Source: Melioribacteraceae bacterium
GTDB lineage: Bacteria; Bacteroidota; Ignavibacteria; Ignavibacteriales; Melioribacteraceae
DNA length: 64,000 bases
Reading direction: 5' to 3'
NCBI GenBank assembly: GCA_015493615.1
Contig: WGCV01000002.1
Coordinates: 1 to 64,000, forward strand
Shown here piece after piece: positions 1-64,000 of the stretch (position 1 is the stretch's first letter; every line of letters starts with the position of its first letter). Under the pieces are notes generated by a model. That model was not told the origin of the DNA. It worked only from the letters and a program-made list of their open reading frames with translations, and ran no database searches. Made by a program: the position numbers and the translations under genes.

Positions 1-350
1 AATCTTACTCGTTCTATTTGTAGCGCAGATTGATTAGTGAGCTTGCGAACGGTCAATCTGTGGCTGCAATTTAGCATTATGCTGTTTTTTCGCAGATTGC
101 AAGCAATCTACGTTACAAAGAATAGTATTTTTCTTAATAATTTTAGATTAGAAAAAATTCTAATGACAATTTTGGGATTATTGAATTTTCAACAACTGCA
201 TGTTTTCCGGTGAGATTATTTCGTCGCTCCGCTCTTCGCAATCCGCCTAACGCGGACGAGACGGCGCTAAAAAACATTCGCCGTGTCGAACTCAATATAA
301 CAATTTCATGTTTTGGTTATTGGCTTACATTAACTTATCCCAAACCTACT
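1..350. repeat. Gene-free left edge with degenerate REP-like repeats
   Basis: I see no credible gene here. The segment contains two related CGCAGATTG-type arms (about 31-110) that can pair imperfectly. At about 205-275 a stretch starting TTCCGGTGAGATT and continuing through a CGTCGCTCCGC motif resembles the 'GAGATTGC..CGTCGC..TCCTCGCAAT' repeats seen again at 58.7, 59.3 and 61.4 kb. A 105-codon plus-strand reading frame starting at 210 runs into the 3' end of the DUF58 gene antisense and looks spurious. Confidence 0.5.
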
Positions 351-1259
351 TTAAGTAAGTTTGGAACGTTTTATAAAATAATTCAGAAGGGCTTTATCGA
401 AAGGCTGGTCGGTTGTTATCAAAGAATACTCAACGCCGAAATTAAGACACTCCGTTTTAATTTCATTAATAAAATTTTGGACGGATTTCCTATACTCGCC
501 GCGGATTTGATACGGCTCGGTAATTAATTCGGCGTCGTTTTCCATATCAATAAAATGTGACTCTTCTCCTACGTCGAGGTTAATTTCGGTCGGGTCCAAA
601 AGATGAAAAAGAATCACTTCATTCTTGTTGTACTTAAACTCTTTAATCGCTTTCAACATCTTATCTTTGTCGTCGAAGAAATCGGAGATAAGAATTATCA
701 GACTTCTCCTTTTTATCTTCTCCGCAATATTTCCGAGACTTGAAGAAATATTCGTGTCGTTTCCCGTTTTCTGATTCTCGATTGCCGTGAGCATTTTAAT
801 AAGATAAGCGCGTGAAGTTCTCGGAGGGTAGAAATTATCAATCTTGTCCGAAAAAAAAGTCAATCCGACGGCGTCATGCTGGGAAATAATCAAATAGAGG
901 AGCGCGGCGGAAAGAAGTTTTGCATATTCAAACTTTGATATTCTCCCACCGTAGGAAAAATTCATAGACGCGCTTACATCGCAAATAATATGGGAAATCA
1001 AGTTGGTTTCTTCTTCATATTTCTTGATGAAATATTTCTCGGTTTTGCCGTAAAGTTTCCAATCGATGTGTTTAATAGGGGCTCCCGGGAAATATGCTCT
1101 GTGCTCGCTGAACTCTATGCTGAAACCATGGTAAGGACTTTTATGCATACCGATTAAAAAGCCCTCGACTAAAAGCTTGGCTTTAAGTTCTAATGAATCT
1201 AATGTGGAGATTACTTCAGGTCTAAGGTAATCGGAAACGCTATCTTTTTTTGAGTTCAT
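351..1259 (-). CDS. DUF58 domain protein with VWA-like fold
   Basis: This 302-residue protein has the DUF58 hallmark: a basic stretch ending IDWKLYGKT (residues 65-73), then YEEETNL, then an aspartate-led CDVSASM (residues 93-99) that matches the MIDAS-like motif of VWA domains. Proteins of this family usually act with a MoxR-type AAA+ ATPase in envelope or metal-insertion complexes, but no MoxR gene is visible in this window. The start overlaps the end of the upstream TPR lipoprotein gene by 20 nt, so the two are probably translationally coupled. There is no signal peptide, so a cytoplasmic location is likely. Family assignment is firm; the specific role is unknown. Confidence 0.85.
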   Translation of the reverse strand: MNSKKDSVSDYLRPEVISTLDSLELKAKLLVEGFLIGMHKSPYHGFSIEFSEHRAYFPGAPIKHIDWKLYGKTEKYFIKKYEEETNLISHIICDVSASMNFSYGGRISKFEYAKLLSAALLYLIISQHDAVGLTFFSDKIDNFYPPRTSRAYLIKMLTAIENQKTGNDTNISSSLGNIAEKIKRRSLIILISDFFDDKDKMLKAIKEFKYNKNEVILFHLLDPTEINLDVGEESHFIDMENDAELITEPYQIRGEYRKSVQNFINEIKTECLNFGVEYSLITTDQPFDKALLNYFIKRSKLT

Positions 1260-1755
1260 TCGGCGCGATACTCTTTTCGATTATCTTTTCCGGCGGTACG
1301 CCTAAGTTCTGAATTTCCTTTTTCGCCGATTCAACCATGGGATTATCCGGATACATTTTAATAAATTTATTGTAAGTTGTCCGCGCGGCGGTTAAATCCT
1401 TCAGCTGGTTTGCTTCTATAAATCCGGCAAGAAAAAGCGCTTTGGGAGCTTCTTCTGCTTGCGGGTCAATCTTGTTGGCGCGTTTGTAATATTCCACTGC
1501 TATCTTTAAAGATTCTTCTTTGGGTATCGACTTAATTGCATGAGCGTGATAAACCTTTGCAATTTCAAGAGCCGCTTTGAAAGCGGTTTCCTTATCGGGA
1601 TTTGTGGAGAGAATTTCCTTGAGGTTACTGACCGCTTCGGGAAATTCCTGACGGGAAAGATGCTGACGGGCTTCTTTAAAAATATCTTTATTATTTTGTG
1701 ACGTACAACCAAACAATAAAACAATGGCAACAAACGATAAAATCTTTTTCAACAT
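1240..1755 (-). CDS. TPR-type lipoprotein
   Basis: The 171-residue product begins with a lysine-rich signal peptide and a lipobox ending LLFGC, making Cys17 the predicted lipidation site. The remainder is helical with tetratricopeptide-like repeats (residues about 25-155, e.g. EAVSNLKEILSTNPDKETA and AEEAPKALFLAGFI). The architecture resembles small outer-membrane TPR lipoproteins of the YfiO/BamD or YbgF type, but it is shorter than BamD and I do not assign it to BAM. It lies upstream of and overlaps the DUF58 gene, suggesting an envelope-related pair. Confidence 0.75.
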   Translation of the reverse strand: MLKKILSFVAIVLLFGCTSQNNKDIFKEARQHLSRQEFPEAVSNLKEILSTNPDKETAFKAALEIAKVYHAHAIKSIPKEESLKIAVEYYKRANKIDPQAEEAPKALFLAGFIEANQLKDLTAARTTYNKFIKMYPDNPMVESAKKEIQNLGVPPEKIIEKSIAPNELKKR

Positions 1756-1812
1756 AATCCTCTTTTTTTATTCTATAAGATAAGAGAAAACAGAGTAACC
1801 GAATAAAAAAAG

Positions 1813-2754
1813 TTACTCGACTGCCGACTCCGTAATTTCGACAAAAGTTCTCGAAGCGTTTACTTTAGCCATAACTCCGATTGGAAGAGTAAAGTTCTTC
1901 TTTACATGTCCGTGACTAACATTGTAAATAAGCGGAATTCCCATATTCTCGAAGTAATCGAGAATAACCATATTCAGAGTTCTTTCATCTCTTTCCCCAG
2001 CTTTTTGGAAACAATTCACAAAGCGTCCTAATATTATTCCATTTACTTTTTTGTAAACATTAAGCAGTTTCAGATGATTAAGCATTCTATCGACTCGGTA
2101 AGGTTCTTCGTTAATTTCCTCGAGCAAAAGAATGGCATTTTTGAAATCCGGGAAATATGGCGTGCCCGCAAGAGAAGTTAAAATCGAAAGATTTCCGCCG
2201 ATAATTCTTCCCTCGCCTCTTCCTTTGGATAATTTGTAAAACTTTTCTTCGTCCGGATTTAAGATTTTACCGATTTTTTTCTTATTAGATACAATTTTCC
2301 AAAACCATTCTTCCGTGTAAGGGTCGATATTATCTCCGAAATCCGTTGCCGCCATCGGACCTTCAAAAGTAATTAAACCGGTCTTCTTAAAAATCGCAAT
2401 ATTCAAAGCCGTTAAATCGCTGTATCCGACAAATATCTTGGGATTTCTTCTGATTAAACCGTAGTCGATTTTATCAAGCAAACGCGGCGAACCGAATCCG
2501 CCTCTAATTGAAATTACCGCCTTAACGCTTTTATCCTTAAACATATCGTGGATATCCTGCACGCGCTCTTCATCTGTTCCGGCTAAATAGCCATATTTAC
2601 GTCCGACATTATGACCGATTTTTACGCCGTAGCCCAAATTTTCAAAATATTTAACAGCTTTTTCAACTTTAGATAAATCGTCGGGAGTAGATGCGGGAGA
2701 GATTAATCCGACAACATCGCCTTTTTCAAGTTTCTTTGGTTTAATAATCTTCAT
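1813..2754 (-). CDS. ldcA: LD-carboxypeptidase, peptidase family S66
   Basis: At 313 residues the protein has the usual S66 length. The N-terminal half contains the RGGFGSPRLLDKIDY segment and the nucleophile region FVGYSDLTALN (Ser112). The C-terminal half has LLLEEINEEPYRVDRML (Glu212 region) and SHGHVKKNFTLPIG (His283), giving a Ser-Glu-His triad. Family members remove the terminal D-alanine from muropeptide tetrapeptides during cytoplasmic murein recycling, although some S66 proteins (MccF-like) cleave other conjugates. No signal peptide is visible. It lies upstream of the TPR lipoprotein gene on the same strand with a 57-nt gap and may be co-transcribed with it. Confidence 0.88.
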   Translation of the reverse strand: MKIIKPKKLEKGDVVGLISPASTPDDLSKVEKAVKYFENLGYGVKIGHNVGRKYGYLAGTDEERVQDIHDMFKDKSVKAVISIRGGFGSPRLLDKIDYGLIRRNPKIFVGYSDLTALNIAIFKKTGLITFEGPMAATDFGDNIDPYTEEWFWKIVSNKKKIGKILNPDEEKFYKLSKGRGEGRIIGGNLSILTSLAGTPYFPDFKNAILLLEEINEEPYRVDRMLNHLKLLNVYKKVNGIILGRFVNCFQKAGERDERTLNMVILDYFENMGIPLIYNVSHGHVKKNFTLPIGVMAKVNASRTFVEITESAVE

Positions 2755-3094
2755 ATATCCTTTTTACCTTAAATATTTAGAACAAATTTACTAAAAGATA
2801 TTTGCTAATTCAATGATTTCAAGCACTATTTCAACAAAATATTGATAAAAATTAAACTTTTTTAATATTAGAGACTTCAATTGCCACTTTAATGAAATAT
2901 TTGTCTCATTAACTCACTGATTCATCAATGGGTAAAATATTACCTAAAATGCTCTAACCGGTTCACAGTTGTATGTCTCGAAAGTTAAGGAAACCGGTAA
3001 AGCGGTTGGACTTCATTTTTAATGCGCTAACCCAATTGCTGTAGCAATGGGTTAATAATAAAAAACTCTTAAGTTGAAATCATCGCCGCTTTTT

Positions 3095-3290
3095 TGGGGG
3101 GCGGTGTGGAAGCCGTTATAATTATTTCAAAATCCAGTATAATTTCCGGTTCTGAGATACTTCTGCCATGGAGGATTACGCCCCCGTCCAATAACGAACG
3201 GGACAAAATTCGCACCATTCAGGATTTACCTCGACTGCTTTTTCTTGGGGTGACAAATAAAATAGGTTATGCAAGGCTTAAGATAATTAT
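3095..3290 (-). repeat. Degraded copy of the 145-bp inverted-end element
   Basis: The motifs GGCGGTGTGGAAGCCGT, TTCTGAGATACTTCTGCC and GTGACAAATAAAATAGG occur in the same order as the corresponding motifs of the intact copies near 7.6, 25.5 and 49.9 kb, but with substitutions and a changed interior. Like the others it lies in the space beyond the 3' end of a minus-strand gene (the LysE-type gene at 3750), here about 460 nt away. Confidence 0.6.
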
Positions 3291-3312
3291 AAATACGACA
3301 AGATTTATACCT

Positions 3313-3485
3313 TGCTCCGTAGGAGCAAAACTTTTGTAATAAACAACTAATCTTCAATTATAAGCTCCGTAGGAGCGATACATTAAAGATAGAACAACTG
3401 TCTCATTTGCAGAACTGTGTCGCTCCTACGGAGCTAAAAATAATGGTGAGCTATATTTTTACCAAGATATCACTCCTACGGAGTT
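3313..3485. repeat. CTCCGTAGGAGC palindrome cluster
   Basis: Four closely related sites are visible: CTCCGTAGGAGC at about 3315, GCTCCGTAGGAGCG at about 3363, TCGCTCCTACGGAGCT at about 3420 and CACTCCTACGGAGTT at about 3470. The middle two face each other across roughly 45 nt and can form a longer stem. A diverged pair recurs at 10153-10230. Confidence 0.75.
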
Positions 3486-3661
3486 ACTGCCCTTTTACGA
3501 ATGTGAACTTATGTATTGAAACGATTTACAGTATGTGCAATTAATGATAAAAAGCTTTTTGGTCGAGAGCATTTATCCCAGACTATTTAGCATAAACAAG
3601 TTCTCTAAAGAAAGGTCGAAAAACCGTTGAAACGGTTGCAAGGTACAATAAACATTATGTT

Positions 3662-3687
3662 AACCCACGACTTAAGTCGTGGGTTAG
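3662..3687. repeat. Perfect 26-bp palindrome
   Basis: The 13-nt arm beginning TAACCCACGACTT is followed immediately by its exact reverse complement, so the 26 bp are fully self-complementary with no spacer. It is part of the repeat cluster and does not overlap a gene. Similar 'CCCACGACTTAAGTCGTGGG' elements are common as dispersed repeats in related phyla. Confidence 0.8.
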
Positions 3688-3749
3688 CAATAACATAGAG
3701 AAATCAGTAAACGCTTCAGCGGTTTATAAATTTTTGAATCTACAAAAAA

Positions 3750-4565
3750 TCAAACCAAAATTTCAACACCGAGATACACAAAATAGATAGCCAATCCTAT
3801 TAAGAAAACTGAAAATACTTTCAATGAGATATTCAGATATTTCGGATTAATTGCTTTTCTATGTTTTCTGATTAATCCGCCGAAAAGGAAAAACCACAAA
3901 TATCCTCCTACACTGATTCCGGCGGCGTAAGCAATACTCAGGATTGTCGCTTCGTAAGGCGTGATATTTACTTCCTGATTTATTGTTTTGTTTTGCGTAT
4001 AAGTTGAATCTGAAAAAATTGTCTGCTTCTTAAATTCAGGAACTCTCTCTTCCGTAATTTTAGAAATTTCAACCGCATTTTCATGAACTATTTTTTCCAT
4101 TCCGCCTGTATTTAATCCTAAAGAAGCGGCAAAGGAAAGAATCAAAAAGGATGAAGTAAGCCAGCCGAAAAATATTGTGGGATTTGTTATGTTAATCAAC
4201 ATTCCGGCGCGCATTCCCCCCTTTTCATCATCATTATCGGACTTTTCATACTGCATTGATTCGATGGAAATATGAGATTTGAAAATTTTTCTCGCCACAT
4301 AAAAAAGTAAAATTCCTCCAAGAAGAAAGAGATAAGGAATAAACGGCTGGTAATATTTGATTAAAGCCGTTATGCCGAACATTGCAAGAAAAACATAAAC
4401 AAACTCAACCAAGGAAGCGCCAAGCGCGACTCGATTGGCAAAACGGGCGCGGTTTTTCAATGAGTTGGTAACAACAAGTACGGCAATCGGTCCGGCGACG
4501 GGAATTGAAAAAATAAAACCCGCTACAAGTCCGATAACGAGTAGATTTATTAGGCTGCTAATCAT
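3750..4565 (-). CDS. LysE-family transporter with long central insertion
   Basis: The 271-residue integral membrane protein opens with the LysE/RhtB-type N terminus (LVAGFIFSIPVAGPIAVLVV, residues about 12-31) and NITNPTIFFGW in the middle, both typical of the family, which exports amino acids or small metabolites. It is longer than the roughly 205-residue family norm because of a charged, soluble insertion at about residues 150-205 before the last helices. About six membrane segments are predicted by eye. The substrate cannot be read from sequence. It follows pepD on the same strand with a 57-nt gap holding a strong stem-loop, so co-transcription with the dipeptidase is possible. Confidence 0.75.
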   Translation of the reverse strand: MISSLINLLVIGLVAGFIFSIPVAGPIAVLVVTNSLKNRARFANRVALGASLVEFVYVFLAMFGITALIKYYQPFIPYLFLLGGILLFYVARKIFKSHISIESMQYEKSDNDDEKGGMRAGMLINITNPTIFFGWLTSSFLILSFAASLGLNTGGMEKIVHENAVEISKITEERVPEFKKQTIFSDSTYTQNKTINQEVNITPYEATILSIAYAAGISVGGYLWFFLFGGLIRKHRKAINPKYLNISLKVFSVFLIGLAIYFVYLGVEILV

Positions 4566-4577
4566 GGTAGATAATGA

Positions 4578-4613
4578 TTAGCTTTCACGCGTTTGATATT
4601 GCGTGAAAGCTAA
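4578..4613 (-). terminator. Stem-loop after pepD (terminator-like)
   Basis: A perfect 13-bp stem, with arms TTAGCTTTCACGC and GCGTGAAAGCTAA, encloses a 10-nt loop. It lies just downstream of the pepD stop codon at 4623 and upstream of the LysE-type start at 4565. No clear U-tract follows on the minus strand, so it may be a weak terminator, an mRNA-stabilising hairpin or an attenuator controlling the exporter. Confidence 0.5.
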
Positions 4614-4622
4614 AATCAAATG

Positions 4623-6095
4623 TTATTTCTCCGCCAATTTAACAAGCATATTTTTCAGCAGATCATAAAATTTTACTACTGCGGGAATATTTACTCTTTC
4701 GTCGGGAGAGTGTGCTCCTTCGATAGTCGGGCCGAAGGAAATCATTTCGGTTCCGGGAAATTTTGCGCCGAGCAAACCGCATTCCAGTCCGGCGTGAATT
4801 GCCTTGATTTCCGGAACAGAACCGAACTTTGTCTCGTAAACTTCTTTCCCTACTTTAAGAACTCTCGAATCCATATCAGGCTGCCAGCCCGGATAACCAT
4901 CGCCGTAGATAACTTCCGCGCCTGCCAAGCTGAAAATCGAAGCGACTGAAGTTGCAATGTTCTCTTTGGCAAAATCGACCGAACTTCTTTGGCTCGTTCC
5001 AATCGTAACGAAATTATCTTCAATTTTAACCGTCGCAAGATTCGTTGAAGTTTCAACCAAATTTTCCAAATCGGCGCTCATCGAAATTACTCCGTGGGGA
5101 AGCGCGCAAATAGTTTGGACAAGAGTTCTTGCATATTCGTCGGCAATAAATTTATCGGCGGATTCGGTTTCTGTAAAATTAACTTGTAATCCTGAATCTT
5201 TATGCAGATATTCAATTTTTGCGTTTCGTTCAAAGTCGGAGACAATTTCCTTAACTTCATCTATTTTGGAGTTTGAGATTAACAAAACGGCTTCCGCTTC
5301 GCGCGGGATTGCGTTACGCAACGAACCGCCTTGAATTGAAACAAGTTTGTGATCGACATCATCCAAGCGAGCAAGCAAATAGCCGAGAAGCTTTATGGCA
5401 TTGCCTCTGCCGCGATGAATATCAAGTCCGGAGTGTCCTCCCTTTAATCCTGTAATTTCAATTTTAAAAGGAGCGTAAGCCAACTTGTCTGCATCGGCAA
5501 ATTCAACTTCAAATTTACCTTCCGTATCAACGCCGCCTGAACAACCGACATAAAAAGCGCCGTCTTCTTCGGAATCAAGATTTAACAAAATTTTTCCGGT
5601 AATAAATCCCGGCTGCAAACCGTTTGCTCCCGTCATTCCCGTCTCTTCGTCAACTGTCATCAGCAACTCCAAAGGACCATGTTTTACTTCAGGGTCGGTT
5701 GCAATTGACATTGCGGCGGCAACTCCGATTCCGTTATCGGCGCCGAGAGTTGTTCCGTCTGCGGTAATCCAATCGCCATCTCTGTAAATCGTGAGAGGAT
5801 CATTCTCAAAATCATGAACTTTATCGTTATTCTTTTCGCAAACCATATCGATATGACCTTGAAGTACTATTGTCGGAGCGTCTTCCATTCCTTCGGTTGC
5901 AGGGACTTTAATTACAATGTTGCCGGTTTCATCTTCCTTAAAATCAAAGTTATGTTGACGGGCAAATTCTTTCACCCACTCTCTGATTTTTCCCTCTTTT
6001 TTTGATGGACGCGGAACTTGCGTCATTCCGTAAAAATATTCCCATAATAATTTAGGTTCTAATCCATCGATTGCTTCTTTTCCCATTTTTTTCAC
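4623..6095 (-). CDS. pepD: Aminoacyl-histidine dipeptidase (peptidase M20C)
   Basis: This 490-residue cytosolic metallopeptidase matches PepD/carnosinase-type M20C enzymes, which hydrolyse dipeptides such as Xaa-His. The co-catalytic zinc ligands are visible: His81 in QGHIDMVCEK, Asp120 in LGADNGIG, catalytic Glu150 with Glu151 in DEETGMTGA, Asp174 in LNLDSEEDG, and a C-terminal His in EGAHSPDERV. Length is normal for the family (about 485). The start is close behind ychF (6-nt gap). The product likely serves peptide scavenging, and the adjacent LysE-type exporter might remove excess amino acids. Confidence 0.93.
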   Translation of the reverse strand: MKKMGKEAIDGLEPKLLWEYFYGMTQVPRPSKKEGKIREWVKEFARQHNFDFKEDETGNIVIKVPATEGMEDAPTIVLQGHIDMVCEKNNDKVHDFENDPLTIYRDGDWITADGTTLGADNGIGVAAAMSIATDPEVKHGPLELLMTVDEETGMTGANGLQPGFITGKILLNLDSEEDGAFYVGCSGGVDTEGKFEVEFADADKLAYAPFKIEITGLKGGHSGLDIHRGRGNAIKLLGYLLARLDDVDHKLVSIQGGSLRNAIPREAEAVLLISNSKIDEVKEIVSDFERNAKIEYLHKDSGLQVNFTETESADKFIADEYARTLVQTICALPHGVISMSADLENLVETSTNLATVKIEDNFVTIGTSQRSSVDFAKENIATSVASIFSLAGAEVIYGDGYPGWQPDMDSRVLKVGKEVYETKFGSVPEIKAIHAGLECGLLGAKFPGTEMISFGPTIEGAHSPDERVNIPAVVKFYDLLKNMLVKLAEK

Positions 6096-6101
6096 CTTTT
6101 A

Positions 6102-7184
6102 TTAATTGTGTCTTATGTTTAAAATATCTCCGTCGTTAACGATGTACTCTTTTCCTTCGAGACGCCAAACGCCGGCTTCCTTACAGCTCGCGAACGAACC
6201 GTATTTAACAAAATCATCATAACTGACTACTTCGGCGCGAATGAATCTGTTGAAGAAGTCTGTGTGTATTACTCCCGCCGCCTGCTGCGCAGTGTAATTC
6301 TTTTTAATTGTCCACGCGCGGCATTCATCTTCGCCGACCGTAAAAAAGGACTGAAGACCAAGCAGCTCGTACGAAGTTCTTAAAATCTTGGAAAGCGCGG
6401 ATTCTCGAATTCCGTAATCTTCCATAAATACCGCTCTGTCCTCTTCGCTGAGTTGAGACATTTCATATTCAATTTCAGCGAAGAATGGAATAACTTTTAT
6501 TTGTCTCTCGGCTACTGCGGTTTGAATTTCATTTACAATTTCATCAACTTTTTCGATGGAGCTTTCATCAAAATTTATCGCGACAGCCATCGGCTTCAAG
6601 GTCAATAATTGATAGCCGGAGAGCATTTTCAATTCATCTTGAGTAAGCGCCAAAGTACGGAGCGGTTTTTCCTCTTCAAGATGCGCCGCGCACTTTTCAA
6701 TAACGGGCAATTCCCTTTTCAGATTATCGTCCTTTATTTTTTTTATATCTTTTTCGAGACGCTCTTTATGCTTTTCCAAAAACTCCATATCCGTCAAAAG
6801 AAACTCCGTCTCCAAAAATTCAATATCGGCAAGAGGATCAATTCTGTTTAAGGGATGAGGAACGGCGGGATTTTCAAACTGCCGCACAACGTGAAACAAA
6901 GCGTCGTTGTTGCGAACATTCTGAAGGAACTGCGAAGTAATCCTTACTTTACCGTCGTCGCCCGTCTGCAGTCCGGGAAAATCATAAACTTCAATTGTGG
7001 CGTTAACTTTCTTCTTGGGATTAAACATCTCGGTTAATTTATCAAGGCGCTCGTCAGGCACTTTCACTACTTCTATTTGAGCTTCGTTTCTTCTCGGCTG
7101 TTCGGGATTTTCCTCAATACCGGCAAGCGTATTAAAAAGTTTAGTCTTACCGCTTCCCTGTAATCCAATCAAACCTATTTGCAT
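6102..7184 (-). CDS. ychF: YchF/OLA1-type redox-responsive ATPase
   Basis: The 360-residue protein starts directly with the P-loop (GLIGLQGSGKTKLF, residues 4-17), as expected for YchF, an Obg-related P-loop NTPase that prefers ATP and associates with ribosomes. The altered G4 motif of this subfamily appears as AINFDES instead of NKxD. The coiled-coil insertion (about residues 125-180) and the C-terminal TGS domain (about 280-360, ending GDILNIRHN) are present. Length and domain order are normal. It is upstream of pepD with a 6-nt gap and probably shares its transcript. Confidence 0.93.
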   Translation of the reverse strand: MQIGLIGLQGSGKTKLFNTLAGIEENPEQPRRNEAQIEVVKVPDERLDKLTEMFNPKKKVNATIEVYDFPGLQTGDDGKVRITSQFLQNVRNNDALFHVVRQFENPAVPHPLNRIDPLADIEFLETEFLLTDMEFLEKHKERLEKDIKKIKDDNLKRELPVIEKCAAHLEEEKPLRTLALTQDELKMLSGYQLLTLKPMAVAINFDESSIEKVDEIVNEIQTAVAERQIKVIPFFAEIEYEMSQLSEEDRAVFMEDYGIRESALSKILRTSYELLGLQSFFTVGEDECRAWTIKKNYTAQQAAGVIHTDFFNRFIRAEVVSYDDFVKYGSFASCKEAGVWRLEGKEYIVNDGDILNIRHN

Positions 7185-7531
7185 CTGTATCCTCTTATTT
7201 TTAAAATTTAAATATAAATGTTTTATTCGAGAGAGTAAAAATTAAGATTGCCTAACTGCAATACTTTTTGGAGAAATCTCTTCATAATTAATACATGAAT
7301 TTGAATTAATAAAAATGATTTTTTCAAATATTATCATTTTACGATATGTCGTTGATAATTAGATGAAATAATGGACAAATGGATAATTGGTTTTACTACG
7401 ACTGCGCAGATTTCTCACTACTATTCACTATTCGCCGTTTACTGTTCACTGTGTTTTCCGTGTTCTATTATTTTCCTTAGATTAATTACACATCTCAAGC
7501 GAACCACGCTGAATATAGATTACTAAAAGAG
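7185..7531. other. Gene-free region upstream of ychF
   Basis: About 350 nt of AT-rich sequence between the ychF start and the repeat at 7532. I see short TTCACTATTC / GTTCACTGTG near-repeats around 7415-7465 but no ORF, structured RNA or convincing promoter. The ychF-pepD promoter must lie at the left end of this segment. Confidence 0.5.
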
Positions 7532-7676
7532 ACCTTTGCATAACCCAAATTTGTCATATTGAGTCCGCCAAGGCGGAGTGTAAGCCGTCCGAAATATCTC
7601 TAATCCTGCATTATTCCCGGCTTTGAGATTCTTCTCCCGCCAAGGCGCAAATAAATTAGGTTTTTCAAAGCCTTCT
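7532..7676 (-). repeat. 145-bp inverted-end element, copy 1
   Basis: The element begins CCTTTGCATAACCCAAATTTG and ends with its imperfect inverse (TAGGTTTTTCAAAGCC). The interior carries CCGTCCGAAATATCTCTAATCC and TTTGAGATTCTTCTCCCGCC, shared with copies at 25464-25609 and 49793-49946. The right end stops 5 nt before the polX stop codon. It looks like a non-coding MITE-like element or a large REP. Confidence 0.8.
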
Positions 7677-7681
7677 AAAAA

Positions 7682-9355
7682 TTATTTCGAGATAAACTTC
7701 TTAAATTTCTCCAAGGATAAATAATTAATCACTTCGGATTTCTTGATTCCTCCTTTCCGGGCAATCATCACTCCGTACTTTGTATATTCAATATGGCTCG
7801 TTGCATGGGCGTCCGCATTGATTGTAAAGAGCGCGCCTTTTTCCCTTGCATAATCATAATTGCGCCAATCCAAATCAAGCCGGTGCGGGTTTGCGTTAAT
7901 TTCTATCGCAGTATTGTTAGCGGCGCAAGCGTCAAGAATTTTAAGGATGTTCAATTTATATCCGTCCCTGCGCAAAAGGAGTCTTCCTGTCGGATGTCCG
8001 ATTGCATTTGAGTATGGTGATTCAATTGCTTTTATGATGCGCCCAGTCATTTCTTCTTCGGGCAGATTAAAATTAGAATGAACCGACGCAATGATAAAAT
8101 CAAATCCGGAAAGAATTTCATCGGAGTAATCGAGAGAACCATCTTTCAGAATATCGCTTTCGATACCGTGGAATATCTCAACGCCGAGTTTTTTGCGGAG
8201 GGCTGCTATTTCATCATGCTGTTCAATCAATCTTTCTTCGGTGAGTCCGTTTGCATAAAAAGCCGACTTACTGTGATCACAAACGGCGAAATATTCAAAT
8301 CCGCTCTCTTTGCCGGCGATAACCATTTCCTCCAGCGAGTTAGCCCCGTCGGAGTAAACAGTATGAAAATGAAGCATACCTTTCATCCCGGGAAAATCCA
8401 AATCGGAAGGAGACGAATCGCGTAACAAAATATTTTCGGTCTCCTCTTCCCTCATCTCAGGCGCGACAAAATGAATTTTGTTCTCCGAAAAGATTTCTTT
8501 CTCCGATTTGAAATCTGCGCTCAAGTCGGTAAACTTTGAAGTGAAATATTCGCTTCCGGTCAAGATGAAATCCGCTTTTGTAAACTCTTCTTCGCTTGTA
8601 ACAATATGAAGATAAATCTCCCTTTTCTTTGCAGCTTTAAGTCTTAAAACCGAAATTTCATTCCCTCCTTTTTCTTCTGCAATTACAAAAGTTTCTTTAA
8701 GGTTATCAATACATTCTTTTTTTGAATTAGGATTCACTAAAACAAGCAAATCAATCCTCGAGATAATTTCCAGTATTCTTTTAAGCTGTCCGGTAAGTTC
8801 GACCTTAATTATTCCGGGAATATTTTCCATTTTCTTTTTTAACGATCCGGCGATTTCAAACGCTTCATCAAGGAGGAGAAGATGTTTGGTTGTTATTATT
8901 CTATTAATTTCCGTTTTGATTTTTTCAATGCTTTTCTCTCCGAATCCCTTTATTTCATTCAACTTCCCCGACTCAATAACCTCCGTCAAATCATCTATAT
9001 TTTCAACTTGCAGTTCTTTGTTAAGCAGAATTAACTTCTTAATGCCAAGGCCTCTAATCTGAAGTAAATCCTCAATTCCTTTCGGCGCTTTTTCCTTCAA
9101 TGAAATCAGTTCGGTAGAATAACCGTTCTCGAATATTTCTTTAATTGTCGCGAAAATACCTTTACCAATTCCTTTTACCTTAAGGAGTTCGTTTGTTTCA
9201 ATCATTTCTTCAAAATCATCATTTATATATCGGAGCGCATTAACCGCGTTTCTGTATGCGCGGACTTTGAATGGATTCTCTCCGGCAAATTCCGAGAGGT
9301 CTGCCAGCTGATTTAATGTGTTGAGTAATTCTTTTTTCGTAACATTAAGTTTCAT
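7682..9355 (-). CDS. polX: PolX-like protein: HhH + pol-beta-like + PHP, polymerase site degenerate
   Basis: I start the protein at 9355 (557 residues), where ATG overlaps the upstream TGA by 4 nt; a longer in-frame extension to 9454 lies wholly inside the upstream gene. Domains are a helix-hairpin-helix region (residues about 1-150, with LLKVKGIGKGI, LLQIRGLGIKK and LNEIKGFGEKS), a pol-beta-like nucleotidyltransferase region (about 155-290) and a C-terminal PHP phosphoesterase (about 327-540). PHP metal ligands look complete: HFH 329-331, DH 360-361, E399, H426, H454, D515 and H517. In the polymerase part the usual GDxD is SRID (199-202), the GS motif is TGQ, and the third Asp position reads YLH. 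It may keep 3' exonuclease/AP-processing activity without synthesis. Confidence 0.85.
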   Translation of the reverse strand: MKLNVTKKELLNTLNQLADLSEFAGENPFKVRAYRNAVNALRYINDDFEEMIETNELLKVKGIGKGIFATIKEIFENGYSTELISLKEKAPKGIEDLLQIRGLGIKKLILLNKELQVENIDDLTEVIESGKLNEIKGFGEKSIEKIKTEINRIITTKHLLLLDEAFEIAGSLKKKMENIPGIIKVELTGQLKRILEIISRIDLLVLVNPNSKKECIDNLKETFVIAEEKGGNEISVLRLKAAKKREIYLHIVTSEEEFTKADFILTGSEYFTSKFTDLSADFKSEKEIFSENKIHFVAPEMREEETENILLRDSSPSDLDFPGMKGMLHFHTVYSDGANSLEEMVIAGKESGFEYFAVCDHSKSAFYANGLTEERLIEQHDEIAALRKKLGVEIFHGIESDILKDGSLDYSDEILSGFDFIIASVHSNFNLPEEEMTGRIIKAIESPYSNAIGHPTGRLLLRRDGYKLNILKILDACAANNTAIEINANPHRLDLDWRNYDYAREKGALFTINADAHATSHIEYTKYGVMIARKGGIKKSEVINYLSLEKFKKFISK

Positions 9356-9930
9356 GACATAATCCTTAAAATGATAATCGGAATAATGCTTCCCGCAACG
9401 GCTCCCCAAAAAACTTGCGCAACTGTATGAACGCGAAGAGTTAATCTTGCCCACATAACTATTATCAGAAAAATCAGAAAAAGGAGATAATAACTATTAC
9501 CGAGATAGAGAAGAACTCCGAGAGGAATTGCCGCTCCCATTGCGTGTGCGCTTATTTTCCAATATTTGTTGATGATTGTTATTGTGAGAGAAGTGATAAA
9601 ATAGATTATCCAAAGATTTACAAAAAGCGGTTCAATATTCGAGTAGTAAAAAATCCCCGCAGCAGCTAAGCAGAAGACAGCGCCTATCAAATATGGAAGC
9701 GTTCTTTCTTCTTTTACGGTGGCGTCGTCATTTACAATTCTTTTCTTTCTCCTAAGATAGATAAAAACAACCACAGGGAAAAAGACTCCGAGAATAAATG
9801 AAATCCCAAGCATAAATACCGGTCTTTCCGATTTTCCCGACAAGATTAAGAAAAGTAGGAAATTCATAAAAGGGGGAGCCAAAAGATATGAAGAGTAAGA
9901 AGCTAATTTTTTGTTCATTTCATTTTTCAT
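9352..9930 (-). CDS. PAP2-like integral membrane protein
   Basis: The 192-residue product has about six hydrophobic helices. KISAHAMGAA (about residues 124-133) and RLTLRVHTVAQVFWGAVAG (about 162-180) fit the second and third signature motifs of PAP2-type membrane phosphatases, with His127 and His169 in the catalytic positions. The first canonical motif (KxxxxxxRP) is not obvious, so a reduced or divergent family member is likely. Its stop overlaps the polX start in an ATGA junction, indicating translational coupling. The substrate, perhaps a lipid or polyprenyl phosphate, cannot be inferred from sequence. Confidence 0.6.
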   Translation of the reverse strand: MKNEMNKKLASYSSYLLAPPFMNFLLFLILSGKSERPVFMLGISFILGVFFPVVVFIYLRRKKRIVNDDATVKEERTLPYLIGAVFCLAAAGIFYYSNIEPLFVNLWIIYFITSLTITIINKYWKISAHAMGAAIPLGVLLYLGNSYYLLFLIFLIIVMWARLTLRVHTVAQVFWGAVAGSIIPIIILRIMS

Positions 9931-10016
9931 TGTAAAGTTTCAATTGTTTTATTTTATACAAAATTGACGGGAGATATTTTTAGAACAAATTGATTTTAAA
10001 AGTTCAGTAATAAATA

Positions 10017-10112
10017 AAACTTCGAGATTTGACTGATTTATTTAGGAATTCGATATTAATAAAACAATAAACGAATTTTCAATATTTGCTGAATACAAAA
10101 ACCTCGAAGATT
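10017..10112 (+). repeat. CCTCGAAGG fold-back element, copy 1
   Basis: Left end AAACTTCGAGATTT and right end AAACCTCGAAGATTT are imperfect inverse complements. The core contains AAAACAATAAACGAATTTTC followed by AATATTTGCTGAAT, shared with the copies at 10268-10366 (same strand) and 49654-49750 (opposite strand). Confidence 0.75.
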
Positions 10113-10267
10113 TTTTTAATATTTGGCTATAATATATATCTATTATAGCAAAACACCCAACTCCGTAGGAGAGACACTTTTATATGTTAGTATTACCCAT
10201 TTTATTTATTTTGTATCGCTCTAACGGAGCTAATAGTTGATTAATTTTTGTTTATTCAGTAATCAAC

Positions 10268-10366
10268 AAACCTTCGAGGTTTGACTGATTTATTTAAGAA
10301 TTTGCTATTAATAAAACAATAAACGAATACTCAATATTTGCTGAATATTAAAAACCTCGAAGGTTT
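10268..10366 (+). repeat. CCTCGAAGG fold-back element, copy 2
   Basis: Ends AAACCTTCGAGGTTT and AAACCTCGAAGGTTT are near-perfect inverse complements, so the whole element can fold on itself. The core matches copy 1 closely (CTGATTTATTTA, AAAACAATAAACGAAT, AATATTTGCTGAAT). It lies about 60 nt beyond the stop of the B12-binding gene. Confidence 0.78.
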
Positions 10367-10427
10367 CATTTTGTATCCATTATAGAAAAGTATTCAGAAC
10401 GAGATTGAAATTATTCCTATTGACCGC

Positions 10428-10835
10428 TTAATCTCTCGGATGTTCTTCCACCCATTCCTTGATATAATTAACCGTTTCGTCAGTCGGAGTTCCGGGAGTA
10501 AATAATTTCCCGACGCCCATCTCGTTCAATTTCTTAATATCTTCATCGGGAATAATTCCGCCGCCAAATAGAAGGACATCGTCGATTTCTCTTTCTTTCA
10601 TTAATCGCAGAACTTCAGGGAAAACCGTCATGTGCGCTCCGGAAAGAATGCTAATGCCGATTGCGTCAACGTCTTCCTGAACAGCCGCTTCAACAATTGT
10701 CGCGGGAGTTTGTCTTAAACCGGTGTAAATAACTTCCATTCCGGCGTCGCGCAGCGCCGAGGCGATAACTTTTGCGCCTCTGTCATGTCCGTCCAATCCT
10801 GCTTTAGCAACTAAAACTCTTATTTTTTTACTCAT
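10428..10835 (-). CDS. Methylmalonyl-CoA mutase C-terminal (B12-binding) subunit
   Basis: This 135-residue protein is a standalone cobalamin-binding domain. The DxHxxG motif appears as GLDGHDRG (residues 14-21), with the ligand His17, followed by SILSGAHM and [13 protein letters not shown], typical of the mutase small domain. Such subunits pair with a separate catalytic subunit to form methylmalonyl-CoA or related acyl-CoA mutases, which link propionyl-CoA metabolism to succinyl-CoA. No large subunit is in the window, but a carboxyltransferase of the propionyl/methylmalonyl-CoA type lies at 43.5-45.0 kb. It is separated from kdsB by 62 nt. Confidence 0.9.
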
Positions 10836-10897
10836 TGTTCACCATAATTATTAACAAAAAGAAATCAAATCCATTATTTAAAATACAAAACTTGAAA

Positions 10898-11659
10898 TTA
10901 TTTTTGTTCGTTGATTTTTTGATAATATTTCCTTGCTTTTTTCAAGTCATTGGGAGTATCGATTGAAAAACTCTCAAACTCCGTTTCGACGACTTTAATT
11001 TTTACTCCATTCTCGATTAAACGAAGCTGCTCCAGCTTTTCTATTTTTTCCAAATCCGTCTGTTCCCACGAAGTAAATTTTAACAGCGTTCTCCGTTTGT
11101 AAACATAAAGTCCGATATGCTTGTAAAAATCGGTAGAATGAAACATATCGATTGCCGAACTTGCATCCCGCACGAAAGGAATTATCGCCCTTGAAAAATA
11201 AAGGGCGTAGTTGTTGTAATCGAAAACAACTTTAGGAATCGAAGGACTTTTAAGCTCCTTAATATCTGTGATTTTTTTCACAAGAGTTGAGACCTTAACC
11301 GATTTATCGAAAAGGAACGGCTCAATCGCTTCATCAATCATTCTTCCTTTTATGAATGGCTCATCCCCTTGAATATTAACGATAATATCCGCATCGGGAA
11401 TTTTTCGAGCAACAAAAGCAATGCGATCCGAACCGCTTTCAAAATCGTTACCCGTCATTACAGCATTCCCGCCGAAAGCTGAAACAACGTCAAAAACTTT
11501 TTGGTCGTCAACCGCAATGTAAATTTCATTAATTAATTTAGATTTTTTGGCGCGCTCCCAAGTATGCTGTATCATTGGCTTTCCGCCAATATCGGCAAGC
11601 GGTTTCCCCACTAATCTCGTTGAGGCAAAACGGGCAGGAATAATTCCGACAATCTTCAT
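10898..11659 (-). CDS. kdsB: 3-deoxy-manno-octulosonate cytidylyltransferase
   Basis: At 253 residues this is a normal-length CMP-Kdo synthetase, activating Kdo with CTP for lipopolysaccharide inner-core assembly in the cytoplasm. The N-terminal nucleotide-binding signature IIPARFASTRLVGKPLADI (residues 6-24) and the NIQGDEPFI motif (about 94-102) are present. The gene abuts the stop of the VWA lipoprotein gene with no gap. Its presence indicates an LPS-type outer membrane. Confidence 0.95.
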   Translation of the reverse strand: MKIVGIIPARFASTRLVGKPLADIGGKPMIQHTWERAKKSKLINEIYIAVDDQKVFDVVSAFGGNAVMTGNDFESGSDRIAFVARKIPDADIIVNIQGDEPFIKGRMIDEAIEPFLFDKSVKVSTLVKKITDIKELKSPSIPKVVFDYNNYALYFSRAIIPFVRDASSAIDMFHSTDFYKHIGLYVYKRRTLLKFTSWEQTDLEKIEKLEQLRLIENGVKIKVVETEFESFSIDTPNDLKKARKYYQKINEQK

Positions 11660-13213
11660 TTAATTAGTAACTAAAACCGTAATTGTTTTTGATAAATTGT
11701 TATTGGTATCGTCAATCTTAACCGAAGCGGAGCCGAGAGAATTTCCGCCGTTAATAACAACAACGCTTTGAGCGTTATTGCTCGGGTCAATTGAGATTAA
11801 ACTTCCTCCCGATGTTATTGCCCAAGTATATTCGGGATTCGGATAGTAAAACGAGTAGGCATTAACCGTAACTCCGCTGTTTCTCGCAACGGTAACAGTA
11901 TCAACGCCCGAAGGATGTTCCGGTGTTGCGTTTATGTAAAGTCCCGGATTATTCGAGAAAAAATCTGCGCTTGAGAAAGTTCCCTGCACATAAGAGTTAA
12001 CCGGATTGTTCTTCGCGCGTACAATCAGAGTGTGCAAGTTGGCGCCTCTTTTGGGACTGGCATAAGTGAGCCAGTAAAATGATTTGGAATATCTTTCAAT
12101 CTGAGAGTTAATTTGGTCGAATGTATTTATTAATTCGGAAGTTTCGGTAATGCTGAAAAACCCGCTGTTCCCGATCGAAGATAAAACGTCGGGACTGATT
12201 TCATTCCCCAACCCTATTGTGTAAACGCGCTTTCCCGTAACGGCTTGAATCGCCGCATCGAAAGTGTGCGAACCTTGTGTGTCGGTTCCGTCTGTAAACA
12301 GAACCATTGCTCCGGTAATGATGCTGTCGGGAACAAAAGTCTGATCCCAGTGATTTGCGCCGGTAATGGTCGCGCCGTATAAATCCGTGCTTGGTTGTCC
12401 GACGGAAATCGAATTAATCGCAGTCGTCAAAGCGTTAATATTTGAAGTAAAATCCTGAAGCAAAACAGTAGATTCGGAAAATTCAAAAACTGCAACCTGA
12501 TGATGCGCATCCACTATATTATTAACAAAATTTATTGCAGCGTTTTTAATATCCGGAATTTCATCCCGCAAACTTGTGCTGTTATCAAGCATCAGAACAA
12601 TTTTAACTACGTACCTGTTGGAAAGATACTGCTGAAAAAGGACGTACGATTCCGACCGTGAAATTTGTTCTCCATCCTCATAAATTTCCAGATTGTCCAA
12701 AGTTAAATCGGGAACGGGAAGTCCCGTATTATCAACCACTTCAAAGAGCATCTTTACATAGTTGGGGGTTTCGGTTTTCGTTCCGTGATCGATAAAGGAA
12801 TAGCCTTCTCCGCTGCCGCCGAGTGACTGAGTTGTAAAATGCCAAACAGGGCTTTCAGCCGAAGTTCCGTCGGAGCGATAACCGACAACTTTCCAAAAAT
12901 ATGTTGTGTTATATTTTAATCCCGGCATAACAAAACCGTTTGAAGTTATGTTATGAGCGACGCGCAAAGTAGGAGGAGAAATCTCGGAAAAGTAAACATC
13001 GTACTTGGAAAAGCCGCTTGATTTCCAGCCGAGCGAAACAACAACCGGCTGATTTTTAGCGCCTTGAGCGGGAGTCGGAGTATTAAAATATTGATTGGAA
13101 TCGCCGCCGCCGTTATCGTTATTAGGTCCCGTTAAGGAGCATCCCGATATTAGCGCGGCAACGAGAAGTAAAAAAGCAAACTTTTTATTTATTAACTTCA
13201 AATATTTAATCAT
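11660..13213 (-). CDS. VWA-domain lipoprotein with FnIII-like N-terminal domain
   Basis: The 517-residue product has a signal peptide ending in the lipobox LISGC (Cys25), predicting a lipid anchor. A fibronectin type III-like domain follows (about residues 40-128, with TYFWKVVGYRSDG), then a von Willebrand A domain (about 195-375) whose metal site is MLDNSTSL, fitting DxSxS. The last ~110 residues form a beta-rich Ig-like segment. VWA domains bind ligands through a divalent metal, so an adhesion or scaffold role on the cell surface is plausible but unproven. It abuts kdsB directly and probably leads that transcript. Confidence 0.8.
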   Translation of the reverse strand: MIKYLKLINKKFAFLLLVAALISGCSLTGPNNDNGGGDSNQYFNTPTPAQGAKNQPVVVSLGWKSSGFSKYDVYFSEISPPTLRVAHNITSNGFVMPGLKYNTTYFWKVVGYRSDGTSAESPVWHFTTQSLGGSGEGYSFIDHGTKTETPNYVKMLFEVVDNTGLPVPDLTLDNLEIYEDGEQISRSESYVLFQQYLSNRYVVKIVLMLDNSTSLRDEIPDIKNAAINFVNNIVDAHHQVAVFEFSESTVLLQDFTSNINALTTAINSISVGQPSTDLYGATITGANHWDQTFVPDSIITGAMVLFTDGTDTQGSHTFDAAIQAVTGKRVYTIGLGNEISPDVLSSIGNSGFFSITETSELINTFDQINSQIERYSKSFYWLTYASPKRGANLHTLIVRAKNNPVNSYVQGTFSSADFFSNNPGLYINATPEHPSGVDTVTVARNSGVTVNAYSFYYPNPEYTWAITSGGSLISIDPSNNAQSVVVINGGNSLGSASVKIDDTNNNLSKTITVLVTN

Positions 13214-13551
13214 TTACCGAATCCCGATTAAGATAAAATTTAACTTCATAATTTAAGGATTATCATTAAAATTATCAGAAATAACTAAAGGAATTTTTAC
13301 AAAATTTGACAAAGCAAATATTATTCATTACTTTTTCAATAAATTACTTTTATTTAAATAAACTCGTCAATTGAAAATAGAATTGAGGGAATCAAAATGC
13401 GAGAATTGTCAGCCCGTTAGAGAGTAAAAAACAAGGAATGTTGTTCAAGTATGAGAAATTAATTCACTGGTAAATAGGATTGCAAATTATGCAGGCATAG
13501 CATTCTAAAAGCAGCATGTTGCTGCATATTAATATATAAGAAGGGAAAAAA
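13214..13551. other. Divergent intergenic region
   Basis: AT-rich spacer of 338 nt between the divergently transcribed VWA lipoprotein (minus) and the coiled-coil lipoprotein (plus). It should contain both promoters, but I cannot place them with confidence. A small stem (GCAGCA/TGCTGC, about 13512-13526) precedes the plus-strand gene, and AGAAGGGAAAAA is a plausible ribosome-binding site for it. No ORF of note. Confidence 0.45.
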
Positions 13552-14184
13552 ATGAATATCATGTACACGTTTTTGAGAAAATCTCTTTTGGCCCTACTAG
13601 CAATTGTAATTTTTGGATGTGGGAATAATGATGCGGAAATGAAGAAACTCAGGGAGGAAAATGAAGCACTTAAAAACTCACAAATAAAAAGAGAACAAAT
13701 CGCTAAAGAAGCAGAGATACAAAAACAAAAAGAAGCTCAAAAAGCAGAAATGCGAAAACTACACACTGAGAATGAAGCATTACAAAAACAAATAGCCGCT
13801 CAAAAAGCAAAATCTTTAAGAACTATCAAAAATAAGAAAACCGAACCAATTGTAAAAACTGGGAAAGTAATAGTCTCAATAGAAGTTGAGAATTATAAAC
13901 CTAACGGTAGGAAATGGGATAGTACTGGAGCACCAGACATTAGCGGAAAGATAACTTTCCCGGATGGAAGCGTCATAGTTATTCATAAACACAATAATAG
14001 TTACACTGCAAGCGGAAGTGTGGAAAACGTAAAATTACGAAAGAACGATCGAATAAAAGTGCTTTTAGAAGATCGAGATATCTCTAGTAATGATATTATT
14101 GCTTCTGGCTCTGTAGTTTATCCAGGCGGTAGTATTTTCAAGCAAAGTATCGGTTCCGCACATCTTATTTTCAAGTTTGAATAG
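13552..14184 (+). CDS. Coiled-coil lipoprotein of unknown function
   Basis: This 210-residue protein has an N-terminal signal peptide with a lipobox (IVIFGCG, Cys about 24). A long charged coiled coil follows (about residues 30-85) containing two copies of a KLxxENEALxxxQ-like unit. The C-terminal beta-rich domain (about 100-210) contains NGRKWDSTGAPDI, reminiscent of C2-like modules in secreted proteins; that resemblance is weak. Codon use is richer in A than in flanking genes. It is followed 280 nt later by another exported protein of unknown function on the same strand. I do not recognise the family. Confidence 0.65.
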   Translation: MNIMYTFLRKSLLALLAIVIFGCGNNDAEMKKLREENEALKNSQIKREQIAKEAEIQKQKEAQKAEMRKLHTENEALQKQIAAQKAKSLRTIKNKKTEPIVKTGKVIVSIEVENYKPNGRKWDSTGAPDISGKITFPDGSVIVIHKHNNSYTASGSVENVKLRKNDRIKVLLEDRDISSNDIIASGSVVYPGGSIFKQSIGSAHLIFKFE

Positions 14185-14464
14185 CTGCAGAAATTTATGA
14201 GTACTTTTTTGTTTTTAAAAAGCAAAATCATGTTAAAAGCATTAAAACTTATCTTGATGCGTAACTAATGAACAATTCAAAATCTGACCGCCCTAAGTAA
14301 ACAGGGTTTGTGATATTTTTTGAATTCATATGTTACTCACGCTGAGCTGAGAAAGTAATTGTGAAAATATATTTATAAACCAGGGTTTTGCTCTTTGTAA
14401 ATAATTGCTGCTTTGAACGGCAGTTTAACTGTAATACTGTAAGGATACTAAGGAAGTAGGCTCT

Positions 14465-15313
14465 ATGATACATAAAAACGTAAAACTTTTATTTCTTGTA
14501 GTTGCATTTGTTGTTCCATTTTCAAATAATTTTTCTCAGCAACAATCAAAACCGCTTCCTGTAGTAATCTCTTGCCGTAAGTCATTTTTGGGTGGTTCAT
14601 ACGTCCTACAAATAAAAAATACTTCAGCCTCTTCATTGAAAATATGGATAGACGCACGAGGAAAAATTGCGACCTATAATATTCCGGCTGGTAGAATGAA
14701 AAAAATTGGTTGGGTCCAAGGTTTTAGATTTGATGCAAACGACATATACTTTATAGGTTCTGATGGATTCAATACTATTAAGCAAGTTATGCCAAGTAAA
14801 GAATTATCCGCAATAAGACTTGGCTTTTCCAATGATGGTGCACTAACGATAAACCTATCTCAATCATTTTTACAAAAACAACTTAACAAATATTTGAAAT
14901 TACCCATAAGTCAAAATTATCCCAAAATAATTGATATTGAACTAAATCAAAGGCCAAAGATAATTCTTAAAAATATATCAGATAAAATTTATGTTGATGT
15001 AGTTCTACAAACTATTAGTTTTTCAGGTAAAGTTCATGTCCCAATAAATTTAGTCGTTTCTTTTATCCCTTCATATGCAACGGGTACTGGTGCAATAATG
15101 GCTTCACAGATTAAAGTAGATGACATAAATATTGGTGGATTTCCAAAGCAGTGGTTTAGCCAAGTCACAGACATAATAAACAAGTTAATCCCCATCTGGT
15201 TTTCTAATATCAAATTATTTCAGATAGACAAAACCACATTAAAATATTGCAAATTTTTTAATGTCCGAAAAATTAAAGTTAAAAATAGAAGATTAGTAAT
15301 TGAACTTTTATAA
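14465..15313 (+). CDS. Exported protein of unknown function (DUF1439/YceB-like C-terminal half)
   Basis: The 282-residue product has a signal peptide (residues about 1-25, ending NNFSQQ) without a lipobox. The first half (30-120) looks like a small beta-sandwich. The second half (about 125-282) begins LTINLSQSFLQKQLNKYL and ends RKIKVKNRRLVIELL, a pattern similar to YceB/DUF1439 lipid-binding-type folds; this is a tentative reading. The Shine-Dalgarno-like AAGGAAGTAGG precedes the ATG. Base composition is AT-rich relative to the housekeeping genes around it, in line with the adjacent toxin-antitoxin locus being accessory DNA. Confidence 0.6.
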   Translation: MIHKNVKLLFLVVAFVVPFSNNFSQQQSKPLPVVISCRKSFLGGSYVLQIKNTSASSLKIWIDARGKIATYNIPAGRMKKIGWVQGFRFDANDIYFIGSDGFNTIKQVMPSKELSAIRLGFSNDGALTINLSQSFLQKQLNKYLKLPISQNYPKIIDIELNQRPKIILKNISDKIYVDVVLQTISFSGKVHVPINLVVSFIPSYATGTGAIMASQIKVDDINIGGFPKQWFSQVTDIINKLIPIWFSNIKLFQIDKTTLKYCKFFNVRKIKVKNRRLVIELL

Positions 15314-15510
15314 ATACCGGCGTATCGATAATAACTTTTTAACTCTCCGTTTTAGGTCTCTACGAAATCCAACAAAAAACATCGATACAGTCGGGGGGCA
15401 AAGCAACCCAAATATACTAACTAGTTGCAACAAAATCTATCAAATAAAGCCATACTATTGTCTTTAAAAACAATTAAATTGAAATTTAAAGCTTGATTTA
15501 TCATAAAATG

Positions 15511-15540
15511 ATATTTAATTTATATATACAAATTAAATAT
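15511..15540. promoter_or_regulatory. Perfect inverted repeat upstream of antitoxin (putative operator)
   Basis: Two 11-bp arms, ATATTTAATTT and AAATTAAATAT, are exact inverse complements separated by 8 bp. The site ends 16 nt before the antitoxin ATG. Type II antitoxins with ribbon-helix-helix domains commonly autorepress through palindromes at this place, so it is a candidate operator overlapping the promoter. The repeat is seen directly; binding is inferred. Confidence 0.65.
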
Positions 15541-15556
15541 ACTTGAGGAATATACC

Positions 15557-15787
15557 ATGAAGACCATATCATTAAAAATCGATGATTCGATTTTCGGAGA
15601 AACTGAGAACATTGTTGCATTAATGAAAAAACCGAGGAACAGATACATTAATGAAGCAATTGAGCATTATAACAGAATCCAAAAACGAAAAATTCTGGAG
15701 CAAAAGATTCAAAACGAGTCTTTATTAGTGAAGGATGATTCAATGTCTGTTTTAAAAGAATTTGAAAGTATTGAAAATGAAAATTAA
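15557..15787 (+). CDS. Ribbon-helix-helix-type antitoxin
   Basis: The 76-residue protein starts MKTISLKIDDSIF, typical of the beta strand of RHH/CopG DNA-binding antitoxins, followed by two helices (ENIVALMKK, RNRYINEAIEHYNRIQKRKI). The charged C-terminal tail is the likely toxin-binding region. The ribosome-binding site TTGAGGAA precedes the ATG. It overlaps the downstream MazF/PemK-type toxin start by 11 nt, the classic order. It probably neutralises that toxin and represses the operon through the palindrome upstream. Confidence 0.8.
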   Translation: MKTISLKIDDSIFGETENIVALMKKPRNRYINEAIEHYNRIQKRKILEQKIQNESLLVKDDSMSVLKEFESIENEN

Positions 15788-16121
15788 ACAGAACGAAATT
15801 TGGATTGCCGATCTTAATCCTCAAATTGGAACAGAAACCGGTAAAACCAGACCAGTGTTAATAATACAGACAGACTTGTTGAATAAAGTTTTGCATCCTT
15901 CAACTATAGTTTGTCCAATTACCACCAATATAAAAATGGAAGCTGAGATTTTAAGAGTACACATAAAAAAGGGCGTTGCCAATGTAAAAGAAAACAGTGA
16001 CATTATGATTGATCAGATAAGAGCAATTGACAACAAACGATTGATAAAAAAGGTTGGGGAACTACCGCCAAATTTAGCTCGTAAAGTGAAAGAAAATTTG
16101 ATGATTGTGTTAGATATTTAA
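15777..16121 (+). CDS. MazF/PemK-family toxin (mRNA interferase)
   Basis: I start at the ATG at 15777 (114 residues), which gives the canonical N terminus KQNEIWIADLNPQIGTETGKTRPVLI. The family motifs GTETGKTRPVLII (residues about 17-29) and VCPITTN (about 45-51) are present, with a conserved basic/acidic C-terminal half. MazF toxins cleave single-stranded mRNA at short sequences. An in-frame ATG 15 nt earlier is less likely because it extends the usual N terminus. Length is normal, and nothing suggests inactivation. Confidence 0.88.
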   Translation: MKIKQNEIWIADLNPQIGTETGKTRPVLIIQTDLLNKVLHPSTIVCPITTNIKMEAEILRVHIKKGVANVKENSDIMIDQIRAIDNKRLIKKVGELPPNLARKVKENLMIVLDI

Positions 16122-16194
16122 TTGTCCTACAAATAATAGGTTTTTAAAAGTCTCTATAATTTATAATTTGTAATTTGCAATTGATAATCGAATC

Positions 16195-17298
16195 TCAACC
16201 TGCACTCATAGTCTTTCTAATATGTTCCGCTCTTCTTTTAATTGAGGGATGACTGTAAAAATATGCTTCGACAAATTTTCCGGGTGAATCATCGCCCAAA
16301 TTTTGTTCATTAAGTTTGTAGAGCGTATCAATAAAAACATCCGGCTTTCCGGTAACTTTTACCGAATATTCATCCGCTTCAAACTCGAACTTTCTTGAGA
16401 GAGCGTTTGTTAAAGGAGTTGTAAACAGTCCGATTATAATTCCCCAAACGGCAATCAGCGGAAGAGCGGGAATATCTGCAATATTAGAAAAACCAAACCA
16501 AGGCAGAGATAATTTATAAAGTAAATTAATCAGATAAAAAATCAGAAAGCTGGAGAGCGTTGAAACAGCAAGATTTTTAATTATATGCTTCTTCTTGTAG
16601 TGTCCCAGTTCGTGAGCGATTACCGTTTCAATTTCATCGTTACTGAAATTTTGAACAAGAGTGTCGCCGAGAATTATTCGTTTGGTTTTCCCCAGTCCGG
16701 TAAATGCGGCATTTGCCTTTTTCGTATTTTTGCTCATATCGAAAGTGTAAACGTTTTCAACGTTCAGTCCCGCGCCTTTACCCAATTCTATAATCCGCTT
16801 CTTTAATTCTTCGTTGTCGTAAGGAACAACCTTATAAAAAAGGGGCATAATAATCACAGGAAAAACTTGAGCCAGTACCACGGAAAAGATGAACATAAAG
16901 AGGGCGAAAATCAGCCACCATAAATCGGGATATTCTTTTAAGGTAAAATAGAAGAAAATTAGAACAGGAAGCCCTATTACCGCTCCGACTCCCAATCCTT
17001 TCAGCTCTTCCAAAATCCATTTCCCCAAAGTTTGGTTGGACAAATTATATTTGTGCTCAAGAATATAATCGGCATAAAAGCTAATTGGGAATGTAATAAA
17101 TCCGATAATCAAGCCGAGAAAAACGACAAACAAAATCATCCGGATGTAATCGTTCCCGCTTATTGAAGCCGCCCAACTAAAAATTTGATTTGAGTAACCC
17201 AATGCGAGAATCAATAAAAGAAGAATAAGCGTTATCAGTTCTTCCGTAACTCCAAGGACCAACTTAATTGAATTATATTTTTTAGCTTCGGTTTTCAT
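16195..17298 (-). CDS. M48-family membrane metalloprotease (Ste24/CAAX protease 1-like)
   Basis: The 367-residue polytopic protein carries the zinc motif HELGHYKKKH (about residue 230) and the distal glutamate in FEFEADEYSVKVTG (about 319). The segment upstream (VYTFDMSKNTKKANAAFTGLG) is the conserved M48 block for the Ste24-like subfamily. It is somewhat shorter than eukaryotic Ste24. It likely cleaves membrane or unfolded proteins. It converges with the toxin gene at a 73-nt gap and is transcribed away from the MBL hydrolase on the same strand. Confidence 0.9.
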   Translation of the reverse strand: MKTEAKKYNSIKLVLGVTEELITLILLLLILALGYSNQIFSWAASISGNDYIRMILFVVFLGLIIGFITFPISFYADYILEHKYNLSNQTLGKWILEELKGLGVGAVIGLPVLIFFYFTLKEYPDLWWLIFALFMFIFSVVLAQVFPVIIMPLFYKVVPYDNEELKKRIIELGKGAGLNVENVYTFDMSKNTKKANAAFTGLGKTKRIILGDTLVQNFSNDEIETVIAHELGHYKKKHIIKNLAVSTLSSFLIFYLINLLYKLSLPWFGFSNIADIPALPLIAVWGIIIGLFTTPLTNALSRKFEFEADEYSVKVTGKPDVFIDTLYKLNEQNLGDDSPGKFVEAYFYSHPSIKRRAEHIRKTMSAG

Positions 17299-17405
17299 AA
17301 AAATTCCGGAATTAATCAGTACACACTTTCTAAAAAATTAGATTAATTATAACTTCAAACTTACTTAACTTCTCTTATGTCAGTAAGGAAAAAATTTCCA
17401 GCCTG

Positions 17406-18044
17406 CTAAATAAACGGATTAAAATCCTTCTCATGTTCAATTGTTGTTTTATTGCCATGCCCCGAATAAATAACCGTTTCATCGGGAAGCGTAAAAAGTT
17501 TATCTTCAATTGAGTTTATAAGCACATCCAAATCCCCTCCCCACAAATCTGTTCTGCCGATGCTTTCCTCAAACAAAACATCTCCGGTAAAACAAGCTTT
17601 ATCCTCAGGGAAATAGAGTGAATACTCCCCGGGAGTATGACCGGGAGTAAATATCGGTTTGCATGTAAGTTCTCCGATTTTCAGTTCATCAATATCTTCA
17701 AAATAGGAATCCGCTTTCCTGAAATCATTGAGAAGAATGTTATACTTAACCGCTTCATCTTTCATGATATCAATCAAGTGTTCGTCGCCGCGCGGATAAA
17801 TAAGTTCAACGTCGTAATTTTCAAGAATGTGATGATTGCCTAAAATGTGATCAATGTGAAGATGAGTATTTAACAAATATTTTAATTTAACATTATTCAA
17901 CTCAATCGCTTCTGTCAAAGCGTGATCTTCGATAAGCGTACTGGTGCCGGGATCAATCACAGCTCCTACGCCCGTTTTGTCATCCCAAATCAAATAAGTA
18001 TTTTCCCTGAAAGGACTGAAAACCAAAGTTTCTACAATTAACAT
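17406..18044 (-). CDS. Metallo-beta-lactamase-fold hydrolase (glyoxalase II-like)
   Basis: The 212-residue protein has the dinuclear-metal motif THLHIDH (about residues 60-66) and later GHTPGEYSLYF, FTGDVLFEESIGRTDL and YSGHGNKTTIEHEK, the order expected for compact glyoxalase II-like enzymes. Members of this bacterial subgroup hydrolyse thioesters such as S-lactoylglutathione analogues, but many have other substrates. Its start overlaps the aroC stop by 1 nt, so the two are probably coupled. No signal peptide. Confidence 0.85.
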   Translation of the reverse strand: MLIVETLVFSPFRENTYLIWDDKTGVGAVIDPGTSTLIEDHALTEAIELNNVKLKYLLNTHLHIDHILGNHHILENYDVELIYPRGDEHLIDIMKDEAVKYNILLNDFRKADSYFEDIDELKIGELTCKPIFTPGHTPGEYSLYFPEDKACFTGDVLFEESIGRTDLWGGDLDVLINSIEDKLFTLPDETVIYSGHGNKTTIEHEKDFNPFI

Positions 18045-19255
18045 TATTTGAAATTCCTCCTCAATCTGTTGTTAATTTTTCGCGTATAACTGTTAAAATT
18101 ATCTTTCATCTCTTCAATTGAATCTCCCCCGAATTTCTCTGTCATCAATTCCGCAATTGACCAGGCAAGCATTGCTTCAGCCACAACTCTGCAAGCGGGA
18201 ACGGCGACCGTGTCGCTTCTTTCCCTTCTTGCATCTACGTTCACGCCGGTTTTCAAATCTACGCTTCGCAGCGGCTGCATCAAGGTTGCAATCGGTTTCA
18301 TTGCTACTCGTATTACCAAAGGCATTCCGTTCGAGATTCCCCCTTCCATTCCGCCGGCAAAATTTGTAGCTCTTGAATATCCCGAATCTTCTTTTATAAT
18401 CTCGTCGTGAACTTTGCTCCCCGGCATGTCGGCTAATCCGAATCCAAGCCCGAACTCAATACCTTTCAGCGCATTAATCGACATCACATTTTTCGATATT
18501 ACGGTATCCAAGCGTCGTTCATAATGAACGAAACTTCCCAATCCAACGGGAAGATTGTCGGCAATAATAACGCAGGTTCCTCCGAGAGTATCGCCCTCTT
18601 TTTTTGCCCGCTTTATTTTTCTTATTATTTTTTCTTCCTGCTTCGCTCTTAACACTCCGACTTGGCTGGCGTTTGAAACAACTTCGAACGCTTCAAACTC
18701 TTCGAGGGTTATCTTCCCTTTTGCAAGAATTTTTTCATAAAGATTATCTTCCGGATAAACGCCTCCGATGCTTTCGACAAAAGAAGTAATCCCGATTCCG
18801 AAGTTTGACAAAAGCTGTTTTGCAAATGCCCCAACAGCTACCCGCGCCGCTGTTTCGCGCGCGCTTGAACGTTCGATTGAATTTCTTATGTCATTAAAAT
18901 TATATTTGGTTGCTCCGACCAAGTCCGCATGTCCCGGACGAGGGATTGAGATTTTCTCCGTTCCGCGCACCGGTTTACCGAACGGAGGCATTTTTTCCGT
19001 CCAATTCTCCCAGTCCTTATTTCTGACCAGCAATGAAATCGGGGCGCCGAGAGTTTTACCAAACCTCAACCCCGAAAGAATTTCAGCTTCATCCGATTCG
19101 ATTTTCATCCTTCCGCCGCGTCCGTATCCGCCTTGGCGGCGCTTCAATTCATTGTTTATAAAATCAATATCAATTTTTAGATTTGACGGAAGCCCTTCTA
19201 TTATTGCCGATAAAGATTTACCGTGCGATTCCCCAGCTGTTATATATCGAATCAT
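18044..19255 (-). CDS. aroC: Chorismate synthase
   Basis: At 403 residues this is the longer bacterial form of chorismate synthase, which converts EPSP to chorismate using reduced FMN, the last step of the shikimate pathway. Signatures include GESHGKSLSAIIEG at the N terminus (residues 8-21), RPGHADLVGATKYNFNDIRN (about 110-129), RSSARETAARVAVGA and DARRERSDTVAVPACRVVAE near the C terminus. It overlaps the following hydrolase gene by 1 nt. No other shikimate genes are nearby. Confidence 0.96.
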   Translation of the reverse strand: MIRYITAGESHGKSLSAIIEGLPSNLKIDIDFINNELKRRQGGYGRGGRMKIESDEAEILSGLRFGKTLGAPISLLVRNKDWENWTEKMPPFGKPVRGTEKISIPRPGHADLVGATKYNFNDIRNSIERSSARETAARVAVGAFAKQLLSNFGIGITSFVESIGGVYPEDNLYEKILAKGKITLEEFEAFEVVSNASQVGVLRAKQEEKIIRKIKRAKKEGDTLGGTCVIIADNLPVGLGSFVHYERRLDTVISKNVMSINALKGIEFGLGFGLADMPGSKVHDEIIKEDSGYSRATNFAGGMEGGISNGMPLVIRVAMKPIATLMQPLRSVDLKTGVNVDARRERSDTVAVPACRVVAEAMLAWSIAELMTEKFGGDSIEEMKDNFNSYTRKINNRLRRNFK

Positions 19256-19338
19256 AAATCACCTTACAAAAATATTTTACTCTGTAACTTAAACATTTTC
19301 CGGAAATTTTATTTCCGCTGGAATAAACAAACGAAAAC

Positions 19339-21336
19339 TTAAAACTCTTCTTCCACAATCCATTCTTCAGCCAAATCCTCGGATATTCCCGAAATAAAAC
19401 GGGATGGTTTTCCTAGCGTCGTGCCGGAAAAACGGTCGAAAATATTCATCGGATAGGTAACAAAAAGATTATGCTTTGCCCTAGTAGAAGCGACATACAT
19501 CAAGCGTCTTTCCTCTTCAAGCGTTTCATATTTGCCAAAAGATTGCGCCGACGGGAAAAACCCTTCGAGCAGATTTATAACAAAAACCGTGTGCCATTCC
19601 AAACCCTTTGCCGAATGAATTGTGGAAAGAGTAACATATTCCTCATCCTCATTTTCAGCGTCAACGTCCACAACGCTGTCCCGCGGAGGTTCAAGCGCCA
19701 TATCGGATAAAAACGAATCGATGGAACGATAGTTGGAAGCGATATTGATAAACATATCAATATCTTTTCTTCGTTTATTGTAATCGTTGTATTTATTTTT
19801 GAACAATGGTTCATAATAGCCGAAAGCAATCTCGGCAATTTCAGCCGGAGTTTTTTTCTCGCGATGCAAATCATGAAGTATTTCAATCAGCGTACCGAAC
19901 TTGCCGAACTGTTTATCGTCGTATTTTACAATGTCCGCGTCAAAGTTGATTTCCATCTGCGATAAAGCGTTCAAAAACAGCTGTGCTTTTTTGGGCCCGA
20001 TTCCTTCATGCAGAAGCAACGCTCTGTACCAGCTGACCAAATCTTTAGGGTTAACGGAAATCCGCATAAAGGCGAGCAAGTCCTTTATGTGCGCGCTTTC
20101 GATTAACTTCATTCCGCCGAATTTCACAAAAGGAATATTTGCTTTCGTGAGTTCAACTTCCAAATCAAAAGAGAAATATGAAGAGCGGAAAAGAACTGCA
20201 ATTTCCTCAAGAGGAACTCCCTCCTCGCGAAGCTCAAGAATTTTGTCCACAATAAATCTCGACTGCATGTTTTCATTCTTTGCCGAAACGATTGCGGGCA
20301 GTTCGTCCGAAACTTTTCGGGAATAAAGATTTTTCTCAAACTTGTTTGACGATTGCCGGATTATGTGATTTGCAAAATCGAGAATGCCCTGGTTGCTCCG
20401 GTAATTCTCCTCTAACTTAATGATTTTTGTATTCGGGAATAATTTCGGGAATTCCATAATGTTAAGGAAATCCGCTCCCCTAAAGGAATAAATCGACTGC
20501 GCATCGTCCCCGACAACCATTACGTTATTTTTTCTTCGCGCCAGATTCTTTACAATTTCCGCCTGGATGTGATTTGTATCCTGGTATTCGTCAACCATAA
20601 CAAAATCAATTTGAGAAAGAAAATGGTCAACAGCGGATGAATCCGTTTTAAGGAAACGGTTAAGCATTATCAGCAAATCGTCATAATCAAGCAGCTGATT
20701 TTCTCTTTTATATTTTTCGAAGACCGAGAAAATGCCTTTTACTTGTTCAAGAAAAGGGAGAAAATGGGGATATTCAACCTCGACTATTTCTTCAACGCTT
20801 TTGACTGTGTTGCGGGAAAGAGAATAAATTTTAACAAGAGTGGATTTATTGGGGAACCGCTTTTTGATTTTCCCCAAGTTTAACTGTGAACGAATAAGAT
20901 TAACAACATCCTCGCTGTCGCCTTGATCTAAAATTGTAAAGTTGGAATTGACGCCAACGTATCTTCCGTATTTTCTAAGAGTTAAGTTTGCAAAGGAATG
21001 AAACGTTCCGCCGTTAATTTTTTCGCAACGGGAATCAAGAATTATTGAAGCGCGATTCATCATTTCACGGGCGGCTTTACGCGTAAACGTCAGCAATAAG
21101 ATTGTCTCGGGATTAATACCCATTTCCACCAATCGCGCCACTCGGAAAACAAGCGTGCGAGTCTTTCCCGTGCCCGCTCCCGCAATAACAAGATATGAGC
21201 CTTCAAGCGAAGTTACAGCTTCATATTGCGAGGGATTAAGTTCTTTTTCATAATTAATTGAAAACCGGTCGGGAGAAATCTGCGAATATTTTTCCCGCAA
21301 ACCTCCCGATTTTTTTAATACAAACTTTTTAGCCAT
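19339..21336 (-). CDS. UvrD/PcrA/Rep-type superfamily 1 DNA helicase
   Basis: The 665-residue ATP-dependent 3'-5' helicase has the Q motif LNPSQYEAV, Walker A GAGTGKTRT (residues 53-61), the DEYQ Walker B in FVMVDEYQDTNHIQ, motif III VVGDDAQSIYSFRGAD, motif IV LEENYRS and motif V/VI TIHSAKGLEW and RRLMYVASTRAK. It is slightly shorter than UvrD/PcrA (about 720) and lacks a visible tudor-like C-terminal tail. The family acts in repair and displacement of proteins from DNA. It overlaps the end of the 195-residue upstream gene by 8 nt. Confidence 0.93.
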   Translation of the reverse strand: MAKKFVLKKSGGLREKYSQISPDRFSINYEKELNPSQYEAVTSLEGSYLVIAGAGTGKTRTLVFRVARLVEMGINPETILLLTFTRKAAREMMNRASIILDSRCEKINGGTFHSFANLTLRKYGRYVGVNSNFTILDQGDSEDVVNLIRSQLNLGKIKKRFPNKSTLVKIYSLSRNTVKSVEEIVEVEYPHFLPFLEQVKGIFSVFEKYKRENQLLDYDDLLIMLNRFLKTDSSAVDHFLSQIDFVMVDEYQDTNHIQAEIVKNLARRKNNVMVVGDDAQSIYSFRGADFLNIMEFPKLFPNTKIIKLEENYRSNQGILDFANHIIRQSSNKFEKNLYSRKVSDELPAIVSAKNENMQSRFIVDKILELREEGVPLEEIAVLFRSSYFSFDLEVELTKANIPFVKFGGMKLIESAHIKDLLAFMRISVNPKDLVSWYRALLLHEGIGPKKAQLFLNALSQMEINFDADIVKYDDKQFGKFGTLIEILHDLHREKKTPAEIAEIAFGYYEPLFKNKYNDYNKRRKDIDMFINIASNYRSIDSFLSDMALEPPRDSVVDVDAENEDEEYVTLSTIHSAKGLEWHTVFVINLLEGFFPSAQSFGKYETLEEERRLMYVASTRAKHNLFVTYPMNIFDRFSGTTLGKPSRFISGISEDLAEEWIVEEEF

Positions 21337-21916
21337 TTCTTCGTAACGCTTTCGGTTTACCTATAATTTCCGCAAGTAAAATTGCCTCTTTTAAGGTCGC
21401 CGGATTTTTCAGCTTCTTAATTAAATCCCAACTGTAAGAAGATTGATAAACTGTTGTATAAGAAGAATGTCCAAAATCATCTTCGTCTAATAAAGCCGGT
21501 TCCCTGAACTCGCTCGAGCCGGTTTTCGGGCGATATTTTTCAGCAAGCGGGTCGTTTGTTTTTTCAGGAGGAATTCCTTCGAAAACTTCTTCTTTACCCT
21601 TAAACTCATCTTCCGGATTCCACGTGGGAAGTTCTTCGGTATTTTCCGGTCGAATAAACTCCTCCGTAATTTCCTCTTCAAAATCAGAGTCGTCTGACGG
21701 CTGCGGGATCTGAACTCCAAGGAGTTTATTCAGCATTTCCTGAGTATCTCGATTCCGTTTTGCTTTAAGCTCATCACGACTGACGGACTCACCGTCGGGA
21801 ACAATTGCCCGCCGAGCGGCTTTCTCCCGCTCCTTTTTCTTCTTTTTTAAGATACCTCCGATAAATGCAAAAATAAAGTAGATAGCGATTAATATTTCAA
21901 ATACTTTATTATCCAC
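21329..21916 (-). CDS. Membrane-anchored hypothetical protein
   Basis: A single N-terminal transmembrane helix (residues about 6-23) is followed by a KKKKKEREKAARR basic patch and a long acidic, low-complexity linker (60-150). The conserved-looking C terminus is SWDLIKKLKNPATLKEAILLAEIIGKPKALRRNG-like; helices of the form 'L..P..L..AIL..EIL..P.AL' recur in small proteins of related phyla but have no assigned function that I know. It lies between floA (3-nt gap) and the helicase gene (8-nt overlap), suggesting co-translation. Confidence 0.6.
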   Translation of the reverse strand: MDNKVFEILIAIYFIFAFIGGILKKKKKEREKAARRAIVPDGESVSRDELKAKRNRDTQEMLNKLLGVQIPQPSDDSDFEEEITEEFIRPENTEELPTWNPEDEFKGKEEVFEGIPPEKTNDPLAEKYRPKTGSSEFREPALLDEDDFGHSSYTTVYQSSYSWDLIKKLKNPATLKEAILLAEIIGKPKALRRNG

Positions 21917-21918
21917 TT

Positions 21919-22917
21919 TTATTTACCGCCGTTTTTATCTTTTGAAGTATCATTCGGTTTCGAAATAGATTCTCTCATATCGGTATCGGCTTGAATATTT
22001 TTAATATTGTAATAATCCATTATACCGAGGTTTCCGCTTCTGAACGCTTCCGCGATGGCAAGAGGAACTTCGGCTTCCGCTTCGATAACTTTGGAGCGCA
22101 TGCGCGCAATTTCGGCTTTATTTTCCTGCTCGGCTGCAACTGCTGCGGCTCTTCTTTCTTCGGCTTTAGCGCGCGCGACTTTCAAGTCGGCTTCGGCTTG
22201 GTCAGTCTGCAAAATAGCGCCGATGTTTGTCCCAACGTCAACGTCCGCAATATCTATTGAAAGAATTTCAAACGCCGTTCCCGAATCCAATCCTTTTTGA
22301 AGAACTACCTTGGAAATAGAATCCGGATTTTCCAAAACGTTTTTATGGCTATCGCTTGATCCGATCGTCGAAACAATTCCTTCCCCCACACGGGCCAAAA
22401 TTGTGGCTTCGCCTGCGCCGCCGACAAGTCTGTCAATATTGGCTCGAACCGTAATTCTTGCGAGAGCTTTAAGCTGAATTCCATCCTTCGCGACAGCGGT
22501 CACAACGGGAGTTTGAATAACTTTAGGAATAACCGACATTTTAACGGCTTCCAAAACGTCTCGCCCAGCCAAATCAATAGCCGCGGCTCTTTCAAAATCC
22601 AAATCCAAGTTCGCTTTGTTTGCGGAAATTAAAGCCTTAACTACTTTTATAACATCGCCTCCCGCGAGATAATGCGCTTCAAGCTTTGATGTGTCCAGTT
22701 GCAAACCGGCTTTGGATGCGGTAATTAAGCTTCTGATGATAATTACGGGAGGCACTTTTCTGAAGCGCATTCCCATAAGGTCTTTCATTATCTTAACCTT
22801 AACGCCGGAAAAATATGCCGTAATGTAAAGGTTAATCGGAATGAAGTAAAAAAAGAGAATAAGAAAAAATAATATTGCTACAATTATGACTATTGATAGT
22901 CCTGTAATCGGTTCCAT
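21919..22917 (-). CDS. floA: Flotillin-like protein FloA (SPFH domain, UPF0365)
   Basis: The 332-residue protein has an N-terminal membrane hairpin (about residues 5-30) followed by an SPFH-type region and a coiled coil rich in Glu and Ala (about 230-290). The sequence [14 protein letters not shown]-like start, [21 protein letters not shown] and [27 protein letters not shown] is typical of FloA/YqfA. Such proteins organise functional membrane microdomains at the inner face of the cytoplasmic membrane. Usual NfeD-like partners are not next to it; instead a single-pass hypothetical protein follows. Confidence 0.93.
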
Positions 22918-23031
22918 TTACTGCTCCTAATTGATTATTAACTAATCTAATATATTAAAAATAATTCTATTTGAATCTCTAATTATGACTCCTCATACTT
23001 CAGTTTGTTCCAATTATATTTTAGGTATTCT

Positions 23032-24324
23032 TTATTCACTCAACATCTTTTTTAAAGAATCAAAATTAGCTTCAACCGTTTTCTCCAAATCTTCATCCGA
23101 ATGCGCCGTTGAAATAAACATCGCTTCAAACTGCGAGGGAGCAAGGTAAATTCCACGCTCCAACATATTAGAAAAATAATCCGCATATAATTTAGTATCG
23201 GAAGACGCAGCGGATGAAAAATCAGCGACTTCCTTTTCGGTAAAGAAGAGCGCGCTCATTGAGCCGACGCGGTTCATTGCAAAATTCCTTCCGAAATGCT
23301 CCATATTCTTTTTGAATCCCGATTCAATAATCTTAGCTTTCTTTTCAAGAAGGTTATAAATTTCTGCATTATTTTTAATGTAGCTCAACGCCGCATAGCC
23401 TGCAGACATTGCCAGCGGATTGCCGCTGAGAGTTCCCGCTTGATATACAGGACCGTTTGGGGAAAGATGTTCCATGATTTCCTTCTTCCCGCCGAATGCG
23501 CCTACCGGCAAACCGCCTCCGATAATTTTTCCGAATGTTGTTAAATCCGCATTTATGCCGTAAACTTCCTGCGCTCCTCCCGAAGCCACTCTGAATCCGG
23601 ACATTACTTCATCAAATATTAGAACAATTCCCTTTTCATCGCAAAGGCTGCGCAAACCTTGAAGAAATTCCTTTTTCGCAGGAACAACTCCCATGTTTCC
23701 CGCCACAGGCTCAACAATAATTGCTGCGATGTCGTCGTCATTTTCAGTTAAAGCAACTACAGAATCCAAATCATTATATTGAGCGACCAAGGTATCTTTT
23801 GCATTCGCTTCTGTAACTCCGGGACTTGTCGGAACTCCGAGTGTTAACGCTCCCGAACCGGCTTTAATCAAAAAGTAATCGGCGTGTCCGTGGTAGCATC
23901 CTTCAAATTTTATAAATTTATTTTTACCGGTAAATCCGCGCGCCAAGCGAATTGCGCTCATTGTAGCTTCCGTTCCGCTGTTTACCATTCTTACCATTTC
24001 AACGGAATCAACAAGTTCGGTAATCAATTTTGCCATTTTGATTTCAATTTCAGTCGGCGCGCCGAAACTTGTACCGTTCTCTATCGCCTCAAGTAGAGCC
24101 GTTTTAATAAAATCCGGATTATGCCCGAAAATATGCGGACCCCAGCTCCCGATGTAATCAATAAATTCGTTGCCGTCGGCATCCCACATCTTTGAGCCTT
24201 TCCCCTTCGTTATGAAAAGAGGCGACATGTTTACCGACTTAAACGCGCGCACCGGAGAATTAACTCCGCCAGGTATATATTTTACGGCTTCATTAAATAA
24301 TTCTAAACTTTTGTCTTGCTTCAT
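23032..24324 (-). CDS. hemL: Glutamate-1-semialdehyde 2,1-aminomutase
   Basis: The 430-residue PLP enzyme converts glutamate-1-semialdehyde to 5-aminolevulinate, the second step of the C5 heme route. The start [14 protein letters not shown] (about residues 18-31), the [13 protein letters not shown] segment, and the PLP-lysine region [19 protein letters not shown] (about 260-278) are intact, and length is normal. It is the most downstream gene of the heme locus, 101 nt after hemB, with a perfect palindrome in the gap that may allow separate control. Confidence 0.96.
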
Positions 24325-24362
24325 TGCGTAACTCCAATCTAAAAACTTATGCTTATATTATT

Positions 24363-24392
24363 TAATGATAGTATCATTTGATACTATCATTA
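24363..24392. promoter_or_regulatory. Perfect inverted repeat between hemB and hemL
   Basis: Two exact 14-bp arms, TAATGATAGTATCA and its inverse complement, are separated by 2 bp. The site lies 38 nt upstream of the hemL ATG and 33 nt past the hemB stop. A 2-nt loop is too tight for a simple RNA hairpin and no U-tract follows, so a dimeric regulator operator is the more likely reading; an attenuating structure remains possible. Confidence 0.55.
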
Positions 24393-24425
24393 TAATCTCA
24401 AATAGCAAACAAAATAAATTACAAA

Positions 24426-25403
24426 TTAATTTTTATCCAAATATTTAGCTACATCCTTGGCGAAGTATGTCAAGATCATATCCGCGCCTGCGCGTTTGAT
24501 TGCGATTAACGATTCAAGCATGACGCGTTCTTCGTCAATCCAGCCGAGCTGTCCGGCGGCTTTTATCATTGAATACTCACCGCTTACCTGATAAGCCGCA
24601 AGAGGAATATTATATTTATCCTTCACTCTTCTGATGATGTCAAGATAAGGACCAGCCGGTTTTACCATTATCATATCGGCTCCTTCTTCAATATCGGAAA
24701 GAGCTTCCCGCATTGCTTCGTCTCCATTGGCAATATCCATTTGATGCGAGCGTCTGTCGCCGAAACTGGGCGCCGATTCGGCGGCGTCTCTGAATGGTCC
24801 GTAATAGCCGGAAGCGTACTTAACCGAATAGGACATAATAGGAATATTGGTAAACCCTTTATAGTCAAGTCCTTTACGAATTGCGGCAACGCGTCCGTCC
24901 ATCATGTCTGAAGGTGCGATAATATCCGCGCCCGCTTCAGCGTGCGTAATCGCTTCCTTTGCCAAATAGGAAATCGTTTCATCGTTGGCGATTTCTCCGT
25001 CAATGATTATTCCGCAATGTCCGTGGGAAGTGTATTCGCACATGCAAACGTCGGTAATTACAAGCAAGTTTTGTCCGACAGCCGCTTTAACCGCTCTGAC
25101 GGCTCGCTGTACAATTCCTTCCGGATCGTATGCTTCGGAACCGAGTTCATCCTTATGCTCGGGAATACCGAACAAAATAATAGCCGGGACGCCGATTTCG
25201 ACAAGCTCTTTACACTCTTCAACCAGAACGTCAATCGACATCTGGTAAACTCCGGGCATCGATTTCACTTCGTGCTTCTCCCCTTTGCCGGGCATTACAA
25301 ATAACGGATAAATTAAATCCGACTTGTGCAAATGTGTTTCGCGCACCATATCGCGAACGATTGGATTGTAGCGTAATCTTCTTAATCTTGTATTAGGAAA
25401 CAT
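24426..25403 (-). CDS. hemB: Delta-aminolevulinic acid dehydratase (porphobilinogen synthase)
   Basis: The 325-residue enzyme condenses two 5-aminolevulinates into porphobilinogen. The metal-binding region [15 protein letters not shown] (about residues 117-131) contains the three cysteines of zinc-dependent enzymes. The Schiff-base lysines lie in [18 protein letters not shown] (about 195-212) and [12 protein letters not shown] (about 246-257). Length is standard. It sits between hemY (363-nt gap containing a repeat element) and hemL. Confidence 0.96.
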
Positions 25404-25766
25404 GTCAACCTCTGTTTATTAATTAAAATATATTTTCTTACTTTCAACTTTATATTTATTGGAAACTTTTGCAAAACCCTAATTTGTCATATTGAGGACG
25501 GTGTGAGCCGTCCGAAATATCTCTAAATTCGGCATAATTACTGCTTCCGAGATTCTTCTCCCGCCAAAGCGGGATCAGAATGACATTATATTGGGTTATG
25601 CAAAACCTTACATTATTCGATAGAACACGGATAACACGGAAAAAATGATTTTCACGGAGAAACTCATAATCAAATTTCACTCATTATCCTACTTACTCGG
25701 CTTCTAAATCTTAATAATAATTTTACTCTTTACATTTAGAAAGAACATATAAAACTTACAACTGTT
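25404..25766. other. Gap between hemY and hemB with repeat element
   Basis: The 363-nt space contains the second copy of the 145-bp inverted-end element (25464-25609) and AT-rich flanks. A minus-strand 74-codon reading frame at 25456-25680 runs through the repeat and is not a convincing gene. hemB probably has its own promoter in the left part of this region. Confidence 0.55.
25464..25609 (-). repeat. 145-bp inverted-end element, copy 2
   Basis: The left end TTTTGCAAAACCCTAATTTG and the right end TTGGGTTATGCAAAACC are inverse complements with few mismatches. The interior shares GAGGACGGTG, GCCGTCCGAAATATCTCTAA and GAGATTCTTCTCCCGCC with the other copies, and ends GATCAGAATGACA. It lies 157 nt beyond the hemY stop. 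Confidence 0.82.
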
Positions 25767-27110
25767 TTATTCAGGCGAATTATTCTTTACGCAATCCCCA
25801 ACCGAAATTCCATTTCGGTAATTCGCAGTTAAATAAATTCCTTTGTTTTCATTTTCAAATTTTTCAAAATATTTCTCATGCTCGATATAACCAAGATTGT
25901 ATTGCGGAATCGCTTTCTTCCAAACATTATAATGAACAAGATCGGGCGCGCCGGAAATATTCATTATTTGCTCGAATTCGGGCAATACTTTCGAGATAAT
26001 TGAATTGGGATTATCCCAATCGTAATCTTGCCTCTTGGCGCCCCCGACAAACAATGTAAATCCCGCCTTCCCTTCCGGTGCGCGATTTGGGAATATCACG
26101 GAACTCCATATTGCTCCGAGGAATTTTTTCTTCTCCAATCCCGGAATTAAGAAACCGAACCCGTCCAGCGGTCTCTTAATTTTAGATTTGTCATAACCAA
26201 GGAAAAGAACCATTACCGCCGGATAAAAAACGGAATTGAGATGTTCGCTTAGTTTCTCATCCATTTTACGAAATATGCCGGCGGCGACATAAGACGGTAC
26301 CGCCGAAATTACTTCATCGGCATTGATCTCAAATTCTTTACCCTCTTTTACATACTTGACGGAATACTCCTCTCCCTGCTTAACTACTTCGCTGACTGCC
26401 GCCCCGGTGATTACACTCTCTCCCAGATAACGGGCAAGCGCTTCAGGAAAAGACTGCATTCCCTCCACAAATGAAAACATCCTGGCGCTCTGTTTAGATT
26501 CCTCCGCGCGACGCTTTCTCTCTTTAGCCCCTTTTATCATTCCCTTAATCAATCCACCGTAAACTTCTTCCAATCTGTATAGTTTCGGAAAAGCCGACTT
26601 AACGCTCAACTTAGAAGGGTCTCCGGCGTAAACCCCCGACACAAAAGGATCAATTGCGTAATCTAAAAACTCACTCCCCAACCGGCGGCGCACAAACTCT
26701 GCAATGCTCTGATAATAGCCATCCTCAGACTTCCCGACAAACGGCTCGCCCATCAGTCGTACTTTTGCTTTTGCAGAAAATAATTTTGATTTCAAAAACG
26801 CTTTTCCTCCCGTAGGAAGCGGAAGGAGTTCGTTATTTTTCAAAATGTAACGGATATTTCCTTCTTCGTTGGCGTAAATAAAGTTATTTTTCAAACCCAA
26901 ATCCTCAACCATTTTTCCGATGTAGGGAGTAGTTTCCAATCCGCTGTTCGGTCCCAAATCGATAAGATAACCCGATTTTCTAATCGTGCGCATGCTTCCG
27001 CCGACAACATCCCGAGCCTCAAGAACTGTAACTTTATGTCCGGATTTACTCAGCCAATACGCTTTAGTTAATCCGGAAATTCCTGCACCGATGATAACAA
27101 TTTTTTTCAT
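25767..27110 (-). CDS. hemY: Protoporphyrinogen oxidase (FAD-dependent, HemY/HemG-type)
   Basis: The 447-residue protein begins with the FAD Rossmann motif IIGAGISGLTKAYWLSKSGHKVTVLEA (GAGISG, residues 7-12) and GGSMRTIRKSGYLIDLGPNSG, as in the oxygen-dependent flavin oxidase that oxidises protoporphyrinogen IX to protoporphyrin IX. The C-terminal IYLTANYRNGISVGDCVKN is the family's second FAD contact. It overlaps hemH by 4 nt, so translational coupling is likely. Its pairing with the oxygen-independent HemN is notable; it may also be a coproporphyrinogen oxidase of the Gram-positive-type branch, but the neighbouring genes favour the protoporphyrin route. Confidence 0.9.
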   Translation of the reverse strand: MKKIVIIGAGISGLTKAYWLSKSGHKVTVLEARDVVGGSMRTIRKSGYLIDLGPNSGLETTPYIGKMVEDLGLKNNFIYANEEGNIRYILKNNELLPLPTGGKAFLKSKLFSAKAKVRLMGEPFVGKSEDGYYQSIAEFVRRRLGSEFLDYAIDPFVSGVYAGDPSKLSVKSAFPKLYRLEEVYGGLIKGMIKGAKERKRRAEESKQSARMFSFVEGMQSFPEALARYLGESVITGAAVSEVVKQGEEYSVKYVKEGKEFEINADEVISAVPSYVAAGIFRKMDEKLSEHLNSVFYPAVMVLFLGYDKSKIKRPLDGFGFLIPGLEKKKFLGAIWSSVIFPNRAPEGKAGFTLFVGGAKRQDYDWDNPNSIISKVLPEFEQIMNISGAPDLVHYNVWKKAIPQYNLGYIEHEKYFEKFENENKGIYLTANYRNGISVGDCVKNNSPE

Positions 27111-28057
27111 AATTCTTTTACCGCAATATTTTTTAAAGCTTCGATGAACTGGGGCGAATCGTTTAATGCATTCATTACTTCATAATTTTTGATTCCGGTT
27201 TCTATTGCCGTTTTCCTGTACTCAATTCCCAATTCGTATAAAGTTTCAAGATGATCGGAAACAAAACTAATCGGCACAACAAGGAGTGATGTAATCCCTT
27301 CTTTCCCAAGTTTTTTTATGAAACCTTCAGTGGAAGGTTTCAACCACTTAACAGGTCCGACTTTGCTCTGATAACTTATTCCAAAACGATTGGAGTTCCC
27401 TCGCAGCTTCATAATACTGTCAACACTGGAGATAATCTCTTTTTGATAGGGGTCTCCTTTATCAATAACAGATTGCGGAGTTGAGTGAGCGCTGAAAAGA
27501 ATAAACACATTTTCTCTTTCTTCCCTCGGAAACTTAAGAATCGTTTCGTCAATCTTCGCGGAAACCGCCTGATGATATTCCGGATTGTTAAAATATGATT
27601 TAACTATCTTAACTTTTTCCTTTTTCCCTCTGTAATGTCTGAACCATTCGTTAACCGAAGATCCAACGGTTACTATCGAATAATGAGGATAAAGAGGAAG
27701 AAGAATTATCTTATCATAATTTACCTTCTCGACTTCAGCCGCAACATTTTTTGTCAATGGATGCCAATACCGCATCGCCGTGTAAACATCTACATTTAAC
27801 TCTTTCAGCTCTTCCGAAAGAGTGACTCTTTGTTTCTCAGTCAGTTCCGCAATCGGGGAACCGCCTCCTATTAACTCGTACTGCTTTGCGACTTTACCGC
27901 TTCGGACTTTTGAGATAATTTTAGCAAAAATATTTTGTCCAACGGGAATATGAAAAATATCGGGATCGCAAAAGAGATTATAGAGAAAAGGTTCTATCTC
28001 TTCAATTTTTCCAGGTCCCCCGAGGTTCATCAATATTACTGCGTTCCTATCCGTCAT
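27107..28057 (-). CDS. hemH: Ferrochelatase
   Basis: The 316-residue enzyme inserts Fe2+ into protoporphyrin IX. The start AVILMNLGGPGKIEEIEPFLYNLFCDPDI, LFSAHSTPQSVIDKGDPY (catalytic His about residue 188) and VPISFVSDHLETLYELGIEY (conserved Glu) are the family signatures, in the right order. No C-terminal cysteine cluster for a [2Fe-2S] centre is visible. It overlaps hemY by 4 nt downstream and hemN by 1 nt upstream. Confidence 0.95.
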   Translation of the reverse strand: MTDRNAVILMNLGGPGKIEEIEPFLYNLFCDPDIFHIPVGQNIFAKIISKVRSGKVAKQYELIGGGSPIAELTEKQRVTLSEELKELNVDVYTAMRYWHPLTKNVAAEVEKVNYDKIILLPLYPHYSIVTVGSSVNEWFRHYRGKKEKVKIVKSYFNNPEYHQAVSAKIDETILKFPREERENVFILFSAHSTPQSVIDKGDPYQKEIISSVDSIMKLRGNSNRFGISYQSKVGPVKWLKPSTEGFIKKLGKEGITSLLVVPISFVSDHLETLYELGIEYRKTAIETGIKNYEVMNALNDSPQFIEALKNIAVKEL

Positions 28058-29445
28058 TAAACCGTTCTCGAGTATCTCGTATTATCTTCTTTTCTTTCAA
28101 TAAACCCGTCGAAATTCATTGCTACATTTCTAATCAACAATCTTCCGGTATTGTTTACTACTAATTTTTTATTCTTAATCTCAACCAACCCATCGTCAAT
28201 CATCTCTTTAAGATTGTCCAAGCCCCACTTAAAATATTCTTCAAAATCAATGTTAAACTGTTTCTCAATCTTCGTAAAATCAAGTTCAAAATCGCACATA
28301 ATTCTCATAATAACTTCGCGGCGAAGAACATCGTCGTCGTTCAGATAATATCCCTTGAAAAGAGGAAGCGTTTCATCGTCCAGCAGCTTGTAGTACTCCT
28401 TTTCAGTTTTAACATTTTGAGAATAAATCCGCCCGAACTGACTGATGCCCGTTATGCCGAGAGCGTGCAAGTCGGTGCCGCTTCGCGTTGAATAGCCCTG
28501 AAAGTTACGGTAAAGTTTTTTCTCGCGGAGAGCGATAGTTAGTTCGTCGTCCGGTTTGGCAAAATGATCCATCCCGATAAACACATATCCCGCTTCGGAA
28601 AACTTGTCGATAGAAAGTTTAAATAGCTTCAACTTAGTTTCCGGCGCAGGTAAATCTTCCGCCTTAATCATTTCCATATGTTTTTTAAGCCAAGGGACAT
28701 GCGCGTAGTTAAATACCGCTATTCTGTTGGGGGAAATGTCAATTATCTTATCTATTGTCTTTTCAAAAGTTTTAACTTTTTGGAATGGAAGTCCGTACAT
28801 CAAATCCAGATTTACGCTTACAAAATCATGTTTCCTTACCCAATCAACAACTTGTCGGGTAATGGATTCGGGTTGAATCCGGTTAACCGCCTTCTGAACT
28901 TTTTCGTCAAAATCCTGGACGCCCATGCTGACGCGGTTAAAACCGCTTTCCTTCAAAGCAATTACATGTTCTTCAGTCATACCGCGCGGATCAATTTCGC
29001 AACTGACTTCTGCATCTTCCCTGAAATCAAAGTTACGGTGAATTACTTCCCCGAGTTCCCGTATTTCATCAGGTTTCAGATGCGTAGGCGTTCCGCCGCC
29101 CCAGTGCAGTTGACTTACTTTCCGCTCAGGCGAAATATATTTTTTCAGCAATCCGACTTCTTTCTCGATATAATCCACATAAGTCCCGATGCGGCTTCTG
29201 TTATTGCTTACAATCATATTGCAGCCGCAGAAGTAGCAAAGCGTATCGCAATAAGGAAGATGGAAATAAAGCGATAAGTCGTTCGAGTGTGTCCTATTAT
29301 TTGCCGATTCGATCTCGGCGAAAAATTTATTCTTATCAAATTCTTCCGAGAAGTGAGGCGCCGTAGGATAGCTCGTGTAGCGAGGTCCGGGACGATCGTA
29401 TTTTTTAATTAGATCAAAATCCAGATTGTTCATTTCATTATTCAT
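28057..29445 (-). CDS. hemN: Oxygen-independent coproporphyrinogen III oxidase
   Basis: This 462-residue radical SAM enzyme decarboxylates coproporphyrinogen III to protoporphyrinogen IX without oxygen. The cluster motif is CDTLCYFCGC (Cys66, Cys70, Cys73), preceded by KYDRPGPRYTSYPTAPHF, and followed by HWGGGTPTHL and IGMDHFAKPDDEL, all features of genuine HemN rather than HemW. Length is normal. It overlaps hemE by 8 nt and hemH by 1 nt. Anaerobic HemN implies heme can be made without oxygen at this step. Confidence 0.96.
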   Translation of the reverse strand: MNNEMNNLDFDLIKKYDRPGPRYTSYPTAPHFSEEFDKNKFFAEIESANNRTHSNDLSLYFHLPYCDTLCYFCGCNMIVSNNRSRIGTYVDYIEKEVGLLKKYISPERKVSQLHWGGGTPTHLKPDEIRELGEVIHRNFDFREDAEVSCEIDPRGMTEEHVIALKESGFNRVSMGVQDFDEKVQKAVNRIQPESITRQVVDWVRKHDFVSVNLDLMYGLPFQKVKTFEKTIDKIIDISPNRIAVFNYAHVPWLKKHMEMIKAEDLPAPETKLKLFKLSIDKFSEAGYVFIGMDHFAKPDDELTIALREKKLYRNFQGYSTRSGTDLHALGITGISQFGRIYSQNVKTEKEYYKLLDDETLPLFKGYYLNDDDVLRREVIMRIMCDFELDFTKIEKQFNIDFEEYFKWGLDNLKEMIDDGLVEIKNKKLVVNNTGRLLIRNVAMNFDGFIERKEDNTRYSRTV

Positions 29446-30487
29446 GATATTTTCTACTTTCTTCTTTTACAAAATCGACTAAAAGTTTTGCTTTTGCCGG
29501 ATCAACGCTCGGAAGGATTCCATGTCCCAGATTAAAAATGTGTCCGTTACCTTTCCCGAAATTTTCCAATATACGCTTAGCCTCAGTTTTGATAACTTCG
29601 TCATCCGCATAAAGCGTAACTGGGTCAAGGTTTCCCTGAAGCGCGCATCTTCCGCCGGTAGTTTCTTTGGCGCAGGAAAGCTGCGTTGTCCAATCGAGAC
29701 TGATTACATCCGCGCCCGCGTCTGCAATTTCCTTTAACGAATGGTGAACGCCTTTTGAAAAAACAATTCCCGGTTCCGAGTTTATTCTTTTTACTTCCTT
29801 TACAATCCGCTCAATATATTTTAGAGAAAACTCGAGATAATGCGGCTTAGAAAGAACTCCGCCCCACGAATCAAAAATTTGGAAAGCGTCAATTCCCGCT
29901 TCTATTTTAGCCGAGAGATATTTGATTACGGCTTCAGTTATTTTATCAAGGAGAAGATGAGCTTCGTCCCTGTAGTTTAGAATAAATTGTTTAGTCTTGA
30001 CAAAATTTTTCGACCCGCCTCCTTCAATCATATATGTCATTAAAGTAAAAGGAGAGCCGCTGAATCCGATTAACGGCACGCGGTTGTTCAGTTTTTCTTT
30101 GGTTAGTTTTACGGCGTCAAAAACATACTGCAGCTTTTCCTCAATATGATCAACATCAAGCGCAACTATGTCGGAATGATTTTTAATCACTTTGTCGAAT
30201 CTTGGGCCAACGCTTTCCACCATTTGATAATCAAGCCCCATCGCTTCCGGAATGACAAGAATATCAGAAAAGATGATTGCCGCGTCAACGCCGATAATAT
30301 CAACCGGCTGAATGGTAACTTCAGAGGCAAGCTCAGGCGTTTTAACCATTGTTTTAAAATCAGATTTTTCCCGAATTGCTCTGTACTCAGGCAAGTATCT
30401 TCCCGCCTGCCGCATTATCCAAATCGGAGTCCTCTCTGTTTTTTCCTTTCTGCAAGCTCTTAAAAATAAATCGTTATCATATTTCAT
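29438..30487 (-). CDS. hemE: Uroporphyrinogen decarboxylase
   Basis: The 349-residue enzyme removes four carboxyl groups from uroporphyrinogen III. Its active-site start RTPIWIMRQAGRYLPEYRAIRE (about residues 17-38) and GFSGSPFTLMTYMIEGGGSKNF are diagnostic, as is LQGNLDPVTLYADDEVI near the C terminus. It lies between hemD (4-nt gap) and hemN (8-nt overlap) in one transcript. Confidence 0.96.
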   Translation of the reverse strand: MKYDNDLFLRACRKEKTERTPIWIMRQAGRYLPEYRAIREKSDFKTMVKTPELASEVTIQPVDIIGVDAAIIFSDILVIPEAMGLDYQMVESVGPRFDKVIKNHSDIVALDVDHIEEKLQYVFDAVKLTKEKLNNRVPLIGFSGSPFTLMTYMIEGGGSKNFVKTKQFILNYRDEAHLLLDKITEAVIKYLSAKIEAGIDAFQIFDSWGGVLSKPHYLEFSLKYIERIVKEVKRINSEPGIVFSKGVHHSLKEIADAGADVISLDWTTQLSCAKETTGGRCALQGNLDPVTLYADDEVIKTEAKRILENFGKGNGHIFNLGHGILPSVDPAKAKLLVDFVKEESRKYHE

Positions 30488-30491
30488 ATAT

Positions 30492-31268
30492 TTATCCTTC
30501 CGACATAATTAAATTATTTACTAACTCTGCAACGCCGTTAAGTGTATATTCCTGAGGCGTTAAAACATTTTTTATCTCTAATTTATTAAGATATTTTTCC
30601 GTAACATTTCCAATCGCAATTACACTGCGTTCCGAAAAATAATGAGTAGGATTTTCCAAAGAAAAGATTTCCAAAAATCCTTTAACTGAGCTCGGACTTG
30701 TAAAAACAAAAACATCCGGTTTTGACTTTTTAATCAGATTAAGCATTTCATCGTCATTGGAAACGTCTCTCGTAACGCTTTTATAAATAGGGACAAAATC
30801 AACTTCTGCTCCTTTTTCTCGCAAGCCGTTGCTTAATACATCCCGTGAATTTGCAGAAGCGGGAATAAGTACTTTTTTACCTTTCAAAGCTTCATTGCTT
30901 AAAACTTCAAGCAATCCTTCGGCTGAAAATTTGTTGGGAATAATATCAACTTTAATTCCTCTATATTCAACCGCTTCGGCTGTTTTGTTTCCAACTGCCG
31001 CGACTTTTATTCTACATTCATCTGACAAGCTAAAATCACTAACAAAATCAAAAAAATATTTAACGCCGTTTGCCGAAGTAAAAATAAGATAATCATAATT
31101 CTTATAGTTGCTCAACATATTCCTCTCGTCGGCATCTAACTGCAATGGAATTGTTTCAATCGTAGGGAAATAAATAATTTCTTTCCCTAACGCTTGAATA
31201 TGAGCAAAACTTTCATCAGCCGATACACGGGAACGCGTTATCAATATTTTTTCAATTCCATTTCTCAA
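30492..31268 (-). CDS. hemD: Uroporphyrinogen-III synthase
   Basis: The 258-residue protein has the weakly conserved two-domain fold of HemD, which closes and rearranges hydroxymethylbilane. Visible family features are ILITRSRVSADESF at the start, the YDYLIFTSANGVKYFFDF segment (about residues 57-74) and VFVFTSPSSVKGFLEIF (about 172-188), which are the standard 'FTS..gv' motifs. Identification is strengthened by its position directly between hemC (no gap) and hemE (4-nt gap). Confidence 0.88.
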   Translation of the reverse strand: MRNGIEKILITRSRVSADESFAHIQALGKEIIYFPTIETIPLQLDADERNMLSNYKNYDYLIFTSANGVKYFFDFVSDFSLSDECRIKVAAVGNKTAEAVEYRGIKVDIIPNKFSAEGLLEVLSNEALKGKKVLIPASANSRDVLSNGLREKGAEVDFVPIYKSVTRDVSNDDEMLNLIKKSKPDVFVFTSPSSVKGFLEIFSLENPTHYFSERSVIAIGNVTEKYLNKLEIKNVLTPQEYTLNGVAELVNNLIMSEG

Positions 31269-32213
31269 CTATTTTCTCTCCAATTCATAAATTTCCTGCA
31301 GAACATTTTTTGCTCCCGCTTTAAGCATCTCTTTGGCAAGTTGTTTTCCCAAAATCTCGGGAGCAGATTTCTTCCCCCGAATTCTTTTACGGAATGTGAT
31401 ACTTCCGTCAAGCGAACCGACAAAACCGCTGAGATACAAACCGTTGCTTTTAACTTCTCCTAAAGCTCCGATCGGAACTTGGCATCCCCCTTCGAGAACT
31501 CGTAAAAATTCCCTTTCAGCCAATACTGCAGAGTAGGTCGCTTCATCATGAAGAACTTTAACTCCTTCTTTCGCAAACTTATTACCGGAGCTTACCTCAA
31601 TTCCTAAAGCGCCTTGTCCTACCGCAGGTAAAATCATATAACTCGGTATGATAGAAGAAATATATTTTTTGAGCTTAAGCCGTTCAACTCCGGCGCGCGC
31701 CAAAATCATTCCATTCCAATCCGAATTAAGAAACTTTTTAATTCTTGTCGGAACGTTCCCTCTGATGTCAACTATTTTCAAATCGGGACGAATACTCAGC
31801 AACTGGCTTTTCCTTCTGAGCGAACCGGTCGCCACTGTCGCGCCTTCCGGTAAATCTTCGATAGTAGTCCCTTTCTTCCTTGCAATTAACACATCCTCAA
31901 CATCGTGCCGTTTTGTTACCGCAGCAATTTCAAGTCCTTCCGGAAGTTCAGTCTGCAAATCTTTTAAACTGTGAACAGCCAGATCAATTTCACCATTTAA
32001 AAGCGCAACTTCAAGTTCTTTGGTGAAAAGCCCCTTGTCTCCAATCTTAGATAATGAAACATCAAGGATTTTATCCCCTTTGGTTGAAATCTTTTTCAAA
32101 ACAACATCAACGCCTTTCAGCTTTTTTTCAAGTTCTTTTTTTACATAATTAGCCTGCCACAAAGCCAAATCGCTTGAACGCGTACCGATAATTAATTTCT
32201 TTTTCTTTCCCAT
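31269..32213 (-). CDS. hemC: Hydroxymethylbilane synthase (porphobilinogen deaminase)
   Basis: The 314-residue enzyme polymerises four porphobilinogens. It has GTRSSDLALWQANYV at the N terminus, HSLKDLQTELPEGL (about residues 81-94), TGSLRRKSQL and the dipyrromethane-cofactor cysteine Cys244 in EGGCQVPIGA. Length is normal. hemA ends 2 nt upstream and hemD begins immediately after. Confidence 0.97.
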   Translation of the reverse strand: MGKKKKLIIGTRSSDLALWQANYVKKELEKKLKGVDVVLKKISTKGDKILDVSLSKIGDKGLFTKELEVALLNGEIDLAVHSLKDLQTELPEGLEIAAVTKRHDVEDVLIARKKGTTIEDLPEGATVATGSLRRKSQLLSIRPDLKIVDIRGNVPTRIKKFLNSDWNGMILARAGVERLKLKKYISSIIPSYMILPAVGQGALGIEVSSGNKFAKEGVKVLHDEATYSAVLAEREFLRVLEGGCQVPIGALGEVKSNGLYLSGFVGSLDGSITFRKRIRGKKSAPEILGKQLAKEMLKAGAKNVLQEIYELERK

Positions 32214-32215
32214 AT

Positions 32216-33481
32216 TTATTTCTCTTCAAGTTTAAAAAGTTCGCGAATTATTTGCGAGTACTCCGCCGCCTTTTCGTAATCTTTACCGTTTTCAGATAGA
32301 TGTCTAAGCTCCAAAGTGGGATTATGCAAAACTCTCCCGATTAATCTTTTTGTCATTTTATCTATTTTTTCGAGCTGACGCTCATCAAATTTATGACTTA
32401 TTTTTTCCATTTCATCCGAGCGTATTTCCTCAAAAAACTCACGGAACAATTTCAACGTAGGCAAGATTTCCAGAGTATTATACCATGCAAAAAACCCGAC
32501 GGCTTCATGCTCGATAATTTCTTTTACTCTCGGTATTTCTTTTTTTCGCTTTTCAAGATTACTTTCGACGATTACCTTTAAGGAATCAATATCATGATAA
32601 AAAATCTCGTCAATTCCTGCGACTTTCGGATCGATATCGCGAGGAATCGCAATATCCATAACCACAACCGGATTCCCTTTCCGTTTTTTTATCGCCTTTT
32701 TAAAATCTTCAAAATGTAAAATGTAATCGTTGGCGCTCGTCGCGCTTATTATGATATCGTATTTATGAAGCTCGCTTCTAAAATCGTGAAAATGGAGAAA
32801 TTTACCGCCGACTTTTCCGGCGAGGGCTTTTCCCCGTTCTTCTGTCCGGTTTGTAATTGCAAGTTCACGCACGTTTTTATCTTTAAGATGAACCGCCGCC
32901 AGTTCTCCGGTTTCCCCTGCTCCGACTATTAAAGCGTTTTTTGTTTCGAGATTATTAAAAATTTTTTCGATAACTTTTATCGCGGCGTAACTGATTGAAA
33001 CGGCTCCGTTGCCAATCATAGTTTCAAGGATTGCGCGCTTCCCGGTTTTCAGCGTTACAAGCTGCAGTCTGTGAAAAATCGATTTAAGAAAATCATGCTC
33101 TTCCGAAAAAAGGAACGCATCCTTAACTTGCCCCAATATCTGACTGTCGCCTACAATCATGGAATCGATACCCGTAGCGACTTTCAGCAAATGATTAACG
33201 GCGGAACAAGCAAACATAGGAAGATAATTCTGTTCCTTTACTTCAATTTGGGGTTTAATCTTAAGTATCGCATCGCGTAAATCTTTTGCGGAAATTTCCG
33301 GCGAAACCGTAACCCCGTAAATTTCCGTACGATTACATGTGGAAATGACAATCCCTTCGCTTAAATATTTATCCTTCAGAAGATAAATTAATTTGGATTT
33401 TTCTTCATCGTTAAGATAAACGGCTTCGCGAAGGTTTAAGTCACATGTATTGTGATTTAAACTTATTCCGATTATTTTCAT
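32216..33481 (-). CDS. hemA: Glutamyl-tRNA reductase
   Basis: The 421-residue enzyme reduces glutamyl-tRNA to glutamate-1-semialdehyde with NADPH, the committed step of C5 heme synthesis. The catalytic cysteine is Cys49 in VISTCNRTEIYG. The segments GDSQILGQVKDAF, GAGETGELAAVHL and the C-terminal dimerisation helix (LRHLSENGKDYEKAAEYSQII) are present. It starts 14 nt after the HemX-like gene, whose family in Bacillus affects HemA levels. Confidence 0.96.
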   Translation of the reverse strand: MKIIGISLNHNTCDLNLREAVYLNDEEKSKLIYLLKDKYLSEGIVISTCNRTEIYGVTVSPEISAKDLRDAILKIKPQIEVKEQNYLPMFACSAVNHLLKVATGIDSMIVGDSQILGQVKDAFLFSEEHDFLKSIFHRLQLVTLKTGKRAILETMIGNGAVSISYAAIKVIEKIFNNLETKNALIVGAGETGELAAVHLKDKNVRELAITNRTEERGKALAGKVGGKFLHFHDFRSELHKYDIIISATSANDYILHFEDFKKAIKKRKGNPVVVMDIAIPRDIDPKVAGIDEIFYHDIDSLKVIVESNLEKRKKEIPRVKEIIEHEAVGFFAWYNTLEILPTLKLFREFFEEIRSDEMEKISHKFDERQLEKIDKMTKRLIGRVLHNPTLELRHLSENGKDYEKAAEYSQIIRELFKLEEK

Positions 33482-33495
33482 GCAAGATTAACCTT

Positions 33496-34320
33496 TCATC
33501 CAAAAGTGTGAAACGAGCTTTGAAGGACGCTCGAAGTCACAACAGCCAAAACGGCAACAATAAAATCAAGAAGCAAAAAAAGTATTAACTTCTTACCGTA
33601 CAGATTTCCAAAAAACTTAATAAAAATAGTAACGCCGTAAAAAATCCAAACCAGAACGGTCGAGACCAGTTTCGGGTCGAAATAACTGAAATTACTGAAA
33701 ACGCGCGGAAGCCAAATTAATCCTATGATTACGGAAAAAGTGAGAAGAATAAATCCGATTAAAGATGATAAAAAGGCGAGTTTCTCCAAAATTTCCAAAT
33801 TGGGAAGTTTTTGAAAAAACATATCAAACCGGCTTGTTTTAAGTTTTTTGAAGAGTACAATGTACATCAGAGCGTATGCCGATGAAATGGAGAAAGCTGT
33901 GTAGGATAATATTGCAGTTACGACGTGCGAACTTAGAGGAAAATTTTTCAGAGCATCCGGCACTTCTGTTTCCATCTTAAAAAAGAGGACCGAAATAATC
34001 TGAAAAATCAAACCGATTCCTACAATAAAAAAGCCAGTTCCCCGGATATCGGAAAGAAGCTCCAATAAAAAATAGGTAAAGAGTACGGAAAATGAAATCA
34101 GAGAAAAGATTTCAAACTTATTCGTTATCGGCAAATGTCCTAATTGCAGAGAAAGAATTGTAAGAAAAACCGCGCTGTAAATAATTGTTACGAATAACAG
34201 TACCCTTTTGACGACAAAAAATTTTTTATCGTCTCTTTTAAAATCCAAAAAATAGGAATAAAAAACCGAAAAGTAGAGTAATAAAAGTAAGAAATTTAAT
34301 ATATTTATTGTTTGATTCAA
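33496..34320 (-). CDS. HemX/CcsA-family membrane protein
   Basis: This 274-residue protein has about eight hydrophobic helices and matches the cytochrome c assembly (CcsA/HemX) family in length and layout. In true CcsA the periplasmic WWD motif reads roughly WGxxWxWDPKE; here the aligned region reads FSNFSYFDPKLVSTVLVW, keeping DPK but losing the tryptophans. This, and the position directly before hemA, favour a HemX-like role (membrane regulator or chaperone of heme synthesis) over heme export for cytochrome c maturation. It is the first gene of the heme operon and is divergent from the Nudix gene. Confidence 0.72.
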   Translation of the reverse strand: MNQTINILNFLLLLLYFSVFYSYFLDFKRDDKKFFVVKRVLLFVTIIYSAVFLTILSLQLGHLPITNKFEIFSLISFSVLFTYFLLELLSDIRGTGFFIVGIGLIFQIISVLFFKMETEVPDALKNFPLSSHVVTAILSYTAFSISSAYALMYIVLFKKLKTSRFDMFFQKLPNLEILEKLAFLSSLIGFILLTFSVIIGLIWLPRVFSNFSYFDPKLVSTVLVWIFYGVTIFIKFFGNLYGKKLILFLLLDFIVAVLAVVTSSVLQSSFHTFG

Positions 34321-34394
34321 CTTAGATAATTCTCAATTATTAATTAATAAAGTTAATACAAATAGTCTTTTTTAGCAATAAATGATTATGAAAA

Positions 34395-35042
34395 TTGATT
34401 AACATTAGAACGATAAAATCAAAGCTGACGAAAACTCCGGAAATTATGAATAAATCATATTTCTACAACTCGGCGGTTTTGATTCCGATAGTTCGAATAA
34501 AACAAAAAGATTTTCTGCTGTTTGAGATTCGCTCTCAAAACATCAGACAGGGCGGCGAAGTCTGCTTCCCCGGCGGCAGGGTTGACGGCGACGAAACTAA
34601 CTCCGAAACGGCTCTGAGGGAAACAATAGAAGAACTCGGCGTGGAAAGGGAGAAAATAAAATATCTCGGCGCGCTGGGAACGTTTGTAAATGTAACCGGT
34701 TTTTCCGTTGACGCATACGTAGGAATCATTAAAATAAAATCGATTGAAGAACTGAATATAAACAAGGATGAGGTTGAGTCGGTTTTTCTTGTTCCGCTTG
34801 AATATTTCATAAATACGCCGCCTGAAAAATACAGTATGAATGTGGAAATCTCCCCTTTTTCAATAAAAGACGGGAATAAAATTGTAACCTTTCCCGCCGA
34901 TAAATTAAACTTACCCGAAAAATACAGTCTGAAACGTTCGGGAATTTCATACCCGGTTTATGCCTATCGTACCGAATATGAAACTATTTGGGGAATTACA
35001 GCCTTTCTTATTAAATATTTTATTGATAAGTTAAAAAACTGA
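34395..35042 (+). CDS. Nudix hydrolase, CoA pyrophosphatase type
   Basis: The 215-residue protein carries a complete Nudix box, G-x5-E-x7-REUxEExGU, as GRVDGDETNSETALRETIEELGV (spanning roughly residues 60-82). The preceding RQGGEVCFPGGR matches the LLTxRS..HAGEVSFPGG type motif of CoA diphosphatases (YeaB/NudL). The family hydrolyses CoA and CoA thioesters to phosphopantetheine and 3',5'-ADP. The 74-nt gap to the divergent HemX-like gene must hold both promoters. Substrate is an inference from the motif. Confidence 0.82.
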   Translation: MINIRTIKSKLTKTPEIMNKSYFYNSAVLIPIVRIKQKDFLLFEIRSQNIRQGGEVCFPGGRVDGDETNSETALRETIEELGVEREKIKYLGALGTFVNVTGFSVDAYVGIIKIKSIEELNINKDEVESVFLVPLEYFINTPPEKYSMNVEISPFSIKDGNKIVTFPADKLNLPEKYSLKRSGISYPVYAYRTEYETIWGITAFLIKYFIDKLKN

Positions 35043-35083
35043 ATTTATTCTTTTATTTATTGTCTTAAATTAATGTTGGTTTT

Positions 35084-35221
35084 ATGGAAAAGTATTCTTT
35101 GGAAGAAGCAAAAGAAATAGTTAAGAAAAAAGTTAAATGGGAACCCGTCAACGAACAGGAAAAGGATTTAATAAAAGCTGCAATTCTTGATTTAACTCAC
35201 AAAGAAAAAAAAGAGGATTAA
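35084..35221 (+). CDS. Small ORF, 45 residues, upstream of HDOD gene
   Basis: ATG at 35084 opens a 45-codon frame (start MEKYSLEEAKEIVKKKVKWE, end LTHKEKKED) that stops 1 nt before the HDOD gene start. The sequence is highly charged, predicted helical, with no recognised domain. It begins 41 nt after the Nudix stop, so it would be part of that transcript. Its tight junction with the TTG-start HDOD gene suggests translational coupling, and its 3' end carries the AAAGAGG that acts as the HDOD ribosome-binding site. It may be a real small protein or a coupling leader. Confidence 0.5.
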   Translation: MEKYSLEEAKEIVKKKVKWEPVNEQEKDLIKAAILDLTHKEKKED

Positions 35222-35222
35222 A

Positions 35223-36062
35223 TTGACCGAACAAGAGCTTATCAAAAAGATTGAAACCATTCCGACCCTTCCCACAATTTATCAAAAGCTGTTAGCCGTT
35301 TTGGAAGATCCTCATTCCACTTCCGCCGATATTGCGAATGTAATCTCTCTGGATCAAGCTACGGCGCTTAAAGTTTTAAGAATTGCCAACAGCCCTATTT
35401 TTCGTTTAACGGGAAGAATTGACAGCATCCGGCAAGCCGTTATGCAGCTCGGATTGATTGAAATCAGAAATATTGTTTTGGCGCTTTCGGTCATTAATGT
35501 TTTAAAAATGGATACTCTCTTTCCCCACTTAAAAATTACAGACTTTTGGAAACACTCCATTGCGGTAGGCGCCGCTTCCAAAATAATTGCCGACGCCGTC
35601 TCGCCTTCCGAAAGTGACAATGCATTCCTCGGGGGAATTTTACACGACGTAGGGAAACTGGTCTTAATGATTTACTTCACGGAAGAATATCAAAAAGTAT
35701 TTGAGAATTACAATCCGGGTGAAAAAACCGTCACACAAGTAGAAAAGGAAATTCTGGGATTTGATCACGCCTATATTGGCGGAGTTCTTGCGGAATATTG
35801 GTCGCAGTCGAAAAAAATTGTAAACATAATCTCATACCACAATATCGGAATGATTGACGGCGTTTTGGATAAATCGGTCGCCATTGTTCACCTCGGAGAT
35901 ATTTACGCCCGCAGTTTAAGTCTCGGATATCCGGGGGACAATTTAATCCCCGAACCGAATCATAAAATATGGGAAATTATTAATGTCCCAAAAGATTTTT
36001 TTACTAAAAATGCCGATAATTTACGCTTGAGTTTTAGCTCGTTAACTTCTATGATTTTGTAA
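35223..36062 (+). CDS. HDOD domain signalling protein
   Basis: The 279-residue protein begins with TTG. The start is fixed by AGAGG 6-8 nt upstream and by the typical HDOD start MTEQELIKKIETIPTLPTIYQK. The HDOD core spans about residues 15-215, including AIVRIANSPIFRLTGRIDSIRQAVMQLGL-like text and FLGGILHDVGKLVL (about 138-151), where the HD pair is present, followed by LGFDHAYIGGVLAEYW. HDOD proteins usually act as signalling partners without known phosphodiesterase activity. It converges with the deacetylase gene across 26 nt. Confidence 0.85.
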   Translation: MTEQELIKKIETIPTLPTIYQKLLAVLEDPHSTSADIANVISLDQATALKVLRIANSPIFRLTGRIDSIRQAVMQLGLIEIRNIVLALSVINVLKMDTLFPHLKITDFWKHSIAVGAASKIIADAVSPSESDNAFLGGILHDVGKLVLMIYFTEEYQKVFENYNPGEKTVTQVEKEILGFDHAYIGGVLAEYWSQSKKIVNIISYHNIGMIDGVLDKSVAIVHLGDIYARSLSLGYPGDNLIPEPNHKIWEIINVPKDFFTKNADNLRLSFSSLTSMIL

Positions 36063-36088
36063 CCGGAGAATAATTTTTCTGTTTCGCT

Positions 36089-37222
36089 CTACCACCAATC
36101 GGTTGAAACCGCATCTAACAATCGTCTGACAACCTCTTTGTTCTGACTTTCAATTTCAGGCTTTCTCGGAATTTCCATATAAGGATTCGGCGGATCATGG
36201 AGAAATTCCGGCATTTCACCTTTAACGTGTTTCGACCATTTTTGCCGCCAAGCTTCGGGAAGTTTTTCAGGCAAATCCAAGCCGAAAATAATATGATAGA
36301 TTAAAGCCCAAATCCTTGTAGTGGCAGTTACTGAATATCCGCCGCCGAAAGTGATCAGAATATTTCCCTTAGTATATTTTTCGGCAAGTTCAAGAACTCG
36401 CCGATACAAAACTTCAAAATCTTGAGTAGTCAACATCAAATCGGCAAGCGGATCGCTGTAGTGCGGATCAGCTCCGGCTTGCACTACCAGCGCATCGGGA
36501 CGAAACCACGACAACGCCGGGACGACGGCTTTCTCTATTACGCTCATATAAGATTCCCCTTCCGTAAAAGGCTGAAGCGGGAGATTAAGTTTAAGGGATT
36601 TTCCCATTCCTTTCCCGAGTTCATGAATCCAGCCGGTCCCCGGAAATAAAAACTCTCCCGTTTCATGAAGCGAAATTGTCATTACATGTTCGTCCGTATA
36701 AAAAATTTCCTGGACGCCGTCTCCGTGGTGAACGTCCAAATCAAGGTAAGCAACGTTCCAGCCACGGTTAGTCATCTCCCTAATTCCCAAAGCCAAATCA
36801 TTATAGAGACAAAATCCCGCTGCGCTGTCGTAATGCGCATGATGCAAACCGCCGCCGAACTGCAGAACTCTCCTTGCTTTTCCTTCGAGGAGTAATTGAG
36901 CGCCAAGTTTAGTTCCGCCGCAAATGTATCTTGCTCCGAGAGCCATATCTTTCACGACAGGATTATCTTGTGTGTCCAAACCGTATTTGTCAATATTGGG
37001 AACGGTTTCTCCCGCGCTTGCTTTTTCCACAGCATCAATGTAATCCTTGGAGTGAATCTGCCTAAGTTCTTCCGGCGTAGCGGGTTCGGGAACTTCGGGA
37101 GCTTTCATTACGCCAAGTTCCTCAAGCAAATCGATAACCATTTCACTACGCAAAGGACTGAACGGATGTCCTTCGCCAAGATTATAGAGGGAATATTTCG
37201 GGTGATAAATTACTTTGCACAT
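36089..37222 (-). CDS. acuC: Class I-type histone-deacetylase-family protein (AcuC-like)
   Basis: I prefer the ATG at 37222 (377 residues, MCKVIYHPKYSLYNLG) to an upstream TTG at 37240, since this fits the family start. The zinc site is in AYLDLDVHHGDGVQEIFY (DxH pair) with HHAHYDSAAGFCLYNDLALG (catalytic His pair) before it and QAGADPHYSDPLADL after it. In Bacillus AcuC deacetylates and reactivates acetyl-CoA synthetase. The start overlaps acuB by 13 nt, the last gene of the acs-pat-acuB-acuC run. Confidence 0.9.
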   Translation of the reverse strand: MCKVIYHPKYSLYNLGEGHPFSPLRSEMVIDLLEELGVMKAPEVPEPATPEELRQIHSKDYIDAVEKASAGETVPNIDKYGLDTQDNPVVKDMALGARYICGGTKLGAQLLLEGKARRVLQFGGGLHHAHYDSAAGFCLYNDLALGIREMTNRGWNVAYLDLDVHHGDGVQEIFYTDEHVMTISLHETGEFLFPGTGWIHELGKGMGKSLKLNLPLQPFTEGESYMSVIEKAVVPALSWFRPDALVVQAGADPHYSDPLADLMLTTQDFEVLYRRVLELAEKYTKGNILITFGGGYSVTATTRIWALIYHIIFGLDLPEKLPEAWRQKWSKHVKGEMPEFLHDPPNPYMEIPRKPEIESQNKEVVRRLLDAVSTDWW

Positions 37223-37839
37223 GATATATGAGGGGGCCAAATGACTTCAATATTTTCTTTACATATTTCCGACGCTAACGTTTTTATCTCCATTGTGTTC
37301 ACTCTCAAAACAAGCCGCGATTTATCCTCTTTATCGGGATAAGTTAAAATCGAATGAATATTGATTTTCCGTTCCGCTAATATCATCGCAATCTTGGCTA
37401 ATTGTCCCGGTTTATTTGTTAATCGAACCTCTAATCGTCCCGAAGGTTTATGTACGCCTGTTAATTTAAGAAGAGCGTCAAGCAAATCTACAGCCGTAAT
37501 TATTCCTACAAGTTTTTCATTCTCGAGAACCGGCAAACATCCTATCTTCTTTTCCCGCATTAACTGTGTGGCAACCTCGACAGGATTTGTAGGGTAGGTG
37601 GTTTCAACCGGCGAAATCATAACTTCGCTAACTTTAGCGGAAGGGTCAAAAGGAGTTTCCGTAAGTCTGCTTGTTGCAAGTCTCAAATCTCTGTCGGTAA
37701 TTATTCCGACTAATGTTTCTTCCTCCATAACCGGCAAATGCCTTATGTGCTTCTCATTCATCAATCTGTAAGCGTCGCAAAGCGATGTTGACGATTGTAC
37801 CGTGTATGGATTCTTATGCATGATTTCATTAATTAACAT
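37210..37839 (-). CDS. acuB: AcuB-like protein: two CBS domains plus ACT domain
   Basis: The 209-residue protein contains two CBS motifs (residues about 1-60 and 68-125, with IMHKNPYTVQSS and VMISPVETTYPT) and a C-terminal ACT domain (about 135-205, starting SGRLEVRLTNKPGQLAKIAMIL). This CBS-CBS-ACT order and length match B. subtilis AcuB, a probable adenylate- and ligand-sensing regulator of acetoin/acetate use. It starts 9 nt downstream of the acetyltransferase gene and overlaps acuC by 13 nt. Confidence 0.88.
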   Translation of the reverse strand: MLINEIMHKNPYTVQSSTSLCDAYRLMNEKHIRHLPVMEEETLVGIITDRDLRLATSRLTETPFDPSAKVSEVMISPVETTYPTNPVEVATQLMREKKIGCLPVLENEKLVGIITAVDLLDALLKLTGVHKPSGRLEVRLTNKPGQLAKIAMILAERKINIHSILTYPDKEDKSRLVLRVNTMEIKTLASEICKENIEVIWPPHISCAK

Positions 37840-37848
37840 ATCGGCTCC

Positions 37849-40251
37849 TTAATAATCTGGTCTTGATTTAGCGTTGGCGTTAAACGTCATTTTAATATCT
37901 CCCGATATTTTTGGAGTATCGCTCAATACCGCGGAGATTTCCATCTCCCATAACCACGGAAGTTCCTCAATCATCTGCGATATTTTTCCCAAAGTTTCCC
38001 ATACTCCTTCATTATCCTCTATCCCGAAATCACTCTTTATTTCCGATATATCTCTATCGGTTAAAGGAGTAATCCGCGTAAGCGTCTTCCCTTTTCCGTC
38101 CGAAACTTTAATCAAAGGACCGAATAATTTGTCGGAACGGACTTTGATTATCAGACTATCTTCATTACCATCTTCCGAGATATAAATATTGAATTTCTTA
38201 AATATCTCAGCCGCAATTTTTTCATCCGGACTTACAAGCCCGTCTTCCCCTTTATTTGCAAGAACTTCCTGCGTTAAAAGTCTTGCCTCGGTGGCGCTGA
38301 CATCGTCATACCATGCGATTTTTCCGAGAGGCTGTTTTTTATACTCTACGTATTTCACAACTTTTCCGAGAGCGCGTGCGGCTATTTCGGGGAATCTGAA
38401 AGAGGGAAATTCCCGTCCGCCCGTTATAAATTCCGAATCCATTCTGATTGTACCGGTTTCACCCATCAGACAGAGTAATACCGGCTTGAAAATATTAGTC
38501 TCCTGCTCTGCTTTGCAAACGCCCCGTTTAATCGCTTCCGCGACTGGCTCTGTGCTGCAAACTCCAACGCACGCATACCCGACAAGAAGCGAATCGACCT
38601 CTTCGTTCAATAACGCTTCGTAAACTTTTTCTTCGTAATTTTCGGCGTTAGTAAATGCTCCCAAATTAACCAAGCCCGGACCTTTAATTTCAAGTCCGTT
38701 TGCTTCGCTCGCATCGGCAAATATCGTCGCCATTCCGGCTGAGTTCGCAATTATCGAAACCCCTTTGCCGTTAGGAAGCGGCTGACTTCCGATTACAAGC
38801 GCAATATCAAAAAGTTCGTCCAAAGTTTCCGCTAATATTGTTCCGGTTTGGCTGAACAACGCTTCCACTTCCCTTGCTCCGCCTGAAAGCTCTCCGCTTT
38901 TTTCTTCGGCGGCTTTGCGCCCGGCTGAACTCTTTGCGCTCTTAACGCAGAGGATCGGTTTTTTGTGCGTCATCCTTCTTGCAATTCTCACAAATTTACG
39001 CGGATTTCCAAAAGTTTCGAGATAAAGAATCGCCATTTTTGTATTGGAATCTTCCATCCAGTATTGCAGCAAATCATTTCCCGAAACATCCGCTCTGTTT
39101 CCCGCCGAAACAAAAGTAGTAAAGCCAAGTCCTTTATCCATAGCATATTCAAGGATAACCAAACCGAGCGCGGCTGAATGCGAGAAAAAACCCGCGTTTC
39201 CGTTTTTACCTAACCCGGGGGCAAGACTCGCGTTTAATCTCACTTCCGTATCGGTGTTTATTAAACCGAGGCAACTCGGACCGAGAAGACGCACGCCGTT
39301 TGCCCTAACCAATTCCACAAGTTTCTTCTGGCGAATTTTTCCTTCCTCACCGGCTTCGGCAAAACCTGCCGAAACAACAAGCAGACCTTTTGCGCCGTGC
39401 TTAATTGCTTTTTCGGAAACCTCAAGGACGTTATCCGCTGGAACGGAAATAACCGCCAAATCAATTCTTTCGGGAATATCTTTTATTGCCGAGTACGCTT
39501 TAACTCCGTTAACTGAATCCGCCTCATGATTAACGGGATAAACCGTTCCGGTAAATCCGTTGTGCAAAATATTTCTGAAAATCATATGTCCCAAAGAGGC
39601 GCTGTCGCGCGACGCTCCTATAACCGCAATCACTTTTGGGCGAAGAAGCGGCATTAATGAGTTTGCAACGGAAATTCTTTCCAATAATTCAGCGCGCCTC
39701 CAAGTTGCGGCTCCTCCTTTTACCGGAAGTTCGATGTGAACGGTGTCGGAACTCCAAACCTGATGCGATTGCAATCCCGAATTCTTAAATACATGCAGCA
39801 TCGGCTGATTTTCCGGGAGCACTTCGGCTTCCAATTCAACATAACCGTTTGCCGCCGCCAATCCGGCTAATCTTTCCAACAAAAGAGAACTTATTCCGAG
39901 TCCGTGATAAGAATCGTTAACAATAAAAGCCACCTCGGCGGTTCTTCCGTTTCCGGTTGAGATGTAATTCCCGATTCCTATTATCTCGCGATCGTCTTCT
40001 TCCCCAATCATTGCAATCAAACAGCCCGATTCCTTAAAATCGCCGTAACACATATTTTGGATTAACTCTTTGGGTACGTAGGACATCGAAGCCATGAAGC
40101 GCATTCTCAAATTTTCCTTTGAGATTCCGTTCATAAACTTTTCGACTAATGGAAAATCTTTTTCGTCAAAGGGACGGAACAATACTCCCTGACCGTTTTT
40201 GAGCAAAACATGCTCGCTAAAATTTTTGCCTTCCGGTATTATTCGAAACAT
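37849..40251 (-). CDS. GNAT acetyltransferase fused to acyl-CoA synthetase-like domains (Pat-type)
   Basis: The 800-residue protein has an N-terminal GNAT domain (about residues 1-175, with SYHGLGISSLLLERL as the acetyl-CoA loop), a CoA-binding domain (about 200-330, GASRDSASLGHMIFRNIL, AEAGEEG) and a succinyl-CoA-synthetase-like domain (about 335-650, e.g. GFFSHSAALG and GLGFTTFVSAGNRADVS). The last ~150 residues look like a shortened ATP-grasp region: DKLFGPLIKVSDGKG is seen but the ATP-binding part is not. In E. coli PatZ the GNAT is C-terminal, so the order is reversed here. It probably acetylates and inactivates the neighbouring acetyl-CoA synthetase. Confidence 0.8.
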   Translation of the reverse strand: MFRIIPEGKNFSEHVLLKNGQGVLFRPFDEKDFPLVEKFMNGISKENLRMRFMASMSYVPKELIQNMCYGDFKESGCLIAMIGEEDDREIIGIGNYISTGNGRTAEVAFIVNDSYHGLGISSLLLERLAGLAAANGYVELEAEVLPENQPMLHVFKNSGLQSHQVWSSDTVHIELPVKGGAATWRRAELLERISVANSLMPLLRPKVIAVIGASRDSASLGHMIFRNILHNGFTGTVYPVNHEADSVNGVKAYSAIKDIPERIDLAVISVPADNVLEVSEKAIKHGAKGLLVVSAGFAEAGEEGKIRQKKLVELVRANGVRLLGPSCLGLINTDTEVRLNASLAPGLGKNGNAGFFSHSAALGLVILEYAMDKGLGFTTFVSAGNRADVSGNDLLQYWMEDSNTKMAILYLETFGNPRKFVRIARRMTHKKPILCVKSAKSSAGRKAAEEKSGELSGGAREVEALFSQTGTILAETLDELFDIALVIGSQPLPNGKGVSIIANSAGMATIFADASEANGLEIKGPGLVNLGAFTNAENYEEKVYEALLNEEVDSLLVGYACVGVCSTEPVAEAIKRGVCKAEQETNIFKPVLLCLMGETGTIRMDSEFITGGREFPSFRFPEIAARALGKVVKYVEYKKQPLGKIAWYDDVSATEARLLTQEVLANKGEDGLVSPDEKIAAEIFKKFNIYISEDGNEDSLIIKVRSDKLFGPLIKVSDGKGKTLTRITPLTDRDISEIKSDFGIEDNEGVWETLGKISQMIEELPWLWEMEISAVLSDTPKISGDIKMTFNANAKSRPDY

Positions 40252-40297
40252 TTAGAGACCCTATTTATTGATTTAAAAATAAGGAATTTTTTGTGAT

Positions 40298-40328
40298 AAA
40301 AAAAAGAGGCTTCAAAAAGAAGCCTCTT
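40298..40328 (-). terminator. Intrinsic terminator downstream of acs
   Basis: Read on the minus strand, a perfect 10-bp stem (AAGAGGCTTC / GAAGCCTCTT) with a 5-nt loop is followed by a run of eight T (complement of the A run at 40298-40305). It lies 21 nt after the acs stop and 47 nt before the GNAT start, so it should end or attenuate the satP-acs transcript and the pat-acuB-acuC genes would need a separate promoter or readthrough. Confidence 0.85.
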
Positions 40329-40348
40329 AAATGAAATAGCCAATGAAA

Positions 40349-42391
40349 TTATGCCATCTTCTTAATTTCATCCACGACTTGTGGGTTGGCTAAGGTAGTT
40401 ATATCGCCCGGGTCCTTATTATCTGCTATAGCCGCCAAAACGCGTCTCATGATTTTACCGGAACGGGTTTTAGGCATATCGGGAACAATCCAAACTCTTC
40501 CCGGTTTTGCAATCGGTCCGATTTCCGAAGCTAATGTATCCGTTACTTTTTGCTCCAGTTCGGGAGTTGCTTCAATACCCGGTTTCAGCGAAACAAATAC
40601 ATGCGGTTTAACGCCTTTAATCGGGTCGGGAACAGGAACTACCGCGGCTTCGCCGACTTCGTCAACCATCAGCGCTGCGGATTCAAGCTCTTTAGTTCCG
40701 AGTCTGTGACCTGCAACGTTAATAACGTCGTCAATACGACCAAGGATACGGAAATATCCGTCCGGAGCTTCAACCGCGCCGTCGCCGGCAAAGTATGGCC
40801 AATCATGCCAGTCCTTACTGTTCGGGTCGCTGTTGTAGCGAGCGTAATATTGATTCTTGAATCTTTCGTCGTCGCCCCAGATTGTAAGCATTCTTCCGGG
40901 CCACGGATTTCTGATTACAATATTACCCGCTTTGTTGCTACCGCGCGGCAAGGGTTCGCCGTTTTCGTCAAGAATTTCAGGATAAATTCCCGGTACGCCG
41001 GGTCCTGCGCTTCCCGGTTTCATCTTATGAATAGCGGGGACCGTTGATGCCAAGAAACCGCCTGTCTCTGTCTGCCACCACGTATCAACAATAACGGCTT
41101 CTTTTTTACCGACTTCGTTATAATACCAGCGCCATACGTTCGGCTCGATAGGTTCGCCTACGGTAGTCATATGTTTAAAGTGATATTTGTATTTCGAAGG
41201 TTCGTTAGGACCTATTCTCCGAAGGGCGCGGATTGCCGTCGGCGAAGTATGGAAAATATTTACATCCAATTCTTCCGCCACTCTCCAAGGTCTTCCGGCG
41301 TCCGGATGAGTAGGAACGCCTTCAAAAATAACCGATGATGCGGCAAGAGCGAGAGGACCGTAAACAATGTAAGAATGTCCCGTAATCCAGCCGATATCAG
41401 CCATACACCAGTAAACATCTTCAGGATGAATATCCTGGATATATTTTGAAGTGCCTGTAACATAAGCCATGTAACCGCCGATTGAGTGCTGTGCGCCTTT
41501 CGGTTTGCCGGTTGTACCGGATGTGTACATCAAGAATAATGTTTCTTCCGCGTTCATCTTTTCCGGTTCAACTTCCTGATGATAGAATTCTTTTATTTTA
41601 TCATTTACCAATACGTCGCGTCCTTCTACGAGAGGAGTATCTGCGGAATATTTACCCGGATATCTTTCCCAAATAAGAACGTGTTCGACGTGCTGGCCTT
41701 CTTTTTCAGCCAAATCACAAGCTATGTCGGCTTTTTCTTTATGATCGATCAAATTGCCGGCACGATAGTAAGAATCTGCTGTAATTAATATTTTACTCTT
41801 TGCATCTACAATTCTTTCAGCTGCAGCTTTGCCGGAAAATCCGGAAAATACCTGCGAATGAATAACGCCTATTCTTGCGCATGCAAGCATCGTAATCGGA
41901 AGCTCAGCAATCATCGGCATATGAAGCGTAACTGTATCGCCGCGTTTCAATCCGTAGGATTTCAGTAAGGCGGCAAACTCGTTAACTTTAACATACAATT
42001 CCTGGAATGTCATGTGAACAATCGGTTCATCTTCCGGTTCCGGGACAAAATGTAGCGCGGTTTTATTTTTATATTTAGGGAGATGACGATCAATACAGTT
42101 ATAAGAAGCGTTTAATTTTCCGCCTACAAACCATTTGAAGAAGGGAGGATTTGAACTGTCAAGCGTTGTATGCCAATATTCATACCAATCGAGCATATCG
42201 GCATATTCTTTAAAACACTCCGGAAAATTCTTTTCGCTGAATTTTTCAAGAACATTTTCGTCAGTCAAATTTGCCTGAGCGATAAAATGCACCGGAGGTT
42301 CGAAGTATTCTTCCTCTTTCCAATGCACAGCAATCTGCGCTTCGGAAACTACATCCTCATTTTCATTTTTTTTGATTTCGTTTTCGTCCAT
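40349..42391 (-). CDS. acs: Acetyl-CoA synthetase (AMP-forming)
   Basis: The 680-residue enzyme activates acetate through acetyl-AMP. Motif A5/ATP loop is YTSGTTGKPKGAQHS (about residues 290-304), with YGPLALAASS, DTWWQTETGG and WDDRF-type WGDDERFKNQY segments. The C-terminal catalytic lysine is Lys646 in PKTRSGKIMRR, the exact motif acetylated by Pat-type enzymes and reversed by AcuC/sirtuin deacetylases. It follows the acetate transporter gene by 31 nt, and a strong terminator closes it. Confidence 0.97.
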   Translation of the reverse strand: MDENEIKKNENEDVVSEAQIAVHWKEEEYFEPPVHFIAQANLTDENVLEKFSEKNFPECFKEYADMLDWYEYWHTTLDSSNPPFFKWFVGGKLNASYNCIDRHLPKYKNKTALHFVPEPEDEPIVHMTFQELYVKVNEFAALLKSYGLKRGDTVTLHMPMIAELPITMLACARIGVIHSQVFSGFSGKAAAERIVDAKSKILITADSYYRAGNLIDHKEKADIACDLAEKEGQHVEHVLIWERYPGKYSADTPLVEGRDVLVNDKIKEFYHQEVEPEKMNAEETLFLMYTSGTTGKPKGAQHSIGGYMAYVTGTSKYIQDIHPEDVYWCMADIGWITGHSYIVYGPLALAASSVIFEGVPTHPDAGRPWRVAEELDVNIFHTSPTAIRALRRIGPNEPSKYKYHFKHMTTVGEPIEPNVWRWYYNEVGKKEAVIVDTWWQTETGGFLASTVPAIHKMKPGSAGPGVPGIYPEILDENGEPLPRGSNKAGNIVIRNPWPGRMLTIWGDDERFKNQYYARYNSDPNSKDWHDWPYFAGDGAVEAPDGYFRILGRIDDVINVAGHRLGTKELESAALMVDEVGEAAVVPVPDPIKGVKPHVFVSLKPGIEATPELEQKVTDTLASEIGPIAKPGRVWIVPDMPKTRSGKIMRRVLAAIADNKDPGDITTLANPQVVDEIKKMA

Positions 42392-42422
42392 TGTAACTCC
42401 TGATTAAAATTCAAAAAATAGT

Positions 42423-42998
42423 TTATTCCCCTATCGGCATTACAGTTTTGCCGTAAGTTTCGTTAACGACCTGAGCCAACGCTAAATAAACCGCTGACAA
42501 ACCGCAGAAGAGTCCTTCCCAGCCTGCAATAACGCCAATAACCGCACTGCCTGTAGCATCTTTTATAGCCAACAACCAGAATAAAATCCACAAAGTAAGG
42601 AATACAGTTTGAAGAGCTTTGTTATGTTTTAATGTTGCAATCCAAAGAACAAATGTGAAGAGTCCCCACATAAAGAGATATGCAACCATTCCTCCTTCTG
42701 TTGCCGCATTGAACCAACCATGTTTTCCGCCCAAAATCAAAAAGACAAGAGTTAACCAGAAAAGTCCGTATGAAGTAAATGCGGTTGTTCCGAAAGTATT
42801 GCCTTTTTTCCATTCCATCCAACCGGCAAAGATTTGCGCTAAACCGCCGTAAAATACTCCCATTGCAAGCACCATCGTGCCGAGGTTGTAAATTCCCGCA
42901 TTGTGAAGATTTAATAATACTGTTGTCATACCGAATCCCATTAATCCTAAGGGAGCCGGATTGGCGGTAGTATCAACAAGACGTGTTTCTTCAGACAT
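42423..42998 (-). CDS. Acetate/succinate transporter, GPR1/FUN34/YaaH (SatP) family
   Basis: The 191-residue polytopic protein contains the family signature region [23 protein letters not shown] (about residues 13-35; NPAPLGL is diagnostic) and six hydrophobic helices. The ribosome-binding site GGAGGC lies 6-7 nt before the ATG. Members carry acetate or succinate with protons across the cytoplasmic membrane. The location 31 nt before acs supports acetate as the substrate. Confidence 0.9.
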
Positions 42999-43464
42999 TT
43001 AAGCCTCCGAATTAATTGATAAATAATTAGTTGTTATATGTTAATTGGGTTAGGAGTTTGCTGATTAAATTATGGGAAAGAGGTCTGAAATTGGAAGAAC
43101 AAGACTGTTAAATACTTGAAATGTTGATTACAATGTTTATTAGAACTATGGAGTTGGCAACCCGGGCTATGGATATGGTGAAGAGTAAAAAAAATAGGCA
43201 ATAAAAATAGATGTAGTTCTGCTTCTTCCATTAAAAGTTCTTTTTATTTTTTTATTAAATGGCTGTAAAGCCGTAAATTCAAAACAAAAAAATGAAACAG
43301 ATTATTACATCAAGTCCTTACATAAAAATAAAAAACAGTATATCGAGACACATATATATTATTTAAAACTATTTTCTTTGTGAATGACGCACAACAATAA
43401 AGAATTTTTAGAAAAAAATCAAATCCCAATTGAAAGTTTTTTCTTCTTTTTCAATTTAATTTAT
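42999..43464. other. Gene-free region upstream of the satP-acs operon
   Basis: This 466-nt AT-rich spacer lies between the carboxyltransferase stop and the transporter start, both minus strand, and should hold the satP-acs promoter. I find only a short GGCTGTAAAGCC stem at about 43262 and long A/T runs. No ORF, tRNA or riboswitch-like structure is apparent, and no promoter hexamers stand out reliably. Confidence 0.5.
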
Positions 43465-45009
43465 TTATAACGGTATATTCGAATGTTTTTTCTTCGGATT
43501 GGAATCGACTTTTGTTTTCAGCAGCTGAAAAACATTCACCAATTTTTTTCTTGTCTCGGAAGGTTCGATAACATCGTCTATATAACCTCTTGAAGCCGCA
43601 ATGAACGGATTGGCAAATTTTTCACGATAAGTGTTTATCATTTCTTCCAATTTTTCTTCCGGGTTCTCGGCATTTTTAATTTCTTTATTGAATATAATCT
43701 CAACCGCTCCTTTCGGGCCCATAACCGCAATCTCGGCGGTCGGCCAGGCAAAGTTAAAATCGCCTCGAATGTGTTTGGAGTTCATCACATCGTAAGCGCC
43801 GCCGTAAGCTTTACGGGTAATTACCGTAACTTTAGGAACCGTAGCTTCACTGAATGCAAATAACAATTTCGCTCCGTTGCTGATAATTCCGTTCCACTCC
43901 TGCTCGGTGCCCGGCAAAAATCCCGGAACGTCTTCCAAAACTAAAAGCGGAATATTAAAAGCATCGCAGAAACGAACGAACCGCGCCGCCTTCTTGGATG
44001 AATTAATATCAAGCACACCGGCGAGAGAAGCGGGCTGGTTTGCTATTATCCCGATTGAAACTCCTCCCATCCTTGCGAAACCGACTATGATGTTTTCCGC
44101 ATACTCGGCATGGACTTCCATAAAATCGCCGTCGTCAATAAGAAGATTTATTACCTTCTTCATATCGTAAGGTTTGTTTGGATTTTCAGGGACGATGTTG
44201 TTAAGTTCGGGAACGATTAAATCCTGCGCAAAATCAAAATCTGTTTCCGGCGCACGGTCTTTCCAGTTCTGAGGAATAAAATCTATCAGCTTTCGTATAT
44301 TTTCAATTACTTCAATTTCATTATCAAAAGCAAAATGAGCTACGCCGCTTTTGGATGCGTGCGTATCGGCGCCGCCCAAATCTTCAAACGAAACCTCTTC
44401 GTGAGTTACCGTTTTTACAACGTTCGGGCCCGTTACAAACATGTAGCTTGTTCCTCGAGCCATAAAAATAAAATCTGTAATTGCGGGAGAATAAACCGCG
44501 CCACCTGCGCTTGGTCCGAGTATTGCCGAGATTTGCGGAACAACTCCGGAAGCCAAAGTATTACGGAGAAAAATATCGGCGTAACCGCCGAGACTAACAA
44601 CGCCTTCCTGAATTCGAGCGCCGCCGGAATCGTTCAAACCGATTATCGGTATTCCCATCTTCATTGCCAAATCCATTATTTTGCAGATTTTCTCGGCGTG
44701 GGCTTCCGACAACGAGCCGCCGAAGACTGTGAAATCCTGACTAAAAACCGCAACAACTCTTCCGTTGATTTTTCCGAATCCGGTTACAACTCCATCGCCG
44801 GGGACTTTCTTTTTATCCAATCCGAAATCTGTTGCGCGGCTTTCGACGAACATATCGAGTTCGTCAAAACTACCTTCGTCAAGAAGCAAATCCACTCTTT
44901 CGCGCGCTGTAAATTTACCTTTTTCATGTTGCTTTGCTATTTTATCGGCGCCTCCGCCTAATCTTGCTTTTTCTCTTAAACTTTCCAAATAATCAATTTT
45001 TTCTTTCAT
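43465..45009 (-). CDS. Acyl-CoA carboxylase carboxyltransferase (propionyl/methylmalonyl-CoA type)
   Basis: The 514-residue protein is a biotin-dependent carboxyltransferase of the PccB/MmdA class. Signatures are [38 protein letters not shown] and [18 protein letters not shown] in the N-terminal subdomain and [21 protein letters not shown] and [13 protein letters not shown] in the C-terminal one. It could form part of propionyl-CoA carboxylase or a sodium-pumping methylmalonyl-CoA decarboxylase; biotin carrier and other subunits are not adjacent. It would feed the same methylmalonyl-CoA pool as the B12-binding subunit at 10.4 kb. Confidence 0.92.
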
Positions 45010-45084
45010 CTGTAAAATGTCCTGATTTTTTTCTAAACTTTCACAAAAAATATATTATTAAAATTATAAGTTACTTCACGCTAA

Positions 45085-45154
45085 GTCCGAGTTTCATTCA
45101 TTTCTCTTCGCTCCATTCAGAATGACATATAAATTAGGTTTTGCAAAGCCTTCT
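45085..45154 (-). repeat. Partial 145-bp element, copy 3 (right end only)
   Basis: The segment ending CATTCAGAATGACATATAAA then TTAGGTTTTGCAAAGCCTTC reproduces the right half of the inverted-end element, preceded by a variant TTCATTTCTCTTCGCTCC. The left half is missing. It lies 27 nt past the stop of the ABC ATPase gene at 45182, again at the 3' end of a minus-strand gene. Confidence 0.7.
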
Positions 45155-45181
45155 CTTAATTATCAATTGTCGGCTGTTCTA

Positions 45182-45949
45182 CTAAATTTTCACCGTCAAA
45201 AATTTATCATTTGCCTCTTTATATCTTTTAAGAATTGAGTTTCTCAATTCCAAAAACTCTTTTGAATCCAACATTGACGCGTCTCTTTCTTCCGGCAAAG
45301 GAATTTCGTACCGTTCAATTATTTTTCCGGGATGTTTGCTCATCAGCAGTAATTTATCGGATAAAAACAAACCGTCGGTTAAGTTATTTGTTGCGAAAAG
45401 AAATGTAGTCTTGTCGTAAATTTTATTAAGCTCTCTGAGTTTTACCAATAATTCAAACCGGGTCTTCTCATCATCGATATTATCAAGAGCGTCATCAATC
45501 AATACAATCAGTGGATTCTTTGCCAGTGCGCGGGCAAGCTCAATCCTCAAGCGGAATCCGTAACTTTTCGAATGAGGAGAAAAATCTTCGTAGCCGGTTA
45601 GCCCGACGGCGTCTATTGCCTTTTGAACTTCCCTTTCCGAAACTTCTTTTGCGGTAAACTTTATATTTTCCTTAACGCTTTTCCATTGAAGCGATGTCGG
45701 CGTATCAGCAATTAACGCGGAAATTCTTTCATCCGATTTAATTATTTCGCCTTCAAAATCTGTTTCGGTTCGTGACAGGATTTTCAACAGCGTTGATTTT
45801 CCCGAGCCGTAAGGAGCAAGGATAACGGTAAACTCGTTTTCGTGTATTGTAAACGAAAGGTCTTCGAATAAGCGAATTTTATATCCGGTGTTATCTACAT
45901 AATCTTTAGTTAAAGATTTAGCTTCAAGAACAACTTTATTTGATTTCAT
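45182..45949 (-). CDS. ABC transporter ATP-binding protein with atypical catalytic motifs
   Basis: The 255-residue ATPase is closest in layout to NitT/TauT-type ATPases. Walker A is intact (APYGSGKST, Lys51). Other motifs deviate: the LSGGQ region reads SKSYGFRLRIELARAL (128-142), the Walker B end reads LIDDALDNID with Asp153 where the catalytic Glu is expected, and the His-switch position is Asn188 (FATNNL). The Q-loop area is PTSLQWKSVKENI. It overlaps the permease gene by 14 nt. It may hydrolyse ATP slowly, function as a regulated gate, or be an inactive partner. No substrate-binding protein gene is adjacent. Confidence 0.82.
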   Translation of the reverse strand: MKSNKVVLEAKSLTKDYVDNTGYKIRLFEDLSFTIHENEFTVILAPYGSGKSTLLKILSRTETDFEGEIIKSDERISALIADTPTSLQWKSVKENIKFTAKEVSEREVQKAIDAVGLTGYEDFSPHSKSYGFRLRIELARALAKNPLIVLIDDALDNIDDEKTRFELLVKLRELNKIYDKTTFLFATNNLTDGLFLSDKLLLMSKHPGKIIERYEIPLPEERDASMLDSKEFLELRNSILKRYKEANDKFLTVKI

Positions 45950-46700
45950 CAGGTATCCAACTTATAATTTTGTATTCAATTAATTTAAAGAGCAAACCCG
46001 AAACATAAATAACAACTATCATTATCACAATCGATAAAGTAAGAATTGAAAGGTCGTTGTATTTTAACGCTTGCAGCATCAGCGCTCCCATTCCGTAACT
46101 GCCGGAAATCATTTCGTAAATAAGCGCCCAGCCCCATGACAAAAGGAAGAGCATATGAATCTTTTCAAAAACATAGGGCTTTAATAACTTGCTTACAACA
46201 TCTCTTATTATTTCTTTCTCCGTCAGCCCTAAAGATTTCAGCGTATAAAAATAATCTTTATTGATTTTCCTGACTTCGGAGGCAAGAAATATTTTCTGCT
46301 CCAATCCCGCCACAAGCATCAGAAAAACAAGCTCTGCAATCCATGAACTTCCGAACCAATAAATCATAAAGAGCATAAGAAAAACATATGAGAAAAAACG
46401 AAAAGAAAAAAGAAGCGTTGAGCTTAGGTCGTATGTTAAAAACAACTTAGGACTGTAATACCTCGTAACATAACAGCAAAGGAAACCCAAAATCGGAATT
46501 AGCGCGACAAGAAGCGCCGTTAGCCCGATTGCGCTAATAAAATAGTACTCGGAAAAAAGAGTCCCGAGCGAGTCTATCATGGAAGCGGGCGAAGGTAAAA
46601 TCTGGTTTGGAGGTAAAATAAATTGGAATAGAATAATATATATAAATGTGAACCAAGCGGCTATTTTAGCAAAGCTTTTGTATCCCGAATAATCTGTCAT
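45936..46700 (-). CDS. ABC transporter permease, NitT/TauT-like
   Basis: The 254-residue protein has an N-terminal helix plus about five more membrane helices of a BPD-type permease. The cytoplasmic EAA loop is TLKSLGLTEKEIIRDVVSKLLKPYVFEKI (about residues 160-188) and LLSWGWALIYEMISGSYGMGALM follows, where W.xLI.E......GlG typical of nitrate/sulfonate/taurine permeases is found. It overlaps the ATPase gene by 14 nt, forming one transporter without a visible binding protein. Confidence 0.82.
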   Translation of the reverse strand: MTDYSGYKSFAKIAAWFTFIYIILFQFILPPNQILPSPASMIDSLGTLFSEYYFISAIGLTALLVALIPILGFLCCYVTRYYSPKLFLTYDLSSTLLFSFRFFSYVFLMLFMIYWFGSSWIAELVFLMLVAGLEQKIFLASEVRKINKDYFYTLKSLGLTEKEIIRDVVSKLLKPYVFEKIHMLFLLSWGWALIYEMISGSYGMGALMLQALKYNDLSILTLSIVIMIVVIYVSGLLFKLIEYKIISWIPDEIK

Positions 46701-46779
46701 ATTTAATTACCAAATTCAATGATTAAGAATCAAAATATATTTAAGATGTAACGGGAAATCAATCTAAAAGAAAAATAAT

Positions 46780-47757
46780 TTATTTCAGCAGTTTCTTGAT
46801 TTTCTGCTTAACTAATTTTTGATAACCGTACTTAATCTTACTCGGCAATGCGGCTACCGCATATTTATCAGTAGGAAAAGCGAATGAAGGCTCGAAATAA
46901 CAGTTAACCGCACACCCTTCGCAGAAATCAAACCGCCCTTCCATTGATTTATAATATTGATATTCATCGCTTTTGATAACATCGGCAATTGATTTTTTAA
47001 TCGGAATCGTTTTCCGCATAAAATGGTAGCACGGAAGTACGACTTCATTCATCGGCGAAATAACCATAACTCTCGATACAGCTTTGCACTTTGGGCTTTC
47101 GATATGATTGCCTCCGTCGCGCCGCAAATCGATAAAAGCCTTGTTCAGATAGGCGTTGCTCTTGCCTTGTACGAAATCCTCAATAAAATCAAGAGCCTCA
47201 AGGGATAACCCGGGATTACCGAAATAAGAAAAAACCGGATTTACAAGAAGAATCAAATCATGCTTAACGGCTATATCGTACATGCGCGGAAGTTTTTTGT
47301 ATGTTTCATTTGTAACCGTAAAAAGAATATCGGGGAATTCTCCGAGCGATTTTGCCAATTCAATAGATTCGAAAACCGATTTGTAACTCTCAACTCCTCG
47401 TATTTTATTATGCTCATCCTCGTCGGGAGAATCAAGCGAGAAGTGAAGCAGGTTTACCTTCCCCGCCAACTTTTCGGCATACTTGGAATAAAGCAAAGTG
47501 TTCGTCGTAATGCTTGTCTGCATTTTCAATGCCCTCGCATGTTCTGTCATTTCGACAATATGGGGATTTAACAATGGCTCGCCGCCGGTTAAGTCGATAA
47601 ACTTTACTCCGAGTTTCTTCAGTTCGTTTGTGTTCCGGATAAAATCTTCAAGAGAAGCATGCGGAGTATCTTTATATTTTCCGTGCGCGGCAAATTCACA
47701 AAACTCACAATAAGCGTTGCAGCGGTATGTTACATAATAATTGCAGAGAAGAAGCAT
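46780..47757 (-). CDS. Radical SAM protein with C-terminal cysteine cluster
   Basis: I choose ATG 47757, which forms a TGATG junction with the stop of the glycosyltransferase gene (1-nt overlap); this gives 325 residues with the cluster motif CNAYCEFC (Cys13, Cys17, Cys20) near the N terminus. The core has DLTGGEPLLNP. The C-terminal third has several cysteines (SPKCKAV, LPCYHF, FDFCEGCAVNCYFEP), suggesting SPASM-like extra Fe-S clusters. The substrate is unknown. The genes around it point to a role in making or modifying a polysaccharide, lipid or peptide that is carried by the adjacent ABC system, but that is inference. Confidence 0.8.
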   Translation of the reverse strand: MLLLCNYYVTYRCNAYCEFCEFAAHGKYKDTPHASLEDFIRNTNELKKLGVKFIDLTGGEPLLNPHIVEMTEHARALKMQTSITTNTLLYSKYAEKLAGKVNLLHFSLDSPDEDEHNKIRGVESYKSVFESIELAKSLGEFPDILFTVTNETYKKLPRMYDIAVKHDLILLVNPVFSYFGNPGLSLEALDFIEDFVQGKSNAYLNKAFIDLRRDGGNHIESPKCKAVSRVMVISPMNEVVLPCYHFMRKTIPIKKSIADVIKSDEYQYYKSMEGRFDFCEGCAVNCYFEPSFAFPTDKYAVAALPSKIKYGYQKLVKQKIKKLLK

Positions 47758-48848
47758 CAGTACTTTCTTCCTTTCCAATCTACTTTTCTCGTTACGGCAA
47801 CGACAATAGGCAAAATGATTACATAAATTGTGTAATATATTTCAAATGCGGCATAATCGGAAAGTTTGATTGAAAGTCCTAATTTTTTATTTGACGAATA
47901 AAGCAGAAGATAATCTGAAATCAGCTTGAAGAAAAGAATTTCGAGAATTACCGGAGAATAAAAAAACAGCGAAAGGATGGTAAATAAATTTGTTAAAAAA
48001 CCGGTCGCCATAATCAGAAAACCGGCAAAATCCGTTTTTAATCCGCCGACGCCCCAACGTTTTTTCTGGCGGTAAATGGACTTAACGGAATCAAGCGGCT
48101 TGGAAATAACAAGCGCATCTTTATCTAACGGATAAATTGTTTTATATTTTTTCAGCGCATGAATTTTCTGAATCAGAGCAAGATCTTCGGTAACGGAAAA
48201 CGGGATTGCCGCGTAGCCACCGATTTCGTCGTACGCTTTTCTCGTAAAGGACATATTATTTCCGATACAGCTGACGGGAATTCCGTAATTAATTGTTCCC
48301 GCCGCAACCGTCAGCAAATAAACAAAATCCAACGCCTGCATTCCTTCAAAAGTTTTACTGTTTTTCTGAGTGGTAAATCCTCCCACAAAAGCGACGTCAT
48401 CCTTAAAATATGAAGCGAGAGTTGCAGCCCACGTTTTGGGAACTATGCAATCGGCGTCGGTTGTTAAAATAATCTCGCCCGTTGAGTTTTTAATACCGTT
48501 AGCCAATGCGTTTGCTTTGCCCGGCTTTTCGGCAATCCTCTCGTTCGGTTTAATAAGTTTGAAATTATTTTTGTCCTTAATAAAGTCCCTTACAATCGAA
48601 TAAGTTTTATCGGTCGAATCATCATCTACTATAATAACCTCAAGTTTTCCTTCCGGGTATTCAAGTTCAGAAAGCGAAGCGACGCATTCGAGAATATTGT
48701 CTTCCTCATTTCTTGCCGCAACAATAACAGAAGCGGTCGGTAATTTATCATAAGGGATTTTGTCATAACGCTTGTAAGCGCCAATCATAAAAAGGGCTGT
48801 TTGAATAAAATAAGCCGAAACAATTATTAGAAAAATCAGTTCAAACAT
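47757..48848 (-). CDS. Membrane GT2 family glycosyltransferase
   Basis: The 363-residue protein has an N-terminal helix, a GT-A domain (about residues 40-265) with SVIVAARNEEDNILECVASL, VDDDSTDKT (nucleotide-binding), TTDADCIVP (metal DxD) and QKKRWGVGG (QxxRW) motifs, and two or three C-terminal helices. This matches processive or polyprenol-linked GT2 enzymes such as those of exopolysaccharide or glycolipid synthesis. It overlaps the NodB deacetylase gene by 13 nt and the radical SAM gene by 1 nt. Confidence 0.85.
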   Translation of the reverse strand: MFELIFLIIVSAYFIQTALFMIGAYKRYDKIPYDKLPTASVIVAARNEEDNILECVASLSELEYPEGKLEVIIVDDDSTDKTYSIVRDFIKDKNNFKLIKPNERIAEKPGKANALANGIKNSTGEIILTTDADCIVPKTWAATLASYFKDDVAFVGGFTTQKNSKTFEGMQALDFVYLLTVAAGTINYGIPVSCIGNNMSFTRKAYDEIGGYAAIPFSVTEDLALIQKIHALKKYKTIYPLDKDALVISKPLDSVKSIYRQKKRWGVGGLKTDFAGFLIMATGFLTNLFTILSLFFYSPVILEILFFKLISDYLLLYSSNKKLGLSIKLSDYAAFEIYYTIYVIILPIVVAVTRKVDWKGRKY

Positions 48849-49474
48849 TCTTCAGCGCTTCCAATTTCAAAATTATTTTTCTCAGCTTGATTAATTGCAT
48901 AGTTAATTGATTCTTCAATAATCCCGCTTGATTTTCTGCTGTCGTGAAAAACCAATATCGAATTTTTCATTAGATATTTATCAACGGATTTTTTTACAAC
49001 CGTAAAATCGTTTTTGTAATCGTAAGTTAAAAGTGACCACATCACATTTTTAAGTCCGAACCGGTTTAATTGCTTGGACAAATTTAGAGGAAATCTACCG
49101 TGCGGAGGACGAAAATAATTTACTTTATAATTGAAATCCTCAGACAAAATTTTTTGCACCGCCCCGATTTCTTCCTCTCTTTCCGATTTGTTCAATCTTG
49201 TTAAAACAGAATGACGCATTGTGTGATTCCCAATCTGATGACCATCTTCCAAAATCATTTTAACCAGTTCAGGATAACGTTTTACATTTTCTCCGACTAA
49301 AAAAAACAACGCCTTAATATTTTTCTTTTTCAACGAACTTAAAATTATTTCCGTCGTTCCGGGATTCGGTCCGTCGTCAAAAGAAAAAAGGATTTTGTCG
49401 CTCGACGATTCCCAAGCGAAATTATGAAACATCCGTTTCACCAATATAGGCGGATTATATAAATAGATAGACAT
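48836..49474 (-). CDS. Polysaccharide deacetylase (NodB/CE4 family)
   Basis: The 212-residue protein contains the CE4 motifs FSFDDGPNP (catalytic base Asp and metal Asp), GNHTMRHS (metal His pair), YFRPPHGRFP and ILVFHDS. No signal peptide is visible, so it acts inside the cell or at the inner membrane face. It leads the GT2-radical SAM-ABC gene run with 13-nt overlap to the GT2. A role in deacetylating an N-acetylated sugar intermediate is reasonable; the exact polymer is unknown. Confidence 0.85.
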   Translation of the reverse strand: MSIYLYNPPILVKRMFHNFAWESSSDKILFSFDDGPNPGTTEIILSSLKKKNIKALFFLVGENVKRYPELVKMILEDGHQIGNHTMRHSVLTRLNKSEREEEIGAVQKILSEDFNYKVNYFRPPHGRFPLNLSKQLNRFGLKNVMWSLLTYDYKNDFTVVKKSVDKYLMKNSILVFHDSRKSSGIIEESINYAINQAEKNNFEIGSAEECLN

Positions 49475-49653
49475 ATAAAGGAAGCCACAATTAAGTATTA
49501 AGAATTAAGAATTAAAAATTAAGAAATAAATATTAAGAATGAAATTTTAATTGATGATTTATCGAAATTCTGATAATAAGAAATTAATCACAATAATTCT
49601 AAAAAAAAACGCCTTTGCAACTAAAGAATACTAAAGCCGGAATGGTTAAAAAA

Positions 49654-49750
49654 AAACTTCGAGGTTTTTAACATTCAGCAAATATTGAAAATTCGTTTAT
49701 TGTTTTGTTCAAGCGAATTACCAATTAAATCTTGTAACCTCGAAGGTTGA
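49654..49750 (-). repeat. CCTCGAAGG fold-back element, copy 3 (opposite strand)
   Basis: Left end AAACTTCGAGGTTTTTAA and right end TAACCTCGAAGGTTG pair with each other. The core on the minus strand reads AAAACAATAAACGAATTTTC followed by AATATTTGCTGAAT, identical to copies at 10.0-10.4 kb. Confidence 0.78.
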
Positions 49751-49792
49751 TCTATTACTGAATTTCGCAAACCAACTTGTTTTAAGTATAAG

Positions 49793-49946
49793 AAGGTTTT
49801 GCAGAACCTAAAATTGTCATATTGAGGACGGTGGAAGCCGTCCGAAATATCTCTAATCCTGTATTATTACTGGTTTTGAGATTCTTCTCCCGCTCCGCCT
49901 TGGCGGAGGATCAGAATGACAAATAAATTAGGTTATGCAAAGCTTT
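49793..49946 (-). repeat. 145-bp inverted-end element, copy 4
   Basis: The left end GGTTTTGCAGAACCTAAAATTG and right end TTAGGTTATGCAAAGCTTTC are inverse complements with mismatches. It has the fullest interior, including a CTCCGCCTTGGCGGAG stem before GATCAGAATGACA. Its right end is 54 nt before the glgP stop. Confidence 0.82.
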
Positions 49947-50000
49947 CTATAAATCAAGTAAACATTACAAAGGCATATCAATTAATTTAAATTTTAGCTT

Positions 50001-52574
50001 TTATGATTTCGGTTCAGCCCATTTGATTAAACCGAGTTCAAAAGGATTAATCAGCAGCGAGTGTTTGGGAACAACTCTAATCGTAAAACCGAATTTTCCC
50101 GTATCTTCGCACTCAATCACTCCTTCGTAAGTAACAACTTTATCATCCGATGTCGATACCGGAGTCATGGAAACGAACTTGTTGTTTTCGGAATCTTGAA
50201 TTTCATCAAACTTACCGTAATAAATCTGAACGTCAACGTCTTCGATAGTAAGGTCTCCGAGAAAAACCTTTGCCGTAACGCGGTTCTCTTCTCCCACTTT
50301 ATGTTCCGAGCCGTTATTGAATTCGATTCCCGCGCACGAAATTTTATCCCAATTCTGATAAATCATACTCTTCCAAGCGGAAAACTTTTTACCTTCTCTC
50401 CATTTATCCTGCATCAACAGTTTTCTTCTTTCATAAGAATTAAGATAAAACTTATTGAAATATTCCTTAACCATTCTGTTTGTATTAAATACCGGCGCCA
50501 ATTGGCTCATCGAGCTTTTCATCATACTTATCCAGCCGCGCGGCAGATTGTCGCTTCCTCTATCATAGAAAAGAGGGACAATTTCTTTTTCCAGAACGTC
50601 GTAAATTACGTTTGCTTCAATTTCATCCTGATAATCAATATCGGCGTACTCTTCGCCGTTGCCGATTTTCCAGCCGACATCCTGGTTGTAAGCCTCGTCC
50701 CACCAGCCGTCAAGGACGCTGAAGTTCAATCCTCCGTTGGCGATTACCTTCATGCCGGACGTTCCGCTGGCTTCCATGGGTCGGCGGGGATTATTCAGCC
50801 AAACATCGCACCCTTCAACCATGTATCTTGCAACATTCATATCGTAATTTTCGATGAACACAATTCGCTTGCGCAGATTATGCCCTTTGGCGTAATTAAC
50901 AATCTCCTGAATAATCCGTTTTCCTTCGTCATCTTTGGGATGGGCTTTACCCGCGATAATAATCTGAACAGGTTTTTCGGAATGGAATAAAATTCCGGCA
51001 AGGCGTTCGAGATTTCTGAAAATCAAGTTTCCTCTTTTGTAAGTTGCAAATCTTCTCGCAAATCCGATTGTAAGCGCGGAAGGATCAAGCACTTCGTTTG
51101 CGGCGTTAAGTTCCGATTTGGAACCGCCTCTTTCCTTAACCTGCTCTTTTAATCTGCGTCTTGCAAATGCGATTAATCTTTCCCTTCTCCTTTCGTGAGT
51201 TCTCCAAAGTTCTTCGTCCGGAACATCTTCAATTCTTTCCCAAAGTTTTTTATCGTCGATATCGGTGTCAAAACGTTCCCCGATATATCTTAGCATAAGC
51301 TCGTGCATTTCTCCCGAAAGATGAGAATAAGTGTGAACTCCGTTTGTAACATAATCTATGGGAATTTCATCGAACGGTATTTCCTTAAATCCTTCCACCC
51401 ACATTTTTTTTGAAACTTTTCCGTGCAGTTTACTAACGCCGTTTACAAAGCCTGCCATGTTCATAGCGAGATGAGCCATGTTGAATTCGCTCGGCTCCCT
51501 CTCTTTTATGATTGTCCCGAGTTTGTAAAACTCCTTATCTCCGATTCCGAGTTCTTCACGGTAATATCTTCCGAAATATTTTTCCATCAACGAATTCGGG
51601 AAAACGTCGATGCCTGCGGGCACCGGAGTGTGAGTGGTAAAGATATTCGAGAAAAAGCCGATATCCTTTGCCTCGTTAAAAGTAAGTCCGTGATCTTTAA
51701 TCAGATGACGAATCCTTTCGAGAGAAAGGAACGCCGAATGTCCTTCATTCATATGACACACAAGGGGAAGAATTTCCAAAGCGTGGATAGCCCGCATTCC
51801 GCCGATACCGAGAAGAATTTCCTGCTGAATTCTTGTTTCGTTATCGCCGCCGTACAGAGTTTTCGTAATATCTCTATCCTCCAACGAATTCTCGGCTACG
51901 TTTGTGTCGAGCAAGTAAAGCGGAATTCTACCGACGTCAATTTTCCAAATCTGGAAATAAACATCGCGTCCGGGAAACTTTAACGAAAGCTTAAGCGTTT
52001 TACCATCTTTATCTTTAATCAGCTTCATCGGCTGATTATAAAAATCATTGTTCTCGTACCGCTCATGCTGCCAGCCGTCCGCCGTTAAGTACTGCTGGAA
52101 GTAGCCTTCTCTGTAGCACAATCCCATACCAACAAGCGGAAGTCCTAAATCACTGGAAGATTTCAGATGATCGCCTGCTAAAACTCCGAGACCGCCGGAA
52201 TAAATCTGTAAACTTTCAGCCAGTCCGAACTCAGCCGAAAAATAAACGATATAAGGTTTATCGTGAGTCTCAAAATTTTTCTGGTACCAAGTAACCTCGT
52301 TAAGATAAACTTCCATTTGAAGATAAACGCGGTTCATGTGCGAAACAAAACCGTCGTCTTTGGAAACCTCGAGCAAACGCTCCTGACTGACTTTCCCGAG
52401 CAGCTGCACAGGATTGTGATTAAGCTTCTTCCATAATTTTCTGTCTAATCTGAGGAAAAGATCGGTAGCGTCTGTATTCCATGCCCAATATAAATTATTG
52501 GCAATCTCGCGGAGCGGCTCTAAATTTTCGGGGAGGGAAGGTTTTACATTGAAAGTACCGATTAAATTTATCAT
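50001..52574 (-). CDS. glgP: Alpha-glucan (glycogen/maltodextrin) phosphorylase, GT35
   Basis: I start at ATG 52574 (857 residues, MINLIGTFNVKPSLP) because GGAG lies 7-10 nt upstream; an upstream in-frame start at 52637 adds 21 atypical residues. The N terminus is the DUF3417-type region (about 10-115, NLYWAWNTDATDLFLRLD). The GT35 core has FSAEFGLAESLQIYSGGLGVLAGDHLKSSSDLGLPLVG and the PLP-lysine site EASGTSGMKVIANGGLNFSVLDGWWDE (about residue 610). This is the GT35 subfamily that degrades alpha-1,4-glucans to glucose-1-phosphate. It is divergent from plsY across 87 nt. Confidence 0.95.
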   Translation of the reverse strand: MINLIGTFNVKPSLPENLEPLREIANNLYWAWNTDATDLFLRLDRKLWKKLNHNPVQLLGKVSQERLLEVSKDDGFVSHMNRVYLQMEVYLNEVTWYQKNFETHDKPYIVYFSAEFGLAESLQIYSGGLGVLAGDHLKSSSDLGLPLVGMGLCYREGYFQQYLTADGWQHERYENNDFYNQPMKLIKDKDGKTLKLSLKFPGRDVYFQIWKIDVGRIPLYLLDTNVAENSLEDRDITKTLYGGDNETRIQQEILLGIGGMRAIHALEILPLVCHMNEGHSAFLSLERIRHLIKDHGLTFNEAKDIGFFSNIFTTHTPVPAGIDVFPNSLMEKYFGRYYREELGIGDKEFYKLGTIIKEREPSEFNMAHLAMNMAGFVNGVSKLHGKVSKKMWVEGFKEIPFDEIPIDYVTNGVHTYSHLSGEMHELMLRYIGERFDTDIDDKKLWERIEDVPDEELWRTHERRRERLIAFARRRLKEQVKERGGSKSELNAANEVLDPSALTIGFARRFATYKRGNLIFRNLERLAGILFHSEKPVQIIIAGKAHPKDDEGKRIIQEIVNYAKGHNLRKRIVFIENYDMNVARYMVEGCDVWLNNPRRPMEASGTSGMKVIANGGLNFSVLDGWWDEAYNQDVGWKIGNGEEYADIDYQDEIEANVIYDVLEKEIVPLFYDRGSDNLPRGWISMMKSSMSQLAPVFNTNRMVKEYFNKFYLNSYERRKLLMQDKWREGKKFSAWKSMIYQNWDKISCAGIEFNNGSEHKVGEENRVTAKVFLGDLTIEDVDVQIYYGKFDEIQDSENNKFVSMTPVSTSDDKVVTYEGVIECEDTGKFGFTIRVVPKHSLLINPFELGLIKWAEPKS

Positions 52575-52661
52575 TTTATAACTCCAAAATTCTTGAAATA
52601 ATATTTTAAGTTTATTACTAATTAAAACGAATTGCAAATATAAAATAATAGAATTTATTAT

Positions 52662-53291
52662 ATGAACTTTTTATTAATCGCAGTATTGGCTTACCTAATC
52701 GGCTCCTTTCCGACCGCATATTTGCTGATGAAACGCAAAGGCGTTAACATTTTAAGCGAAGGGACGGGAAATGTCGGGACAATGAATGCGCTCAGAGTCT
52801 CCGGCTCGAAAATTACCGGAGCGCTGGTTTTTATCATTGATTTTATTAAAGGTCTTCTTGCCGTTTATCTTACAAGCGCCCTTTTCGGAAATTCATTTCT
52901 ACTTTTAATTACGGCTTTGATATTTGCCGTCGCGGGACATTGTTTTTCCGTCTGGCTTAAATTCAAAGGAGGACGCGGACTCGCAACGGCGCTCGGCGGC
53001 TCCCTTCTTTTTATTCCCGTCATTCCCGCTCTGTGGATTCTTCTCTGGATAATTACTTACGTTTACAAAAAAAACACGCACTTTGCCAATGTCTCGGCAA
53101 CATTTTTGCTGGCGCTGCTTGTTATTTTTTCGGGAGATATTCTTTCCAAATATTCGATTTACAAACCGGAATCAGTCTTTAACTTTTCTGCAACAATTTC
53201 TGTTTTACTTGTTATAATACTCGTTAAACATATCAAACCTTTGAAAGAATATTTCAAAAATGAAAAAGAAAAAATTTTAAGGAAAAAATAA
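52662..53291 (+). CDS. plsY: Glycerol-3-phosphate acyltransferase PlsY
   Basis: The 209-residue inner-membrane protein transfers acyl groups from acyl-phosphate to glycerol-3-phosphate, the first committed step of phospholipid synthesis. The three conserved cytoplasmic loops are visible: GSFPTAYLLMKRKGVNIL, GTGNVGTMNALRVSG and KFKGGRGLATALGGSL. Five or so hydrophobic segments fit. It is the first gene of a compact plus-strand run and abuts the HtrA gene with no gap. Confidence 0.94.
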   Translation: MNFLLIAVLAYLIGSFPTAYLLMKRKGVNILSEGTGNVGTMNALRVSGSKITGALVFIIDFIKGLLAVYLTSALFGNSFLLLITALIFAVAGHCFSVWLKFKGGRGLATALGGSLLFIPVIPALWILLWIITYVYKKNTHFANVSATFLLALLVIFSGDILSKYSIYKPESVFNFSATISVLLVIILVKHIKPLKEYFKNEKEKILRKK

Positions 53292-54524
53292 ATGAACAAA
53301 TTCAAAACAATAGTTTACTCGACTTTAATTACCATACTGCTTGTATCAGCCGGTTTTTCCTACATCTATTTTAAGTATATAAATCCTCAAATGGAAAATA
53401 AACAGGTAGTAGAAGCAGACACGACTTCGGCGTTTACGCATCCGCAAGGGGCTGAGAATACAAGAGATATTAAGGACAGTTTAAAAATTAAGTCGGAATT
53501 AAACGATAAGATTTTTTCGAACAGACAAACAATAATAACAAAAACCGTTCAAAAAGTCAGTCCCGCCGTAGTAGGCATTAACGTTACAAAAGTAAAAAAA
53601 TACCGCGATCCTTTTACCGCCGATCCACTTTTCCGTTACTTTTTCGGAGACAGAATTTATCAGAAGGAAATTAAAGCTCTCGGTTCCGGCGTTATAATCT
53701 CGCCCGACGGATATATTATTACAAACGACCATGTTGCGGGGGACGCTTCGGAAGTTATTGTTACAATGACCGACGGTTCAAGGCATCCCGCAAAAATTAT
53801 CGGGACCGACCATGCCACGGATATATGCCTCTTGAAAATCAACGGCAAGAATCTCCCTTATGTCAAGATGGGAAACTCGAACAATATATTAATCGGCGAA
53901 TGGGTAATTGCGCTCGGCAATCCCTTCGGATTATTTGAAATAAACGATAAACCTACCGTTACCGTCGGCGTTGTAAGCGCAACCGGAATGAACTTAAACG
54001 CAGTAGGCGGCAGATTCTACATCAACATGATTCAAACGGACGCGGCGATTAATACCGGCAACAGCGGCGGTCCGCTGGTTAATGTACTCGGAGAATTAAT
54101 CGGGATGAACACTTTGATTTATTCCCCTAACAGCGGAGCTGGAAGCGTTGGGGTCGGTTTCGCAATTCCTGTAAACAAAATAAAAAAAATAATTAAACAG
54201 CTGAAGAACGCCGGAAAAGTAGAAAGGGATTTCTGGACCGGAATTAAAATTCAACCGATAGATGAACGACTTGCAAAATATTTCAAACTCTCCTCTCCTA
54301 AAGGCGTAATAATAACGAGTATCGCCCCGAATTCGCCCGCGCAAAAAGCCGGACTTTTGGTCAGCGACATAATTGTAGGAATCGACAAGTTTATCGTTAC
54401 GGATGATAATTCAATCATTTCGATTCTTAATCAATACTCAACCGGAGATGAGATAAACGTTAAGGTTCTGCGCGACGGGAAAATAAAATCATTCAAAATG
54501 AAACTGGAAAAACTTCATGATTAA
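53292..54524 (+). CDS. HtrA/DegP-type serine protease with one PDZ domain
   Basis: The 410-residue protein has an N-terminal membrane anchor (about residues 7-28), a trypsin-like domain with the triad His in ITNDHVAG, Asp in ATDICLLKI and Ser in [11 protein letters not shown], and one C-terminal PDZ domain (about 310-400). The single PDZ and anchor resemble DegS rather than the two-PDZ DegP. It would act in the periplasm on misfolded envelope proteins or as a signalling protease. It overlaps purB by 8 nt. Confidence 0.93.
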
Positions 54525-55818
54525 AAGATACACGCTTCCGGAAATGGGAGCAATTTTTGAAGATAAATTCAAATATTCGACTTGGCTTAAAATAGAGCTG
54601 CTCGCGGTGGAAGCAAGAGTGAAAGCGGGAGACGTTCCCGTTGACGATTTTGAAATCATTAAAGAGAAAGCGGATTTTAACGTCGAAAGAATTTTGCAGA
54701 TTGAAGCGGAAACCAAACACGACGTAATTGCATTTTTAACTAACGTCGCCGAGTATATCGGACCGGCGTCGCGCCATATTCATTACGGAATGACATCTTC
54801 CGATATTCTCGATACCGCGCTTTCCTTTCAAATGAAAACCGCCGGAGAACTCCTTCTAAAAAAAATTCTGGAACTTCAGGAAATTTTAAAAAGAAGAGCG
54901 CTGGAGCACAAACGCACATTAACAATCGGACGAAGCCACGGGATTCACGCCGAGCCGACTTCATTCGGATTGAAGTTTGCCCTTTGGTATCAGGACGCAA
55001 AAAGAAACGAGAAAAGACTGCGAGCCGCAATCGATACGATTTCGGTCGGACAGATTTCCGGAGCCGTCGGAACTTTTGAACACCTTTCGCCGAAAGTCGA
55101 AGAATTCGTCTGTGAAAAAATGGGATTAAAACCGGCAAAGGTTTCCACGCAGGTTGTTCAGAGAGACCGGCACGCAGAGTTTTTAACTACTCTTGCGGTA
55201 ATTGGCGCGTCGCTTGAAAAAATTGCCGTTGAATTAAGGCACTTGCAACGCACGGAAGTTCTTGAAGCCGAAGAGTATTTTTCAAAGGGACAAAAAGGTT
55301 CCTCGGCAATGCCGCACAAGCGTAATCCCATTGTAAGCGAAAGAGTTTCAGGGCTGGCGCGATTGCTCAGAGGCAATGCGGCGGCGGCAATGGAAAATGT
55401 TGCGTTGTGGCACGAGCGGGATATTTCACACTCCTCCGTGGAGCGCGTAATCGTTCCCGACAGCTGTATCACCCTTGATTATATGCTTCATCTTATGACG
55501 GAACTTCTTGATAATCTTCTCGTTTATCCGGAAAACATGCTTCGCAATTTAAGACTTACTCGCGGACTTATTTTTTCACAAACTTTTCTCCTAAAGCTGG
55601 TTGAAAAAGGAGCTACCCGAGAAGAAGCGTATAAATTAGTTCAAGCTCCGGCAATGAAAGTTTGGGCAGATAAAAATTTAACGTTAAAAGAGGAGTTGCT
55701 GAAATCGGAAGAAGTGAAAAAATATCTTTCATCCGACGAGATTGAAGAACTTTTCGACGAAAGTAAAATGCTTAAAAATATAGATTATATTTTTGAACGA
55801 TGTTTTTCGCAAGATTGA
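54517..55818 (+). CDS. purB: Adenylosuccinate lyase
   Basis: The 433-residue enzyme cleaves SAICAR and adenylosuccinate in purine synthesis. The fumarase-superfamily signature [11 protein letters not shown] (about residues 263-273) and [27 protein letters not shown] and [11 protein letters not shown] are all present. Length is normal. It overlaps the upstream htrA gene by 8 nt and the downstream exported protein by 19 nt, so these unlike functions share one transcript. Confidence 0.96.
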
Positions 55819-56504
55819 ATCTCATAAGATTAATAAACAGCCCTATTAACTTTTTCTCGGGATTTTTATTTTTCTTAATATCATCAGGGTCAATTTCACA
55901 CGCGCAAAATTTTCCGAGCAATATAACGCTTTCATCCGCAATATTAAAATTGAGCGGATATGCGGCGTCCCCAGAATTTTATAAGCTTCGAATTGAACGC
56001 GGAGAGCTTCAGGCGATTGATTCGCTTTATTCGAAAGCCTTGTTATTTAACAAGTCGGATACAAGCGAAGCCCTGCTGTCGCTTACCTTTGCGCTCCTTC
56101 CCTTCCGCGAGATGAATCTTAAAATCCCCTCTTTTAATTCAAGGTTGTCGCTTAAACTCCCTACAGTAGGGAACGACTTTTTTAAAAGAAGAACGGAAAA
56201 TCTTCCGAGGCATTTCCTCCCCGATTCTCCCGACACTTTCGGAAGCGACACAGACAAACTTTCCCATTTTTTCGGCAACGCATTTATTTCCTACAATATA
56301 AACTTTTTTAAAATGAGCGAATTTCTCGGTATCTTTGTGGAAAGTTTTGAGAAGTTATTTAAAGTCGGCGGAGCTTTCGACGCGAGAGATTTGGAGACAA
56401 ACGCTCTCGGAAAAACTTTCGGAGAACTGCTGTCGAATGGATATAAGATTTTTCCTTCGTCAATATTTATCATTTACTCAGCGAGGAATTTATTAACGCC
56501 ATGA
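55800..56504 (+). CDS. Exported hypothetical protein with DUF2279/YfiM-like C-terminal region
   Basis: The 234-residue product has a hydrophobic N-terminal segment ending SHAQ (about residue 38), fitting a signal peptide. The C-terminal half contains [15 protein letters not shown] followed by [37 protein letters not shown], which resembles the DK..H..G...S...E..D.....F...D..AN..G layout of YfiM/DUF2279 lipoproteins; this is tentative. There is no obvious lipobox. It starts inside the end of purB and its stop overlaps the NtrC-type regulator start (ATGA). The two may be functionally linked, for example as an envelope sensor and its regulator, but nothing proves it. Confidence 0.6.
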
Positions 56505-57859
56505 AATCAATATTAATCATAGACGATGAAAAGGAAATTTGCGAAAGCATAAAAATGATTCTCGATTACGAGGATTATTATTCGGAATATGTTACCGATC
56601 CCCTTTTGGGAAAAGATAAATTAAAGTTTTCCGAATTTGCGGTAATTTTACTTGATATTCAAATGCCGGGAATGAACGGCTTTGAGTTCTTGGATTGGAT
56701 TAAAGAAAATGATATTAAAACTCCCGTGATTATCATTTCGGCGCACAGCAGTTTGGAAAACGCCGTTAAAGCCACAAAACACGGAGCGTTCGATTTCCTC
56801 GAGAAACCCATTGACCGCGATAAATTATTAATAAGCGTACGCAACGCAATTAAGCATTACGCAATTTATAAAGAGAACCTCGAACTGAAATCAACAATCG
56901 AAGACGAGTGGGAAATTATCGGTTCGAGCGAAGCGTTGAATGAAATTTTACAGATAATCGATAAAGTCGCCCCTACCGACGCCCGAGTTCTGATAACCGG
57001 CGAAAACGGTACGGGCAAGGAGCTTGTCGCGCGCGCTATCCACAGAAAAAGCGGTAGAAAGGAAGAGCCTTTTATAGAAGTAAACTGCGCCGCAATACCT
57101 AAAGAGCTGATTGAGTCGGAACTTTTCGGGCATGTAAAAGGTTCTTTTACCGGAGCGATTAGAGACCATATCGGCAAGTTTGAACTTGCGGATAAAGGAA
57201 CGCTCTTTCTTGATGAAATCGGCGATATGAGTCTTGACGCTCAGGCAAAAGTTTTACGCGCATTGGAAGATGGGAAAATACGAAAAGTGGGCGGAGACGA
57301 TTCTATTTCCGTTAATGTTAGGGTTATTGCGGCTACAAATAAAAATCTGACTGAAGAAATTAAAGCGGGCAACTTCCGGGAGGACTTATTTCACAGACTT
57401 AACGTAATCCCGATTAATATTCCCCCTTTGAGGGAACGCCGGGACGATATTCCGGTTCTGATAGATTATTTCATTAATAAACTTCACGTAAAAAACGGAC
57501 TTCCCAAAAAGACTTTCTCAAAAGATGCAATTGAAGTAATTAAAAGTTTGAACTTTACCGGAAATATCCGGGAGCTGAAAAATCTTGTCGAGCGCATAAT
57601 GATTATGGTTCCCGACAAGGTAGTGAAACTTGAGGCTGTAAAAAAATATCTTCCGGCGGATGTTCCCGATGTTGACGGTTTGTTCGATTCCGCAAACTCT
57701 TTTGCCGAGTTTAAAGAGAAAACGGAGAAAATGTTTATTGAAAAGCATCTTAAATTGAACAATTGGAATATCAGCAAAACCGCTGAATCGTTGGGAATCC
57801 AGAGGAGCCATCTCTACAATAAAATAAAAAAATACAACTTAGAGAAACAGGAGAACTGA
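56501..57859 (+). CDS. NtrC-family sigma-54-dependent response regulator
   Basis: The 452-residue protein has a receiver domain (residues 3-118, phospho-acceptor Asp52 in LLDIQMPGMNG), an AAA+ sigma-54 activation domain (about 135-370) with Walker A TGENGTGKELVAR, the sigma-54 loop as GSFTGA, ATNKNLTEEIKAGNFREDLFHRLNV and a Fis-type helix-turn-helix at the C terminus (NISKTAESLGIQRSHLYNKIKKY). It activates RpoN promoters upon phosphorylation. No histidine kinase is adjacent. It overlaps the upstream exported-protein gene by 4 nt and is followed 1 nt later by the HIT gene. Confidence 0.95.
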   Translation: MKSILIIDDEKEICESIKMILDYEDYYSEYVTDPLLGKDKLKFSEFAVILLDIQMPGMNGFEFLDWIKENDIKTPVIIISAHSSLENAVKATKHGAFDFLEKPIDRDKLLISVRNAIKHYAIYKENLELKSTIEDEWEIIGSSEALNEILQIIDKVAPTDARVLITGENGTGKELVARAIHRKSGRKEEPFIEVNCAAIPKELIESELFGHVKGSFTGAIRDHIGKFELADKGTLFLDEIGDMSLDAQAKVLRALEDGKIRKVGGDDSISVNVRVIAATNKNLTEEIKAGNFREDLFHRLNVIPINIPPLRERRDDIPVLIDYFINKLHVKNGLPKKTFSKDAIEVIKSLNFTGNIRELKNLVERIMIMVPDKVVKLEAVKKYLPADVPDVDGLFDSANSFAEFKEKTEKMFIEKHLKLNNWNISKTAESLGIQRSHLYNKIKKYNLEKQEN

Positions 57860-57860
57860 A

Positions 57861-58208
57861 ATGAGCGAAACAATCTTCTCCAAAATAATCAAACGTGAAA
57901 TTCCGGCGGATATTGTTTATGAAAACGATACTGTTCTCGCTTTCCGAGATATTAATCCGCAAGCTCCGGTTCATATTTTGATTATCCCCAAGGAAGAAAT
58001 TCCAACCGTTAAAAATCTTGATCCGGTCAGACACGGCGAGATTCTATCGGCAATGCACGCCGCCGCTAACGAAATTGCCGTAGCGGAAGGAATTGCCGAC
58101 GACGGTTTCCGTCTTGTTTACAACTGCTGCAAGCACGGCGGGCAGGAAGTTTACCATTTGCACATGCACTTGCTCGGCGGAAGACAAATGAAATGGCCTC
58201 CGGGCTGA
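57861..58208 (+). CDS. HIT-family purine nucleotide hydrolase (HinT-like)
   Basis: The 115-residue protein matches Hint1/HinT-type histidine triad proteins, with FSKIIKREIPADIVYENDTVLAFRDINPQAPVHILIIP at the start and the triad YHLHMHLLGG (HxHxH) near the C terminus. HinT hydrolyses AMP-lysine and aminoacyl-adenylates. It lies 1 nt after the NtrC-type gene, the last gene of the run before the repeat-rich zone. Confidence 0.94.
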   Translation: MSETIFSKIIKREIPADIVYENDTVLAFRDINPQAPVHILIIPKEEIPTVKNLDPVRHGEILSAMHAAANEIAVAEGIADDGFRLVYNCCKHGGQEVYHLHMHLLGGRQMKWPPG

Positions 58209-59367
58209 TCTATTCCTCTCTAATCGTTTTTTGCTCAGTCTGTCGGCATTCCGCCTCGTCATAGTCCCAACGAAAATCGGGGTGAGGAAAAAGACTAAAA
58301 TTTTTACACATCTTGCTACTGATTGAAACTTCTCCCTACCCCGAAGACGCTAACGCGTCGCCACCCCTTCCACGGGAAGGGGAATTTTTTAATTCCCCTC
58401 TGGACAGAGGGGTGGATTCCGACGGAGCATGGCGGAGTCGGAAGACGGGGTGTGGATAGATGCCGAATTTTCTCACAGTTTGTTGAATTTTTAAGCAAAG
58501 CCCCTACCCCGTCTTCCTCCGCCGTGGCGGAGGAATCCACCCCTTCCACGGGAAGGGGAATTGTTACGCTCAGCCTAAATCAGACGGTTTGCTATTTAAA
58601 GTGTAAGCGTCATTACGAGGAAGGAGCTTGTGACTGACGAAGTAATCTCACCGGAAAACACGCTGTTGTTGAATATTAAATTTCGTTTTAACGGCTTAGG
58701 TGAATACCGGTGAGATTGCCACTTCGTTCCTTCAACGTCCGCCACTGGGGGATTGTTCGTTGTAGGTATTTAGCAGCATCATTACTTACATACCTTCGAG
58801 GAAACGAGTACCTCGAAGGAAAGTTAAATGCCGAATTTTCTCGCTTTTTGCTTAATTTTTTAATTCCCCTCTGGACAGAGGGGTGGATTCCGACGGAGCA
58901 TGGCGTAGTCGGAAGACGGGGTGTGGATAGATGCTGAATTTTCTCGCATTTTGCTTAATTTTTAGGCAAAGCACCTACCCCGACGACGCTAACGCGTCGC
59001 CACACTACATTTCGTTCCTTCAACGTACTTGTTCGTTGAAGGTATTTATCAGCATCATTACTTCATACCTTCGAGGAAACGAGTACCTCGAAGGAAAGTT
59101 AGATGCCGAATGTTCTCACATTTTGCTTAATTTTTAGGCAAAGCCCTACCCCGTCTCCGCCAGAGGCGGAGCCACCCCTTCCACGGGAAGGGGAATTTTT
59201 ACCGGGAAACACACTGTTGCTGAATGTTCAATTTCGGTTTAACGGCTTAGGTTGAATACCGGGGAGATTGCCGCGTCGCTTACGCTCCTCGCAATGACGC
59301 GGTGATGTAACACTTCGCCTAAGACGGACAGAAATTCTTAATTCTTCATTCTTAATTCTTCATTAAC
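58209..59367. repeat. Composite repeat block, left copy, plus fragments
   Basis: No gene; several reading frames here are made of repeat modules. The main block, about 58391-58990, contains in order a CCCCTCTGGACAGAGGGGTGG...CCACGGGAAGGGGAATT fold-back (module i), a GTCATTACGAGGAAGGAGC...GACGAAGTAATCTC module (ii), a CCTTCGAGGAAACGAGTACCTCGAAGG stem-loop (iii), and module i again at 58862. Further fragments of i, ii and iii fill 59000-59330. The block recurs in the same order and orientation at about 61101-61740. Confidence 0.8.
58391..58990 (+). repeat. Composite repeat i-ii-iii-i, left copy
   Basis: The left copy of the duplicated block. Module i starts at 58391 and again at 58862, a spacing of about 471 nt, closely matching the 466-nt spacing in the right copy (61101 and 61567). 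Module ii includes a long near-identical stretch from about 58567 to 58690 shared with the right copy. Confidence 0.75.
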
Positions 59368-61014
59368 TCAGTGTTTTCCAAGAACATCTTTCACTTCTAC
59401 GCCTGTTGGATAATAAAACCTTTGGATTACTGTACCATTTGGCATTTCGTATTCTTGTATAGGTGTTATTGTAGGATGATCTAAATCATGCAATATGTTT
59501 TCTTCTATTTTTAACAACTTAATATCTATCCCTGTCATGTCGGGAGCCGGACCCACCTCACTAAAGATGCTTTGACCTTCAAAAGCGGGATTCAATGACC
59601 CGGTTCGTGATGAAATAATACTAGCAATTTCTTGCGTTATTTTTGAGTCCACATTGGTGGGCTCGCCGATGTAAACAATTGATGCATCCAACAGATAATC
59701 ATCGCCATAATTTTTGTCAATGTAACCATAACCATTTCCCCCACGCATATGGCTCACAATAATCGCGCCATATCCTGGATTAACTGGTGGAACTTCTCCA
59801 ATAAGAGGTGGAATTTCACCGGATTTAGCAAAATAAAATTTAGGCATATGTGTTGTGTCTTGCATATGGCTATAAAACCTTTCCGTTATCACATCCGCAA
59901 TATGTTGCTGTTCTTCATTGCTTAAAGTATCTCTTGTAGATGGATCTAAATTATAATAAAAATCTTTGTCAATCCAATATGTGTAATCCCTTGATGCGTT
60001 CTGGAAATCTATTGAGACAATATGGTCACCATGAGGATTTAGTTCCGTAGCAACTTCCATAACGAAATCATAAAACAATTCCGGACTTACATTCAAATTC
60101 TTGTAGGTTGTTACAAATAATCCCACATTAAGCATATCATTTTCAACGGGAATATTCTTGTAAGTCTGTATAAAAGAGCTGTCGTTCCAAACCTTTAGCG
60201 AATCAATCATATTTGCCGTTTTGGGAAATTGCGCATCAAAAAATCCGTTTGCGGTTGTAAAATTAATCTCGCTTCCATTAACATATAATTTCCCAGCTGC
60301 ATCAATCGGCTCAAAACTCTCGTTGTCATATACCATTCCGGCAAGCGTCTTTCCTTCTCTTTCCAAATCTACGTTTACCGTAGTTTGCGCGGGTTCTATT
60401 TGAGCGTCGTAAGCAACATATCCTTCTTTTTCAATGTGGAGCGGAATGTATGCGTCCGCCGGCGCTTGCGGGGGAATAAATCCGGCGTTGCTTGCCGTAA
60501 CCGTAAAGGAAAGCGCTCCGTTTGCGCCGTTGTTGAGGTTAATAAACTTTCGCACGGAGGTTTCTTTTCCGTCGGCTACCTTAATGAAATAAACTCCGCC
60601 GGCAAGATTTTTTACGCCCTTTATGTTTAAGGAATAAGAACCGGCTGTTAATTCGGTTTTGCCTTTGCTTACGAGTTTACCGGCAATGTCGTATATCTTA
60701 AATTCCACTTGGCTTTCTTTTGCGGATTTAACGCCAAGGCGTATTTCGTTTCCTTTTACGGGATTGGGATAAGCGTTGGATACGGAAAAAGATGTGGGAA
60801 TTTGCGGGTTTTCATCAACCGCGACAACGGGATTGTAAAATACCGCCGCGCCGGTGGAATCTGTGTATTTAGCGCTGTCGCCAAAAGTTACCGCCGCGGA
60901 ATCCACCGCGCCGAGTATGTCGTTTACTTTAATTGTGTAAACGGACTGTGCAAAAACAGAGTAAGAAAGAAGAATTAAAGTAAAAAGAATCGAAAGAAAG
61001 TTAAAGCGTTTCAT
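59368..61014 (-). CDS. Secreted multi-domain protein with internal Por/T9SS-like sorting domain
   Basis: The 548-residue protein has a signal peptide (about 1-22, ending VFAQ). A domain at residues 73-160 (SFSVSNAYPNPVKGNEIRLG..., YDIAGKLVSKGK, GGVYFIKVADGKETSVRKFINL) matches the type IX secretion C-terminal sorting domain, yet sits near the N terminus. Carboxypeptidase-regulatory-like beta repeats follow (about 165-300). The C-terminal ~230 residues are unrecognised; the segment ITQEIASIISSRTG followed by QSIFSE resembles a metzincin HExxH..H with the histidines replaced. The gene is flanked by direct copies of a composite repeat and by short inverted ATTCTTAATTCTTCATT tracts. Confidence 0.7.
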   Translation of the reverse strand: MKRFNFLSILFTLILLSYSVFAQSVYTIKVNDILGAVDSAAVTFGDSAKYTDSTGAAVFYNPVVAVDENPQIPTSFSVSNAYPNPVKGNEIRLGVKSAKESQVEFKIYDIAGKLVSKGKTELTAGSYSLNIKGVKNLAGGVYFIKVADGKETSVRKFINLNNGANGALSFTVTASNAGFIPPQAPADAYIPLHIEKEGYVAYDAQIEPAQTTVNVDLEREGKTLAGMVYDNESFEPIDAAGKLYVNGSEINFTTANGFFDAQFPKTANMIDSLKVWNDSSFIQTYKNIPVENDMLNVGLFVTTYKNLNVSPELFYDFVMEVATELNPHGDHIVSIDFQNASRDYTYWIDKDFYYNLDPSTRDTLSNEEQQHIADVITERFYSHMQDTTHMPKFYFAKSGEIPPLIGEVPPVNPGYGAIIVSHMRGGNGYGYIDKNYGDDYLLDASIVYIGEPTNVDSKITQEIASIISSRTGSLNPAFEGQSIFSEVGPAPDMTGIDIKLLKIEENILHDLDHPTITPIQEYEMPNGTVIQRFYYPTGVEVKDVLGKH

Positions 61015-61810
61015 AGCAAAACCCTTTTTTAATGAAGAATTAAGAATTAAAAATTAAGAATTGGAATTGAGAAAAGAAAGGATTTTTGTTCTTGGTTTAA
61101 AATTCCCCTCTGGACAGAGGGGTGGATTCCGACGAAGTGAGGCGGAGTCGGAAGACGGGGTGTGGATAGATGCCGAATTTTCTCACATTTTGTTGAATTT
61201 TCAGGCAAAGCCCCTACCCCGACGCCGCCAAAGGCGTCGCCACCCCTTCCGTGGGAAGGGGAATTGTAACACTCAGCCTAAATCAGACGGTTTGCTATTT
61301 AAAATGTAAGCGTCATTACGAGGAAGGAGCTTGCGACTGACGAAGTAATCTCACCGGAAAACACGCTGTTGCCGAATATTCAATTTCGGTTTAACGGCTT
61401 AGGTGAATACCGGTGATGAGATTGCCGCTTCGTTCCTTCAACGTCCGCTACTGGCGAATTGTTCGTTGAAGGTATTTAGCAGCGTCATTACTTTCATACC
61501 TTCGAGGAAGCGAGTACCTCGAAGGAAAGTTAAATACTAATTTTCTCGCATTTTGCTTAATTCTTTAATTCCCCTCTGGACAGAGGGGTGGATTCCTACG
61601 AAGCGGGGCGGAGTCGGAAGACGGGGTGTGGATAGATGCTGAATTTTCTCGCATTTTGCTTAATTTTCAGGCAAAGCGCCTACCCCGTCTTCCTCCGCCG
61701 TGGCGGAGGAATCCACCCCTTCCACGGGAAGGGGAATTTACACTTTCGCGTCGGCTCTCCGCCGCGGGGGATTCCACGAAAAAGGGAATTTAATTTTTTA
61801 AGTTGCTCTA
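61015..61810. repeat. Composite repeat block, right copy
   Basis: No gene. The block at about 61101-61740 repeats the i-ii-iii-i arrangement of the left block in the same orientation, with small substitutions. An AATTAAGAATTAAAAATTAAG tract (61030-61060) lies between it and the secreted-protein start. The reading frames at 61061 and 61636 are repeat-derived. Confidence 0.8.
61101..61740 (+). repeat. Composite repeat i-ii-iii-i, right copy
   Basis: Module i begins at 61101 and 61567 (CCCCTCTGGACAGAGGGGTGG), module ii at about 61303 (GCGTCATTACGAGGAAGGAGC), module iii at about 61498-61525 (CCTTCGAGGAAGCGAGTACCTCGAAGG). Each module can fold back on itself. Confidence 0.78.
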
Positions 61811-62068
61811 TTACTTTTCAGCCGGCGATAGCGGGTCCCAAATCACGAGAATTACAGCTCCGTTTTCCGATGTAAACGGTCCGTGCTGTACTCCCGCATG
61901 GATAATCTGGTATGTCCCCTCCTGATATTCAACTCCGTCGCTTACATACGAACCTTCCAAAACAAAGCGCTGTTCAGTTGAAATATGAGAATGACCTTCC
62001 ATGTGAAATCCGGCTGGTAGTTTCAGAAGCAATGTTTTAGCGCCATCCTCTTCGCGCAGAGTCTTCAT
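61811..62068 (-). CDS. Small cupin-domain protein
   Basis: The 85-residue protein is a single cupin barrel with the metal-ligand set GHSHISTEQRFVLEGSY (HxH and E) and HAGVQHGPF (His). Such single-domain cupins often bind a metal and may be enzymes or sensors. It is isolated: repeats lie on one side and a 77-nt gap to a hypothetical gene on the other. No specific function can be assigned. Confidence 0.8.
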   Translation of the reverse strand: MKTLREEDGAKTLLLKLPAGFHMEGHSHISTEQRFVLEGSYVSDGVEYQEGTYQIIHAGVQHGPFTSENGAVILVIWDPLSPAEK

Positions 62069-62145
62069 TTTTGCCTCCGATTTGTGAGTTGTTTAATTTA
62101 TGTAAAATAGCGCTCAATAAACTATACAAAAATCGGCAGAATCGA

Positions 62146-62634
62146 TTATTTTTTCATCCGTTTCTTTTTGGCGGAAGCGGTTTCTATTTTTTTCTTTAAC
62201 TTCTTCAGCTTCTTGTTTTCTTCTTCGACATGCTCGCATCTTAATTGGTCGTTAATTCTTTTAACAATCCATTTCATGCAGCGTTTGTTATTCGTCTTTT
62301 GATAATATTTTACAAGCTCTTCCTTCGGCTTGGCAAACTTGCTCCCCATTTCGACAAGATACTTAAAAATCTCCTCGGCTAATTCCTCCTTGTGCGCCTT
62401 CTTCATTTTGCAACCCAAATCAATCAGCTCACGCTCAAGCCGGTAAAAATTTTCTCTCCTTTTTTCTCTTATTTCATCCGGAGGACTTGCCTCCTGACCG
62501 GGTCTTTTACTTTTCAGGAAATTTTTTGCGTAAATTTTTTCATCAACATAGGGATATTCAAATTCCTCATGCATTAATTCTCTTATGCTGTCGGGTATAA
62601 TTTCATCGGGCAAGAATGTTAAATCAATTTTCAT
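62146..62634 (-). CDS. Hypothetical protein with lysine-rich C terminus
   Basis: The likely start is ATG 62634 (162 residues, MKIDLTFLPDEIIPD); a start four codons earlier is possible. The protein is soluble, mostly helical, with a central segment EELAEEIFKYLVEMGSKFAKPKEELVKYYQ and a strongly basic, coiled C terminus (about 130-162) that might bind nucleic acid. I do not recognise the family. It is divergent from smpB across 125 nt. Confidence 0.65.
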   Translation of the reverse strand: MKIDLTFLPDEIIPDSIRELMHEEFEYPYVDEKIYAKNFLKSKRPGQEASPPDEIREKRRENFYRLERELIDLGCKMKKAHKEELAEEIFKYLVEMGSKFAKPKEELVKYYQKTNNKRCMKWIVKRINDQLRCEHVEEENKKLKKLKKKIETASAKKKRMKK

Positions 62635-62759
62635 TTTATACTGCAATTTTTATTTACAAAAATATCAATTTTATCTGAATTTTAATAAATAATTCTCATT
62701 GCTTCATTTTAAGTTTGCATATTGCAATTCATAGAAATAAATTTGGAACTCTATTTATT

Positions 62760-64000
<1,241 letters not shown>

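Follow-up and report, generated by a model that had tools for sequence, protein, structure and literature searches.

A conserved NodB-GT2-radical SAM gene unit in a Melioribacteraceae bacterium and its possible role in the synthesis of a modified aminoglycolipid

The window analyzed here, a stretch of 64,000 nucleotides forming positions 1 to 64,000 of contig WGCV01000002.1 from a Melioribacteraceae bacterium, encodes on its minus strand a NodB-type (CE4) de-N-acetylase (48836..49474, 212 aa; PF01522, 1.8e-31), a GT2 membrane glycosyltransferase (47757..48848, 363 aa; PF00535, 4.6e-29), a radical SAM enzyme (46780..47757, 325 aa; PF04055, 2.7e-24), an ABC permease of the BPD_transp_1 type (45936..46700; PF00528, 3e-13), an ABC ATPase (45182..45949; PF00005, 4.9e-18) and a PCCB-like carboxyltransferase subunit of an acyl-CoA carboxylase (43465..45009; PF01039, 3.3e-196). 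The initial annotation had grouped the first five of these genes as one envelope cluster. All five open reading frames were recovered at the positions it gave, its domain calls are each backed by the respective Pfam match, and the overlaps it reported (13 nt between the NodB and GT2 genes, 1 nt between the GT2 and radical SAM genes and 14 nt between the permease and ATPase genes) are correct, as is the 79-nt gap ahead of the permease gene. The radical SAM gene starts at 47757 with an ATG that shares one base with the stop codon of the GT2 gene (TGATG), while the list of open reading frames also offers an alternative TTG start upstream of it, at 47778. An Rfam search yielded no RNA family reaching its gathering score, and a scan for promoters and terminators gave signal at or below the shuffled background.

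In the deacetylase the CE4 motif residues D33, D34, H84, H88, R122 and H177 are invariant across 17 relatives, and its profile matches point to a resemblance to NodB and the peptidoglycan deacetylases. It displays no hydrophobic N-terminal segment when the sequence is read by eye, and is therefore probably cytosolic. The glycosyltransferase has one N-terminal and about three C-terminal membrane helices and preserves the DxD, ED and QxxRW motifs, with D76, D131/D133, D222 and Q261xxR264W265 invariant in 23 sequences. Its structural model (pLDDT 94.6) finds its best matches among hyaluronan and cellulose synthases, headed by a hyaluronan synthase with a Z-score of 29 over 343 residues, and ArnC structures appear low on the Foldseek list. 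Its best NCBIfam match is PgaC/IcaA (96.8 bits, cut-off 422); it also scores against HpnI (52.6 bits, cut-off 310) and the ArnC-type family (26.2 bits, cut-off 529).

The third protein belongs to the radical SAM superfamily by its CX3CX2C motif (C13, C17 and C20), its PF04055 match and its core fold. Five further cysteines towards the C-terminus (C224, C243, C279, C282 and C286) probably constitute an auxiliary Fe-S site; all eight cysteines are conserved in at least 97% of 63 orthologues and are invariant in A1. The closest structural match of its model (pLDDT 89.6) is BlsE (Z-score 25.9 over 285 residues, 3.2 A); this cytosylglucuronate decarboxylase is itself of the radical SAM type and acts on a nucleoside sugar acid. 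SuiB, SkfB, MoaA and viperin occupy the next rows, at Z-scores of 23.9 and below, and the sugar-acting DesII and BtrN come lower; its structural neighbors include peptide maturases, MoaA and viperin besides sugar-acting enzymes. Among sequence profiles, that of the PTO1314 family (TIGR03961) spans nearly the whole protein (residues 5-293) with 85 bits against a cut-off of 306, and this family passes its cut-off in one of 14 control genomes. The HpnH profile aligns only with residues 10-178 of the window's protein (42.4 bits, cut-off 225), scoring 42-62 bits over the N-terminal part of the radical SAM proteins, and their C-terminus shows a weak match to DUF3463 in 15 of 30 members (best 7.5e-5). 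The NCBIfam scores listed for the window's glycosyltransferase and radical SAM proteins all lie under the family cut-offs. Pfam returned no match to a B12 domain in the radical SAM protein.

Comparison of gene neighborhoods resolves the five genes into two units, namely the NodB-GT2-radical SAM operon and the ABC pair tied to the PCCB-like gene. In four related genomes (G001, G002, G003 and G008) the permease-ATPase pair lies directly upstream of the PCCB-like gene, just as in the window, and at a distance from the NodB-GT2 locus; the ATPase and PCCB-like genes are separated by 1 nt in G001, 3 nt in G008 and 33 nt in G002. The pair adjoins the triad only in the window's genome (G000) and its close sister G004, and in the other long loci read no ABC pair stands behind the triad. 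Judged by the refuting condition that the initial annotation had set, two of the five families, those of the ABC pair, thus scatter independently in related genomes and the other three stay together. Hence, the pathway making and modifying a glycan or glycolipid that had been proposed at the outset is supported for the deacetylase, glycosyltransferase and radical SAM genes, and the accompanying idea that the ABC pair moves or senses its product finds no support. Adjacency on the same strand in the window's genome and G004 is what speaks for a five-gene system with the pair as transporter or sensor of a glycan product, but given its place beside the PCCB-like gene in the four relatives and its absence behind the triad elsewhere we consider such a system scarcely credible, and a cluster including the pair was rejected on gene neighborhood. 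In line with the earlier remark that no solute-binding protein accompanies the NitT/TauT-like permease, none was seen beside the ABC pair on reading the open reading frames here and in four related loci; the sole NMT1 match in the genome is marginal (20.7 bits against a cut-off of 20.5) and lies in a 533-aa frame on another contig. The permease, ATPase and carboxyltransferase genes (43465-46700) are conserved as a unit of three within this genus and also in G008. Nearby, in the region 40349-42998, a gene for a GPR1/FUN34/YaaH-family protein (42423-42998) shortly precedes a gene on its own strand that probably encodes an acetyl-CoA synthetase.

The radical SAM gene occurs in 30 of 58 related genomes, and at the loci read it directly follows the GT2 gene, with the NodB gene next to them in all but G039, which lacks NodB at the locus; G318 has the radical SAM and GT2 genes with no NodB match. 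The 1-nt GT2/radical SAM and 13-nt NodB/GT2 overlaps recur in most Ignavibacteriales loci that have the radical SAM gene. This recurrence indicates translational coupling and argues against a chance arrangement, and we are confident that the three genes constitute one well-supported gene unit. A distant Bacteroidota family (f32) presents the same order of flippase, GT2, NodB, GT2 and radical SAM genes, a likeness drawn from order and identity, its GT2 and NodB proteins being only 23-32% identical to the window's copies. In a phylogenetic tree the linked radical SAM genes fall into two well-supported separate clades, each nested among unlinked ones. The distribution is itself nested: the radical SAM gene is nearly always accompanied by the module, whereas the module often occurs without it, including in many Ignavibacteriales, as would be expected of a tailoring step.

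In relatives the fuller cluster comprises a PF03706 flippase, a second GT2 protein (GT2'), NodB, GT2 and, in some cases, the radical SAM enzyme; a DUF1207 protein and an M50 protease often come next, and bshC flanks the cluster. The flippase gene is contiguous with the NodB cluster in many relatives and adjoins GT2' in 45 of the 46 genomes that have it. The window's genome has GT2', the flippase and DUF1207 at 81.3-84.3 kb of the same contig (C2), outside the window and about 32 kb upstream of NodB; the flippase gene itself (C2:82477-83439) adjoins GT2' and is 33 kb from NodB. Nine Melioribacteraceae genomes lack NodB, the flippase and the radical SAM gene together and have one GT2 match each, a joint absence that may reflect one or a few loss events.

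Where the radical SAM gene is unlinked, an adjacent NodB-GT2 pair was nonetheless found elsewhere in 18 of 21 Bacteroidota genomes, as against 2 of 34 controls, which were genomes without the radical SAM gene picked by label number before scoring (Fisher 1.5e-9); with large NodB fusions included the control count becomes 5 of 34 (Fisher 3.6e-7). Counted by family, the pair is present in 9 of 11 with the unlinked gene versus 2 of 17 controls (p 0.0004); inclusion of fusions raises the control figure to 5 of 17 (p 0.018). All these p-values serve as guides only, since pairs were scored by hand from match tables and the sampled genomes are phylogenetically related. Frames of more than 1100 aa with a NodB match, apparently natural fusions, were seen in G324 (C4), G390 (C6) and G320 (C2), and in G324 and G390 the NodB match is joined with a GT2 match.

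This organization is reminiscent of several described lipid-modifying systems. The GpgSDF operon of Pseudomonas aeruginosa, which makes glucosaminyl-phosphatidylglycerol, encodes the GT4 enzyme GpgS, the COG3233 deacetylase GpgD, predicted to be cytosolic, and a predicted flippase of the UPF0104 (AglD2/YbhN) family (PMC12713373). The genes studied here similarly combine a glycosyltransferase with a deacetylase predicted to be cytosolic, the PF03706/UPF0104 flippase gene being contiguous with them in many relatives but 33 kb from NodB in the window's genome; they differ in having two GT2 copies, a NodB/CE4 enzyme, a radical SAM gene and DUF1207. HexSDF of Clostridioides difficile, responsible for aminohexosyl-hexosyldiradylglycerol, likewise pairs a glycosyltransferase and a polysaccharide deacetylase with an MprF-like flippase; in contrast to our cluster it has no radical SAM gene and a Gram-positive host, and HexS is MGDG-synthase-like (PMC10128005, PMC11898633). 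The deacetylase gene beside a glycosyltransferase gene, a feature of SDF-type operons, is found here with its 13-nt overlap conserved across the order, but the glycosyltransferase is a GT2 enzyme; as HexS and GpgS belong to other families, the likeness is one of layout and not of orthology. In hopanoid producers the closely associated HpnI, HpnK and HpnJ genes account for GlcNAc transfer, deacetylation and a radical SAM step (PMC12583986), the same succession on lipid-linked GlcNAc/GlcN that we envisage here, the differences being the NodB-type deacetylase, a different radical SAM family of 325 aa and the lack of a squalene-hopene cyclase. This cyclase (PF13243) is absent from the window's genome and over its cut-off in 3 of 58 relatives; a hopanoid acceptor is thus unlikely, and the hopanoid pathway as such was rejected. 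Finally, the archaeal calditol synthase, also a radical SAM enzyme, is proposed to take a glycosyl lipid head built by one glycosyltransferase and rearrange it before a second glycosyltransferase acts (PMC9385802); the parallel lies in the proposed reaction on a glycosyl lipid, while the archaeal substrate is a tetraether lipid.

Based on these observations we propose, with about an even chance of being right, that the operon acts together with the distant flippase and GT2' to make a modified aminoglycolipid, to which the radical SAM enzyme would add a tailoring step, and that a once longer arrangement is split in two here, with DUF1207-PF03706 flippase-GT2' as the upstream and NodB-GT2-radical SAM as the downstream half of the operon. 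We infer the chemistry by analogy with GpgSDF, HexSDF and HpnI-HpnK-HpnJ. At the cytosolic face of the inner membrane, a GT2 enzyme would use UDP-GlcNAc as donor to attach N-acetylglucosamine to a lipid acceptor. The cytosolic NodB would strip off the acetyl group, exposing a free amine, and the second GT2 would add another sugar. Next, the radical SAM enzyme would act on the lipid-linked sugar by 5'-deoxyadenosyl-radical chemistry, be it a rearrangement, dehydrogenation or C-C bond formation, in the manner supposed for HpnJ and calditol synthase. The product would finally be flipped outward by the PF03706 protein.

The main rival to this proposal is that the genes direct the synthesis of an envelope amino-polysaccharide, with the GT2 enzymes being processive and similar to those making hyaluronan, PNAG or chitin oligosaccharides, NodB deacetylating the chain as in the NodC-NodB system, and the radical SAM enzyme acting on an unrelated or capping step. 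A polysaccharide product is conceivable since the window's GT2, with its QxxRW motif, is nearest to hyaluronan and cellulose synthases by structure and to PgaC by profile, and the deacetylase resembles NodB and the peptidoglycan deacetylases. Yet the PgaC score is far under its cut-off, NodB has no visible export signal, in contrast to deacetylases of the PgaB type, it is a PF03706 flippase that forms the conserved partner, and in reading the loci we noticed neither a secretion porin nor a PgaD or c-di-GMP gene; on balance we regard this explanation as unlikely. Another rival is a route like that of ArnC and ArnD, of which the former is a GT2 enzyme with undecaprenyl phosphate as its substrate and the latter is of the NodB type. 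In such a route GT2 would load undecaprenyl phosphate, NodB would deacylate the carrier-linked sugar, the radical SAM enzyme would modify the sugar, and lipid A or a surface glycan would be decorated. Besides this precedent there are ArnC structures among the GT2 fold matches, but their low rank, the weak ArnC-type profile score and the failure to notice an ArnT-like periplasmic transferase in the conserved neighborhood make it distinctly improbable.

Alternatively, the radical SAM enzyme might act as HpnH does and add 5'-deoxyadenosyl to an unsaturated lipid, with GT2 and NodB decorating the newly created hydroxylated head. The DUF3463 match of its C-terminus and the HpnH profile match of its N-terminal part would fit this, but with a score so far under the HpnH cut-off, a genome without squalene-hopene cyclase and no HpnG-like phosphorylase noticed, we deem it very improbable.

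Returning to the modified aminoglycolipid, a broader and more tentative extension is that many non-hopanoid Bacteroidota possibly make such a lipid with its amino sugar rebuilt, for example ring-contracted or carbon-carbon linked, through a radical SAM family that is so far undescribed, giving a bacterial parallel to the cyclitol ethers of hopanoids and to the calditol of archaea. A literature search returned nothing usable on this gene set in Bacteroidota, on Hymenobacter aminoglycolipids or on Melioribacter polar lipids. If correct, the aminoglycolipid proposal would supply a pathway for a radical SAM family that recurs in at least a dozen Bacteroidota families and has no assigned function in the libraries searched. 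It would also predict modified amino-sugar lipids of a class not yet described in the membrane, where they could tune charge and antimicrobial tolerance; they could also be of use as biomarkers.

The wider neighborhoods show additional recurrent associations. The bacillithiol synthesis gene bshC neighbors the flippase/NodB/GT2 cluster in several families (L077:7076-8698, L083:3667-5316, L118, L119, L127, L131 and L132). Families f4 and f22 (L118, L119, L127, L131, L132; L076, L078, L080) have a NodB/GT2/bshC block without an adjacent radical SAM gene, with DUF1207 included in some loci; G058 and G068 have that gene on the same contig, at a distance of about 50 kb. Downstream of the GT2 or radical SAM gene, loci L034-L048 contain a conserved run encoding DUF1207, an M50 protease, a protein resembling lipoproteins, a propeller-like protein that may bear a sorting tail, and two more secreted proteins. 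Genomes without NodB and the radical SAM gene (L036, L037 and L044) keep this run behind GT2.
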